From the NCBI GenBank assembly GCA_903813345.2, contig CAIIXF020000004.1:23563985-23627984 (forward strand): a DNA stretch of 64,000 bases, given 5' to 3'. Positions 1-64,000 of the stretch are shown here, one piece after another. Each line of letters opens with the position of its first letter. The first letter of the stretch is position 1. The stretch is from Owenia fusiformis (lineage: Eukaryota > Annelida > Polychaeta > Sabellida > Oweniidae). A program made the translations under genes and the position numbers. The notes beneath the pieces were generated by a model that ran no database searches, was not told where the DNA came from, and worked only from the letters and a program-made list of their open reading frames with translations.

Positions 1-1100
1 ACGGCATATACACACATATGCGTTCAGAGAGTGTAATAGAGTACGAATCTCTCTCAACATAACAGAAATGGAATAAACTGAACGGGAACAAGTATTTTTA
101 CTATCTCACGGAACGGAATTAAACGCTTCTGAATTAGGTCTATTCTAACGTGACTCAGCCTCTCGGGCTTTTTTGAATCATTTTAAATTCACTTTTATTT
201 TACAGTCACAGGTAGAATGTTATAATCGCACCGACATAAAGTACAATTATAAACAAGCCGCGTTTACACCTGTTACAAACTTTTCAAGACAATGTTTAAA
301 CAACATTCGGATGGGTAACTTCACATTTATAAGAGAACTTAATAAGCCAACGAGTAGATTTATGGTCTTTTTTTCCTTTCAGGGTATTTGCTTGATGTCC
401 AATTGAATATACAGAAATGTTGGAAACACTTGGAATAAGGTCACTTGAAAAATCAATCGAGAGGATAACATAAATCCCTGGGGTTCATAATAGTACACGT
501 TCACGAACAAGTTCTTTAATGTACGTCCAGCTTAACCTTATGTGCCAAACTAATCGCTTTTTTCTATTACCGAGCCTTTAAATGTACTCGGTTGGATAAC
601 GAAACTGAAAATGACATTACACTATTAAAGCATTCCCCATACAGAAATCACCTGGATCAAAGACTGGTATGCTGAAGTAAATCTCTAAACGACTTTAACA
701 AAGTAACTTTACAGAGAAACAGAGAGATGTCAAGGCCTCACATTCCTATCCTAATCAATTTGAAGTCCTTCGATCATATATTGTGACCTTTTCCTAAAAT
801 CTTTCCTAAGTTTATATCTTCATCAAGCTTAGCAAGACCTAGCTGTATGTAACTTCCCAACTATGTCATTCAAAAAAATGTTTGAAAAAGTTGCTCAAAC
901 CCATCGATCCCTCTGGCTACGGGCCTGTTAATGTAAAACAAACACATCGAAATTTGTTTTCAATGTCAGATTGCTATTAGTTCATCCACGTTAAAACCAT
1001 TTCCAAATCCCAATGAACGTTTAAATGAGTACAGTACGTTAGACTTGAACGTCAAATGCAATGAGCTCAATACTAGGCAGTCAATTTGCAAAAGATGCCT
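1..1100. other. intergenic, no gene seen
   Basis: AT-rich DNA with stop codons in all frames and no family-like peptide. The longest open stretch (173-406) has no recognisable motif and no convincing coding bias. I see nothing annotatable here. Confidence 0.6.
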
Positions 1101-1101
1101 A

Positions 1102-1260
1102 CCGGTGTAAAAGGAATTATGGTCCAAAGGGGATTATGGTCCCCTTACTGGCCCTGATTGTGGATACGATAATAAGGGAAAGAGCTGTTTTTAGGTCACC
1201 ATATAAATCAATGGAAAGTAGGACCATAATTTGATAGGACCTCCTACCCTTTTACACCGG
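1102..1260. mobile_element. MITE family A, copy 1 (TA-flanked)
   Basis: A 159-bp unit with inverted ends CCGGTGTAAAAGG / CCTTTTACACCGG, flanked on each side by TA (1100-1101 and 1261-1262). The inside repeats GGACCATAAT-like words near each end. It has no ORF. A second copy in opposite orientation lies at 57717-57889 and shares the internal GGGCCAGTAAGGG / CCCTTACTGGCCC segment. The TA duplication fits Tc1/mariner-type mobilisation; that assignment is inference. Confidence 0.8.
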
Positions 1261-1454
1261 TATTTTCTTTAAGCTAAGGTCATGGAATATTGTTGGCTTA
1301 CATTTTCTAACATTGCATAAGAATGGAAGGCAGTGCCACTTGCTGAACAATCGTAAGAGCGCAGTTATGCAAGCCATTCTTAAAGGTGATTCAGAGGTGA
1401 GGTGTTTACGTTCATAGAATGTAATCATTGCCACCATATGCACACTCAACTTAA

Positions 1455-1968
1455 GGGGGGGCAAATTTCAGGTCTGAGAAAAAACTAAAACGTGGACCAA
1501 AATTTCGAAATTTGAGGCCCATTTTCTTCAATTTTTGGCCTAAAATTGGGCCTGCCCCCAGATCTGCCAGTATTGTGTATACTCTTGTAAATAGGGAAAC
1601 TACAGATAGATTGTGTATTTTGAAACCCTTTTTTTATTTGCATAACCTGCAACGAAAAACCGGATAATGAAGGCGGAGAAGTAATTGGAATCTATTTCCC
1701 ATAGCTCCCAATAGTTTCCCTATAGGGGCTTTAACACGTTAGCCTATGGGGAAAAGGTTGCCAAACTAATGGAGGGGAGTGTATATTATCCCCAAAGGAA
1801 TCTTTGATATCATATCATATTTACAAGAGGATACACACCAGTGGCATATCTGGGGGGGGTTGGCAGGCCCAATTTTAGGTCAAAAATTGAAGAAAATTGG
1901 CCTCAAATTTCGAAATTTGGGCCCACGGTTTAGTTTTTTCTCAGACCTGAAATTTGCCCCCCCCCCCA
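1455..1968. repeat. inverted pair of a ~115-bp repeat with G/C-run ends
   Basis: The arm at 1455-1570 (starting with a G7 run, then CAAATTTCAGGTCTGAG) recurs as its reverse complement at 1843-1968, which ends in a C11 run. The arms are nearly identical apart from small changes, and the spacer (1571-1842) is unrelated. This could be two opposed copies of one short element or the ends of a single 514-bp fold-back element. There is no coding content. Confidence 0.75.
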
Positions 1969-2753
1969 ATTGTTGGTTCCAAGATACACCCCTGCATAAG
2001 AAAAATTAGCACGTGAACATAAAAAATAGTGTAAAACTGTGCAGACTTTTTAGAAGTTGACAACGAAAAAGTTGTCAAGGATACGCGTAAAAATATTCTG
2101 AATTGAAACAACTTTTGAAAAGGTTGCTATATGTTTTAGAATTCAAAAATGCGCTAAGGCATGGCAATTTCTTAGTCGTTCTCTGAATCATACAACCTCA
2201 AATGCTACTTGTCGTTTTAAACTTTTGAAATGTTAAGTTGGAAAAAATCCACTTTTACAATTGGGCAATATGTCAGAATCAAACATATGGATAAAGATTA
2301 TAAGTAAAACATGATAGTGTCGAGATGAATAATCAAAAGCCTTTCTGAGAAATCACGCGAGGGGTTTAATGCCAATTCTTTGGACTCCATAAGAAACTCT
2401 TTTAATCAAGCTCTTGTATACACGTGCAATCCCACGCTTAAGCTCGCGAATGTCACTCCCCTATTTTACAAATTTGCTTATTTTAATAAATCTGACGTAA
2501 ATAGGCTTAGATGAGATTTTGATAAAAATTTCATTGTTACATCTATGAATAGACTAACTAACAAACGCCTTATTTGTTGTACAAATGGTCAATAAGGCAT
2601 AGATCAAAACGCGTTTATAATCACGGTCAACATTTAGAAATGTCTAAAAAAGTACTGCGTCATCCAACCTAATCCGTTTCCATCGAATCGGAATTGAAAA
2701 TAATTTAATAACAAATCAAGTATCAACCAAGCAGATTAGGTATTTTAAAGATA
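1969..2753. other. intergenic, no gene seen
   Basis: AT-rich, no open frame of note, no repeat match found by eye within the window. Confidence 0.5.
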
Positions 2754-2958
2754 CTGTATAAGTGGTAATTTTGCCTAATCATTTAATTTGCCTATTTCCT
2801 AATTTTTGCCAGGTTCGGAAAATTAAATGTCGGAAATATTGTCTCTATAATGTTATCCAATGGGAGGTTTCTTGTCATTAGGAAAATTAAAATTAGGAAA
2901 ATGATGAAATTTGACCATTCGGAAAATTAACCACTAGGATTAAATATCACTTATACAG
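2754..2958. mobile_element. MITE family B, copy 1 (TA-flanked)
   Basis: A 205-bp element with inverted ends CTGTATAAGTGGTA and a partner ending CACTTATACAG, bounded by TA on both sides. The interior is rich in short GGAAAATTAA words in both orientations. A close copy is at 25711-25905. There is no transposase ORF, so it is non-autonomous. Confidence 0.85.
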
Positions 2959-3150
2959 TATACTCAAACTCGGTTACGATAGCAACAACATTGGTAAAAT
3001 TCTAAAAAATCATTGTATTCCTTTAGTCACCAGGTTTCCAAGAATGGATAGTACAAGCTATCTAACATTTCTATTATAAATGACCGCGTTGTAATGTTAC
3101 GTGGATCGTCCATACGGTACTTTGGATACATAAGTATTGTAAAGGAGTAT

Positions 3151-3360
3151 GTAAGGTATGGCAAGCCATTTTCAAAGGGCTATATCTTTGGTTCGAAGAA
3201 TAATTTAACCACAAAATCAAATGGTTCTGTTAGATCCATGTCTTATCTTCAATAAATGACATGAGGATGATAATCAAGTTGATTGGATTATCTCTTAAGC
3301 TGTCCCTAATCCACCCATCCTCACCAATTTTCCCTAATTCTGACGCAATTTTCACCACAA
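3151..3360. repeat. dispersed repeat R1, copy 1
   Basis: About 210 bp here reappears as its reverse complement at 13013-13222, with matching segments such as GGCAAGCCATTTTCAAAGGG and CTTAAGCTGTCCCTAATCC (CAGCTTAAG on the other copy). I see no terminal inverted repeats or ORF. The class is unknown. Confidence 0.8.
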
Positions 3361-3821
3361 GTGCAGGCCTTTTTAATAATTTTTAGTGCAAAGTTGTATT
3401 GAACTTTCAGACATGATTTAAACTGTAAAGGGGAAAATTTAATTATGAACCTACTTTTTAGTATTTTTTTTCGTGATTTTTTTGTATTTTTTCTGATATT
3501 ATAAGGTGCTTCATACTTATGTTATACAATTACAAAATAGAGGGCAGCTAAGTGTCATCATGAGCTTTCAACTAGCCCATGGTGTCATAAATGATTTGTT
3601 TGTTACGCTGTTTCAAACACTCGGATAGTGACTTACTCAGCCTTATGAATTGCCTTAATCCTGTATTTTACCTTGTATTGTTTGTGTATAAAACAGTTGT
3701 GTCATTCACGTAGAGCTATTTATATGCTGAATAGTTATACATGTGCCTGGTTTTGGCTATTCAACCTAGACTCTTTGTTTGGGCAGGCTGAAATGAATAA
3801 GTGTGAAAATAAAATGAATTA

Positions 3822-3900
3822 CAGGGTGAGGCAAAAAATGTCATCCAAAGAAATGTTATTAACTCATTCATCCAGTATGAGCTGAAATCATATTTTTAGT
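3822..3900. mobile_element. mariner-like terminal sequence, one end only
   Basis: ACAGGGTGAGGCAAAAAATG here resembles the ends at 21316, 50512 and 63286 (consensus ACAGGGTGRKCCAAAAA). The following ~50 bases (AAATGTTATTAACTCATTCATC) parallel those at 21316 and 50512. No partner end is clear, so this looks like a decayed fragment. Confidence 0.5.
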
Positions 3901-5632
3901 TAATCTTTTTGTATTTAACCATGTTTTATGGGTCCATTCCTCAAGGTCACAATTCTATGGCCATTCTACAAATTTCAGCCTCGTCCCTTCAGGCAGACCT
4001 GCACTGGTCGGTTGAGAATGTAAGGTCACTGTCAGAGAAATTGTTCTCCTACTTGTTGTAGGGGTTGACATTATCTCAGAGATAGCCCGTAGTCATGAGA
4101 TGAGGCTGGCAATTTGGACCATGTTTCGTTTTAATGCTATCTGAGGTATGAATACAGTTATAGTATCCGTAGATGTGAAATTCGTCTAGTCAAAGATAGA
4201 TAGATATAGAGTCATAAAATAAAGCCAGACTTGTTAATTGTAGTTTTTCATTGATTGTCAAAATAGCGCCATTCAAAGGACTTTTCAAAAGAGAAAATCC
4301 ATTCTAAATAAGTTTTAAATAAGTTTTAAATATGTCAGGGTATTCTATGTATCATTTTATTTAATCACAGCATGAGTAAAGATAATTGTAGTCTCAGAAA
4401 TCGTAAATTCACCCCAACACACGACAGTGTAATTTGTGCTGTTGTGCTTAACAGTAGATGATGATTCCATATTGAATAGGGGAGCAATCTTAATGTTGCA
4501 ATATACGTGTAGGTGACAGCAAATAAAAAACGTTTTAGTGTATATTGGTTCTATAGTGAACGAGCATTTCAATTAGGCATTTTTATCGAGGATAAAATAG
4601 CAAAGGTAAACAATTTTGCAATTCTGGCCTTATTTATGACTAGAAAAAGTGCATTAAAAGTGCATTAAAAGTGCATTAATGCACCTACAATTCATATAAT
4701 CTGAATAATCTGAAACGTTAGAATTAAACTCTTCAAGAATATACCATGTCCCAAGTACGCGGGTACGTGGGTACGAGGTATAAGGTTTTTCATACAAAGC
4801 CCGAAGTATTGACTGAGGGAATAGAGTGATCGAGTGACAATATCATAATTACACAAGGCAATATACCTATTGTCAAAGGGTAAAACCCATAGCATTAAAC
4901 TGTTTATTCCATAAAATCCCAATCAGCAAAAACAATCCAATAAAAGGAACAGGGGCGTTTATTGGCAAATACCCCTATGGTCAAAATAAATAATTCTTAG
5001 GTGTAAAATGAAGAATAGAATGTTATATAACTCTTTGGAAAATATTAAAGTGCTCGGGCACATATAGGCTGAGATAGGGGCCATTTACACTGGCATGTAG
5101 CGGCCCTGATATCGATAAATTCTACACGCAATATAACCCGATTTTAGATGCTTGGTTAAAACTTTACACGAAAAAGCCTCGATATCCGGGCATTTACTCT
5201 TACACTGAACTGAAAATAGCATCGTCTAAACGTGTATGTCTTGGCTTCCGGGTAAGTTTATCAACATTTATACTCAATTGAAAGAGCAGTCGTGCATATA
5301 TCGTGTACCAGTTTGATTGTTTTATATGTGTGTGTATTTATAATATGATAGTCTAGTAATACCGTGTCGTTAGAACAAGTGCTAGATATCGAACTGATGA
5401 CCTGAAATTAGATTATTGGACTGATCGCGCATCTGATATTAGATGATTAATTTGCATTGAATCTGATATTAACTTGCGACCCAATACTACAGTAAATACC
5501 ATGATTTTACATTAGAATGATAACACGGCCTCATATTCTAATTCATTATACGTCCATTGCAGGCCAAAAATGTTTCAATGGGGATATTGTAATGCACACG
5601 AGAATACATTCGATTCGTATATATTGACACCC
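3901..5632. other. intergenic, no gene seen
   Basis: No coding exon recognised. It contains a small direct triplication of AAAAGTGCATT around 4648-4682. Otherwise it appears unique within the window. Confidence 0.5.
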
Positions 5633-5711
5633 CAGTTGTCCGAAACCCAGTTGTCCGAAACCCAGTTGTCCGAAACCCAATTCCCCGAAACCCAGTTGTC
5701 CGAAACCCATT
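5633..5711. repeat. minisatellite of GTTGTCCGAAACCCA-type units, array 1
   Basis: About five head-to-tail units of 15-16 bp (CAGTTGTCCGAAACC), one diverged to CAATTCCCCGAAACC. The same unit in opposite orientation forms array 2 at 6730-6816. Open frames across this block only reflect the repeat (peptide GFRTT or QLGFG repeats) and are not genes. Confidence 0.85.
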
Positions 5712-6729
5712 AGGCTTACTCCGAAAAATAAAGTCATAATTTACCAGAGAAAGGGGGGGGGGGCGTAGCTTACTTAAGCTTACGTCAGTTTCATGCCATG
5801 TATTTGGCCAAATTAATGGCATGGACGCATTCTGATATTCATAGATCTCTCTCTCACTTTGAATTGCATCCATTGCATGGCGTTACCAGAATGGCAGGAA
5901 CGGGAGATTTATTTTACATTGTGATTCTAAAAAAGGTTATTAAAACACAATATATATTACGGAACAGTTTATCTTATCTTCTTCAATCTCTTTTATATAG
6001 GCAAAATAAAATGAAACATTTTGAAACAGATAAAATAAGGTATAGAACTTTAAGAATAAAACAGTATACAAATTACGTTGTCAAAATATTTCGTCGCATT
6101 TAATTTCTTAGTCTCAGTCTCTTATCAAATCGTAAAAGAATAAAACATTCTAAACTTAATCACTTGGGATTTATGTTTCGGCATTCGTTTCAGGCATTTG
6201 TTTTTTATGTTCTTCTCCTGAAATGTATTTGTTTGACAATAATCAGAGAAAGTGCGTATACGTATAAATATGCCACGCAAACAAACGGGTGTGACTTCAA
6301 TTTCTTGTCTGTCTGAGGACGTATTGGGAACGAGGTAGAATTAAAGAATTCTTATGAACAAATGTATTGGATAAGTTAATTTCTGATGGATCTGGATAAA
6401 ATATATTTCAAAACTGTCAACACTAGATAACTTCATTTAGGCAGATACAGTATCTTGATATATTTGGCTATCATGCGTTTAAAATACGTTCCTAAAACTA
6501 TGAAGACGTTGGGTGAGAAATATTGCTATTGTACGTTCGAAAAGTATTTGGTTGTATTTTGTAGTTCTCAAGTTACCCATGAACTTTCGTGGGCTAATTA
6601 ACGTCTTGACTCAGCATATTTAGCCTAATTTTGCAATGATGTCAACGTGATTCAAATGTTATGCTGTCGTGATTCGCAGAGGTTGCGACAAGATTCGTTT
6701 TAAGAAATTGTATTTTTTGATAAGATCCC
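5712..6729. other. spacer between two opposed minisatellite arrays
   Basis: No gene recognised. A G11 run lies at 5753-5763. The segment could be the interior of a larger element whose ends carry the opposed arrays, but I see no sharp termini. Confidence 0.45.
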
Positions 6730-6816
6730 CTAATTTTCGGAGAACTTGGTTTCAGACAACTAGGTTTCGAAGAATTGAGTTTCGGACAACTGGGTTTCGG
6801 ACAACTGGATTGACTC
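6730..6816. repeat. minisatellite array 2, opposite orientation to 5633-5711
   Basis: Units of GGGTTTCGGACAACT type, more diverged at the left end (GGTTTCAGACAACTA, GGTTTCGAAGAATTG). They are the reverse complement of the array at 5633-5711. Confidence 0.8.
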
Positions 6817-6915
6817 CTATGAGGGTTGATCATACATCAATTGAACATGGAGATTTTCCTGTACACTTTTCCCAAACATGTGGAATAGACTAGATGCGAG
6901 TAGAAATTATCTTGA

Positions 6916-7169
6916 TTTATCCTATGCCAAGTAGGGTTTTAGGGAGATAAGTTGGTAAGATATATCCCGTATCCTGATTTTGAGGTTTCCATATCAAGAA
7001 CCTCCATATCTCCCGTCATATCTCCCGCTTCGGTGCATATCTTCCCGCTTCGGGTCGTATCTTCCCGCTTCCAAAAAAGTGGAAATGCAATAAAATGACT
7101 TTGCATATGAATGATTTGTTTATTTTTTACACCTTGTGCTACTTAAAACTCTACTTGGTATAGGATAAA
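6916..7169. mobile_element. 254-bp inverted-repeat element
   Basis: 26-bp terminal arms at 6916-6941 and 7144-7169 (outer part TTTATCCTATGCCAAGTAG, partner CTACTTGGTATAGGATAAA). The interior carries repeated CATATCTCCCGCTTC / CGTATCTTCCCGCTTC words. No ORF. It abuts the next fold-back element within a few bases. Confidence 0.7.
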
Positions 7170-7174
7170 GCAGT

Positions 7175-7283
7175 TATGTACGGTCGGTTTGGATATTGGG
7201 TTCATATGTCCCTACGGTCCCTCAGGTAGATATGCATATCTCCCTCTGGAAAAACCCCGCATCCAAAACCTCCCAGTACATAA
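7175..7283. mobile_element. fold-back element family F, copy 1
   Basis: The ends GTTATGTACGGTCGGTTTGG and CCAAAACCTCCCAGTACATAAC form imperfect inverted arms. The same ends bound the cleaner hairpin at 10687-10829 (GTTATGCAATTGGAGGTTTTGG). The interior holds GGTCCCTCAGG / CCCTCTGG-like palindromic words. Confidence 0.65.
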
Positions 7284-7297
7284 CCCGTATTTATCCC

Positions 7298-7500
7298 ATG
7301 GTTACAAGGATATAGATCGAATATCACGTGAAGATATAATTGATACGTGGATGAAGATATCATATTTTAGCAAACAATTCCCAAATCATCGAATATCACT
7401 TTTGAAACCATCGAATATCACTTTTTGAAAGGTGATATTCGATGGTTTCAAATTGATATTCGATGGTTTCAAAAGTGATATTCGATGGTTTTGATTTTTT
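7298..7500. repeat. repeat with GATATTCGATGGTTTCAAAA units, inverted partner at 10166-10299
   Basis: From 7298 the sequence (CCCATGGTTACAAGGATATA, then ATAGATCGAATATCAC) matches the reverse complement of 10166-10299. Its right part (7395-7490) is itself a palindrome of ~22-bp units, ATCGAATATCACTTTTGAAA then the inverse. The two copies flank the LINE and two hairpins. Confidence 0.75.
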
Positions 7501-7529
7501 CAATTTTTTTTATTAATTCAGCAAAACGA

Positions 7530-9380
7530 TTGTTTATGAATACCTAGCAAGAGCTCAAAAAGTTCAATCATCTATTTATCTCAAAAAGACCTCAAAAACT
7601 GAGCTTGAATTAGAAATATGTCTTCTAAAATCTTCCTCGCCTGGACCTGATGGGATTCTACCATCACTTATTAAGTCTGTAAGACAGTTTTTAATTGATC
7701 CGCTCTTGTATATATTTAACTTATCTTTTAAATCTTGTATTTTCCCAGACGCCCTCAAATTGGCCAAAGTAACACCTGTATTTAAAAAAGGAGTCACTAC
7801 AAATCCTTCGAACTATAGACCAATTTCAGTTTTATCGTAATTTTCTAAATTGTTAGAAAAGCTCATGCACGCCAAACTCACTGGTTTTTTAGAACGTTTT
7901 GAAATTATTTTTACTTATCAATTTGGATTTCAGAAATTCAACTCTACCTACATGGCCATTTTATATTTCATTGACCAAATTCGAAAATCAACTGATTTGG
8001 GGAAAACGAGCATTGGCATAACATTAGATTTTTCCAAGGCCTTTGACACTATTAATCATGACATTTTGATAAAAAACTTGAATATTATGGCATCAGAGGA
8101 ATAGCTAAGTCCTGGTTTGAAAGTTATTTAAAAGACTGCAAACAATATGTCACCATTAACAATTATGAATATAAACAATCATCTCTAAATTGTGGTGTTC
8201 CGCAGGGCTCGGTACTTGGACCACTATTATTTATTCTTTACATAAATGATCTGCCTTTTGTTGACCCTAATCTAAAATTTATTATGTTTGCTGATGACAC
8301 CAATCTTCTTGATAGTGATTATGATTTAAATGAACTTATGACTAGAACTAATGCAAACTTGAATTCAATAGATGACTGGATAAAAGCAAACAAACTTTCA
8401 CTTAATATTGGCAAAACCAATGCTATTCTATTTGGACCCCAAAAAGATCAAACAAATCTGAATCTCAAAATACGCAATGAGAACATAAATTTCCGGGATA
8501 AAATTGACTTTCTTGGAATTATTATTGATAAAAACTTGAAATTTAAAGAGCACATAAAATCTATTGAAACAAAGATTTCTCGCGCCATTGGTTCTCTTTA
8601 TCACATTAAACATCTACTTCAAATAGACAGTTTCAAAACAATTTACTACTCATTGATACACTCTCAATTAAATTATTGCAACATAATCTGGGGTAACACA
8701 TTTAAATCATTTTATGATCGTCTACATAAACTGCAGAAACAATTCTTAAGGCTAGCTTTAAATAAGGATAGACCTTCTCACTCCGCTCCCTTATTTGAAG
8801 ATCTTAACATATTAAATATTTTTGATGTCAACAGATATTGTACTGGTCAGTTCATGTACAAAATCTTTAATAAGCACCCCAGTCTTCCAAAAAATCTATT
8901 TCAAGACTTGTTTGATATCAACATTAATATTCATCATCATTACACAAGACAATTGCATTATTTTCATATCCCTAAATGCTCTAAACTTTCCCTTCGCTAT
9001 CTAGGTCCTAATCTTTAGAATGCTCTACCACATGATATTAAAAAATGCTCCACTCTAAATATTTTCAAATCTTCATATAAAAAACTACTCATCTATCGAT
9101 AATGTATAATACCAATATCATACTATACTGTTGATTTTATACTGATACCTGATTTTTGTAACATTTTTACATTGTACATCCTTAGATTAATTGTTAATAC
9201 CATTTTTATATACCTACATGTAACATAATATAAGTGTTTTCTTTTATATGTAGTCTAGATGTCATTTTAATGATTTCTGTTAGACCGCAACATATACCCA
9301 CTAGGGTGTCTAGCGGCTTGTTTTTATAGTGTATATTATATAAGAATTATGAAATAAATTGAATTGAATTGAATTGAATT
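7530..9380 (+). mobile_element. 5'-truncated non-LTR retrotransposon (CR1/L2-type LINE)
   Basis: A fragment of a Jockey-superfamily LINE. It starts inside the reverse transcriptase region, so the endonuclease domain and 5' UTR are missing, which is the usual result of incomplete target-primed reverse transcription. The 3' end is sharp: after a ~250-bp 3' UTR the element finishes with a GAATT-type pentamer tail (about 9356-9380), as in CR1/L2-like families that end in short tandem repeats rather than poly(A). The coding part is described in the overlapping pseudogene entry. It sits within a cluster of fold-back elements whose copies are found on both sides. The exact 5' junction (about 7500-7530) is uncertain. 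Confidence 0.88.
7577..9102 (+). pseudogene. LINE reverse transcriptase, inactivated
   Basis: The translated region shows the RT signature blocks in order: SPGPDG near 7635, NYRPISVLS at about 7811-7837, the first catalytic block LDFSKAFDTINH near 8023-8060, GVPQGSVLGPLLF near 8192-8231, and the FADD catalytic box at 8287-8298. A thumb/C-terminal region continues to a stop at 9100-9102. Three lesions disable it: an in-frame TAA at 7838-7840 just after the NYRPISVLS block, a frameshift close to 8083, and a TAG at 9016-9018 in a normally conserved C-terminal stretch. It therefore cannot encode an active enzyme. The family call rests on motif recognition and would be sharpened by an RT phylogeny. 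Confidence 0.9.
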
Positions 9381-9581
9381 ATATATTTATTATATATTTT
9401 TATTTTTTGGGATCCTGTTTTTACGGCGTTCGCATTAAATACAAACCACTCTGTTACGTCACGTATATGACGTTCGTTGAATTATCGCAATCAAAATGTC
9501 AGACGAAATGGAATTTCCATTACAATTTATCTGACTATTCAATGTTCGCTGGATAATAATTCCCAATGGGATAAACGGACA

Positions 9582-9714
9582 ATCCTATAGTTTTTCAAAA
9601 ATATCACTTATATCCGCTCATGGATATCAGTATCTTCACTCATTCGCTGCGCTCACTCGCGAAGATATCAATATCCACTCATGGATATAAGTGATATTTC
9701 AGAGCCATAGGATA
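9582..9714. mobile_element. hairpin family H, copy 1
   Basis: Inverted arms run from ATCCTATAG (9582) through ATATCACTTATATCC to the mirrored GGATATAAGTGATAT and CCATAGGAT (about 9713). The loop is CATTCGCTGCGCTCACTCG (about 9641-9659), a GC-rich word that recurs at the tips of two other hairpins (10011-10152 and 62764-62899). No ORF. Confidence 0.8.
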
Positions 9715-10010
9715 TTCCTATATTATTCCATAGTTAGCATGATATCCATAGGATAAAATGTCAAAATAAAAACGGTATTTTTGAAATCAGTGGTAAAATA
9801 TGATATTTTTGGCTAATTTTCACTTAACCATAGCATACGGTGTTTTAGCCATGACATGCGGCGCCGTATGCCATGGTTAATGGATTTTTGCTACTTCAGA
9901 CTCAAAACGAGGCTAAGTGTCAATATCGCCGTATCGTTTGGAAAATTCGTTTTAGATAACTTAATTCCCGAAGATTCTGATGATGACTTTAACTATGGAA
10001 TATAAAGAAC

Positions 10011-10152
10011 ATCCTATGATTTACTCGTGATATGATTTTAATCCACTCATGGATGTTGATACATGTATCTGCACTCTCTCGCTACGCTCACTCGTGCAGA
10101 TATCATATCCATTCGTGGATAAAAATCATATCACTCATAAATCATAGGATAT
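10011..10152. mobile_element. hairpin family H, copy 2
   Basis: The outer ends ATCCTATGAT / ATCATAGGAT pair, as do GTGATATGATTTTAATCCA and TGGATAAAAATCATATCAC. The loop TCTCGCTACGCTCACTCG is a variant of the loop in copies 1 and 3. It lies ~300 bp from copy 1. Confidence 0.8.
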
Positions 10153-10165
10153 CCTCTATTTAAGA

Positions 10166-10299
10166 TGTGATATTCGATAGTTTAAAAGTGATATTCGATG
10201 GTTTGTAAATTGTTTGATAAAATATGATATCTTGATCCACATATCAAATATATCATCATGTGATATTCGATCTATATCCTCCTTGCAACCATGGGATAA
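10166..10299. repeat. inverted partner of 7298-7430
   Basis: The reverse complement of this block reproduces 7298-7430, including GGATATAGATCGAATATCAC and the GATATTCGATGGTTT units. Together they form opposed copies ~2.9 kb apart around the LINE. Confidence 0.75.
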
Positions 10300-10686
10300 A
10301 GCTTTACGTCCCGCTCCAAGCGGGCAGATGTAGTATATCTGCCCGCTACGTCATACTCGCCGCTTGCATATTTGTTCATAATTTGTAACGTTCGCGGAAT
10401 GACTGTAAACGGCAATGGAGAAAACGCAGACAATCAGGGTCTGTTTGATAGTTAAAAAAAGGGAAAGGGCATCCACTTTATCAATAAAAAATTCGAGAAA
10501 ATAAATATGGGATTATTTGAGAGAACATGAAAATCCGCACACGGCCAAGAAAACAAAACTGGACATGAATATTCTAAAATATTTCCACGATTTAACAATG
10601 TGAACCAGATGACCAAGATTGGTATGGGATAAACATATTATCATATAGTCAGGATATTGGGATTATCCCTTGGCCAATATATAGGG
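10300..10686. other. intergenic, no gene seen
   Basis: It contains a short GC-rich palindrome around 10320-10350 (CAAGCGGGCAGATG ... CATCTGCCCGC-like). Nothing else is recognisable. Confidence 0.45.
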
Positions 10687-10829
10687 GTTATGCAATTGGA
10701 GGTTTTGGATACAGGGAATATCCCGAGGGATATACAATATATCTTCCCGAGGGACCGAAGGGACCAAGGGAAGACATATTATATATCCCTCGGGATATTC
10801 CCTGTATCCAAAACCTCCAAGTGCATAAC
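10687..10829. mobile_element. fold-back element family F, copy 2 (near-perfect hairpin)
   Basis: 54-bp arms at 10687-10740 and 10776-10829 are almost perfectly complementary (GTTATGCAATTGGAGGTTTT / AAAACCTCCAAGTGCATAAC). The 35-bp loop contains GGGACCGAAGGGACCAAGGG. A diverged copy is at 7175-7283. Open frames on both strands across it are a consequence of the palindrome. Confidence 0.88.
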
Positions 10830-13012
10830 TGTTGTATATAGTTTAGCATGATATGTACTTCTTTCTGTAACTGGAATACGATTCTAATATACAAGCAGCA
10901 CATACGTATTCCCGGGGAACCATAAATATTTTGTGTAGTGTGTGGACATTTTTCTTTTCATTTCTCTAAAATCAGATTATTCTCATAAAATTCATACAAA
11001 GTTGGGCATAAGCCTCTATTTTCGTATTCTGCATGTAAAGATATTTATAATGTAAAACCTAAGAGATAAATTCAATGTCTTCAGTTGAGAATAAGTATAA
11101 GGTAAATGTGTGAATTCTGCTTGTTGTTGCACTATTTTTATAATAAACAAGGTTCGATACGCAACACTGAATAGACTGCAGTCATAGCTTAGTTGTAAAG
11201 AAAACAAAAGAAGTTGGGACGTGGTCATGCTTGAATACGATTTTAAATATATCGCCGTTTACATTTGTTGAAATCGGCCTGTATTAATTTCAACAGGTGA
11301 TCGGTGTACAAGGGCATATATTTGAGTTATTGGTTTAACGATAAGTATGACCTATGAGTGGGTAACGTTTTACAAATGCATGAAACAAATACTCCAATGG
11401 CCTAATCTCAATTTTCCTGCATAAACTATTACATTGAAATGATGGTCATTTGCTCTCTAACTTCCGCACCGCATACGTAACTTCGTAACAATTCAATAAG
11501 CCAAGACAGGACCGCTATAATCGCTACATGCCAGTGCATTTAGTTAAGTGAGGTTGTATTGACTTACATGGGGCTGTACATCATTGACTTAACATGAGGA
11601 TATCAGCAGATCCCTGTAGAGGCCATTGGTTTCCATTGATTATCACAAAAATACCAAAAATACACTATGACCTGAATCGATTGCAACCTTAATAATTTCA
11701 CAATATGACACAATGGTTTATCTCATCAAATGTGCAAATATGAAGTTTGCAATCGATTCAGGTCATACTTAAAATTTTTTCATCATTTTTTTCCCTACAA
11801 AACTTTTACACTTATCAAAAATCATACAACTTTGTAAAACCAAAGAATATACTATTACATTTCATTATGTAGTAGCATATGTGGATAAGATGTAGGGATG
11901 CTTAGGATGTAAGTGGATTTTGACAGACACAAAAATACTTCCTGGTTTGGAATCTATGCCTCTACACTTCATGATTGAATTATGACCCTAATAAGTGGCC
12001 TATACATCAATACAGTGCTGAATATAGGTCAACAAGATACTAGTGTGCATATAAATGTAATAATTAAAGCAGAATACTCATTTTGAAAAATCAGATGAAC
12101 TATTTTTTTCTAATAGGGAGATCCCAATGCAGAGTGCATATGGTCCATTGAAATGAGCAAAAAATGCAACAAATGTTTGGCCAAACCATTGGAGAAAATT
12201 ATTATCTGCGTGTACTTTGTATACAGTGGTACCTGTATCAATACCTACTACATATAACACTATTCGAAAGATCATTTACAGCAAACCCCTTTAGAGAAGG
12301 CACTTTCGAAACACTCAATATGGTTGATGATAAAGAAAGATACACATGGGAACAGTTAATTCAAATAAGATGATGTTGAATCATGAATCGCAAATGTGAA
12401 ATATTTCAAATATTCATTTACACTATACAATACAAATATATAAACAAGTATTTCCTCTTATGTGTTTTACTAGGTGTTAAACACATTTATGTTTTACTGT
12501 ACATACTTTACAGGACACAGTCATGTTGACATATCCATGCTCATTTCTATAATACGCAATTATGCAACAATGAATACACACTGAGGGTATTAAGCACTCA
12601 CCTATGTAGAATATATCATGCCATCTATGGAACATTTATAACTCTATCTATAAACATCATTGCATAAAATAGGGTACATCTAAATGTCGCTCTAAGTGAC
12701 ATCTTTTCACACAATTCACACTAAGGTCATGGCCTATGAGGTAAAAATGACAAATGGATTATCAGATAATGCTTATCTCATTTAGATCATTTTTTTCTTT
12801 TTGGAAATCAATCATGTGACATAGCTCAATGTTTTCGTGCATTAATCTCATTAAAAAATTGCTACTTTTAGGTCAAAAATTCGGCCTAAAAAAGTTATTG
12901 TTTTTGGATTATCCTAATCCCAAAGTAATCAAGTTTTCCTTTTTAGAGGTAGATCATTCATTACAATAAATTGTAATTTTGCCATAAAAGCTGAAATAAA
13001 ATGCTGCATTTT
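10830..13012. other. intergenic, no gene seen
   Basis: No exon or known family recognised on either strand. One hairpin (11666-11767) is listed separately. Confidence 0.5.
11666..11767. repeat. 102-bp hairpin with 21-bp arms
   Basis: TATGACCTGAATCGATTGCAA at the left end pairs perfectly with its complement at 11747-11767. The loop is ~60 bp of AT-rich sequence. It may be a very small MITE. No second copy was seen in the window. Confidence 0.7.
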
Positions 13013-13222
13013 TGGTGAAAATTGCGTCAGAATTAGGGAAAATTGGTGAAGATGGTTGGATTAGGAACAGCTTAAGAGATTATCCATTCAACTTGATTAT
13101 CATCCTACTGTCATTTATTGAAGACAAGACATGGATCTAACAGAACCTTTTGTATTTGTGGTTAAAGTATTCTTCGAACTAAAGATATAGCCCTTTGAAA
13201 ATGGCTTGCCATATCTTACGTG
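13013..13222. repeat. dispersed repeat R1, copy 2 (inverted)
   Basis: Reverse complement of 3151-3360 with scattered substitutions. See that entry. Confidence 0.8.
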
Positions 13223-13468
13223 CCCCTTTCTGATAAATTGTGTTAAATGCAAATTAAGCATTTTTAGAGGTGTCTGTTTCGATAATTGCACTTCTATTGA
13301 GGCCTTAGCGCTTTAGTTAAATTAATTAATAAAAAACAACCACGCTTGCAGAATGTTGTTCTCAAAACGTATAGATATTGTTATACAAACTAGGCCTATA
13401 ATATTCAAATATTATCTGTCCAATACAAGAAAAGATTTTTCACTTTTTGTGATTTTTTATAACACGTG

Positions 13469-13790
13469 GTCTAAGTCTTCAACCATATGCATTGTGTATT
13501 TCACATTTAGTGCAATATTCATATTTATTGTAATATTTGACCATATTACTATGTTGAAATGCTACTCACATTAAGTGCAATATATGTATTTATTGTAATA
13601 TCAGTCTTCAACCATATGCATGATACAATTCAAATTAAGTGCAATATTTGTATTTATTGTAATTTTTGACCATATGCAACATGCTACTCTCATTTAGTGC
13701 AATATATATATTTATTATACAATATCCATCTCACATTGGGTGCAATATATGTACTTAATGTAATAATTGACAATATGAGTCATAAGTCTC
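13469..13790. repeat. degenerate tandem repeat, ~65-bp units
   Basis: AAGTGCAATATWTGTATTTATTGTAATA recurs about five times with ~60-70-bp spacing, alternating with ACCATATGCA. Neighbouring units look like dimers of ~130 bp (CAGTCTTCAACCATATGCAT appears twice). Strongly diverged, hence old. Confidence 0.7.
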
Positions 13791-15253
13791 ATGACCTGCT
13801 TATTTATGCCAAACTGATTAATCAGAGTTGTGAATTTATATCATTGCTTATTAATATATAAATCTCTACCAGAGACATTATATGTCTCTGTCTTTATGAA
13901 TGTTGACCCAAGCTGCCCATTGGGGGTAGTAATGGGTGGCACTCAGATATATTGTATACTGTGTCTCATAAGTCGGCACCGGCAGGTGATGTTACAAAAT
14001 GTTGTTTTAATTATGTATTTTATATGTATCACAAGACAAAATCGTGTTTAATAACTAGCAATACCAATGTTACAACCATCTTACCCGGTCCTTAGTACTC
14101 GCAATCTTTGATTATTGATACACTTATTTGGAAGGTTATTTGAGCTTACCCGTTGGTATTGATACACTTATCTGTGTTTTTTAGGCCCGAATACTGAGGT
14201 TTATTTTTTTAATTATTGAGTCTTATTCTATTGCATTAATATGTAGTTGACTTTGTAACTACGGACGTGATATGATATGTCTATTACATAATATGTATAT
14301 ATAAATATCGTGATGATTAATGAATCTAGATGAAGACTAATCATTAAAACAAACTTAGACGACATTTAATATTTAAAGAAAAATAATTTGATAGATAACT
14401 TATGCATGTATAAGTCTCTTAGTAAAAAAATTAAGGGAAACGGGTTTCGTGATTTAACAGAGGACAGCAAGGTATCAATGTTGTTGTCTACGATCCCGGG
14501 TTCACGCTATTTATTTACAGTTTGTAGATTAAAGACCCATATTTAAAGACAACGTCGTCTTTATGAATTATTTAAGACATCAGTAGTCACAGAAATTGAT
14601 TATCCGAAGAGGATACCGAGTTCTGACCAGCAGACGAACAATTGCAGACATGGGCTAAGTTTGTTTATTTAACAGTTAGATTTGTTGACTTACTGATCCG
14701 TATTGTAATCTCTGGGAAGACGTTATTTTTATTTATTCTATACTTTGTATTTGCGTCCAATGTAATAATACTTTTATGAACAAAAATTTCATTTTAATGG
14801 CCATTTTGTATGCCTTTTATTTCCACACCATGTTTTGATTTTGCCTCGATGTTATTGTGTCATAGTGTTTTTGCTATAAAATTCGAGAAATGTCAACTTT
14901 TTAATTAAGGAATGTTGGTTACTCTCTTGTGGTAAATCAAATTGTTGATGATGTCAACGGATCATGAGATAACACATTGTCCGGGGAAAGATATCAATAT
15001 CAGTTGTATATCGGATAGAAAAATAAATATTATAGTAGATGCTAATTGTTTGCTCTGAAATAATGTGACTAATGACTATTCCAGCGAATCAGGTAGATAT
15101 TTCAACGGTTTTCGCGTAATGAAAGAATTTAGTTGTCGTTTCTATTAATTTGAAAAGTAGGGTCGTTGATAAACACATATAACTGTAAAAGTATTTATTG
15201 GAAGTATTGTTTTAACAGTCTTTTCGCTTCTCTTTTTGTCTCTCGACAGGCAT
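13791..15253. other. intergenic, no gene seen
   Basis: No coding region or repeat recognised by eye. Confidence 0.5.
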
Positions 15254-15470
15254 AGGCGTAGCCAGGGGGGGGGGGGTTTGCGGTGCATAACCAATAAAAT
15301 AGAACCAAGAAATAGAAGAAGAGATAGAAGCTTCAAGCTCAATTTTGAAGGAGGTTGCATCTTTTGGCTTGCTTTTGCCACGATCGCAACCCCCTCCCCC
15401 GACTGAAAACCGTTATTGTTTTTGGCGATCGCACACCCCCCCCCCCCGACTGAAAGTTGGCTACGCCCCT
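15254..15470. mobile_element. MITE family C, copy 1 (GGCGTAGCC ends with G/C runs)
   Basis: Inverted ends AGGCGTAGCCAG and TTGGCTACGCCCCT, each followed inward by a long G or C run (G12 at 15265-15276, C12 at 15436-15447). The internal words GGCGATCGCA and CCGACTGAAA are shared with copy 2 at 17216-17397 in the same orientation. No transposase. Confidence 0.85.
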
Positions 15471-15870
15471 GAACATGTATAATAGGGGCACTATTACGCT
15501 GCGTGCAGAGTCTAATTATAAACTACGAGAAGACGAAAGAAGTGAAGTCGAACAAATGCAAAGGGTAGGGTATTATAGAAGGGGATCATATAAAAGCACG
15601 ATCTATTTCAAAACGCTTTTAACTTTTGTTCTTCAACTGTTGCCCTTTGTGCATTTCAAAAATAAAATATCTTAATCTGATTTGTTCCACCTTTCTTTCC
15701 GCTCAGTTCTGCAATATTATCGTTATGTCCATATGTTGTTTAGGATTATGTCATTTGCAAAATAGCTGTAAGACATTATGAGAATGAAGATGGGAGTTTC
15801 CACGATAATGTTGTTCACATGATTTTATACACATACCTGCATAACAATCGGAGACGGAGGTCTTAATATT

Positions 15871-16531
15871 GTCCAATCAAAAAATAAGAATCTAACATTT
15901 AATGATAACAAAAGGATTAATTGCTTAGTTCTCTTTGTCTTAGTCTTTGTTTTCTTAAATGCGGAAGTGTACCAATATCACCTAGATTACATAAGAGATC
16001 ATCTAACAGTCTAAAATTGCTTTTAATTGCAAGTTAATGCATTCCGATCAAAATTTGTATACCTGTAATTTGGAGGGGGGGGGGGGCGATGTTACATCAC
16101 ATAACTACAATGTTCATATAGAAATATATGTCCGTATAAAAGCTAAAATTATAAAAACTCATTTCAAAGTCATTCTGTTCATGGAAGCGTCAAGTTATGA
16201 AAAACAATGCTTAACACTCAAACAAATCGACTTGATTACCTTTGAAAACTTCTTGAGAGGAAATGGACAAATGTATTTTTCGAACTCATTAGCACGTCTG
16301 TCTGATTGAAATACTATTTTTTTTAAATACAAACATAAATGATTTAAACTTGGTCAGAAGTCTGAACATTGTCCAACAAAATAATAAGAATCTAACATTT
16401 AATGATTACATAAGGATTAATTGCTATATAGTCTTTGTCTTAGTCTTTGTTTTTCTAACGGCAGAAGTGTACCATGCATCACCTTGATTACAGAAGAGAT
16501 CATCTAACAGTCTAAAATTGCTTTTAATTCT
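15871..16531. repeat. ~160-bp direct duplication, 500 bp apart
   Basis: 15871-16031 and 16371-16531 are near-identical, sharing GTCCAATCAAAAAATAAGAA / GTCCAACAAAATAATAAGAA and the exact tail CATCTAACAGTCTAAAATTG. Intervening DNA holds a G12 run at 16075-16086. The differences suggest a moderately old local duplication. Confidence 0.8.
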
Positions 16532-17215
16532 GGGGTTTTAATTACATTTTATGAATAGACTTTTTTGCCTCTATTCTCATTTTTAAACCTGTTTCTGTTT
16601 GCGTATTTAACAATTGTGATAAATTATTCAGTTAGTGTCGAAATCAAAACAATTTTCTACATTAATAGTCCCCTCCTCTTGCACTGACTAAATATTAAAA
16701 TAAGCCAGTCTGATTGCGAATTTACAAATCCTGTAAAAGTAGCTTCAAACCGCCTTTTAATCAGAGAAAACAATAAGTTAATTCATCTGATTGCGAAAAT
16801 ACGAATCAATCTGATTATCTGATCTCCATGCTATTTGATTCGTGCATTATCTACAAGTCAGTCGGGCAAGGGCGAAATTATTTCATTTGAAAACAGAAAT
16901 AAATATCAGAACCCCTCTAGCATAACTATTCGGAAGAAATTCATACAAAAATAAGGTACACAACTGATGAAGGGTCGCACGCAATGCACGCACCCCTCTC
17001 CTCCTCCTCCGTGTTTGCCCACACACGACCATATTTGACAATTTTTCTAAAAGCGTTTTCCCCGGGAATATAGGTGTAGCGGTTTCCAGAAGTCGCACAG
17101 CTTGGGGGTCAGGGTATCCTGATCCATGCCTCAACGCCTGACGGGTCTGATATTTAGAGGGGGTGCAAACATTATTAGGGGGCGGGGTAAACGTGAAAGT
17201 TGCCAAAATATCCAT
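16532..17215. other. intergenic, no gene seen
   Basis: A longish minus-strand open frame runs from here through MITE C copy 2, but it has no family similarity and spans the transposon, so I do not call it. Confidence 0.45.
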
Positions 17216-17397
17216 AGGCGTAGCCAGGAGGGGGGGGGGGGTGCGATCGCAACCTCCCCCATAACAATAAAAATAAAACGCTGAGAAAGAAGAAGAAAGG
17301 AGCATTAAAATGCCACAATCATACCCTCCTGACTGAAAACCGAAATCTTTTTGGCGATCGCACCCCTCCCCCCTGACTGAAAGCTGGCTACACCCTT
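17216..17397. mobile_element. MITE family C, copy 2
   Basis: Begins AGGCGTAGCCAGGA with a G12 run at 17230-17241 and ends CTGGCTACACCCTT. The interior GGCGATCGCACCCC and CTGACTGAAA blocks match copy 1. The 3' terminal repeat has a C-to-T type change (CTACACCC instead of CTACGCCC). Confidence 0.85.
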
Positions 17398-19653
17398 GAT
17401 ATCTGTTTTTGGTCATCAATAAAACTATATTTATATGGTGAGGATTTATGAATTTTGATAACAATAGGCTTTATATATGCTTTAATGTTTTATTTATCAT
17501 GATGCTTTTATGTAGGCTATTAATTACAGTTCTTTTTGCAATAAAAAACTGGTATGTTTATGCAAATTCCGATTGGACTAATATAAAGGGATATTGTTTC
17601 ATTATGTGGACTTGAGAAAGTCTGACATACTCATTGCTTTCAACGCAAAACTTAAAATAGGAAGTTATCAAGATCCCAAGAACACGATCGCTACTTAAAC
17701 AATACGTTTGTAAAATCCCGGCGATCGAAATGCAATCAAACTTTCGCAATCAGGTGCCTAATTAGTCTTTTGATCTCTAAAGTTTTATGACTGAACTTTT
17801 CAATGAACTCGTGAGAAGCAAACGCAATCATCATATAAACATTTTTCTAGTAAATCTAAAATAGAGTAAAACCCAGGGAAAAAGATCGCGTGGTTATTTG
17901 ATTATTTCATAGGAATTAGGCATATTTCAATTTTGAAATAACAAAAGTCAGTCTCGGAAGAATTTTCCAAGCATTCCCTGCTTCGATGCGTTTTTATTGC
18001 AAGGGCCGTTTAGCGCCGATATGAATTCATTAGGGCATTAGGGTTGTGCTTTATTTGTTTTATTTATATAAATGTTATGAAATGTGTACGACACTTTAAT
18101 GAATTATTTTTAGGGTTACAATGCATATTTGACTTTTCCCTCTAAACGTTTAAAATTCATCTTTATACTTTTCTTAGTTTGATTCAATAAAATTAACATT
18201 GGATCCCAGACAGTTATCAAATTCTCAGACATTTGATTAATATAGATATTTGTACTTCCTTTGACCAGTGGCTGGTGTGACTGAGATTCGAATCTAATCT
18301 GTTTCATTTTTATGTAAATTGAGAGGAATAACGTTTTATTTTAAGCGTTTTAACAATCTTAACGTTTGGCGTGCAGCTCAACTTAATACACAATCAAAGG
18401 ACAGAATACAGAAATAAGAACATGCCTTTTATTTGTTATTCAAGCTCGAGCAATATCCCCGGCGTCATATTTAATCCTGTCAACACAATAATGGTATTAA
18501 TTGGCATGATATGTAATCAGAGACGGTTTAAAAAGTTGTTTAGATTAATGATAGTATTAGGAAAAATCCTAATTCAAAGTTTTTGTTCTCTCGCAATCCA
18601 GAGCAAACCACTCGCCGGGCAAGCATTCTTTAAAAACGTGAAGTTTTCACCATGTTGAGCAGTTTTGAAAATTGTCCAATTTGAACCATCGCCTTGTATA
18701 TTTTTATAACTGCCCCCCCCCTTGACACTCGAGTGTAAGAATCCTTTCCACACTGTCAATGGTTTTTACAAAATAGTTCATGTCAGGAAGGGGGGGGGGG
18801 GTGAGTGTGGAGAACAATCACTGACTGCGATTTGTATGATTGAACATTATACACTTATCATAAATTCGTAAAGAATAGTTTTAAAATAAACATGAGTTAC
18901 TTGTAATTATCAGACCGATCTTTTATGGACAATATTATATATCAGACTCTTTTATGGACAATATTATATATGCGAAGAATTTTTAAATGCTTGCTGCATG
19001 CAAACATACAACACTTTTTAATTGGAATACTTTACTTAGTTAATTAACACAGTAGTCATATGACACACGGATAAGACGTAACTGGTCTGAGGATAAGCTC
19101 TATCTATCTCTCAATAGAGTGAACTTTGTATTCCTGAGAATTAGTAGTAAGTCGGGGTTATTACTTATGGATAACACATAAAGTATTCTTTCTTAGTAGT
19201 GCTTACAAAATAGTGTTTCCCGTTGTGTATATTGTAATATCAGTGACACAAAAATAAACTATTTTAAACTAAACTACTCTAAACTAAACTCTAATGGGGA
19301 AACTCTACGATATTTCGAAGACAATTAATTTGTCAAAGTTTCAAAGTTTTCAACATTTTTTAAAACCACGTTTCCAGATGTAATTTTACGGTCATAGATG
19401 TCAAATATGATATCATTTTGACTGAATAATTTTGAATTTGTAATGACATAAATCATTTTTACTTGCATCAAGTCTATTAGTATAGTTCACTTGTAGATCT
19501 ACTTATTAAATTAATTCATTACATCAGAATGCAGCAAACATATTAAGTTATCAACCCGAGTGTCAAATTTATAACTGCCATCTTAATATTTAAAAAATGT
19601 GCATATCAATTAAAGAAACTACATGTTGCTATATATTTGTATTTTCATTTCAG
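17398..19653. other. upstream of hyaluronan synthase; small repeats only
   Basis: No exon recognised. It contains a C9 run (18713-18721) opposed to a G12 run (18790-18801), and a tandem duplication of CTTTTATGGACAATATTATATAT at about 18929-18971. A non-coding first exon of the downstream gene probably lies here or further upstream, but I cannot place it. Confidence 0.45.
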
Positions 19654-21164
19654 GTTTATGAAATGACATGTGAAATTCGCACCAAGATATGGGTTGACAC
19701 CTTACCCGTTCCAGATCAAAACCTTTACGAGCAAGAGAACACAAATGATCATAACTACAACATCGACATACCTGAGGTGCACGTGCCTATAGTAAATGAT
19801 AGACTAGAACTAAGGGGAGAAACACTAAATGAAAATAATAATTCCAATAATCGTAAAATAAAAATGGGAGTAGAAAATGTAGCATATCAGTATGATAGCC
19901 ATGAACAAAACGGGAATGCCAAGAACAAGACTGTCGGCAATGGTGACGTTAAAATGTTCACTGATCCAAGACTTCCTTTGTCCATACCAAACGAATGGTC
20001 TTTTTCAAAATTCTTGCCGGATAATTCTACACCAAATGGATTTATATCAGCGGCTAATTTTGCGCCATTCAAATTACCAAACACCAGCATTCAAAATGAT
20101 AAGTCATTATTTGGAGATCGTCCAATATATTTACCCAATCCTGTGGATGAACAGCCTGAGAACAATACTAAAATACAGCATGATACAGGTGATACTAATG
20201 CTGAAGATTTAGTTACCAATGATTCGATTGAACAACCAGAGAACAATACTGAAATACAGTATGATCGGGATGATGTTAACGATCCAGTTACCAATGATTC
20301 GATTGGCAAATTCAAAATTAGTGAATCCCCTGTCAAAGGCCAGCCAAATTATAGTTACTTTACTGAAAAACAGACAAGTCCGACAGACAGATTCTCATCG
20401 ACGTCTGAGATCGAGGAATCCTCTGGTGGAAACGATAGTGAGGTCCTGAACGACAGGGATCGAAATGCTCACCCATTTGCCATTCAAGAACAAGAGGATG
20501 ATACATCCTCGATTTCCGATCATTTCCGATTTCTGGAAGATGAATCTGATTCAGAACAAGGGGATGGTACATCCTCGATTCCCGATCATTTCCGATTTCT
20601 AGAAGACGAATCTAACAGGTCTTCCGTCGTTCTGTCCACAGAGCCTTCAGAGCAAGTTGCCATTGATATGGACCAAATTCAATTGGGAGTGAGTGAAGAG
20701 TCTTTACCTGATAAAGATGATCAACCGTCCACTATGTATGTTCATCTTCATATTACAAAGGAAATGCTTGAAGAGTTCAGAGAGGAACAGGACCGTCTGG
20801 CATCGGAAGATGAAGCCATTGTGCAGGATATGATAAGAGAAGAAGAAAGGCGCAAGAAAATGAAAAAGAAAATGAAGAAGATGAAGAAGAAGGAATTGAA
20901 GAAATCCTCAAAGTTGGAACAACTGTTTGAAACACCAGAACATGAGGACTCGGGGATTGATCCCGAATTCGAATCAACATCTGTTAACGACGTCGTAATT
21001 GACGTCAATGGGAGCGTTTCTTCGGAAAATGGGCAAATAATGACGAAAGATTTACTGCCAGGTATAACTGAAGGTATGGGCACCTCTGAAGGAGAACCCG
21101 AGGGTGAACAAAAAGAGTCAAACAAAGACGACCAAGAAGAAAGAGTCAAAATCAGCAGATACCT
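19654..21164 (+). CDS. hyaluronan synthase exon 1: acidic, low-complexity N-terminal region
   Basis: The acceptor TTTCATTTCAG precedes 19654 and the donor GTAAGC follows 21164. The first in-frame ATG is at 19663. The frame is open for ~1.5 kb in AT-rich DNA and joins exon 2 in phase. The peptide is rich in D, E, N, S and T, with no signal peptide or membrane segment. It contains two internal repeats: EQPENNT followed by VTNDSI (twice, about 20150-20310), and SSIxDHFRFLEDES (twice, about 20510-20620). A highly charged KKMKKKMKKMKKKELKK stretch (about 20850-20905) probably forms a helix or coiled coil. A cytosolic, mostly disordered regulatory or scaffold role is plausible because the next segment is the first membrane helix. 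I recognise no known domain. An alternative is that a further 5' exon adds residues, since the acceptor precedes the ATG. Confidence 0.8.
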
Positions 21165-24100
21165 GTAAGCAATTTAATATATCTTCATATTTTTTTAAAT
21201 CGCCAAACAATCAGGTTTAGTTAACTGATCCTAAATGAGTCTTTAGGTTCCAACCATATAGGAAAATATGATCTCAAATCCCAAAATGGGACAGTCAAAG
21301 ACCAAGAATATTACGGGGTGAGCCAAACAAATCTTAATAACTCAATTATTCATCCCAGTGTGGGTTTCAGATAATATTGAATATAATGGAACCTTGTTCG
21401 ATTGTCCTTTCATTCTGATATGTTTCTTTGTCTTATGGTCATGATTTCATGGCAATTTTACAAAACATGCTCCAAATGCCAAAACATACCAAAAACAACC
21501 CAATATGAAACCCTTGAATTTTATCTTTGGGGCTATTTCAAATGTAATGCGTATATGAACAACCCTAGAAGAGAGTTAAAACAAGAGGTTAGAAAGCAAA
21601 TGAGAGCCATTACACAATATATCCGTGAGCATGTCATCAGAAAACTACCTGATGTTTTCAAGCTTGCCTCAAAAACATGCAGTACGTATTTTGAGCATGT
21701 TTTGTAAAATGGCCATAAAATCGTGACCATTTGCAATAAGCCAATTAAACGTGTTTGAGTGGACGGACTTATTCTGATCAGGTGCGTTATGTCGTATATT
21801 TTCAGACCTCGAATCAAGAAAAAACACGAGGCGAATGTTACCTTGGGATTTAGAATATTCTACCTCTCCATGAGTATTGGGCTTGTGATTGGACTAATGT
21901 TGGTATTCTATGTCTTAAACGTAAGACTAGTTCGTGTTGGAATGGGGACGCTACCCTGGGCGCAAACTGTCTATGGACTTGTTACAATGTCTCATTATAT
22001 CTCCGAATCCTTTTTCGCAATAATCAATAAGTACAAGATGAGCAGACTGGGCAGAAAAGTGCAAGGCTTGAAGAGGGCAAATTTCAGATGTGAGGGCAAA
22101 GTGGCGTTGCAGGTTAGTATCTTTTTACCTAATTTTCCGATTATAACCCCCCTATCACACCAAACTAGTTCTTACCCGTTCTTGCCAGTCCTACGAAAAC
22201 GTCGTAAAACGGGCTCAATCTGGCTGTGGTCGGGAAATATGTCTAAAATAATTGGCTACTTCGTTCATAAACAGTCTTCACTCATTCACAGTACGTTCAG
22301 GTTGCACAACGTCGGTGTGCAACGTCGTATAACGCGTCCCTTAGTCTAGAAGGTCATCATGACCTGATTACAGAACGGTATGGTCGCCATCGAATTTTGA
22401 ATCGATTCAAAATTCTAAATCACATGCCCCGTCCGGGAAAGTCCATGAAGTTCGTAAACAGACCGTGGAACGTTGTAGCTACGTTCATTTAGTTCACACA
22501 CAGTTTAACGATTCGGCAACGTTTTGACGATCACCAGAAAATTTTGAGCATGCTCTAAGTGCTGGAGGACACTCGTTATAGTAGTTTCATGAAGTTTGTA
22601 AACAGATACCAAACGGTTCTTAGTGCACAGTTTAAGCCCGTTTTCGAGAACGTAGTGAGAACTAGTTTGGTGTGATAGTAGGGTTAGTTCATTCATTATA
22701 TCCGTGATGCCTCGCTGCATTACTTTTGCTAGACGAGGGCCGGAAATGGCTTGTCAAAGGGGGAAACTAGAACATGTCTGAGTGTCGGTGTGAGGTCGGA
22801 TTCGGCCGAGTAAGCAACTCCTGCTGTATTCTGCCCTCCCATTATGCAAGCATTTGGAACACATTGGTGGGCCACATTAAAATGTGTTTTATCTCTTTTT
22901 ACTCTGTGTTGAGGCATACAAGACAAGAGTAGTAGATCGTGTATAGATGTCACTCAATGGGTTCTGAGGTTTTAGGTAATAAAAATGATCACACTAACAT
23001 ACTCCATCCTGTAGCCTGTATTTCTTTAAAAGGGATATACAGGCTACAGTGAATTTGCAAATGGAGGACGTTTGTTCATTTTCATATTTCTGAAGGTATA
23101 CTTGATTTTACATACATTCCAAGTGTTCTGCAAAACATTGTATAGATTTATCGAGCAGTATGCATTGTATTATTACCAGAGAAACCCCTATCGACAAACA
23201 TGAAGTATACCTCCAACATTTGCTAGCCCGTACCCTTTTTAAAGAAATACAGGCTACAGTCTGGGGCTAGGTTGTGATGATTTTAATATTTGTGAATTTG
23301 CTCGCGTGACCTGGTCATGTATGCAAAACAAACTACTAGCTAGATTCACGCCATCTATTGTCAGTACACTAACCCATTTCGTCAATATTTTCTACCAATC
23401 CTTCCTATTTCTTCTGAATGTATGACAGAATTTGTTGTTTTTACTTTTGAGTGTACGAGTTAGCTCAGGAGTAACACATATCTAAGATAATAGATTCCAA
23501 TTTATATTTAATGGGTGTCGACCGGTTGTATGGCTTCCCTTCTGCTGCATGGCCCAACCTCGATTGAATGGAAAAGATGTTGTCCAATATTTAATATGCG
23601 TCACCGTATTTTGACATACAGTAACAAGGGTTGAATATATCATTCATAAGTAGGGCGAATGTGGGCTCAAACATGAAGCCAGTTCAAAGATTCCTATTCT
23701 TGTTTTTACAGATCGTTGGTTATAGAGAGGACCCCGCTTATTTCCGTAACTGTATTCTCACTGCCCGTGACTGCGCTGGTCCCATTTATGTTGTGATCGT
23801 TGTTGTTGACGGCCACGAAGAAAGGGACGCTTACATGGCGGAAATCGTCACAGAGGTGTTTGGACCGGATGTGACGATGCAAATAATTCTCGATGAGCTA
23901 GCTGCTAACATTGATGAAGACGCCTGGCAGGATTTGGTTGTCAAACCTGTAGCTGAGTATTTAGGGGATGGCAGCGAATATACTGGTGCGATCCGGGAAG
24001 AAGACGAGGAAATTACGTACAAAGTTCTTGCTATTCGACAACTCCACGAAGGGAAACGCTCCGCAATGCATTGTGCTATGAGATTGTTGATCGATCTGGG

Positions 24101-25004
24101 GTTGGATTATATTATGATGACTGATTCTGATACCCTCCTTGACCCAGACTGCATCGCTCATTTGTCAAATTTAATCGAGTCTGATTCCAGTCTTGGTGCT
24201 GTTACGGGTAATGTCGGGATCTTCAATGCTAATGAGAGCCCTATCTCTTATTTAAGCGCAGTTAAGTACTGGTACGCTTTTAACATTGAGCGTTCCGCCC
24301 AAAGTTTGTTTGGAGTGGTCTCTTGCGTGTCGGGACCACTGGGACTATACCGTGCGAAAGATGTTGAAAAGGTGCTACATGAGTGGTATTTTCAAAAATT
24401 TCTTGGAGTGCCGTGCACTTACGGAGACGACAGACATCTTACGAATAGGATACTCTCTCTGGGGAAAAATGTAAAATTTACACATTTAGCAACTTGTACT
24501 ACGGAAACACCGACAAATATGATCCGATGGATTGTCCAACAAACACGATGGACGAAGTCATTCTTTCGTGAACTTGGCTTTAACTTGATGTGGGCTTTCA
24601 AAGTTAATTTCTATCTCACGTGGGTGTTATTATACCAAGGGATTTACCCTTTCTTCGTATTGGCAAGTATCGTTACGCTGCTGTTCTCAAACTCAGCAAA
24701 TAGTATTGCAACATTATTAGTTGTCATGATTCTTGTCAGCACATTTAGGGCGGTCCTCGCCTTTGCTATTGCTAAGCAACCGCGTCTGTTAGTCTACATT
24801 ATATACAGTTTCCTGTACGTTATATTTATGATTCCAACGAAAGTACATGCAGTATTAATGCTGTGGGACACCGGCTGGGGCACATCGAGTAGACTAACTG
24901 TGAAAAACGGAAATCCTATCCACCTTATACCGATGTGTCTCTGGAGTAGTCTAATCGTCGGAGGTGTCACGTACAATTTTATAACAAATCTGTTTCTCGA
25001 GTAA
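19663..25004 (+). CDS. hyaluronan synthase with long N-terminal extension (3 coding exons)
   Basis: Exons 19654-21164, 21806-22112 and 23712-25004. All junctions are GT/AG and the phases fit (phase 2, then phase 0), giving one frame of about 1033 residues from the ATG at 19663. Family hallmarks are in order: two N-terminal membrane helices (~516-538, ~552-574), VVVDG (634-637), GKR (717-719), DSD (741-743), GPLGLYR, GDDRH (841-845), QQTRW (879-883) and WGTSSR (992-997), with more membrane helices between the last two and after. In this GT2 family the enzyme sits in the plasma membrane, joins UDP-GlcNAc and UDP-GlcUA into hyaluronan and extrudes the chain. GDDRH with QQTRW and WGTS separates it from metazoan chitin synthase. 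Vertebrate enzymes are ~550 residues. Here ~500 extra residues precede the core, and the protein stops 36 residues after WGTSSR, without the final helix and tail. Product specificity is inferred from family. Confidence 0.9.
21316..21790. mobile_element. mariner-like transposon relic in intron 1
   Basis: Starts with GGGGTGAGCCAAACAAATCT, like the ends at 3822, 50512 and 63286. A translated segment at about 21500-21660 (LEFYLWGYFK, then NNPRRELKQEVRKQMR) resembles the C-terminal DFFLWGY... region of mariner-type DDE transposases. Two inner arms (about 21434-21474 and 21687-21731, CATGGCAATTTTACAAAACATGCTC-like) are inverted. Only a fragment of the transposase remains. Confidence 0.55.
21806..22112 (+). 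CDS. hyaluronan synthase exon 2: N-terminal membrane pair
   Basis: Acceptor ATATTTTCAG before 21806 and donor GTTAGT after 22112. The exon supplies residues 501-603: a basic PRIKKKH lead, helix 1 (GFRIFYLSMSIGLVIGLMLV), a short loop, helix 2 (WAQTVYGLV ... SFFAII), then a basic linker ending at VALQ. This is the same layout as the N-terminus of known hyaluronan synthases, where the strand after this linker opens the glycosyltransferase fold. Confidence 0.88.
22147..22683. repeat. fold-back repeat in intron 2 of hyaluronan synthase
   Basis: CTATCACACCAAACTAGTTCT near 22151 pairs with AGAACTAGTTTGGTGTGATAG near 22659. Further in, AAAACGGGCT (22206-22215) pairs with AGCCCGTTTT (22634-22643), so the arms are imperfect over ~70 bp. 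The interior has short CATGAAGTTYGTAAACAGA direct repeats (about 22444 and 22589). Confidence 0.7.
23009..23259. mobile_element. 251-bp inverted-repeat element in intron 2
   Basis: 26-bp terminal arms: CTGTAGCCTGTATTTCTTTA at the left end and TAAAGAAATACAGGCTACAG at the right end, extended by AAAAGGG / CCCTTTTT. A smaller hairpin with GATATACAGGCTACAG sits just inside the left arm. No ORF. Confidence 0.8.
23712..25004 (+). CDS. hyaluronan synthase exon 3: catalytic domain and C-terminal membrane region
   Basis: The acceptor TTTTTACAG precedes 23712 and the frame begins IVGYREDP, matching the conserved first strand of the GT2 fold. The exon carries all catalytic motifs and three to four hydrophobic segments (about 898-927, 932-955, 961-986, 1008-1029). 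The TAA at 25002-25004 comes right after NLFLE. A weak donor-like GTAATC overlaps the stop codon (CTCGA|GTAATC), so a spliced form with another C-terminal exon is possible, but I found no convincing downstream exon. Confidence 0.92.
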   Translation: MVGYREDPAYFRNCILTARDCAGPIYVVIVVVDGHEERDAYMAEIVTEVFGPDVTMQIILDELAANIDEDAWQDLVVKPVAEYLGDGSEYTGAIREEDEEITYKVLAIRQLHEGKRSAMHCAMRLLIDLGLDYIMMTDSDTLLDPDCIAHLSNLIESDSSLGAVTGNVGIFNANESPISYLSAVKYWYAFNIERSAQSLFGVVSCVSGPLGLYRAKDVEKVLHEWYFQKFLGVPCTYGDDRHLTNRILSLGKNVKFTHLATCTTETPTNMIRWIVQQTRWTKSFFRELGFNLMWAFKVNFYLTWVLLYQGIYPFFVLASIVTLLFSNSANSIATLLVVMILVSTFRAVLAFAIAKQPRLLVYIIYSFLYVIFMIPTKVHAVLMLWDTGWGTSSRLTVKNGNPIHLIPMCLWSSLIVGGVTYNFITNLFLE

Positions 25005-25134
25005 TCCAGTGTTTATTGTCCCCAAGGGATACAGTTCTCTCCAGTATGGAACGCTAAGGTGTCCTCCAGTAGGTTCCCTAACCAAGTATAAACTTATCCA
25101 GTCTAGCTATGAAGCCCCGATTTATGTAATAATT

Positions 25135-25140
25135 AATAAA
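25135..25140 (+). terminator. probable poly(A) signal of hyaluronan synthase
   Basis: AATAAA 131 bases after the stop codon, in AT-rich DNA. This gives a short 3' UTR. No cDNA evidence is available here. Confidence 0.5.
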
Positions 25141-25710
25141 GAAATCACACATAGCTAGGCATGATATATAAAATGTTTACCAATTAGGACACATTACTTA
25201 CAATAAAATTCATTCTTTATTTCACAACAGAGTGAATGGCTATTTTCCGAAAAGCAAATTAAGTGAAAAGGTAGGTGTTAATGCACGTCATAATGCCAGA
25301 AGGTTGAACCTTGCAAAACGCTTGCAAAAAGTCTCTATATGGATTTCATTATTTTTTAATTAGAAGACAACATCTTTTGTAATGTGTGAAAACGAATAAA
25401 GCACGTGACTTTAACCCATCATTAGTTTTGTTTAGTTTAATAAAATGTTATTTCTGTTTTAAAGGGTTTACTTAAATACAAATGAAATCCACGATTAAAA
25501 ACCCAACAGTCGACCTCGGCTTACGAGACACCGATAAAGCATGATGAACATATATGATAAACTGGTTTAACAGTTGAATTGAGTAAATTAGAGTATTACA
25601 ATTGAACATATTGAATGAGATCAAAATAGATGTTCACCTCTGAAAACTGAACAATTCGGAGACAATATGACTGGAGTATCGACTTGACAGTAAAGCATGT
25701 ACATGGTATA
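25141..25710. other. intergenic, no gene seen
   Basis: No exon or repeat recognised. Confidence 0.5.
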
Positions 25711-25905
25711 CTGTATAAGTGGTAATTTTGCCTAATTATAATTTGCCTAATTTTTGTCAAGTTCGGAAAATTAAATGTCGGAAATATTATATTCATAATG
25801 TTATCTAATGGGAAGTTTCTTGTCATTAGGAAAATTAAAATTAGGAAAATTGTAAAATTTGATCATTCGGCAAATTAACCACTCGATTAAATACCACTTA
25901 TACAG
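25711..25905. mobile_element. MITE family B, copy 2 (TA-flanked)
   Basis: Ends CTGTATAAGTGGTA and CCACTTATACAG with flanking TA on both sides (25709-25710, 25906-25907). Same orientation as, and closely similar to, 2754-2958, with a short internal deletion. Confidence 0.88.
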
Positions 25906-25907
25906 TA

Positions 25908-26668
25908 GATAAATATACACAGAGATGTCATTTTAAAATACAATAAAGGAAAATGATCACATATTTATGGCTTGAAGAGTAACGTACACACATTTTCACA
26001 GTTTTAAAACATTTTAAAAAGAAGCTCCGAATGTTCTTTGCATGTAGCATTATTAGGAGGCCCCGTATCATACATCAATTTAAGGATAGTATTCTTTACC
26101 ATTTATTTATTATATAATTCCCTTTCTCCTACTTCCAAATCTACCACTCCCATATCTACCATATGTCTCTATTAGAAACCTCGGCTGAACTTGGCAGGAA
26201 TTTTTTATTTAAGTCAAGGCCAAATTTTAATGTCTAGGTCAAATATATTCCATTCCAATCTAGGCAAATTTTACAAAGATATTGAGATATTAAAGGTAAA
26301 AAGTTATAAAAGCACTTGCTTTAAATATCTGACCAATGTTTTAAAAGAAAAAAACATCGACAGATCATGGATTTGTTTTCAAATAGACCCCGAGTGTCTG
26401 TTTATCTTTATTCTTCAAAAACCACAAGGGATTCATTTATCCCATTTCAGGGAGAATTTTAAAATTTATTTTTGCATATTCTGCAAAATTTTCTTTGAAA
26501 TCCATGCATTTTCAAAAATATTTTTTCGAAATAATAAATATGGACATTTTGGCCCACTCCGTAGATATTAAATGTCATCGAGGGATATGCTGAAACCCGT
26601 ATAAAACAGTTTTGTCTCATCTTCTTCATTCGCATGAAGCTGCTACACGTATACGAAGACATACTAAA
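25908..26668. other. intergenic, no gene seen
   Basis: AT-rich. One plus-strand open frame (26191-26571) has no recognisable motif and is not called. Confidence 0.45.
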
Positions 26669-28191
26669 ATGAATTGCACGATAAAAATACAGAAATACAT
26701 TTCATTATTTGTAGTAATACTCGGAATGTTATTTTGGGGAACTCAAAATGGTTGGAACATATTCGCAGTTGCGATGAAGAAAATATTGAACTGTACTCAA
26801 ACCGATATCGAGAACATCGCAACAAGTGGTGAAATTGGTGCATTCGTTGTATGGATTTGGACCGCAAGTGACATCTATAGTTGCTTTTGTACTTACTGGA
26901 CTCGGATATCCTCTGATGTGGATGACAGCAGAGTTCACAGGATATTTCAGGTCAAATATTTGGCTTGTGTACATTACTTACTGTATCACGATGCTTGGAC
27001 AGGCATGGTGTTTCGGCTATTGGGACCAACTCAATTAATTTTAAAGAAAATCACCTTGGAAAAATAATTGGTCTTATCTATGCTATGTCTGGCGTAAGCC
27101 CTGGAATTTTAAGTCTCATATATGATAAGTATTTTGTGCTGGGACATATTCTGGACGAGGAGAACCAAAATGTTGGAGAATTCATGATTTTTATACATTC
27201 GTCAATCTGCTAGGGATTGTGGGTTTTAGGACAGTGCCCGTAGACACAATACCAACTTTGGAGGATACAGAATTAAAGGAAACCAAAGCCACAAATGATA
27301 ACACCAAGGAAAATACACAAATTACTGCCGATGGACGAGTCAGCGAGAAAGAAGAGAAAAATAGAATCGAACACAATGACAAGACTCCACTGATCAAATT
27401 ATATCCTCAAATACACTAGAACTTGAATGTTGCAAAAGATTTCATATTTTATTTTGGATCGTTTGCATCATTGGTTGTGTGAGTACATCTTTCTGCACGA
27501 ATATCACAATAGTCGTGAAATCTGCACATCTCGAAGCAAGGTCAACATTATTTACTACGGTTATTCCAATTTGTAGCTCGATAGGTCGGCTATTTTGTGG
27601 AACATTACCTGACTATATCCGAGAGGGCTTGAGCGCCAGCACGTCCAGGCTTGGCGATTGGGCGCCGTAATCACGAGGTTGCGAGTTCGAGACGTGTGTG
27701 CTCCTTGTGTATTTTCATTGAAAAACTGGAAAAGATTACCCATTTCCTCTGTGGTGCTGTTCACATATATTTTGGCGTGCATTTGCCAAACTGTCTTCAT
27801 AATTTTAATCAAGTCTACTTGATCTTGTTTTGAACTTCTATAATTTTGACTACAGTAAACGGTGCAGTAATTGTATTCATTCCTCTAATTGTCATTGGCC
27901 TATTAGGCAATAAGTATTTTGGACAAAACTTGGGTAAAACCCTGATCGCCAATGGTGTAGGAGCGCTTGTATTTCTAAAAATCTTTAGTTTATGATTTAA
28001 ACAGCCCAGCAGGGTCCATCGATTGTTATGGACAGGCGTGTAGTATGTGGACATTTGCGATATATGCCATCATGACACTGATTGTGACTTGTCTCAATAC
28101 CTTGTTGATCTATGCGGAATGGTCCGCTCAAAAGCTAGAAGAGTATCATTTTCCGTTTGTTAGATCTTCTATTCATTCAAACATAATATGA
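26669..28191 (+). pseudogene. MFS transporter (nodulin-like type), inactivated
   Basis: Translated pieces in different frames line up as one 12-helix transporter: an N-terminal helix (FVVILGMLFWGTQNGWN), TSGEIGAF, FVLTGLGYPLMWM, then GKIIGLIYAMSGVSPGILS, a hydrophilic central loop rich in K, E, T and D (about 27245-27410), PICSSIGRLFCGTLPDY, and two C-terminal helix pairs ending at 28191. Lesions: frameshifts near 26845, 27040 and 27185, in-frame stops at 27417-27419 and 27480-27482, a frameshift near 27985, and ~220 bp of foreign DNA between about 27615 and 27837. No introns are evident, so the source was an intronless gene or a processed copy. MFS proteins of this type move small metabolites across membranes; the substrate cannot be told. 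Sequencing errors could explain one frameshift but not all the damage. Confidence 0.8.
27615..27837 (+). mobile_element. tRNA-derived SINE inserted in MFS pseudogene
   Basis: The block interrupts the transporter between GTLPDY and the helix starting AVIVFIPL. It contains GGGCGCCGTAATCACGAGG followed by TTGCGAGTTCGAGAC, which matches the anticodon-arm to T-arm arrangement of tRNA-derived SINE heads, with a B-box-like GAGTTCGAGAC. An A-box candidate is GAGCGCCAGCACG. The rest (about 27710-27837) would be the tRNA-unrelated body. Boundaries are approximate and I see no other copy in the window. Confidence 0.55.
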
Positions 28192-28474
28192 CAAAACTTT
28201 TGGCATTTATATAAAAGTACCTCTGACAGAGTTTGTGTCTTCTATCAATGTTTCAAAGTGTCGTATATTGACACTACAATCACAACAACCTTGTCGTTTA
28301 TTTACCGTTTCACGTGGTATCGGATGTATGCCAAAATATGTGAAATTCCAACTTGATTTCCTTTTGAAACAATGAAATATCTTGCTCTGAAAGAAAATAA
28401 TTCTACCTTCAAAAAGGTTGTCAAGGTATTGAAAAATACATTTTTATACTACAGACATCGACATGCTGAGACTA

Positions 28475-28760
28475 TGATGTGTTACGGATATCGGGACCAT
28501 GGTACGCCATCTGCCTGTGCACTGTGTAACGGATACAGGGACTATAGTACATCATCTGTACTGTGCACGAGACCTATATGTGTCACAGGGACTATTGTAC
28601 ATCATTTGCCTGTGCACGAGACCTATATATGTGTCACAGGAACTATGGTACATCATCTGCCTGTGCACGAGACCTATATGTGTCACGGGGACTATGGTAC
28701 GCCATCTGTCTGCACTAGATCTATACCTATAATAGTACGCCACCTGGCTGTGCACTAGAT
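28475..28760. repeat. ~50-bp minisatellite
   Basis: About five units containing GTACATCATCTGCCTGTGCA and CGAGACCTATATGTGTCAC, more diverged at both ends. Open frames on both strands here are by-products of the repeat. Confidence 0.85.
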
Positions 28761-28800
28761 CTAGATCTACATGATCTAAAAGACGATCGACTACCTCCAG

Positions 28801-28982
28801 CTGATGCTTTATATCACATAAATCATCTATGTAAATTAGTTAAGTAATAACAAGAAACAAATATTCAATATCTGTCACTGCACTGCATGGTGTACCTGCA
28901 TCAAATGCATCAAAAATCATCTGATTCTTTATATCACATAAATCATCTATGTAAATGATTTAAGTAATAACAAGAAACAAAA
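28801..28982. repeat. ~62-bp direct duplication
   Basis: 28801-28862 and 28920-28982 share CTTTATATCACATAAATCAT and TAAGTAATAACAAGAAACAA with one or two differences, separated by ~57 bp. Confidence 0.85.
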
Positions 28983-29349
28983 TTCCGAACATGCACTCCG
29001 GCCTTAACTTGTCTATTCAATTCATATTTATATCATTTGCAAACAGGAATCACTCCTTCCCCACATTGTCTACATCTTCCAGTTTTGCACAAAGAGTGCA
29101 CTTGTGTGCCTAGAAAAGACTGGTGAGAAGATTTGTTTTGTTCAGTGAAAACATTTTGAATTCTTTCACTGAATTGTCTTGTTTGTTATACATTTTATCA
29201 AAACATTCTTCTTCACATTCATACATTAGTATACTTGTGCAAAAGTGAGAGATGTAAACATTGAGGGGAAAGAGTGATTCAAATTTGAAAAATAACATGT
29301 GACTCAATTGAGGAATGCAGCAAATTTCCGAACATGCACCTTGACCTTA
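28983..29349. mobile_element. TTAA-type palindrome family T, partial copy 1
   Basis: 29037-29349 forms an imperfect hairpin: GAATCACTCCTTCCCC near 29047 against GGGGAAAGAGTGATTC near 29265. It ends AACATGCACCTTGACC followed by TTAA, like the right end of the complete copy at 30233-30648. A second right-end fragment (CCGAACATGCACTCCGGCC then TTAA) lies at 28984-29006, so two copies have been damaged or merged. Confidence 0.7.
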
Positions 29350-29606
29350 AGAAAATGATTAAATAATGGAACTTAGCTGTGTCTGTACTGTATTAATTTG
29401 ATATGATATATATAACATATTTCATTAAATAGTTGGTAAGTGTAAACACAAAAATTGGGCCTATACGAACATGCATGCAGATTTACCTTAAAACAAACCA
29501 TTGCTCCAAACAAGATACAATATGATATATATTTTTTGCTATTGAATGCACTAATCCATTTACAACCGATCGCAGGGATACACTGAAGGCAATGCCCCAA
29601 TCAAAT
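29350..29606. other. intergenic, no gene seen
   Basis: Short AT-rich spacer with no recognised content. Confidence 0.4.
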
Positions 29607-29750
29607 AATGCCTGGGTCACCTTTGCTCCGATCCATCGGCCGGCGCCCGGCCGATTGAGTGTTTTGTTCAATATTGTATTCAATTTTGAACAAAATACTC
29701 AATCGGCCGGGCGCCGTAGTGAAAATCGGGGCAAATATGACCAAGGCATT
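29607..29750. mobile_element. GC-rich palindrome family P, copy 1
   Basis: A 144-bp near-perfect hairpin. The ends AATGCCTGGGTCAC and GACCAAGGCATT lead into CGGCGCCCGGCCGATTGAGT and its mirror, with a short AT-rich loop (TATTGTATTC). Flanked by TA. Other copies: 29753-29880, 32071-32199, 35557-35697, 37366-37510. Confidence 0.85.
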
Positions 29751-29752
29751 AT

Positions 29753-29880
29753 CTCCGATTCATCGCTCGGCGCCCGACCGATAAGTGTTTTGTTCAGAAT
29801 TGCATTCATAATTGAACAGAATACTCAACCGGCCAGGCGCTAGCCAGCCGATGAATCAGACCTTATGTGACCTCGGCATA
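29753..29880. mobile_element. GC-rich palindrome family P, copy 2
   Basis: Directly follows copy 1. Arms TCGGCGCCCGACCGAT and the mirrored CGGCCAGGCGC, ending GACCTCGGCAT. More diverged, especially at its left terminus, which lacks the AATGCC end. Confidence 0.75.
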
Positions 29881-30228
29881 AGCTAACTGTGCAATAGGCC
29901 TTTTGATTCCATTATGTAATTCGTTGAAGACGATTTTTGAGCTTGGTTCGTCTCGGGGAAGGAGTGTATACGTAGGAGCTTCAATAAAGTGAAAAGTAGG
30001 TGTTTCCTTAGATTTCCCTTGACCCAGTTGAATTCCCTTTATTGACTCATTCAGACCTTCAAAGGAGCTAGTGTGAATTATTTATATCTTTTCAGTGTTT
30101 TGAAGTAAAGCATTTGTCTTGTTAGTCCAACAACATTAGACCTAGCCCGGGCCTCGTTTCTTATCTGACATGTGTTATGGCCCGGCTAGGTCTAACCTCC
30201 ATGACCATTTTGCCTTTGATGCGTTAAT
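29881..30228. other. intergenic with a short GC-rich hairpin
   Basis: TAGACCTAGCCCGGGCC (about 30138-30154) pairs with GGCCCGGCTAGGTCTA (30179-30194) around a 25-base loop. No gene seen. Confidence 0.55.
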
Positions 30229-30232
30229 TTAA

Positions 30233-30648
30233 GGGCAGGGTGCATGATGGGAAATTTTCTGCATTCCTCAATTGAGTCACATGTTATTTTTCAAACAAGA
30301 ATCACTCCTTCCCTTCATTGTCTATATCTTCCAGTTTTGCACAAAGAGTGCACTTAAATGTGCCTAGAAAAGACTTGTGAGAAGAATGTTTTGATAAAGT
30401 GTATAAAAAACAAGAAAATTCAGTGAAAAAAATCAGAAAATTTTCAGAAATTTTTTTCACTGAATTTTCTCATTTTTTATACAATTCACAAAACAAACCT
30501 TCTCACAAGACTTTTCTAGGCACAGAAGTGCACTCTTTGTGCAAACTTGGAAGATGTAGACAATGTGGGGAAGGAGTTATTCATGTTTGTCAAATAACAT
30601 GTGACTCAGTTGAGGAATGCAGAAAATTTCCCAACATGCACCCTGTCC
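30233..30648. mobile_element. TTAA-flanked palindromic MITE, family T, complete copy
   Basis: A 416-bp fold-back with two arms of ~200 bp. The left end GGGCAGGGTGCATGATGGGA pairs with the right end TCCCAACATGCACCCTGTCC, and pairing continues through TGCATTCCTCAATTGAGTCA and TGCACAAAGAGTGCACTT to a centre of AAATTCAGTGAAAAA / TTTTTTTCACTGAATTT. TTAA occurs on both sides (30229-30232, 30649-30652), the target duplication typical of piggyBac-type transposons. No ORF of its own, hence non-autonomous. Relatives: 28983-29349 and 31866-32070. Confidence 0.88.
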
Positions 30649-30652
30649 TTAA

Positions 30653-31865
30653 TCGTTCAGCAGGTTTCGACAAGCGGAACTAATTGAACCCTGAAAACAT
30701 GGCAATATTACACAAAGAATGTGATTCAAGCATGCATACATACCTTATAAACACATACACCCCGTCCCGTATCCCCCTTAGACCCTATTGATGCATAATT
30801 ACGAAAATATTGGAGACAGGTTTGGAATATGACGAAAATGTCGGTCAGTTTCGGTAACATCGAAATTGCAAATCGTTTCAGGAATTAACCGTCATCACGG
30901 CACTGCATTAACGAACAGTTGGTTTGCAATTAATAACTATTTTGCGTGTATATACGCGCTATATAAATTAATCAAAGATACCTGTTATCCTCAAAATTGA
31001 TCTTTTTATCCCGAGTAATCGCGATAATAATTATCAATCTATTTGACAACAATTTCGTTTCGCTGGTAGTTTAATTTTACGATCCGGGACACTCAGACGA
31101 ACAGACACAATGACGGACATGCGGAAATGTCACTTTAGAGATTGGTAAGTGTAGCCTCATTTTACTCGTATAAATGAACATTTAACACAATAATATTGTG
31201 TTAAATCGCTTGATGTTACACTGTATGTGTTTTTATATTATTGTCAAGTATCAGTTGCACCATATTGCGGAAAAATGGTTTCGATGGATTCAGAACTTGC
31301 ATCAAAAGAAAGAATAGTAAGGAGGTTAAACTCAATAATGGCCCCAAGAAAATTCCTAATAATAAAGAACGCCGTTATTGAGTTTAACGACGTTGAACTA
31401 TTGTCTTGTCTGGTCTTTCACGTATCTTCTCCAAGAGGTATACGTTTGATTTTGTACAAAAACTATATATAAGGCATTTTTATTGATTTAGATCGCCTAC
31501 CCGAATCACCTACCCGAATCTAAATGACAAGCAATCAAATTGCAACAGTGTATGGATCTGTACACGAGGCCTAACTTGTGATCTCCTTTAGGAAACCCGT
31601 TAGTTGTATTGCGTCAGTAAAACCTAAAAAAACTCAAAATATCATTATGCAATAATATATGGAAAAATATATTCCAATTGTACATAAATGACATTTGTTT
31701 ATCTTGGATTGCTTCTAGTTTAGCTTATAAAGTGTATGGCCTCTTATATTTTGATGCTTCTATGCCATAGTATTTTCAAAAAGATTAACATGGCTGAAAT
31801 GTTTTAAATTACAAGAGGGCACAGGCTTATTGCACAAAATAACTAAATAATCTGAAATACTTATA
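30653..31865. other. intergenic; one perfect palindrome, weak exon candidates
   Basis: ATTTAACACAA and its complement TTGTGTTAAAT form a 27-bp palindrome at 31180-31206. A short frame from the ATG at 31110 ending at a good donor (GTAAGTG, 31145) and an open stretch at about 31250-31437 look mildly exon-like, but their phases do not join. I do not call a gene. Confidence 0.4.
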
Positions 31866-32070
31866 CTCCTTCCCCACATTGTCTATATCTTCCAGTTTTG
31901 CACAAAGAATGCACGTATGTGCCTAGAAGAGACTTGCGAGAATAATGTTTTGATAAAGTGTATAAAAACAAGAAAATTCAGTGAAAAAATTCAGAAAATT
32001 TCAGAAATCTTTTTCACTGAATTTTCTCGTTTTTTTATACATTTTACAAAACAAATCATCTCACAAGTCA
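31866..32070. mobile_element. family T palindrome, inner fragment
   Basis: Matches the inner arms of 30233-30648 (TCTTCCAGTTTTGCACAAAG, AAAATTCAGTGAAAAAATTC and the mirror). The right arm stops at CACAAGTCATTTGCTTC, where family P copy 3 begins, so the outer right arm has been lost or replaced. Confidence 0.8.
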
Positions 32071-32199
32071 TTTGCTTCGATTTTCACTACGGCGCCCGGC
32101 CGATTGAGTATTTTGTTCAAAATTTATTACAATATTGAATAAAGCATTCAATCGGCCGGCCGCCGGCCGATGGATCGGAGCAAATGTGACCCAGGCATA
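32071..32199. mobile_element. GC-rich palindrome family P, copy 3
   Basis: TTTGCTTCGATTTTCACTAC, then CGGCGCCCGGCCGATTGAGT, an AT-rich loop, and the mirrored arm ending GACCCAGGCAT. The right arm has a small GGCCGGCCGCCGGCCG expansion. It is fused directly to the family T fragment on its left. Confidence 0.82.
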
Positions 32200-32975
32200 T
32201 CTGAGATTTCATCCTAAAAATGTATTCCTCTGAATGATAAATAAGGGCTTGACAACCGAGACAATGGGAAACTAAGAGCCATTTCTTCAAGGCCATGGTA
32301 ACAGGCATCTTAGATTTGTGTCGGAATTGCCTAATTTTAATTGTCAACTCAAATCAAGGTAACAAGTGCATCTTGAACTTTGTTATGATTTATTTGTATT
32401 GTGTAATTATCGAGTACATAGTGTAATTAATAGGCATACAATTTTAGGCAAACGTGTCGTTACTTGGGTCTCTAGATGCCATTGTTTGCTATTCGGGATT
32501 GGCCCTTAAGATTTGGTGCTCCGCTTTGGACATTATTGATTCAATATAAATACAATTAGCCCTAGTATTTGTAGAATTGAGCATTTATATTTGTAATATA
32601 ATTCAATTACATGTCTCTCCGGATGGTATCGTCTATATATAGTTTGACATTGAATATGCTTTTCCATTTCCATTTGCATTTTGTTTGCGGTAAATATCCG
32701 ATACTAGTGACGTCATTGAAACACGCTATGTACATTTACAAGACATAAGAAGAAAACAAATGTTCCCGACCAAATATGCTTATATTAAATATTAAGATTA
32801 AGATTAAGAGTTTTGTTGATTTTACCTAATTGAAATGACATGTCCTAGTGTTACCAAAATCAGGCTATGATGTTTGATTTGGTTTGCTTAAAACTGACCT
32901 CTTCTAAGTTTTGAAAGCAGTCCGTCACAGAAGTCGTCTGCAACAGGTACCCATCTCCGCGAAGCATCCCACAAG
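32200..32975. promoter_or_regulatory. upstream region of CAP gene, TATA-like box
   Basis: TATATATA occurs at about 32632-32640, ~340 bases before the start codon, in otherwise unremarkable AT-rich DNA. TTTTGAAAGCAG just before 32917 could instead be a splice acceptor for a non-coding first exon. Transcription start is unknown. Confidence 0.3.
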
Positions 32976-35900
32976 ATGAAGCTGTTCGTTGTAACTTTGG
33001 CTGCTCTGCTAGCAGTAATATCTGCCTCTCCTAGGACTGGCCCATTTAAAGTTTCAGTTGAAAAAATTGAAACCAACCGTAAGTATATACTTTTCTTTTT
33101 ATTCAATTAAGGAAACTGTCAAAATACAAAAAGATTTTTTTTTAAGATTACATATTGGAAAATAATAGAGAATTTAGCAATTTCAATTGATAATCTTTTT
33201 AATTAAAACATAATTATATAGCTTCATTTTGTTAAGGTTAAATGGGCAACAAATATTAGAGACAAAATGAGAGTAACTCTCTTGATAAAGTTTAGGTATT
33301 TGTTAACGACATCTCATCCCTTGTTATGTTCATTGTTTTAAAACTTATTATATTTTCTGATGATTCTTTGAATTAAAACTTTTGAAAAAACTGTAACATC
33401 TTTTAAATTAATTAAAACATTTCTGCATCTTGAATTTTTAATGACGTCCGATATCAAAATCTGACTTCTCGAGTCTATCTTTAAATAATGATACAAAATT
33501 GGATTATTAGGAGATCATCGGAATGATCCTAGAAATTATTGCTTTTATCATTTTACATCTCTAATCTTTAAGTCCACTTCAATTTAAATAGATGAAGAGA
33601 AATTACTGAACAAAGTTGTCTCCGAAATAAATTTATTCCAAAAATGTATTAAAGGGATGTCCTTTTCTGCATAAAACATTAAAATGAAAGAATTATCATG
33701 GAATAAAGCCAGAAAGGACCTTTTTAGAAAAAGGCACAACATGAAATGGTCAAAGCAAAAATGATTAATTGTAATTAATCATTTTTTGTCTCTTCTAGCT
33801 ATAGCACCTTTAAGGCAGTGATCAGTGTGTGAAAAATGGTTCCCCACAGCTTATATTGGGGTTTTTGTCATCCTGTTATGCTTTCTCATACAACGAACCC
33901 TATCTGTGGCTGCGATATGTAATCTCTCACTGTGGACATTATGGGTTTCAGTTGTTTTCAGTTTGATTCTTGGTTTCCTTGGATATTCAGTGATTTTATA
34001 CTGTTCGCACTTTTCCTTAAAACACATTTTCAAAGGTTTATTAATAGTGACAAAAATTGTTTTGCCACGGTCACGAACATTTTTCAAAGCACATCTCGCG
34101 TGCAAGGATTTTTGATCAATTCAGAAGAAACCCGAACTAATTGAATTGTTAAATTAATTTTTCTTTCTCTTCATCCTATAAATTACCAAACTTGTACCAT
34201 AACTAACATTTTATTCTATGTTTCAAATAAATCTAATGAATTATGATAAAATATTATTACCGCCTGTTCTAGGGGTTTTATGCTAGTTTAGAAGGCATTT
34301 ATTTTACTATATCGACCTGAGCAATATGTGACGTCATAGTGGCGGGCAATATTGCCAGTCAATATATTGCCCTTCGAAATGACGTTATTGTACTTTTATT
34401 GCTGTTATAACTAATTATCTTTGTATTTTAGTCAGTCCAAGAGTAAGAAGAGCGGCATTGAGCCTTGATGAATACCGTCAGGAGCAACTTGTAGACCACA
34501 ACAATTACCGCGATGTCCACGATGCATCCCCTCTATCCCTCGAGTAAGTAAATGCATTTGATTTCTGAACGGGAATTTGCATTGTCGGAACTTGATATAA
34601 TTGAAACAATTTAGTGAGGACCTCTAAATATTTTCATCTAACCTTAAAAATCCATATCCGACCTTGACCTGGATCGACGACAATATTGAAAATGTTGTAA
34701 TTATCTGATATTATAATTGACTATAAATTCATAATCAGCAATCCAAAAGATTTAAAATAACATTTTAATCCACGTTGTATTCCATCTTGTACTCCATTGG
34801 TTACTCTGTTAAATCCTATTTATATGTTCAATATTAATCTGCTCATTGACAGAACACAAGTCAAGAATTAATGACTTTGATAAGTGCCATTCTATCATAA
34901 AAAAGCTGTGAATATAACACATACTTCAAAGGGTATGTATTCTCATTTTGAGATCTATATGATTATATAATCGACTGATTTTATACATACTGCTTGTTTC
35001 AGTGCTAATCTTAACGCCGAGGCGCAAGCGTACGCCGAGCACCTCGCACAGCTGGGTTCCATGACACATTGTACCAGAGCAAAGCGACAGCTGAACCAAG
35101 CCGGGATAGGTTGTGATGAAGGAATCCATGGCAACGGGGAAAACCTCGCCTGGAGCAGCTGTAAGTTTACCGAACCTATTTCAAGTTTTCCGTTTTTCAT
35201 TCATTTTTTCATGTGTACCAATGAGACTTGAGCTTGGTTTAATTTTTTCATACCTCAAATGTATTAATTTTCACCATGTATGAATTTAAAATAGTAACCA
35301 GTTTCAAAATTTTAAAAATTGTATCTATTCACCAGCAATACCTTATATGGCGTTAGGTTCTGTAATTGATATCCTATGATTCTTGAAGAGCTTTCATTTT
35401 TATCTAATGATGGATATCGACCATCTAGCAATCAAATTGCGTTTAAACTCTTTGTTAAGACGTTTTGTGAAGAAATCGTAAAAACTGTTATCCAAATAGT
35501 CTATCGGGCAAATTTTGAATGTGGACCCCCTCCCCTCGTCAACTTCACTAGTCTAGTGCCTTGGTAACATTTGCTCCGATTTTCACTACGCCGCCTGGCC
35601 GATTGAGTATTTTGTTCAGAATTGAATAGAATTTTGAACAAAATACTCATCGGCCGAGCGCCGGTGCTGAAAATCGGAGCAAATGTGACCACGGCATAAA
35701 ACAAGACAAGTTCAAAATTTATAGTGTTTCAAGTTGAACAAAAGCCTCGCTCACAAGTAAAATGTTTTCTATCTTCTACTTCTCCCTTGTCACCAAAACT
35801 CATAATTTTCTTTTTAGCTCAAACCACAGACCTCAACACTGCAACCAAGATGTGGTACGATGAAGTGTGCCTCTATGACTTCGGTAATCACGGATTCAGT

Positions 35901-38900
35901 GTAAGATTATTTGAGACCATCCTCCTAAGCAGGTATCCAGAATCCATACCCCATTCTTCCCCCTGCTTTAACCAATTTGGAAGCGCCGATTAAACCGAAT
36001 CACGTGATCTAATAATGCTGCAGTGTTGCGACAGCCAATCAGATTGCGAGTTCTTAATCGGGGAAATGTTAACTGCTTATCGCAGGGGGTAAAAAGAAAG
36101 AATATATTCTGGATTTTGAAGCCCTGTGGTCGGAGGATGATTTGAGACCTTTGATCATCTAATTATATCTGATAATTATTGACTGATACCATACCATACT
36201 TTGTTTTTATTAAGAACTTCATTTCGTTTATCATTTATGAATTCGTTGATGGTTTTAAGCATGATATACAATGTATATCGTAGCTTAGCTGTTAATACTA
36301 TTTTGGTAACATTTTATTGCGGATATGTTTGGGTTAAATCTTGATTGTGTCTTTCATTTATTGGTTAAGCTCAATACATATCCACCATGTAGTGCCTTAT
36401 TATTTAGTCCCTAGTGGTTCCCTAGTAGGTTCCAATGGCGCCTTTAAGAATTAGCACGTGCACCTACTCCTACTAGTTCCAAAGTTGGATTAGATCATAT
36501 ATCTAAGACAGGGACTGAATATGCCTTGAGAGCCCCTGGAGTGGTACTTGCTGTGCCCCATTAGCCTCCATCCTCCTAAGCAGGTGTCCAGAATCTGTAC
36601 CTCCTTCTTCCCCCTGCTATAACCAATTTTGAAGCGCCCGGTTAAACTGAATCACGTGATCTAATTATGCGCAATGACTTATACATGATTTCTGTCGCAG
36701 TATTGCTACAGCCAATCAGATTGCGAATTCTTAATCGGGGAAATGCAAACAGTTTATCGCAGGGGTAAAAAGAAAGAATATATTATGGATTTTGAAGACC
36801 CGTGATCGGAGGATGCATTAGCCCTCCGAAGCTCCCTATACCAAGTATCTTTGGTAGTGCGTTATTAAAACCATATATAGACTTTGTCGTTTTGTGTTTT
36901 AAATGGAAACAGAATGTGTTGAAATAGCCCCACGTGTTATAAAGCAGGTGTCCCAATAGCCACAAGTTGAAATGCCCTGGCGAATCGTTAATCACTAAAA
37001 CAATGTCAATAAAAATCTTCATATTTTAATATTTTAGATGGAGACTGGACATTTCACACAGGTTGTGTGGAGGCCAGCCACTTTGCTGGGAATAGGACGA
37101 GCTTCTGGTAGCAGTGGGGTAAGCAAACTGTATTTTTATTCAAGACAATTAACACCCTGACCCTGAGGCACAGGAAAACGTGAAAAATGTTTAAAAAGTC
37201 CCCTAGTGTACTGAGTTGGTAATGCGTGGTGTATACATGTACATTATATCTTTTACTATTACTATTACTTACATTGAATAAGAATAAGACTGATTTTTTT
37301 TATTAATGACTGTATACCCGGGCCTCAGCCCTGACCATGCCTTAATCGTATTTACATCGTGCCGTATGCCTGGGTCACATTTGATGCGATTCGTCGGCCG
37401 GCACCCGGCCGATTGAGTATTTTGTTCAAAATTGAATACATTTCTGAACAAGATACTCAATCGGCTTCAATGCGCCGTTGTGAAAATCGGAGCAAATGTG
37501 ACCAAGCCATTACTCGTACTCTTTACTTTACTTACTGATTCACTTTGTACTCAAACTTGATAATTGTCGTTGTACTAGCTAATTCACATTGTACTTGATA
37601 ATGAACTTTGTATTTTAATTTTCTCAATCTCTGTACTTTAATTTGCTAACTTATTTTGAACTTGGTCATTTTATTTGTACTTCCATTTGCACCTTGACTT
37701 CTTGCTAATTCACTTCGTACTTCGTAACTGACTATAAATTCATAATCAGGAATTCAAAAGATTTCAACTAATATACTTTTAATCCACATTGTATTCCACA
37801 ATTAAACTTGTACTTTAACTTGAAAATTATCTTTGTACCCACTTTGGTATACCTGTTCGCGTTTGTTTAGATGTAATTCTCAATTACATTAAAATATATG
37901 TTTCCTGTTGTTCTTAAAGATGTATTTCTTGCTTTATAGACCTTTGTGGTTGCTCGTTACAACGTTCAACAGGGAATGTCATTCGCCACAAACGTTGGCG
38001 ACAAACCTGCCAGTTTGGATGACGATTGTGGCACAGCTGGAACTGATGAGCCCGAAGAACCTGTTGCACCTGTGGAAGTGTCCGCCCTAGCTGATGCCCG
38101 AAAGGACGTATGCACAAATTTGGGATACCCGTACCCCGACCACACTCCATACCCCGACCAATTTGGCTATAACTCCTGTTGGTTGGTCTGCGGTAACCCT
38201 GCCAGTAAGTATTTTGCATTTGGTGTTCATGAGCAACCCTTTGGCTTATTACTAATGATTATGTTATTTGTTTTTATTTGTCTGTTCATTATTAATGGTT
38301 TATCGGTTGAATGTTAGATGTTACTAAGGCACTTTTAAAATTGTACTAAACAATACAATTAGACAAACAAAGTATCTTATGCATTTCTAGGTGTTAGGTA
38401 TAGTAGAGTGTATTTACAATGGATGATTTCTCATGATTTGGATAATCAGACCGCTATGGTTATCAATAATGGCTTATATAAATCAATAACAGAATATCAG
38501 GATTGAGTAAAATTATTTAGTACCTAGTGTTATACTAACCTGAGGCCTTATTCACAAAGCATCGCAATTTCGCTATGGCGCTATCGCAATCGCAAAGCAA
38601 TTTTTAGCGAATTTTCTTATTCACAATGACGTGCTAAATATAGCGATTGCAATATCGCTATTTTCCTATAGCAATCGCAATAAAATCGCTAATATTTAGC
38701 GATGGGGTACTACCTGTCCGCAATTCAGTCGCAATATTCAGCCATCTTTGATCCTTAATTTACACTCTAATGCGTTGGCTATTAGAAGTGAGATTATGCA
38801 TATCGATATTTAGGCACAGCCTCAATACGGAGGACTGAACTATTTATTTAAAGGCCTATTTTCCTTCATTCTATAATGCTGTAAAGATGGGTAAGTTTCA

Positions 38901-40110
38901 GTTATGAAAATATTTTTCAAATGTTTTTTTCGAGCAAAAATAGCGATTTAGCTATCGCAATGAGTCGTCTGTGACCACCAAATCGAGGCAATCAAGTATT
39001 TCAAGATACGCCTACATTGTATATGCCAGTATGATATAGCCTATGATTATCGTTTTATTTATTTGATGAGTACCCATACACAACTTTGATTATTAAACAC
39101 AATCACAGAATGGAAAATACGTTTCTTCGTGTTAGGGATCATATTTCTCCTCTCAATTAGAAAAAAATCACGGATTTGTCCGCATTTATGGAACATGGTA
39201 TATTGCGTAAAACACGGAAAACTTCCCAATGTTTGAAATTACCTACTCCATGCAATCATTTGCGTACTCTCGAAGTTCAAAAACGCTAGGAGTAAAAGCT
39301 ATTGAATACGGCGTCGGAGTATTATAGGCCTAGGCCCGGGATCATAGGCTTCTTTAAAACGCACCATTCATTTTTAATTGTTTAATGGCACCATATAGTG
39401 AGTTATATAATAGACTAGACTATTTGGGTCTTGGTTTTACCCTAGTTCCATTAAAGGCAGACTCTTAGCTGGAGGGGTGACAAGATTGCTAGCAGCACTT
39501 GGCCTACTATTAATATCTAATCAATTAATGTATTTTAAACAAGCAAACAAAACAACTTTCAAATTACTTACACGTTTTTATTTTATAATGACATTCATTT
39601 GAAACGCCTTTGCGTATTTGACGTAGCCTAATAACCCTAGCTAATTACAAGGTGCGAGTTACTGTGCTAATTAATAAAATTGTATTTATTTATAATTGCG
39701 ATATGTTTGCTACGTGTTTGCGATAGCGATTGCTTTGCTATTGCTTTAGAGCGCTTTTGTGAATACCGCGCAAAACGTCATTGCTATTGCTATATCGCTA
39801 TCGCATAGCAATAGCAATCGCTAAAAATTGCGATGCTTTGTGAATAAGGCCTCAGATTCGCAATTATGCAGCCGATATTAAGTAGATGTTTAGAAAAAAA
39901 TCAAAGACCTGTTTATATTGCATTTATAAATTCTTAGTGCAAAAATAATTCATTTCTCTAAGTTTCATTTTTTTGCAAGTAATAGCTACTTTATTGTTTT
40001 TAGGTCAATACTCTTTCTACATCTTCCCTACCTATTTCTTCTCTGATGTCATCGACTGCAAAAAATCCGATGGCAGTTTCGGTGTATGCAGTGGCGAAGT
40101 CTGCAACTAA
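32976..40110 (+). CDS. secreted CAP/SCP-domain protein, 7 exons, complete
   Basis: Exons 32976-33078, 34432-34543, 35003-35160, 35818-35900, 37038-37118, 37940-38204 and 40004-40110 have GT/AG borders and compatible phases, giving 909 nt and 302 residues. Residues 1-17 (MKLFVVTLAALLAVISA) are a signal peptide. RVRR (38-41) is a possible furin site that would release a short propeptide. The CAP domain (~50-190) has the four conserved residues: His64, Glu118 (GENLAW), Glu140 (MWYDE) and His157 in the signature GHFTQVVW. A Cys-containing C-terminal part (~200-302) starts with an acidic DEPEEPV linker and has an aromatic, Cys-rich end; it is not a standard CRISP domain. The family includes plant PR-1, insect antigen-5 and mammalian CRISP/GLIPR proteins, secreted with varied or unknown roles. 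The function here cannot be assigned. Introns are loaded with mobile elements (separate entries). Confidence 0.93.
33079..34431. other. CAP intron 1
   Basis: 1353 bp, AT-rich. An open stretch with hydrophobic codons at 33825-34115 has no family match and is not called. No mobile element recognised. Confidence 0.5.
34718..34796. repeat. repeat R2 in CAP intron 2, partner in intron 5
   Basis: GACTATAAATTCATAATCAG followed by AAAAGATTT and TTTAATCCACRTTGTATTCC is shared with 37731-37812 in the same orientation. Downstream both run into TTGTACTY words. Confidence 0.75.
35557..35697. mobile_element. GC-rich palindrome family P, copy 4 (CAP intron 3)
   Basis: Ends TGCCTTGGTAACATTTG and CAAATGTGACCACGGCA. 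The inner arm GCCTGGCCGATTGAGTATTT pairs with AAATACTCATCGGCCGAGCG. It ends ~120 bases before the exon 4 acceptor. Confidence 0.85.
35919..36815. repeat. pair of ~220-250-bp direct repeats in CAP intron 4
   Basis: 35919-36138 and 36563-36815 share CATCCTCCTAAGCAGGTRTC, CAGCCAATCAGATTGCGA and GGTAAAAAGAAAGAATATAT. Each starts with CATCCTCC and ends with GGAGGATG, so each is probably a small TIR element. Copy 2 has a ~25-bp insertion. Copy 1 begins within ~20 bases of the exon 4 donor. Confidence 0.8.
37366..37510. mobile_element. GC-rich palindrome family P, copy 5 (CAP intron 5)
   Basis: ATGCCTGGGTCACATTTGAT at the left, CAAATGTGACCAAGCCAT at the right. The inner arm GGCCGGCACCCGGCCGATTG has a disrupted mirror (ATCGGCTTCAATGCGCC). 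Confidence 0.82.
37731..37812. repeat. repeat R2, copy in CAP intron 5
   Basis: Same sequence block as 34718-34796. It is preceded by ~200 bp of degenerate TTGTACTT / TAATTCAC words (37540-37730). Confidence 0.75.
38211..38414. repeat. element E copy 1, next to CAP exon 6 donor
   Basis: This matches the reverse complement of 46011-46232 from TTTGCATTTGGTGTTCATGA through AGACAAACAAAGTATCTTAT to GGTATAGTAGAGTGTAT. Homology starts about 6 bases after the exon 6 GTAAGT, and the left terminal repeat seen in the other copy is missing, so this copy is truncated on the exon side. Confidence 0.8.
38540..39855. mobile_element. 1.3-kb TIR transposon, non-autonomous (CAP intron 6)
   Basis: Inverted ends CTGAGGCCTTATTCACAAAG and CTTTGTGAATAAGGCCTCAG. 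For ~150 bp inside each end there are dense subterminal repeats of AGCGATTGC / GCAATCGCT type in both orientations, typical of transposase-binding clusters in DNA transposons. The interior (about 38710-39700) has no long ORF, so it needs a transposase from elsewhere. No clear target duplication. Confidence 0.85.
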
Positions 40111-40193
40111 AAGATATCAGTATTGACCCGGTGAAACCATCGAATACGCGTGATCACAAAACACGATGGACAATACCGATGATGACGTCATAG

Positions 40194-40496
40194 TTCTGAA
40201 TTAGATATATTTTCACAAACTTATGTAGACCTTTTCGTACTGTGTATCTCTGAATAAGATATATTTTTACAAACTTATGTAGACCTTTTCGTACTGTGTA
40301 TCTCTGAGTAAGATATATTTTTACAAACTTATGTAGACCTTTTCGTACTGTGTATCTCTGAATAAGATATATTTTTACAAACTTATGTAGACCTTATCGT
40401 ACTGTGTATCTCTGAATAAGATATATTTTTACAAACTTATGTAGACCTTATCGTACTGTGTATCTCTGAAGTAGATATATTTTTACAAACTTATAA
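40194..40496. repeat. 54-bp minisatellite in probable 3' UTR of CAP gene
   Basis: About 5.6 copies of a 54-bp unit containing GATATATTTTTACAAACTTA and TGTAGACCTTTTCGTACTGT, starting ~85 bases after the stop codon. Later units share CCTTATCG instead of CCTTTTCG, so they derive from one another locally. Confidence 0.9.
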
Positions 40497-40995
40497 AGAG
40501 TAAACTGATAAACATTTTTCTTCCTTGGATCGGAAAGCAGATACCATATTAATGTTACTTAATGCTATCACGCTATTACATCTCGAGCTTTGTAGACTCA
40601 GTTGAAAAAATACATTCATATTTGACATTTTGAGTTGGAATGAAGAAAGCCATTTCTTTGTTAGCTACTTTGAAATGTAAAACGTATGACAGTGTTTCGA
40701 CTCTCCTGAGTATTTGCAGTAAACTATTACCCATAAGATTATACTCTTTAAAATGGCTTTTCTTCAATAGAAATACACGTACTGTAGCATCTATATTTTG
40801 TCGTGTTGCAAATTTATGTTAAGTTTTGACTTTTACACTTATAAACTGGCCAACTATAAAATTATTTACGGTCAAAACACCTTGGATTTCATATAACCAA
40901 CTTCTTGGAATTTGGGTGTAACTAAAAAACGGCATTTGAACGTGGTTTATGAACTTTACTCTTCAAAAAGCTGTATAAAGCCTTCACAATCCAAC
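40497..40995. other. intergenic between two tandem arrays
   Basis: No gene seen. No clear AATAAA for the CAP gene before the next array. Confidence 0.45.
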
Positions 40996-43279
40996 GTAAT
41001 TTTGTTATCATGTCAAGTCTCCAAAGTTTACTGCAACTTTGTTATCATGTCAAGTCTCCAAAGTTTACTGCAACTTTGCTATCATGTCAAGTCTCCAAAG
41101 TTAACTGCAACTTTGTTATCATGTCAAGTCTCCAAAGTTTACTGCAACTTTGCTATCTTGTCAAGTCTCCAAAGTTTACTGCAACTTTGTTATTATGTCA
41201 AGTCTCCAAAGTTTACTGCAACTTTGTTATTATGTCAAGTCTCCAAAGTTTACTGCAACTTTGCTATCATGTCAAGTCTCCAAAGTTTACTGCAACTTTG
41301 CTATCATGTCAAGTCTCCAAAGTTTACTGCAGCTTTGTTATCATGTCAAGTCTCCAAAGTTTACTGCAACTTTGCTATCATGTCAAGTCTCCAAAGTTTA
41401 CTACAGCTTTGCTATCATGTCAAGTTTCCGAAGTTTACTGCAGCTTTGTTATCATGTCAAGTCTCCAAAGTATACTGCAACTTTGTTATCTTGTAAAGTC
41501 TCCAAAGTTTACTGCAACTTTGTTATTATGTCAAGTTTCCGAAGTTTACTGCAGCTTTGTTATCATGTCAAGTCTCCAAAGTATACTGCAACTTCGTTAT
41601 CTTGTCAAGTCTCCAAAGTTTACTGCAACTTTGTTATTATGTCAAGTTTCCGAAGTTTACTGCAACTTTGTTATCATGTCAAGTCTCCAAAGTTTACTGC
41701 AGCTTTGTGATCATGTCAAGTTTCCGAAGTTTACTGTAACTTTGTTATCTTGTCAAGTCTCCAAAGTTTACTGCAACTTTGTTATTATGTCAAGTCTCCA
41801 AAGTTTACTGCAACTTTGTTATTATGTCAAGTTTCCGAAGTTTACTGCAGCTTTGTTATCATGTCAAGTCTCCAAAGTTTACTACAGCTTTGTTATCATG
41901 TCAAGTTTCCAAAGTTTACTGCAACTTTGTTATCATGTCAAGTCTCCAAAGTTTACTGCAACTTTGTTATCATGTCAAGTTTCCGAAGTTTACTGCAACT
42001 TTGTTATCATGTCAAGTCTCCAAAGTTTACTGCAACTTTGTTATCATGTCAAGTTTCCGAAGTTTACTGCAACTTTGTTATCATGTCAAGTCTCCAAAGT
42101 TTACTGCAACTTTGTTATCATGTCAAGTCTCCAAAGTTTACTGCAGCTTTGTTATCATGTCAAGTCTCCAAAGTTTACTGCAACTTTGTTATCATGTCAA
42201 GTCTCCAAAGTTTACTGTAACTTTGTTATCATGTCAAGTCTCCAAAGTTTACTGCAACTTTGTTATCATGTCAAGTCTCCAAAGTTTACTGCAACTTTGC
42301 TATTATGTCAAGTCTCCAAAGTTTACTGCAACTTTGTTATTATGTCAAGTCTCCAAAGTTTACTGCAACTTTGTTATCTTGTCAAGTCTCCAAAGTTTAC
42401 TGTAACTTTGTTATCTTGTCAAGTCTCCAAAGTTTACTGTAACTTTGTTATCTTGTCAAGTCTCCAAAGTTTACTGCAACTTTGTTATCATGTCAAGTCT
42501 CCAAAGTTTACTGTAACTTTGTTATTATGTCAAGTCTCCAAAGTTTACTGCAACTTTGTTATCATGTCAAGTCTCCAAAAGTTACTGCAACTTTGTTATC
42601 ATGTCAAGTCTCCAAAGTTTACTGTAACTTTGTTATTATGTCAAATCTCCAAAGTTTACTGCAGCTTTGTTATCATGTCAAGTCTCCAAAGTTTACTGCA
42701 ACTTTGCTATTATGTCAAGTCTCCAAAGTTTACTGCAACTTTGTTATTATGTCAAGTCTCCAAAGTTTACTGCAACTTTGTTATCTTGTCAAGTCTCCAA
42801 AGTTTACTGTAACTTTGTATCTTGTCAAGTCTCCAAAGTTTACTGTAACTTTGTTATCTTGTCAAGTCTCCAAAGTTTACTGCAACTTTGTTATCATGTC
42901 AAGTCTCCAAAGTTTACTGTAACTTTGTTATTATGTCAAGTCTCCAAAGTTTACTGCAACTTTGTTATCATGTCAAGTCTCCAAAAGTTACTGCAACTTT
43001 GTTATCATGTCAAGTCTCCAAAGTTTACTGTAACTTTGTTATTATGTCAAATCTCCAAAGTTTACTGCAACTTTGTTATCATGTCAAGTCTCCAAAGTTT
43101 ACTGCAACTTTGTTATCATGTCAAGTCTCCCAAAGTTTACTGTAATTTTGTTATCATGTCAAGTCTCCCAAAGTTTACTGTAACTTTGTTATCATGTCAA
43201 GTCTCCAAAGTTTACTGCAACTTTGTTATCATGTCAAGTCTCCAAAGTTTACTGCAACTTTGCTATCATGTCAAGTCCC
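40996..43279. repeat. 37-bp satellite array, ~62 copies
   Basis: Head-to-tail 37-bp units (TTTGTTATCATGTCAAGTCT + CCAAAGTTTACTGCAAC) with high identity and no spacers. Because 37 is one more than a multiple of three, one reading frame cycles through all phases of the unit. As none contains a stop, frames of up to 600 codons arise with a 37-residue repeat. These are not genes. Marker variants show internal structure: GTTTCCGAAG units at 41424, 41535, 41646, 41720, 41831, 41979 and 42053, and a ~406-bp repeated block near the right end. Flanks on both sides contain TCCAACGWAATTKTG. Confidence 0.95.
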
Positions 43280-44719
43280 CACATTCCAACGAAATTGTGC
43301 CATAGCTTGTGCAACAATAGCGAATATAGACATATCTTATAAATTCTGACTTAATCAACCAAAGAATTTAGAGCTGTACACTATATAATGTGACTTCCAA
43401 ATAGATAGATGGTGCATGGGCATGAATAAATTTAATGGGACGAAGATAAGTGTTTTGTAAACGTTTATTGAAAACTTAATACATCTAGCCAAATAATTAA
43501 AAACATTGATGTGATATATAATACATTTTTAAAAATAAGTTGGGTATACGCCTAACCCACCTGTCTTCTTTACCTCTAAAGTTCTCTTCTCAACGTTTAT
43601 TGTAATCATGTCCCCTTTTCACTACGTTCACAATCTCCATTTAACGTAAATGTGTTCCTTTGAGTAAAACACCTTGAAGTTTATGTATCAAGTTTACTAC
43701 GCCTTTCATGATGATGGTACAGTGGAAAATGACTCAGAATTTATACATGCACCATGCCCATAGGTCATTCCATTACTCCTACATCTAATACTCCCACACT
43801 TTGAAATAAACTTGACAAATTATTTTAACTTTTAACCTTGCTCTTTTATGCAGTTTGATATGGTTTATTTGCCGGCTTCAAAATTCACCCACTATTAAAC
43901 AAAACATATGACATCACGCGGTGAAGCTTTTTTTGACAAACGAAGAAAACTAATTATTTAGTGAGATGGTGTGTAGTCCATACAATGCTATCCTGATAGT
44001 CCATGACATATGGTACAATCACAATACAGAGGATTTTATTCAAGACCTTTGCAAAATCGTCCATTTTTGATAACCATTGAAGCACTTTAAAATGGTATCA
44101 GACAATCAAATGAAATGGCATCTATTTTCAGCTACGATGGTAAATAATCACAAATAAATGCGTACAATCGTTGTTTTATTAATTTACATGGCGAAACTTT
44201 TGGAATCCAGATTCAACTTTGTTTAGCTCGGCAACCATCTTGGATGAAGCTAACTGCAGTTAGAGCCATCCAGGTGTGGAACAGTGATTTTGTTGGAGGT
44301 ATTTTATCAACGCCGGTTGAACCAAAAGAACAATATACATGTACATCTAATTCAATGTCCATGAAGCGCACTCGCCAATGGACGTATATAGTATTTCTTT
44401 CAAGATGAGGAGATTCTGACATCTTTCTATATCTAGTATTTTCTATTTGGTAATATTTAGTTGTTCAAAGCGTGTTAGAATAATTTTTGAATCGTTCATT
44501 TTGTTTGTTACATCTAGGTCCAGCAAAAAAAATTCAAAAAGGTCTTAGTGAATGAGATGATGGGGATTTTGTATTTATCCCAAATCCAATGCACGAAGAC
44601 ATGATAATATGCAGCTTTTAAGTCAATTGTGAATATCCCGGGCCCATGTTAAGTCAATACACCCTTGCTGAAATCTCAGACTCAAGTTGATCGGGTCTTA
44701 ACAAATGAGCCTTGCCATA
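43280..44719. other. intergenic, no gene seen
   Basis: No exon recognised on either strand. GGTGCATGGGCATG at about 43411 has an inverted counterpart CATGCACCATGCCCAT at about 43746. Confidence 0.45.
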
Positions 44720-44941
44720 GGAAAACCGGTCTTATCACAAAAATTAGAATTGTGCTAGAGAGCCAAAAATGTGCCCAAGATTTAGAGAAAAAATGTGCTA
44801 AATTCAAATCCAACATTTAGGTCTATATATGCAAGGAAAAATTGTAAAGCCATAAGCCATGGCTAATTTGAAAGGTCTCTTTGTGCTAAGATAAACAAAA
44901 AATTAGAATATTGAGAAAATCTGTGATAAGACCCCTTTTCC
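44720..44941. mobile_element. 222-bp inverted-repeat element
   Basis: The left end GGAAAACCGGTCTTATCACA pairs with the right end TGTGATAAGACCCCTTTTCC. The interior is A-rich with AAAAATTAGAAT near both ends. No ORF. Confidence 0.75.
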
Positions 44942-45474
44942 TGGGCCTGGCCAGGAAAATAACTCGCAATTGATCTATTTTTGGAGCTGTTCCGACCCCC
45001 CTCCTTCTGGACTATGCGTGTGCGTCGATACATGAACTTGAAAAATTATCCTCGAAACCATACTAAGTCTTCAATCGTTGCTAAATGACTTAATTGAATT
45101 TGTACTTTGGGAATGGACTTCCTGAATTTATGACCGCTATTGTCCATGCCTGTTTCTATTTTTCTCTTGAAAATAGTTCCTTTTTATGAAAAATATAAAA
45201 TAACACCCAAATTAAATTATGAATATTCAAAAGAGGACATTTAAATCTACAATATGTAAAAATATCAAAATAGTCCAAAGCAGGCGTAACGTGCAGTAGA
45301 CTGATGAACTTAGTTCTCCAACCGATACTAGTCTTTTAATCGTAATGTGGAGATTGTAGACAGGTAGCTGGAACCATCAATTAGTTAGAATCCCTTAAGG
45401 TTTTATTTTATTTCATACATTTTTCATCATGAAGGATGCTGCATCTTTTTTTGCATTAATCTTTTGTCTTGATA
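44942..45474. other. intergenic, no gene seen
   Basis: Nothing recognised. Confidence 0.45.
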
Positions 45475-45835
45475 TACATTACACTCAGTCTGCTATTCTA
45501 TACATTACACTCAGTCTGCTGTTCTATACATTACACTCAGTCTGCTGTTTTATACATTGCAATCAGTCTGCTGTTCTATACATTACACTCAGTCTGATGT
45601 TTATACATTAAACTCAGTCTGCTGTTCTATACATTACACTCAGTCTGCTGTTCTATACATTACACTCAGTCTGCTGTTTTATACATTGCATTCAGTCTGC
45701 TGTTCTATACATTACACTCAGTCTGCTGTTTATACATTACACTCAGTCTGCTGTTCTATACATTACACCTAGTCTGCTGTTCTATGCATTACACTCCGTC
45801 TGCTGTTCTATACATTACGCCCAGTCTGTTGTTTT
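45475..45835. repeat. 26-bp minisatellite, ~14 copies
   Basis: Unit TACATTACACTCAGTCTGCT + GTTCTA. Variants include TACATTGCA, units short by one or two bases, and increasingly diverged final units (CACTCCGTC, CGCCCAGTC). Open frames are repeat artefacts. Confidence 0.92.
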
Positions 45836-46010
45836 ATATATTAAAAAGAAAGCTACGATTATATAAAATTCTTATTTAAAAGAAAGTTAACGTTATACAA
45901 TAATCTGATAACTAGTTTTTCTCAACCATTTGAGTGATTACTGAACTTTTGATGCCCTTTCGCTCTTTACAGGTAACAACAAACATCTATTATTACCAAC
46001 TACAGGACTG

Positions 46011-46232
46011 GTATATCACTCTACTATACCTAACCCCTAGAAATGCATAAGATACTCTGTTTGTCCAATTGTATTGTTTAGTATATTTTTGAAAGTACCT
46101 TATTAACATCTAACGTCATCCGATAAACCATTCATAAGGAACAGACATATAAAAACAAATAACATAATCATTACTAATACGTCAAATGAGTTGCTCATGA
46201 ACACCAAATGCAAGGTATAGTAGAGTGTATAT
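46011..46232. mobile_element. element E, complete copy with terminal inverted repeats
   Basis: 222 bp bounded by CACTCTACTATACC and GGTATAGTAGAGTG. The interior is the reverse complement of 38211-38414 in CAP intron 6. No ORF. Confidence 0.8.
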
Positions 46233-46555
46233 GCGCTGCCATTCCATAGAACACTGTTTCTTTACGTAACATGTCAGTAAAAATGATGGCCTGATTGTAT
46301 TTGTAAAAAACCTGAGCTATTAAATCTCTTTTGTTTCCATTTGGACTCGTGCATCTTTTGGTTAAAGCTTAACATGTACTCTACGCAACATTGGTAAGAC
46401 TTACTTATTGCTTTGTTACAAAGAATTTTACAGAAAAGGCTTATAAGTAACGAAGGATTTTGAAACTCTTCGTAACAAACGAAGCGATTTATAGATTTAA
46501 CTTTACTGTCATGGCTACTTACCCTTATATCTTAAGCTTATAGTGTATCCGTGGA

Positions 46556-46714
46556 TGCAAATAGCGGTTAGCGGCTACCGGATTAACCTACTATTTTATG
46601 GGCAAATCATTTAAATATGAATAGTACTAAGTCTTGCTTCTCTCCCATTCAACTTCAAATGAGTTGGTCATGAAATAGTAGGTTAATCCGGTAGCCGACA
46701 GGCGTTAGTTGCAT
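46556..46714. repeat. hairpin with ~41-bp arms
   Basis: GCGGCTACCGGATTAACCTA with CTATTT pairs with AAATAG and TAGGTTAATCCGGTAGCCG, around a ~77-bp loop. The outer parts TGCAAATAGCGGTTA / GCGTTAGTTGCA are imperfect. Probably a small MITE. Confidence 0.75.
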
Positions 46715-46732
46715 TCGCGAATACAAGATTAG

Positions 46733-49700
46733 ACATTAGAATGGAGATCAAGTCAAAGTGCAAAGTGTATTTCGGTTTGCAAAGGGCAGTAAAACAGATG
46801 CCTTATGTATTGAAAAGCGACAAACTCTGGCATCGATAGCTATACAGTTCGCAATTATCATAATCAACTTATGTCAAAATAACATATCGATGAATTTCAC
46901 AATTGCAAACCAACGTGGGTGTTCAAATTGTACTGCACACGATCTCAGTATGTATTTTAAATTATCTGCGTCTATGTCTAGCACATTGATATACAAATTT
47001 GCCTATTTTTGATTAATTATATAAAATTCGGGAAAAAAAGACTCGTGCTAATACAGAATTTCTTGAGCACAATATATCCTATATTGCACTTCGAATCATT
47101 GAATATTTGTGTAGTATTATCCTGAGATAAAGTCAAAACTGTTCGACTAGAAAATAAGCGTGAAATGGGATGATGATGAGAGTAGAAAAAATTGTAAAAC
47201 TGCGAATTTTTTCAAAACTTAGTGTCAACTCATCATTGGCCCTTATACTCCCTTTAATGAGGTCCGTTGAATAGATTAATCAAAAACAGACGTATTTTTT
47301 TCAAGTGATGGCTATTGGGGAGTAGAAAAACATTTGTTGATATTGTGTTTATTTTGTTCATATACTAAAGCTATCCGGTGTAATGGAATGTTTTGCAGTT
47401 TGCACCCCCGAATAAGATATATCAGGCCATGGCTTTTTCACGCCAGTTCTCCCTTTGACTATTATGTAGAAGCTAGATTCTTGATATTTTATACAAATTA
47501 TTGTGTAAACTATACGTCTTTTTATTTTATTCCTTAGTGGTTCCACTTTGCCACAATATTTTAACTCAATCAAGACCACCGTGGCAGATGCAAGTAAGTG
47601 AAATATATACTTTTCCTGGAGAATATTTGACGCTGGTCGTATTTTTAAAATGCAAAATTGAGCAAGAAAAAATGAAACTAGAAATAAAGTAAACAGGCAT
47701 ATAGTCAACGTATTAGATTGTGTAGAAATGTAAGAAAATCAGACAGTTTATTCAAATTTTAGAGAGAAATACAACGAAATATCCATGACTAGAAAGAAAT
47801 CGTTTGCATGGGAAAAACCTGGGCCGATGCAATATATTACAGTGTGTTATATACACAAATAACATCACGTCTTATTTACTACACCGGCTGTTAATTTAAA
47901 CAAAATAGAGCTTTTTAACATTGTTTTACACAAGAAATAAAAAAACACATATGAGGGTGTTACACCTCAAGGACTTCCCCATCAAGGTCCAGGCAATTGT
48001 ATAAACAATTTCAAGGATTTAACGTCGAAATATGTGGATATATGTCAAGAAATTTTAAACATCGGAATTAAATTTATAATTAAGTAAGTGCCAGGATCCA
48101 GGTACAATTTGAACACACCTAAATATTTATGAGCCTTACACACTAGCCGATGATGCATTCTCATGGAAAATTCTAGATTACAAATACAAATTCCTTTTTT
48201 TAATTAGGTGTATTTTAGAATTAAAGACCGTAGGCACTTCCCACGTAAATGAAATTAGCACTACAGTCATACTGGTTTACACAGAGGTGTAACATTAAAA
48301 CATTCAAGCAATCGTACGCATATATGAACAATACCAACAGGAGTAGTTTTGGGACTTATGATAGGAGCTTGACTGAATTTCGAAAGCTGATGGTTAATTT
48401 AATTAAAATTCATACAACAATTTAAAATTACAAGTTATTGAAATTGCAAACTTTAGAAATTACAACATATCGAAATGACAAAATGTAGAGATTACAACAT
48501 ATTAAGATTACAACATATTTAATGTACGACAGAGAAAAATAACAACATATTGAAATAAAAAGTACAGCTTTGGATCATCATAAACTGCATCTAGATCGGA
48601 TGTTTAGCATGTTGTAGCATTGCTATCTAGATAGTCTGAAGCTGGGGGACAGACACTGATAAACACCTGGATTTGAACAATACATGCTAAGCACATACCC
48701 TGGATCTCCAATGGACGTTAACTCTACCCTCTGACATCCATGGATAATTTAGAATTCAGATGGTTACAAGATCATACCGATATTTTAGAACGAGGATTTT
48801 GTGACATCTCACAGGATTTTGATTGTGAGATACGATATAGCGACTCAAAAGCACACCTGTGAGATTACTTTAAGACAAAGTAATCGATCATATTTTGGCT
48901 CACCCGAGAACTTTAGTTAAATTTAAGAGTGCATACGCAGAGTTGGTCTTACAAAGAATACATAGATCAGGACATTGTGAACTAAAAAATTCGTTTTCCA
49001 AATGGCAGCAATCGTTACCAGCCGAAATCGGATTTATTTAACTTTAAATCAAGTACCGATCTGAGACAACTAATTGAAAACTGTGCAACTAGGTAAGTTA
49101 AGTAAGTTATTATTCATTTACCATAGTGTAAGCCAAGTGTAGTTATCAGATGACATTTTTCATTTGTTGTAGTAAATTTGTATGTCTGAAAACAGATCTA
49201 GCAAAATGTGGGACACAAAACAAGGACAACATGGAAGCATAATTAGCCGCAGCACAATAAAGATATCTACCTCGCAATTGAGGAAGACAAAATATTATTT
49301 GAAATTGGGAAAAATTCATCTACGTTCAAAACTATCATCTGTACTTTGTATTCAGTCGATTATAATAATAACAGTTCTCCTACATCGATCCTACATGTGT
49401 GTCCATTGAAAATAAACGAAAGTCTGGCCATCTTATATTTTTCTAGACATCTGCACAACATATAATAAACAAGGTGTTAATAAAGTCCAAATGTCAAGAC
49501 TTTTTGAACAACCCTCGTTGTAGTAGAGGTTCGTGTTATTCCAGTAATTTGTCATATTCAAAAATGTACTCATTTATAAAAGTCAAATTACACCTAGGTC
49601 TTAGCTGGAAGTTATGTTTCCTCTAATTATGATTTAGTTGGCAATTCCCAGTACCCCCTGGGAAATGTTGAGCTTGCTTGTTTTTTAAAATCTTGGAAAA

Positions 49701-50511
49701 TAGAAAAAGAAAGTGAAACTTTGGGTCAGAGAATTATGATGGTTTGATTGAATGAAAAATGTTGCTCATGTAAAGGTACTTCAGTGGTTTGTTAGTCTCA
49801 ATTAAATAATTATAAAGTAAGCCCAAATAAATTGAAAAAATAATCCATATGAATATTCATATGCAACATGCTCCGTCACATTTTCCCGATTTATTACTGT
49901 ATAAATAATTTGATACTTCATATTAAGGGGAACCCGTTTACCGGCAAACAGTAGTCAAAACTATTGACAGTACTTCGCTACTAGAATTCATAAATATCTT
50001 GAGGTGAAATGTTCAGATAAGAACCGAGCACTAAATGCCAAATTCTCTCATCCGTACTTCCGAAATACTGGATGATTCTAAATACACAAAAAGTTCAAAA
50101 ACAATATTGCCTTGAAATAAACGAGTAAAATGAAGACGATTGATATTAAGACAGTTGGTATTTAGAACAAAGCCTAAAACTGTAGCTTTGAGCACCTGTA
50201 GGCAAACGTCTTTTTTATTTACCACCCAACAGAGAGGCCTTCAATTTGAGCACACTGTTTCCCGCCGCGGCATCTTTCCTTTATTCAATGTAGCCGGCTA
50301 CGAAGTTTGTTAATAAAGCCAGGTGCTCCGTTGCAGAAGTTTAGGTTTCTTTTACCCATGTTATAACAAATTCAGATGTTATGACTACATTTATGAATAC
50401 TAAATAGTAAGCATTGAATCACATAAAGGCCTAAAGCATTGTTAACATTGTAACATCTTCAAATATGTGAGCCTATGCTAGTATTGGGGGGGGGGGGCAC
50501 GATGCATGGTG
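46733..50511. other. intergenic, no gene seen
   Basis: 3.8 kb without a recognisable exon. It contains a degenerate run of GAAATTACAACATAT-like words at about 48430-48550. A short open piece ending at a donor-like GCAAGTAAGTG (about 47590) has a good upstream acceptor but no family match. Confidence 0.45.
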
Positions 50512-50724
50512 CAGGGTGAGCCAAAAAAGTATCCCGAACAAATGTTAATAAATCAGTCATCTAGCCTGGGATATTATGTTTTATTTGGCATAATTGAAAA
50601 AATAAAACGTGGTAGAACGAAAGAGCATTGAACAACATTTTACTTTGCAAAATATGATCTTACACCCTTGCCGAATGACTGAGCTACTAACATTTGTTTG
50701 GATTAGTTTTTTGGCTAACCCTGT
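50512..50724. mobile_element. 213-bp mariner-like MITE
   Basis: The left end CAGGGTGAGCCAAAAAAGTA ... ACAAATGTTA pairs with the right end TAACATTTGT ... TTTTTTGGCTAACCCTG. A G12 run lies 14 bases upstream (50486-50497). The left end matches 3822 and 21316, implying one transposon family with several decayed copies. Confidence 0.8.
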
Positions 50725-50740
50725 AGAATGGTCTGATTTG

Positions 50741-50962
50741 GGATAGCGTGTAATTGGTTTTCAGAGTACGTTACACTGATGGGAAATAGCGTGTAATTGG
50801 TTTGTAGAGTAGAGTGCACTGACGGGGAATGGTGGGTAATTGATTTTCAGAGTACGATTCACTGATGGGGAATAGCGTGTAATTGTTTTTCAGAGTACGT
50901 TACACTGATGGGGAATAGCGTGTAATTGGTATGCAGAGTAGTATGTACCGATGGAGAATAGC
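50741..50962. repeat. ~49-bp minisatellite, ~4.5 copies
   Basis: Unit GGGGAATAGCGTGTAATTGG + TTTTCAGAGTACGTTACACTGAT with point changes. Alternate units share GTAGAGTAG versus TCAGAGTACG. Confidence 0.88.
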
Positions 50963-51599
50963 TTTGTCCAAATTCATGTTTTAGTCAGAGGGGAGAGAGG
51001 TGCAGTTATAACTCACATACTCTCCAGCGCCCTTTTCATTCTAACACAGGCAATGCGCAAGGGAATTCAAGTGCGTCATTCCCCCAATATTTCACCAAGA
51101 TCCATAAATAAGAGAAACAATTGAAAATAACTGCCACTCCCATTGACATAGGATATCAATTAGAACTGCAACTATTTGACCGTTGTAATAAATTATGCCG
51201 TGATTCGTGGTAAATGGTCTAATGTTTTGCTACCTATTGTTCAGACATGTTTTCCATGGTACTGTATGTACTGTCTGAGTTTAAGGTACTGTGAAGTACG
51301 ATATTTTATGGTACGGTGGCTAGAACGGTATCGTGCCACTGAATAACTTTTTCTGTATTGAACGAAATTTGAACATGTTCAAGCAATGTTTCATTTGTCA
51401 ATACTACACAATTGCACGGTCATGACGAGGCGAGCGAACGAAGAAGCAAGGATTAACCCATCACAGTTGAAACGGACAGGCCAAGTCTACCCTCTGAGTT
51501 TCCGAGATTAACTATGCCACGTTATTTTAGAAAACAGCTACTACCGTGTATAACACACACTTGAAAAAATGTCAATGTCATTTGATGAAAGGGATGATG
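50963..51599. other. intergenic, no gene seen
   Basis: Nothing recognised apart from scattered GGTACTGT words near 51260-51330. Confidence 0.4.
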
Positions 51600-51608
51600 A
51601 CAGCAAGG

Positions 51609-51822
51609 TATACGACACCATACTACCATACCATATCGTGCCGTACCATATCATACCATACCATATAAAACCATATCATACCATACCATACTATACCGTA
51701 CCATACCGTATCATACCGTACAACACAATACCGTACCGTATTGCACCATACCATACCATACTACGTATATTATACCATACCTAACCATACCATACCATAC
51801 CATACCATATCATATCATTCAA
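51609..51822. repeat. (CCATA)n microsatellite, imperfect
   Basis: CCATA pentamers with many CCGTA, CCATAT and CATA interruptions over ~210 bp. The most regular run is at the right end (51783-51808). Confidence 0.92.
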
Positions 51823-54800
51823 TTACAATACTAACCACATATACAAGTACATGTTGTGTGATCTCGAAGACCTCATTAGCATATTAAAAACCAAGTGAAC
51901 TTTGTGTGTACTTAGTGTACTCGGATAGTTGAAGGAGATTCGATGAGTATCAGAATAAGTAGCTCGTTGATTTATTAAGGTTTAGCATCTTGTACCTCTA
52001 AATTAAATCAAAAGAAATCTTGACACAATAGTGTAGACTGTCATATTAAACAATAAAGCTCTAATTTATAGATAATTAAAATTTAGCATTATCAGGCATT
52101 GACCATAATTTAAACCATTTACACTTAGAAAAAACTCGAATGCCACGCTTAAAAAGGGGTACTGTAAGCCAAATCGGCAAAGAATAAAATAAGTACCTGT
52201 AGCATGTAATTAATACCGTAAATCAAATAGAATGCGATACATTTGCTCATACAGAATAAGGTATAATAGACAGTAGTAAATATTGTTCATGGTAATATAA
52301 TAAAGCATGAGTAGGCTTTATGAGGTAACATAACCCCCCTTTAAGAAAACATCAAACGAACACATTCATACGTTGAACATTGACATATGAATTATTCGAA
52401 AATGGCAATTTCAACATGTAAAAATCAATTAGTGACGGCATTGATGATATTTCAACGAACTTTAGTGACGATTTTGACACAATTACCTAAACTCGATCGG
52501 TATACGTATCGTACACATTGTTCAAGTAAAGAGGAGGGAAAGCCCCAGAGCTTTAGCGATGACTGACATAATACGTCTCTTGCGTACCACCTTCGTTTGC
52601 GCAAATTCTCACCAGTTAATTTTCGAACATAGCGCGTCGTCGTGATGTTTTAATCGATGTAAACATATTCCTTACATATTTCTTTATCTTGATGTGAAAA
52701 ACCAGGATATGACATTGGTTAATACGCCAGGAATCAACATAATATTATTCGAAGCGTTATTAGAAAATTTTGAATTCGCCATTTTTGTTTGTCGATTTGG
52801 ACCAATCAGAGGTGTATGTCATCTCAATACAGGTTTACATTATAAGCGTATGTCATCTTTGAACCCTGGTGTTATTCCCCCTCTGGTTCAAGTACGTGCG
52901 CATGTGCATGACGTAACCAATCTATGTGTACTACGTAGCCAGTGTTACATACTTGAGTGGGGTTTGCTTCTTTTTTATTTACGTCGATCTTAATTCATCA
53001 TTTAAGTCGAATTTCGATTGCAAGATTTATAACAATTGGGACTTGTGAGGTCAAAGGTCAAGTTAAGGCCACGGTCACTAATTCCGCAAAATTCTTGTAT
53101 CTCGACACTGCGTCTGTAAGACAAATGTATAAGTGCCTATTCAAGCTTGTTAGACATGCGGAAGTAAAGTAAAGATGGCAGTATGGTATGACCATATACA
53201 GCTTAAAAATCGATACACGCACGTTAGATAACGTTGAATTATGTCTAAACAACGCTAAGTTGTTTCAAAAACCCTACGAGTGAGACAGAGAAGACTCTTT
53301 TTACGCCGTAGGGACTTGGTCCTTGGAAGAAAAAAGAATGAATAAACTTTCAGAAAAGCCAAATTTAAAAGATGAACTCGATCGTTTGTCAGAAAAATAT
53401 CCGTGTCCCGTGCCATATTTTATGAATACCACGCCAATGTGATGTCTTTATTGAAACGAACATATTCCTTAGATCTTTTTAATTTTAATATGAAATGATG
53501 ATGCTAAATAGTATTACGTTATCAATGAACATTTTTTTCGAAGCGTTTTTTTCTAAATTGCGAACCTGCCCTCTTTGTTCTGTATAATAAGTAATCAGCG
53601 ACCATGATGTCGTCATTTTGAGTCATCGTAGACCAATGAAGAATTAGATGATCATTTTGAAACAAGTGAAGCCAATCTGCTACCCTTTGCCTTCGTTTGA
53701 CTTCACTTCTTAAAAGAGAGCTTCGCCGTAGTTTAACTAGACTCTGCACGCAGGGTACCAATCTGCTCGTGCGCCGTGACCAGCGCGCAATACTTCTGCG
53801 CATCATTTGCATAAGAATGCTACACTTCAGCTGTTTTCATGGGGATAGGGGGACATGTCCTTTCTTAGAGGGGCATTTAATGAATATTAATTACTGTGAC
53901 TGAAATAAATATTTGGACGTTTCTGATTGGTTTCGGGAAGATCTTCAAGTATGACACACCACATAGTAACAATCCCAAGACAGGAAACGGGACATATAAA
54001 ACACCAAACAGCCAGAAACAGCAATCATATCAATTAAATTATAAGAGCATACTATATCAAATCACAATCACCGACTCAAATTCAGACCCCCATAAACCAT
54101 ATCTACTCATAAAGGGAACATGCTCACAATGACACTGATCTCCTTTTATGGGTTGAACTCCATAAAATCAAATGTCAAAGGAAATGAAATTAGAGATATT
54201 CTCTGCTGTTCCATATTATCAACTTATTTATCACATTCGCGGAAATTACATTACAGCATTTCAGAAGCTTTAAACGATAAACACGACATTAATCCGTAAA
54301 ATATTTTCAAAGTAGAACTATTGAAGGGATTTTGCATCAGTCACAGAACATACTTTTACTGAAAATGTTGAATATCCCAGCAAATCAAACAACGCAGCTT
54401 GAAGGGGCAACAAGGCCTGTAGAGAGAAAATAGGAAAATTTTAACTTTTTCTGAGCTATCAATTGCAAAGCAATATTTGGCTTAACATCTTCTTTGACAT
54501 ACCCATTTTCTTAAAATGCATGGATAAACTATAAATTTCAGTATTAAGAAGTGTAAATTCAATCCAAAGCTTCAAAAAGCGGAAGTCCACTTTTATTTTC
54601 TAAGATACACCATGTTTCACGAGGAATATCAGCTGAAATAATGTTTATCTAAGGGGTTTATTTGAAGATAATAAGAAAAGATGTAAGTCTTGATGAAATA
54701 TTCAAACTTAGATATACAATATTTTGACACTGGTCCATGATCGTTGAATGGCCCCTATGCACTAATTGTTGCACCTTTAAGATATTTGCAAGATGAATCT

Positions 54801-55262
54801 CTCTTTTAGAGAACCGAATCAAACAAGTGCTAGTGTTTATTATAATAAACGCTGGCTTTTAATCTCTTTTTAATTAGAACTTTCATTATTCTAGTTAATT
54901 ATATTCAGAAACAAAAAAATCGCGACAATGGCAAATATAGATGCAACACAGATGCAATTACAGATGAAAATGACTGGGAAATATCAATAGGGTTTCACAT
55001 ATTGTTTTTAAATAGATTCTTTTGAACTATTTTCGTAATGACGTCACCAGACGCGAGTGGGTTTTAACAAGACTATGGGTAGGTAAAAATAGTTCACAAT
55101 ATTGATAGGGTTTCACATTTGTTTTGAATCATACTCATGTTAAAAATGTTTCTCGATGACTCCTCAGTCATCACAAATGGGTTCTAACGGCAATTCGTGG
55201 GCTCATGCAGTCGGGCGGAAAGTATTCGTTATTTGAGAAACGTTGATTTAGATTTTGATAGC
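51823..55262. other. intergenic, no gene seen
   Basis: No exon recognised. 52640-52770 and 53440-53570 look like diverged copies of one sequence (shared AACATATTCCTTA, then TTCGAAGCGTT), suggesting an old duplication with ~800-bp spacing. Confidence 0.4.
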
Positions 55263-55329
55263 TGGGGGGGGGTGCTCACTATCTTTCATTTAAAAACGGA
55301 ATATGTTCGCTTAAAAAACGAGATGTGTT

Positions 55330-55880
55330 AACCATAGAGACCAAGATGTGTTTTTCTATAGAGAGTGACATGGGTTCCCTTTAAAGCGCGACTTGTTCGC
55401 AGAGGGCAAGGTGTGTTTTTCTATAGAGAGTGACATGGGTTCCCTTGAAAGCGCGACTTGTTCGCAGAGGGTAAGATGTGCTTTTCTATAGAGCGTGGGT
55501 TCCCTTTAAAGCGCGACTTGTTCGCAGAGGGCAAGATGTGTGTTTTAAGCGCGACTTGTTCACGGAGGGCATGGTGTGTTTCTTTAGAAAGTGATCTAGG
55601 TTCTCTTTAGAGCGCGATGTGTTCACCAGATAGAGGGCAATGTGTGTCTTCTATGGAGTGTCCTGAGTTTCTCTGTAGGGCGATGCGTTCGCCAGAGAGA
55701 ACGAGATGCGTTAAGTATAATGCAACGGGGCTATGGGTACCGGGCGAAATATTTGCTAGAGAGAAAGGTATTATGTGTTTATTTAGTGAGATTGAGTAAC
55801 CTCGTGTGTTAATAAATAACATGTGTTCACTATTAAAGAGAACGATATAGGACAAATAATTGGTGTTCTTTATAGAGAGT
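55330..55880. repeat. ~68-bp minisatellite, degenerating rightwards
   Basis: Three to four clear units containing TTCTATAGAGAGTGACATGG, GTTCCCTT and AAAGCGCGACTTGTTCGCAG (about 55340-55570), then progressively diverged units (GCGATGTGTTCACCAGA, GCGATGCGTTCGCCAGAGAG) to about 55880. Confidence 0.85.
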
Positions 55881-56204
55881 GGTTTTTTACTATAGAGCTC
55901 TTGTGGGGGAAGCTATCACTCAATCCAAGGCAGTGTTATGGCAATCTACTTCATACTATCTGAAGCCCCACTTATAACTTCAATTAGACTCGACGCAAGT
56001 TGACAGGTCTGATCCTTCGAGCAGGAAGATTAATCAGTAAATATGACATAATTTGATAAATCTGTGTCAATGCCTGCCGATCGAATAATACGGTTACGTC
56101 ATTACTTATCACAACATGTTTGTCAAAGCTGAAATACGAAGAACATTTTATTGAGAAATTAGCTTAAATCCTTTAACGATGTCAATTCATTCAAAAAATG
56201 CGCA
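55881..56204. other. intergenic, no gene seen
   Basis: Nothing recognised. Confidence 0.4.
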
Positions 56205-57080
56205 CAATCATTTGACTAATATTGATACTTCATTCAACCAAGATATTGACTAATCATTCAACCAATACAGTTAAATCATCCAACCAATGCTATCAAAATC
56301 ATTCAACCAATACAGTCAAACTCTTCAACCAATGCTATCAAAATCATTCAACCAATACAGTCAAACCCTTCAACCAATGCTATCAAAATCATTCAACCAA
56401 TACAGTCAAACTCTTCAACCAATGCTATCAAAATCATTCAACCAATACAGTCAAACCCTTCAACCAATGCTATCAAAATCATTCAACCAATACAGTCAAA
56501 CCCTTCAACCAATGATATCAAAATCATTCAACCAATACAGTCAAACTCTTCAACCAATGCTATCAAAATCATTCAACCAATACAGTCAAACCCTTCAACC
56601 AATGCTATCAAAATCATTCAACCAATACAGTCAAACTCTTCAACCAATGCTATCAAAATCATTCAACCAATACAGTCAAACCCTTCAACCAATGCTATCA
56701 AAATCATTCAACCAATACAGTCAAACCCTTCAACCAATGCTATCAAAATCATTTAACCAATACAGTCAAACTCTTCAACCAATGCTATCAAAATCATTCA
56801 ACCAATACAGTCAAACCCTTCAACCAATGCTATCAAAATCATTCAACCAATACAGTCAAACTCTTCAACCAATGCTATCAAAATCATTCAACCAATACAG
56901 TCAAACCCTTTCAACCAATGCTATCAAAATCATTCAACCAATACAGTCAAACCCTTAAACCAATGCTATCAAAATCATTCAACCAATACAGTCAAACTCT
57001 TCAACCGATACTGTCAAATCATTCAACCAATACAGTCAAATCATTCAACCAATATGTTCATATAATTCAACCAATACATA
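56205..57080. repeat. 45-bp satellite array with 5-unit higher-order pattern
   Basis: About 16 full units of ATCAAAATCATTCAACCAAT + ACAGTCAAACTCTTCAACCAATGCT, with shorter half-units at both ends. Each unit contains two TTCAACCAAT words. A C/T site (AAACTCTT or AAACCCTT) runs T-C-T-C-C three times from about 56281 to 57000. A unit length divisible by three with no stop makes a 223-codon frame of 15-residue repeats, which I regard as an artefact. Confidence 0.93.
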
Positions 57081-57716
57081 TATTTCACGATCCCACGGTC
57101 CCCTTGGCAATGTGACTGAGCCATATAACTTTTAATTCGACTCCATTCATCCTCCGCCTAAAAGCGTTGAGGTGAAATTACAGTATATGAGAGGGCATTA
57201 GCTAATCTTTGATTTATTTACCCTATCTAGCCTAATCATACTTCTTGTGGTTTGATACAGATCGTTATTTATCAAACGCAGCCTTTTGATAGAAATGTAC
57301 ACAGTCGCTCATAATTATGAAATATTTGTAATTTACCATTTATTTGAATCACAGAAGTGCTGTTTCATAATTCCATTTTAAATATAGAAACCACTCTAAA
57401 TATTTTCTAAAATGCATTAATTCAATCAATGCATTAACATATTCTATTTTTCTCGCATTTTTAGACAAAGGTCCATGTGGTGTATGGCAATTTTAGACAG
57501 CCATATCCTTAACCACGAATACTTTCTGGGCATATTGTTCCCGGTGAAGTCTCCATGATGATAAAAATATCTGTAACGGTCTGTTAAACGAGATGATTAA
57601 TACATGAAGCTTTCGCAGTTGCGTTAGTTTGATATTTTAATGTCTATTTCACTGAAACACAAAAACTGAGCAACACTTTACATATGAATCCTGTGTGATA
57701 GACTTATTGGAAATAA
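57081..57716. other. intergenic, no gene seen
   Basis: Nothing recognised. Confidence 0.4.
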
Positions 57717-57889
57717 ACCGGTGTAAAAGGGTAGAAGGTCCTATTAATTTATGGTCCTACTCTCCATTGATTTATATGGTGACCTCTTTGTGCTCTTTCC
57801 CTTATTATCTTATACACAATCAGGGCCAGTAAGGGCCTTTAAAAGGGGGACCATAATCCCTGGGGGACCATAATTTCTTTCACACCGGT
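57717..57889. mobile_element. MITE family A, copy 2 (inverted)
   Basis: ACCGGTGTAAAAGGGTAG to TTTCACACCGGT. The reverse complement matches 1102-1260. The flanking dinucleotides are AA and TT rather than TA, so the target duplication is lost or the ends have drifted. It abuts the probable LTR that follows. Confidence 0.85.
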
Positions 57890-57891
57890 TT

Positions 57892-58657
57892 TGTAACTTC
57901 GAAGAAGCAAACCACGACGGAAAACGCAATTCGAACGCGAGTTGGAAATATTTATCTATAATCTGATTGGTTGATTTTGTATCAACTCACGATTGAATCG
58001 AATGTTAGATCGCCAGCGTTGTAGGGCGTCAGACGATATCTGGAGGCACGACTACAAGGTAGGGCTATGCACATTTTCTAGGTGAAAGGATTCCTGTTTA
58101 TGGACTTGATGTGACATCGGGATAAAGACTTCATCAACGACGATAGACAGCAATGAGCAACCTAAGATAAAGGATTCGTAAGCTGTGAATCTACAGCAGT
58201 CCGTTGGGGTGCCGTAACAGCTGGAATTCGCTGATCGAAGAAACTATCACCTTGGGATTTCAACACACAGTCAGCCAAGTTCCCCGCCATCTCGAGCAGA
58301 ACTTTCCACGCCCACTTGAAGGACGATTTCCCACAACCAAGTGCCTTATATCGTCTCGCATAGCTTTTATTATATTTTAATAGACATTTCTGTAATTCTA
58401 GTTATATAGACATTTTAAATAGACATTTTTATATTGCCGTAATACTATAACTAGTTCAAATATCATAATCAGTGCAATTACACGTTCGTGTTTTATTTGT
58501 GTTCTATGTTCTGTGTTATATTAAATTAAATAAACAATTGTACATATTTATATATTTTACATCACTTGTCGTGTTGCATATGTGTGTTGCATGTTTTAAT
58601 TGATCCATTAGGTTCTGTTTAAAAGTCCCTTTCCCTTCCCCGTTTCGTCCGGTTACA
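57892..58657 (+). mobile_element. probable solo LTR (Gypsy-like)
   Basis: A 766-bp block with perfect 6-bp inverted ends TGTAAC / GTTACA, higher GC in its first half than the surroundings, and AATAAA at about 58526-58531 near the middle-right, as in a U3-R-U5 arrangement. There is no internal retroelement domain or second LTR nearby, hence solo. No target duplication is evident (GGTTT before, TATCA after), which weakens the call. Confidence 0.45.
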
Positions 58658-58779
58658 TATCAATCAAAAAATTAGAAAAATTATGATTAGGGACCCACTC
58701 TCAAAAATCTTTTCCAAAATGTTGAGCCTATTTACTAAAAGGGGATCTTTTTCAGATTTTTATTGCATGAAAATATTAT

Positions 58780-59793
58780 TAAGGTGACATTTAATTTAAT
58801 CAAAAGTACAAAAACATGGGAGCCATATTTTTTTGATAAAGTCAGAAGATTTTTTATTCTGTTTTCCTTGTATGTGAATGCATTTCCTGACTAAAGAGAC
58901 ACATACAAGAAAACGTCACATTAAAACGCATTTTTCATAACTGTGAATTGGAGGTGCATGGCTCCCCAAAGCTAGCATGAAGAGTGCGAAGTGAGGCAAA
59001 TTTTTGAAAGTTTCAAGGAGTAGCCTTGCAACTGTCACACATTTGCAAGAATTTAAAATTTCCAGATATAATCTTACCTTACCAAGGAACAACGAAGGAG
59101 CACGAAAATATGTACTTCTTGCTTTGTTAGAGTATAATAAAGCTCAAACCATTGTGAATTCTAAATATTTCATGTCTACCATTTTGTTTCCTGGAACTAT
59201 TTTTTAGTCCAGAGTTATCCTCATTCATGTATCCATTGTTTATCATTCATAAAGCCTCTATCATGTATCTATCATGATAATTATACTGTAATAGATAAAA
59301 TATACAAGTGATAATCCATGCCACTTGGTGTAGTCACAAAACTTGTATGAGGATTAATCAGGAAGTCTAGAAGTAGTTCCGGCAAACAAAATGGTGAACA
59401 TGAAATATTTAGAATTTACAATGGTTTGAGCTTTATTATACTCTAACAATGCAAGAAGTGCATATTTTCATGCTCCTTCGTTGTTCCTGAGAAAGGTAAG
59501 ATGATTTTTGGAAATTTTAGACTCTTGCAAATGTGTGACTGTTGCTAGGCTACTCCTTGAAACTTTCAAAAATTTGCCTCACTTCGCACTCTTCATGCTA
59601 GCTTTGGGGATCCATGCACATCCAATTCATAGTTTGGAAAAATGCGTTTATGTGTGATGTTAACTTTGACATGTTTCATTAGTCAAGATATACAATTCAT
59701 ATACAAGGTAAACAGATTTTAAAAACATGCGTCTTTATCAAAAAAATATGGCAGTCATTTTTTGTACTTTTTATTTAATTTAGCTTCGCCTTA
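58780..59793. mobile_element. ~1-kb fold-back element with ~430-bp arms
   Basis: 58780-59211 and 59371-59793 are inverted copies of each other with moderate divergence: TAAGGTGACATTTAA against TTTAGCTTCGCCTTA at the ends, then AAGCTAGCATGAAGAGTGCG / CGCACTCTTCATGCTAGCTT and GTATAATAAAGCTCAAACCA / TGGTTTGAGCTTTATTATAC. The loop is ~160 bp. No transposase motif in the arms. Transcripts through it would form a long double-stranded RNA. Confidence 0.9.
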
Positions 59794-62763
59794 AACAAGG
59801 GGTCTAAAACGTCTCAAAAAATAGAATTGTTTGAAGGTCTAGTTTTGAAGATATCAATTTTCGATGACCAAAATTATGCTGAAAACAATGGATAACATGA
59901 GTTTTTACTATGGGGAAAATAACATGTGATATGTGGTTTTTAACTTTAGCGCGTTTTAAACACCAACCCCTTTTCAGGAATTGTCAATATAGTGTAGAAG
60001 AGCCTTTTGATATCTTTTAATTGTGAAAAACAATATCCTCTTTTTTGAACCTCCAACTGATTTAGCTTGAAGACAAAATTCGAATATATTAAAGCTTTCA
60101 AAATCTGAACTAGGAATTTAAGGTTGTTAAGAGGGGTATACAACATGAAGACATGCACAATACAAAACTTTGCTATACAACGCTTGACATTGCGATACAA
60201 TAATATACAATTTCAATTATTAAGATGCGATCTCTCTAGATCTAACGATGTATGGAAAGGTTTATAGGCCTATATAGAAATGTGCACACCATATCAAAAT
60301 AAATAGCCATTTTTGGACACCATGTATGAATGCAAATGTGGTTTGGGCGAATCTGTCAATATGTTTCCGCAAGAATTTTTGGTAAAACCCTTTTAAATAA
60401 CTAGTCCCTAATTCAATAGAGTTTGTATTATGGCCGGTTCGAGTGTGTAATAAAACATTGTTTTAGCTTCGATACGATCCCTTGGCGTTCATTAATTTTA
60501 TTATCATCAATATATGGCCAGATTTCAGTTCACCATACACAACTTCCCGTGTTTAAACTCTACCCCAGTCATTACTTCATCACTCAATCACTCTATTTAT
60601 TAAAACGTTCTGTTATATCATGCTGTTCCTATAGTTATGCTTATAACAGACAGCTGTCAATGCTACTCCTGTTTGTTCCATTCACCGCCTATGCAATCCA
60701 TTTTCAGTTTAATTTTCATTTTAAACAACAAACGAATTTTATGCATGGGTAATGCTTTATTTCAGGGAATAAACAAGATTACCTCTTTTATCTAAAGAAC
60801 ACCTTTGTTTGAGTTAGATGCGATGTTAGATGTTAAACTATAAAGACGTTAGTGCATTACATTGTGCGGGATAACATGTATCCTTTTCCCAGATTTATCA
60901 AGAACAAAGACAATATCTACCGGAATAATTATCAAATTAATTGAATGTGATGGGATTTGTTCTAATGCATTCGTAGAAGAATTTGATTACGGTTATACGC
61001 ATGAATAGACCTAGTCGTTGTGGCATTTAGTTTGGATTTGATGAAAAAGTGAAGTTTTTTCCGAGATTCAACTTATTTTGGAGAACTTCTGTTATTTAAA
61101 GCGCAAGTAAACAATCGGAGGAAATTCGAATTAAACGAAATTGCGAATGTAAGAAATTTGAAATGACTGAAAAAGAAGGCTGGATAATCTCAATTCGATA
61201 CAAAGTAAATAATGGACCCTAATATACAGAGAATACGGAATTAATTCCAGAGAATGTCTATCTCGCAAATGTCAAATTACCTGGCAGAACATCGAGAAAA
61301 GTACAAATAAACAATAAAAAGTTAAATTAGCGCATATTAGAATATTATTTCAGGTTTCTCCTGTTTTGATTCTTCTTTTAGAAAAACATCTAAAATGAGG
61401 CAGTATGGTAGTACTATGAATAGACCACCATTTGTTTTAAAATCCTTCAACCCGTGACGTAAAATCAACTAGCGAATTGTCAAACAATTCACCGAAAAGA
61501 ATTGTGTTGACATGAACCTGAAGAATTAAAGAGCTCTCTTGTAGAGATGTCATTTTTGAACTATTAACAATTCATAAGCAACCCTTATATGTAGTGTTGC
61601 GTCACGTGTCATCCATATATGGTGTTTCAGTTCTTATGACATGCGCTTTAAGACATTTGGAGAGTTGTTAATTTAACTGCGCATTATATTCAATCAAAGC
61701 TCACCAAACTACATGAAAAAGACCAGTAAACAATAAAGAACAATTGGAACGTAAATCGATGACATATCACTCCCGTTTTGTAAAGTTTATCTCCGAAAGG
61801 GACTCAAAACGATTTAATCATGACACTATGATGAACTATGGGAAATCTCCTCATATGGACAAAAGTAATATTTTGATTGTGACGTCACCAGGACCAGAAA
61901 TTTATTATTAATGATTTACGTCAATTCAGCTACAGCGAACCTATTGGTAAGTGTACATGTACACTATTTAAGTATTAATGTATATTGTTATGTACGTTTC
62001 TAACTGTAATTGTTGTTCTTTACAAGATACAGAAAGTCAATAACCACGTGTTTTATATATGGCAAGGTATATCAGCATATTTGACCATGTGTATTTCTCC
62101 AAGTAGGCCTATAAATAGAATTTTTTCAGTAAAAATTTTTTCTTCAAATTTAAGTCCCGGGATAATAAAATTGTCAATCCTACTCTGCGAAAAATCTCGA
62201 ATCGGGTCATGGCTTTTTGACCTTTTCAAGTATGGTCTGTGGAACATCCGTTTATCAATATTTATCACGCAATATACGTGCTTATCCCACGATTAATGTG
62301 TTATCTGTACAATAACAGCTATTGATATTTCTGATATTATTGAAATCCGTGTGATATTTTCCAGAAAATCGTTTATCAAACTCATATGCGTGTGATATCG
62401 TTTATCTCACGCATATCCGTGTGATATCACATTTGCATTTCGCGCCACAATATTGTTGGATAAATTAGGTCAGATAATTTATTCTCTTTTGAGAAAATAT
62501 GTCCGTTAATTTATTCTCTTTAAGTTTCATTGGTGTATTGAATTACGATTGTGTATATAAATAAATTTGATTAGAAGGCTGCTAACTAACGATTAAAAAT
62601 GGTATTTATGACGAACTATATCATGTTATTTACTTTTAATTGTTAAAATAAAGTGTTTCAAATATTCAATTGATATTTTTAATTTCTATTTTATATTGTC
62701 TGCCAATGTCCTGGAAATTGGATCAGAACATCACAAGGTGATTGTAATCATGGGATAAACCCA
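59794..62763. other. intergenic, no gene seen
   Basis: About 3 kb without a recognisable exon. Several short open frames lack any motif. 62345-62455 contains repeated, partly palindromic ATCCGTGTGATAT / ATCGTTTATC words, probably a decayed hairpin element. Confidence 0.45.
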
Positions 62764-62899
62764 ATATCACATAATTCCTTGTGATATCATTTTATCGCCT
62801 CGTAGATATCAAATATCAACTCATTCGCTTCGCTCACTCGTGTTGATATTTGCTATCAACTCGGCGATAAAAATGATATCACTCAAAATGATGTGATAT
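62764..62899. mobile_element. hairpin family H, copy 3
   Basis: ATATCACATAATTCC ... GATATCATTTTATCGCC pairs with GGCGATAAAAATGATATC ... ATGATGTGATAT. The loop TCATTCGCTTCGCTCACTCG is almost the same as in copy 1, 53 kb away. The arms differ in sequence from copy 1 more than the loop does. Confidence 0.82.
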
Positions 62900-63284
62900 T
62901 CTGTTTTTATACAACAGAATGAGTCTATTGATAATTTTCTGGACTGCAATAAAATATATGGCTAATTTTATATGTTCTTATATTAAAGCTACTTAGTTAA
63001 GTTAAGTTAGGTGTTGCATGATTTCCATTTAACTTTAATTTTTATAAATTGCTTTCAATTTCCCACACCCTTCAGCATATGATACTTTATTTACACGTTA
63101 TTGATCGTCTGACCTAGCTGACTTTTGATATTTCAAACCTTATCTGCGATTTATCTTGACTTTGATTTTGATATATTTATTACATTAGGCAAGGCTAGAT
63201 AAATATATGTTTGACATATCTTCCCGCATTTACTTTAAATGCCTTATGGACTAGACTCATATGTTCATTATTTCATTGAGTATT
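62900..63284. other. intergenic, no gene seen
   Basis: Nothing recognised. Confidence 0.4.
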
Positions 63285-64000
63285 ACAGGGTGGTCCAAAA
63301 AAAATTGGAACATTTGTTAATTGAATGTAAAACCTTTAGTTTTCCTCTAAAATGCACCAAAATTTTACCAAGCATAGTTGAGACACCTATTTATCTGATG
63401 TAAAGTTTATAGGTGAAAACCACAAAGTTAACACCTTAAACTAGTCAATGTTTCAAAGAACCCCCTTTTCTCAAATATACATTTGTCAATTTTGCTGCTA
63501 CTTTTTCAAGTAATCTTTATTTCAAAGCTTTAATGAACATGATGATTGCTATACTCGTTTTATAAAATCCTATTCAGTTGACAAGAGGTATTTACATCTA
63601 TGGTTTACTAGAAAACTATTGTGTTAATGCCAACTGAAAAGAATACCCCAAAAACTAATTAATTTTAATTAAGAGGGAAAAGGGAACAGAGGTGAGCGAT
63701 TGCATAACCCACACAGCTGCTAAAGTGACAAAATCATTATTTCCACTTTTCAGTTTAGGCAAAACTGACCAGTTATTTACAAGGCTTTATTAAAGACCAG
63801 CTCTAAGCACATATAATATATCATTTGTGTTCTGGGAGACTCCTTTATGATATTGTTATTCATATATATTGATACATTTGATGAATATTATTCAAATTAA
63901 AACAATAAAGGGGAGGAGGCTTCATTCACCAGTCAAAACAGACTACCCTGGTCCCTTTCTGGAGAAGAATATTCCATCAGTAATACACCCAACAATAGCC
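63285..64000 (+). mobile_element. mariner-like end, element runs towards window edge
   Basis: TACAGGGTGGTCCAAAAAAA at about 63285 is a typical mariner-family terminus and matches the family seen at 3822, 21316 and 50512. No partner end or transposase is visible before the window ends, so only the terminus is supported and the right boundary is unknown. Confidence 0.4.

Follow-up and report, generated by a model that had tools for sequence, protein, structure and literature searches.

The 64,000-nt window analyzed here (C4:23563985-23627984 of the 498-Mb Owenia fusiformis assembly) contains a gene predicted from sequence and structural modeling to encode a membrane hyaluronan synthase (HAS) of the animal class. 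Its predicted product is hyaluronan, a slippery sugar found in connective tissue. The N-terminal half of the protein is a long tail that would act on the cytosolic side of the membrane as a docking and regulation arm. We assign a probability of roughly 60% to this statement as a whole, and we are highly confident of the gene structure and HAS identity taken alone.

Three forward-strand exons (19654-21164, 21806-22112, and 23712-25004) join into one 1033-residue frame with no internal stop and intron phases of 2 then 0, and the exon join proposed in an earlier note on this DNA, which we infer from the sequence, thus holds. The start codon is the ATG at 19663, and exon 1 encodes residues 1-500, ending at a phase 2 donor (CT/GTAAG, the slash marking the junction) at 21164. 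The nine nucleotides preceding the start (19654-19662) are most likely a 5' leader and not coding, because in a paralogue of the gene (paralogue A, described below) a stop codon lies immediately 5' of the corresponding ATG. Exon 2, of which three further copies occur in the genome, encodes a basic KKKH stretch, TM1 (strongest hydropathy at 21876-21932), and the TM2 region, and ends in phase 0. An interspersed repeat that resembles a MITE and has inverted ends of 32 nt lies within intron 2 (22144-22686). Exon 3 encodes the GT2 catalytic domain, the interface helices, and the C-terminal membrane helices, and closes with the stop codon TAA.

PDB sequence matches, fold, and phylogeny agreed that the C-terminal half is an HAS, as had been claimed. 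The PDB sequence search with the HAS part returned only HASs at E ≤ 0.001 (five distinct sequences), with scores of 315 bits for Xenopus laevis HAS1 (XlHAS1) and 233 bits for the Chlorella virus HAS (CvHAS). The structural model of exon 3, based on five sequences, had a mean pLDDT of 69.8 and was poor at residues 390-430; HAS chains occupied ranks 1-13 in the Foldseek search with this model. In the fold comparison, HAS chains had Z scores of 31.4-34.9 versus 26.7 for the best chitin synthase, at about twice the sequence identity. A tree of 13 sequences placed the four HAS genes of this genome in one clade (support 100), joined to XlHAS1 (96) and then to CvHAS (96), apart from NodC and from two chitin synthases encoded by the same genome; in this tree, XlHAS1, CvHAS, and the two chitin synthases were partial sequences, XlHAS1 was the sole animal HAS from outside the genome, and no cellulose synthase was included.

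The window gene also carries the motifs DxDT (DSDT, residue 741; 24123-24134), GDDR (residue 841; 24423-24434), and QxxRW (QQTRW, residue 879; 24537-24551), which are listed for HASs, together with the gating loop WGTSGRK/R and its functional residues W491, T493, and R496, in the excerpted text of PMC11750622. The gating loop of the window gene reads WGTSSRL (residue 992; WGTSSR at 24876-24893), with the W, T, and R kept, the G replaced by S, and the last K/R replaced by L. The TM2 motif is TVYG as compared with GLYG; exact GLYG is not class-defining, because authentic CvHAS has SVYG. The alignment with XlHAS1 ran in order through the membrane helices expected of the class, two before the GT domain and four after it. 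A hydropathy scan (>1.6) of the HAS part of the window copy recovered TM1 and the C-terminal stretches 408-456 and 463-487; neither TM2 nor the last helix was picked up, and one stretch of the catalytic domain was flagged as well.

The genome contains four HAS genes of animal type, namely the window gene on C4 and three genes (A, B, and C) clustered on C6 at 34.41-34.48 Mb, and all four have two introns of phases 2 and 0. With exon 1 of the window gene as the genome query (11 candidates scored), the matches at E ≤ 1 were the exon itself and two stretches of exon 1 of paralogue A, which belong to one open frame upstream of the A synthase. This frame has 678 codons (677 residues), and its ATG stands directly after the stop codon. 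It starts with MTSARMATKVWVDKLPV, compared with MTCEIRTKIWVDTLPV in the window gene, and ends with ...ITKYL at the same phase 2 junction; exon 2 of A begins 159 bases later, and the junction (...YL/P..KKKH) is the same as that of the window gene. Exon 1 of paralogues B and C comprises 47 and 50 complete codons, respectively, and ends in phase 2. Both genes carry GEDR in place of GDDR, and B is also short of five residues just before this motif.

Exon 1 of the window gene and that of A shared 43% amino acid identity over 472 aligned codons, with identities of 0.61, 0.67, and 0.42 at the three codon positions and an NG86 dN/dS of 0.22 at a dS near saturation. Their alignment score was 477, as compared with 105 for the best of 500 shuffles. 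Since the codon alignment had been built on the protein, all frame pairs were additionally compared: the +1/+1 pair scored 477, and the runner-up, −1/−1 (260), is the antisense of the same codons and contains 16 and 20 stops. At four-fold degenerate sites, the third base agreed in 25 of 74 cases, and therefore the protein similarity outlived synonymous change; together with the frame-pair scores, this gives good support to the long open frame and to constraint acting on it. That a long N-terminal region is fused in frame to HAS, as the earlier note claimed, is strongly supported by this second gene of the same architecture. The architecture shared by the window gene and A is real and new in detail, the presence of HAS in this worm having already been published.

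The chief conserved feature of the tail is LP...VHLHITKE, located at the start of a predicted helix. The core motif of the window gene, ESLPDKDDQPSTMYVHLHITKEMLEEFREE (residues 346-375; 20698-20787), is related to all three paralogues: the short exon 1 of B and C holds LP...VH.HVTKDR, which aligns to these residues, and LP...VH.H.TK is common to all four genes. The score of the B and C cores against A was reached by 0 of 2000 shuffles, and their scores against the window copy by 11 of 2000 for B and 2 of 2000 for C, a weaker link than that with A. With the 38-residue core of A as a genome query, the matches at E ≤ 10 were confined to the four HAS genes (all four first-look candidates were scored), with B and C matched at E 0.47 only, and the short exon of C found B and A and missed the window copy. 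Outside the core, the alignment of the window gene with A retained the islands TK.WVD.LPV, DIPEVHV, GF.SAANFAP, SYFTEK, and LPGITEG; most of the tail was gap-rich and fast-evolving in this alignment.

The tail is acidic, as had been noted, with 107 D+E versus 53 K+R in residues 1-500. The disorder prediction suggested earlier was run, and both of its measures fell on the disordered side: the tail lies on that side of the charge-hydropathy line, and pLDDT was <50 in 416 of 499 residues of a single-sequence model, which cannot tell disorder from missing data. We predict that the tail is mostly disordered. Its one modeled helix (residues 366-421; 20758-20925) starts within the conserved core, is acidic in its first half and K/M-rich in its second half, and reached ten-residue block means of up to pLDDT 94 with no alignment. 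The K/M-rich helix of the earlier note was thus recovered in the model, but the K/M run arises from an AAG/ATG codon repeat (20854-20903) and is not kept in A, which is K/R/P-rich at that place; the basic segment, a helix in the model of the window copy, contains prolines in A. The two sets of peptide repeats described there are likewise present in the window copy, but are not kept as such in A. Set 1 consists of two 64-nt copies (75%, spacing 81; 20135-20279) and falls in gap-rich sequence, and set 2, encoding TSSI.DHFRFLEDES, consists of two 61-nt copies (92%, spacing 66; 20487-20613) and occurs as a single copy in A; both sets therefore look like later duplications.

Searches with exon 1 of the window gene gave nothing above the cut-off in Pfam or NCBIfam and nothing in the PDB at E ≤ 1. 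Exon 1 of A likewise had no Pfam match above the cut-off, and by this measure neither exon carries a myosin motor domain. DUF3006, PF07771, and PF16134 were considered as tail domains and rejected as weak rows, all below the cut-off. Homology therefore names no partner or mechanism for the tail. Exon 1 of A contains three matches to DSG..[ST], a degron motif pattern, a count reached by 0 of 2000 shuffles; there are none in exon 1 of the window gene, and a degron therefore cannot account for the family and was rejected as its explanation.

The branching order of the four genes was analyzed in two ways. The 13-sequence tree grouped the window gene with A, with a support of 65. In a six-sequence test with XlHAS1 and CvHAS only as the outgroup, the best tree had the window gene branching first, and none of three rootings was rejected (AU test: window gene first, p = 0.80; window gene with A, p = 0.27; A first, p = 0.11). 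Under parsimony, a first branch formed by either the window gene or A would imply an ancestral long tail that B and C later lost; if the two belong together, a single gain of the tail would be equally possible. The dS values estimated by maximum likelihood were 0.82 (A versus B), 0.89 (A versus C), and 1.58 (window gene versus A), and the lower dS within C6 is compatible with a first split of the window gene or with gene conversion among the clustered genes. The claim of a function for the tail is independent of the rooting.

We also searched for a viral or prokaryotic source of the synthase. No viral contig matched the window protein alone. An alignment query found relatives in 3 of 68 candidate viral stretches and 1 of 101 prokaryote stretches, at 29-34% identity, and these branched outside the XlHAS1 and CvHAS branches. 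The plasmid search yielded 265 records, mostly rhizobial, with 27-32% identity in the ten matches listed, one of which was annotated as nodC; the phage search gave three weak matches.

According to the excerpted text of a 2023 review (PMC10939387), animal and viral HASs have two membrane helices before the cytosolic catalytic domain, and we therefore infer that the tail is on the cytosolic side. In the most likely working model, the tail would be a tethered docking and regulation arm that sets the location and residence time of the synthase. As guesses at its parts, the core helix might bind either a partner or the synthase, the basic segment next to it might contact the inner membrane, and signals for modification and turnover might lie in the acidic Ser/Thr-rich stretches. 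B and C, with the core only, would be short, less regulated forms. Two of the four paralogues do without most of the tail, an observation that stands against the model. More tentatively, the four genes may constitute a HAS family with a built-in cytosolic control arm, in which the window gene and A are regulated and B and C unregulated, split by loss or gain of the arm, and the core helix may be a new module, confined to these enzymes, for docking or autoregulation.

Two alternatives concern the gene itself. It is hardly credible that exon 1 is a separate gene or mispredicted and that the synthase starts from the ATG at 21789-21791 (MSYIFRPRIKKKH...), even though this codon is in frame, is the sole ATG in the 16 codons from the upstream stop to exon 2, and would yield a short HAS resembling XlHAS1. 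The site lies in the end of intron 1 and has no equivalent in the other three genes, since the exon 2 frame of A contains no ATG from the upstream stop to the exon start, and B and C likewise have none. Moreover, the homologous exon 1 of A is joined to its exon 2 in the same phase, on which basis a separate gene was rejected, and the separate start in exon 2 that the earlier note had named as its possible refutation is disfavored. Equally, the matches of exon 3 to GT2 models in Pfam, the best being Chitin_synth_2 (51 bits versus the 27-bit cut-off), and the score of 160 bits with the NodC model, under its cut-off of 550, might suggest a chitin-type or other GT2 synthase; we regard this as very improbable. 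A chitin synthase identity was rejected because the PDB sequence search brought up no chitin synthase at E ≤ 0.001 and the tree separates the four genes from NodC and the chitin synthases, and HAS chains outranked chitin synthases by fold. The two chitin synthase exons read from the genome lie elsewhere and have SGEDRW, and Link-domain and hyaluronidase-like (GH56) genes are present, though neither proves hyaluronan.

The third alternative concerns only the tail, which could be neutral padding for the most part. On this reading, a short ancestral exon expanded in this lineage by low-complexity sequence that has stayed open but does nothing specific outside the conserved core. The two internal duplications and the codon-repeat run of the window copy are in keeping with such an expansion, as are the many gaps and the identity of 34% to 43% between the window gene and A, the 47-50 residues with which B and C manage, and the weak grouping of the window gene with A, which allows a single later gain. 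However, several islands outside the core have been kept despite diverged synonymous sites, and the six-sequence test preferred the window gene first, that is, an ancestral tail, albeit with no rooting rejected. Taken together, we consider padding unlikely, although a serious competitor, and favor the docking and regulation arm.

Hyaluronan is commonly thought to be restricted to chordates or vertebrates among animals, as stated in the excerpted text of a 2025 study, in which O. fusiformis was the only protostome to yield HAS orthologues, four in number (OFUS_LOCUS13222, 13223, 13224, and 8535; PMC12383584). The window gene is probably OFUS_LOCUS8535, because three HAS genes on C6 and one on C4 fit three adjacent tags plus 8535. 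The same excerpts list 12 Link-domain tags (1703, 1958, 1959, 6629, 6630, 6632, 6635, 7726, 20046, 23164, 23165, and 25169; PMC12383584), which fit, in number order, our matches on C1, C3, C4, C9, C11, and C12; the genome has 21 Link-domain exon matches, and the correspondence is not one to one: C3 has 11 matches but four tags, and a match on C5 has no tag. An annelid that combines four HAS genes with Link-domain and hyaluronidase-like genes offers a test of the chordate- or vertebrate-restriction view. Furthermore, a comparison of long- and short-tailed synthases in one animal would make HAS regulation through cytosolic parts directly testable; how modification of HAS affects catalysis, turnover, and transport is treated as open in the excerpted 2023 review (PMC10939387). 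The tail is not described in the excerpts and abstracts searched, and the fused protein may already be in public annotation.

Among known systems, the lophotrochozoan myosin-chitin synthases and oomycete MIT-chitin synthases resemble the worm protein in being processive GT2 membrane synthases with an N-terminal accessory region; according to the excerpted texts, chitin synthases acquired N-terminal myosin regions at least twice, and those of oomycetes acquired MIT regions (PMC3942024, PMC9556331). Their N-terminal regions are known folded domains (PMC3942024, PMC9556331), whereas the worm tail has no recognized domain, and they serve as an analogy, not as evidence on the worm gene. The alignment with XlHAS1 (PDB ID: 8smm/8smn/8smp) began at TM1 and extended to the region of the last membrane helix (query 15-525 versus 40-537), with 38% identity over the catalytic exon and with DxDT, GDDR, QxxRW, and the gating-loop W, T, and R shared. 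Unlike the worm protein, XlHAS1 has about 40-50 residues before TM1 (chain numbering, by alignment) and no long tail, and its chain runs 64 residues past the aligned part, whereas the worm protein stops within about 8. CvHAS (7sp6-7spa and 8snc-8sne) has the same fold (Z 31.4-34.9) at 32-35% identity; its aligned chain is without a long N-terminal tail, and its sequence is farther from the worm protein than that of XlHAS1. The paralogues share the exon plan, phases, and core motif with the window gene; B and C differ from it in their short exon 1 and GEDR, whereas A also has a homologous 677-residue tail.

Two of the three further hyaluronan synthase (HAS) genes, the short-tailed paralogues B and C on C6, both carried GEDR in place of the motif GDDR. 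Paralogue B additionally lacked five residues shortly before GEDR and had VVWCVSG instead of VVSCVSG; given these three changes, its sequence suggests that this gene may be changing in function or decaying.

Elsewhere in the genome, ten exon matches to the hyaluronidase family GH56 were found on contig C10 (G000:C10:7963147-7974015), with stops in four of the ten matching stretches. Because these matches spanned the GH56 model twice, the locus probably holds two adjacent GH56 genes. Together with 21 Link-domain matches in the genome, they constitute a candidate hyaluronan toolkit.

Both introns of the window gene contained repeats. Intron 2 harbored a MITE-like repeat (22144-22686) with 32-nt inverted ends, for which 66 matching segments were found when 40 of 2325 candidate places in the genome were scored; the long segments were 86-93% identical to it. 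A 43-nt inverted repeat pair (21435-21730) in intron 1 overlapped an open frame (21387-21707) that we take to resemble the end of a mariner-type transposase, and a Pfam search of this frame returned no matches above the cut-off. The window also contained a reverse transcriptase fragment (8062-9018; RVT_1, E 1.2e-13) and tandem arrays. The satellite at 41001-43281 (61.6 copies of a 37-bp unit), adjoined by a 54-bp array (40195-40494), mimics long ORFs because its array is open in several frames. The Pfam matches of the ORF in a 45-bp unit array (56252-57078; 18.4 copies), including Apolipoprotein, were below the cut-off and are probably spurious.

Scanning exon 1 of the window gene for DSG..[ST] yielded none, and exon 1 of the long-tailed paralogue A (C6:34418428-34416396) contained three such motifs, a number reached in 0 of 2000 shuffles; these resemble a phosphodegron pattern.
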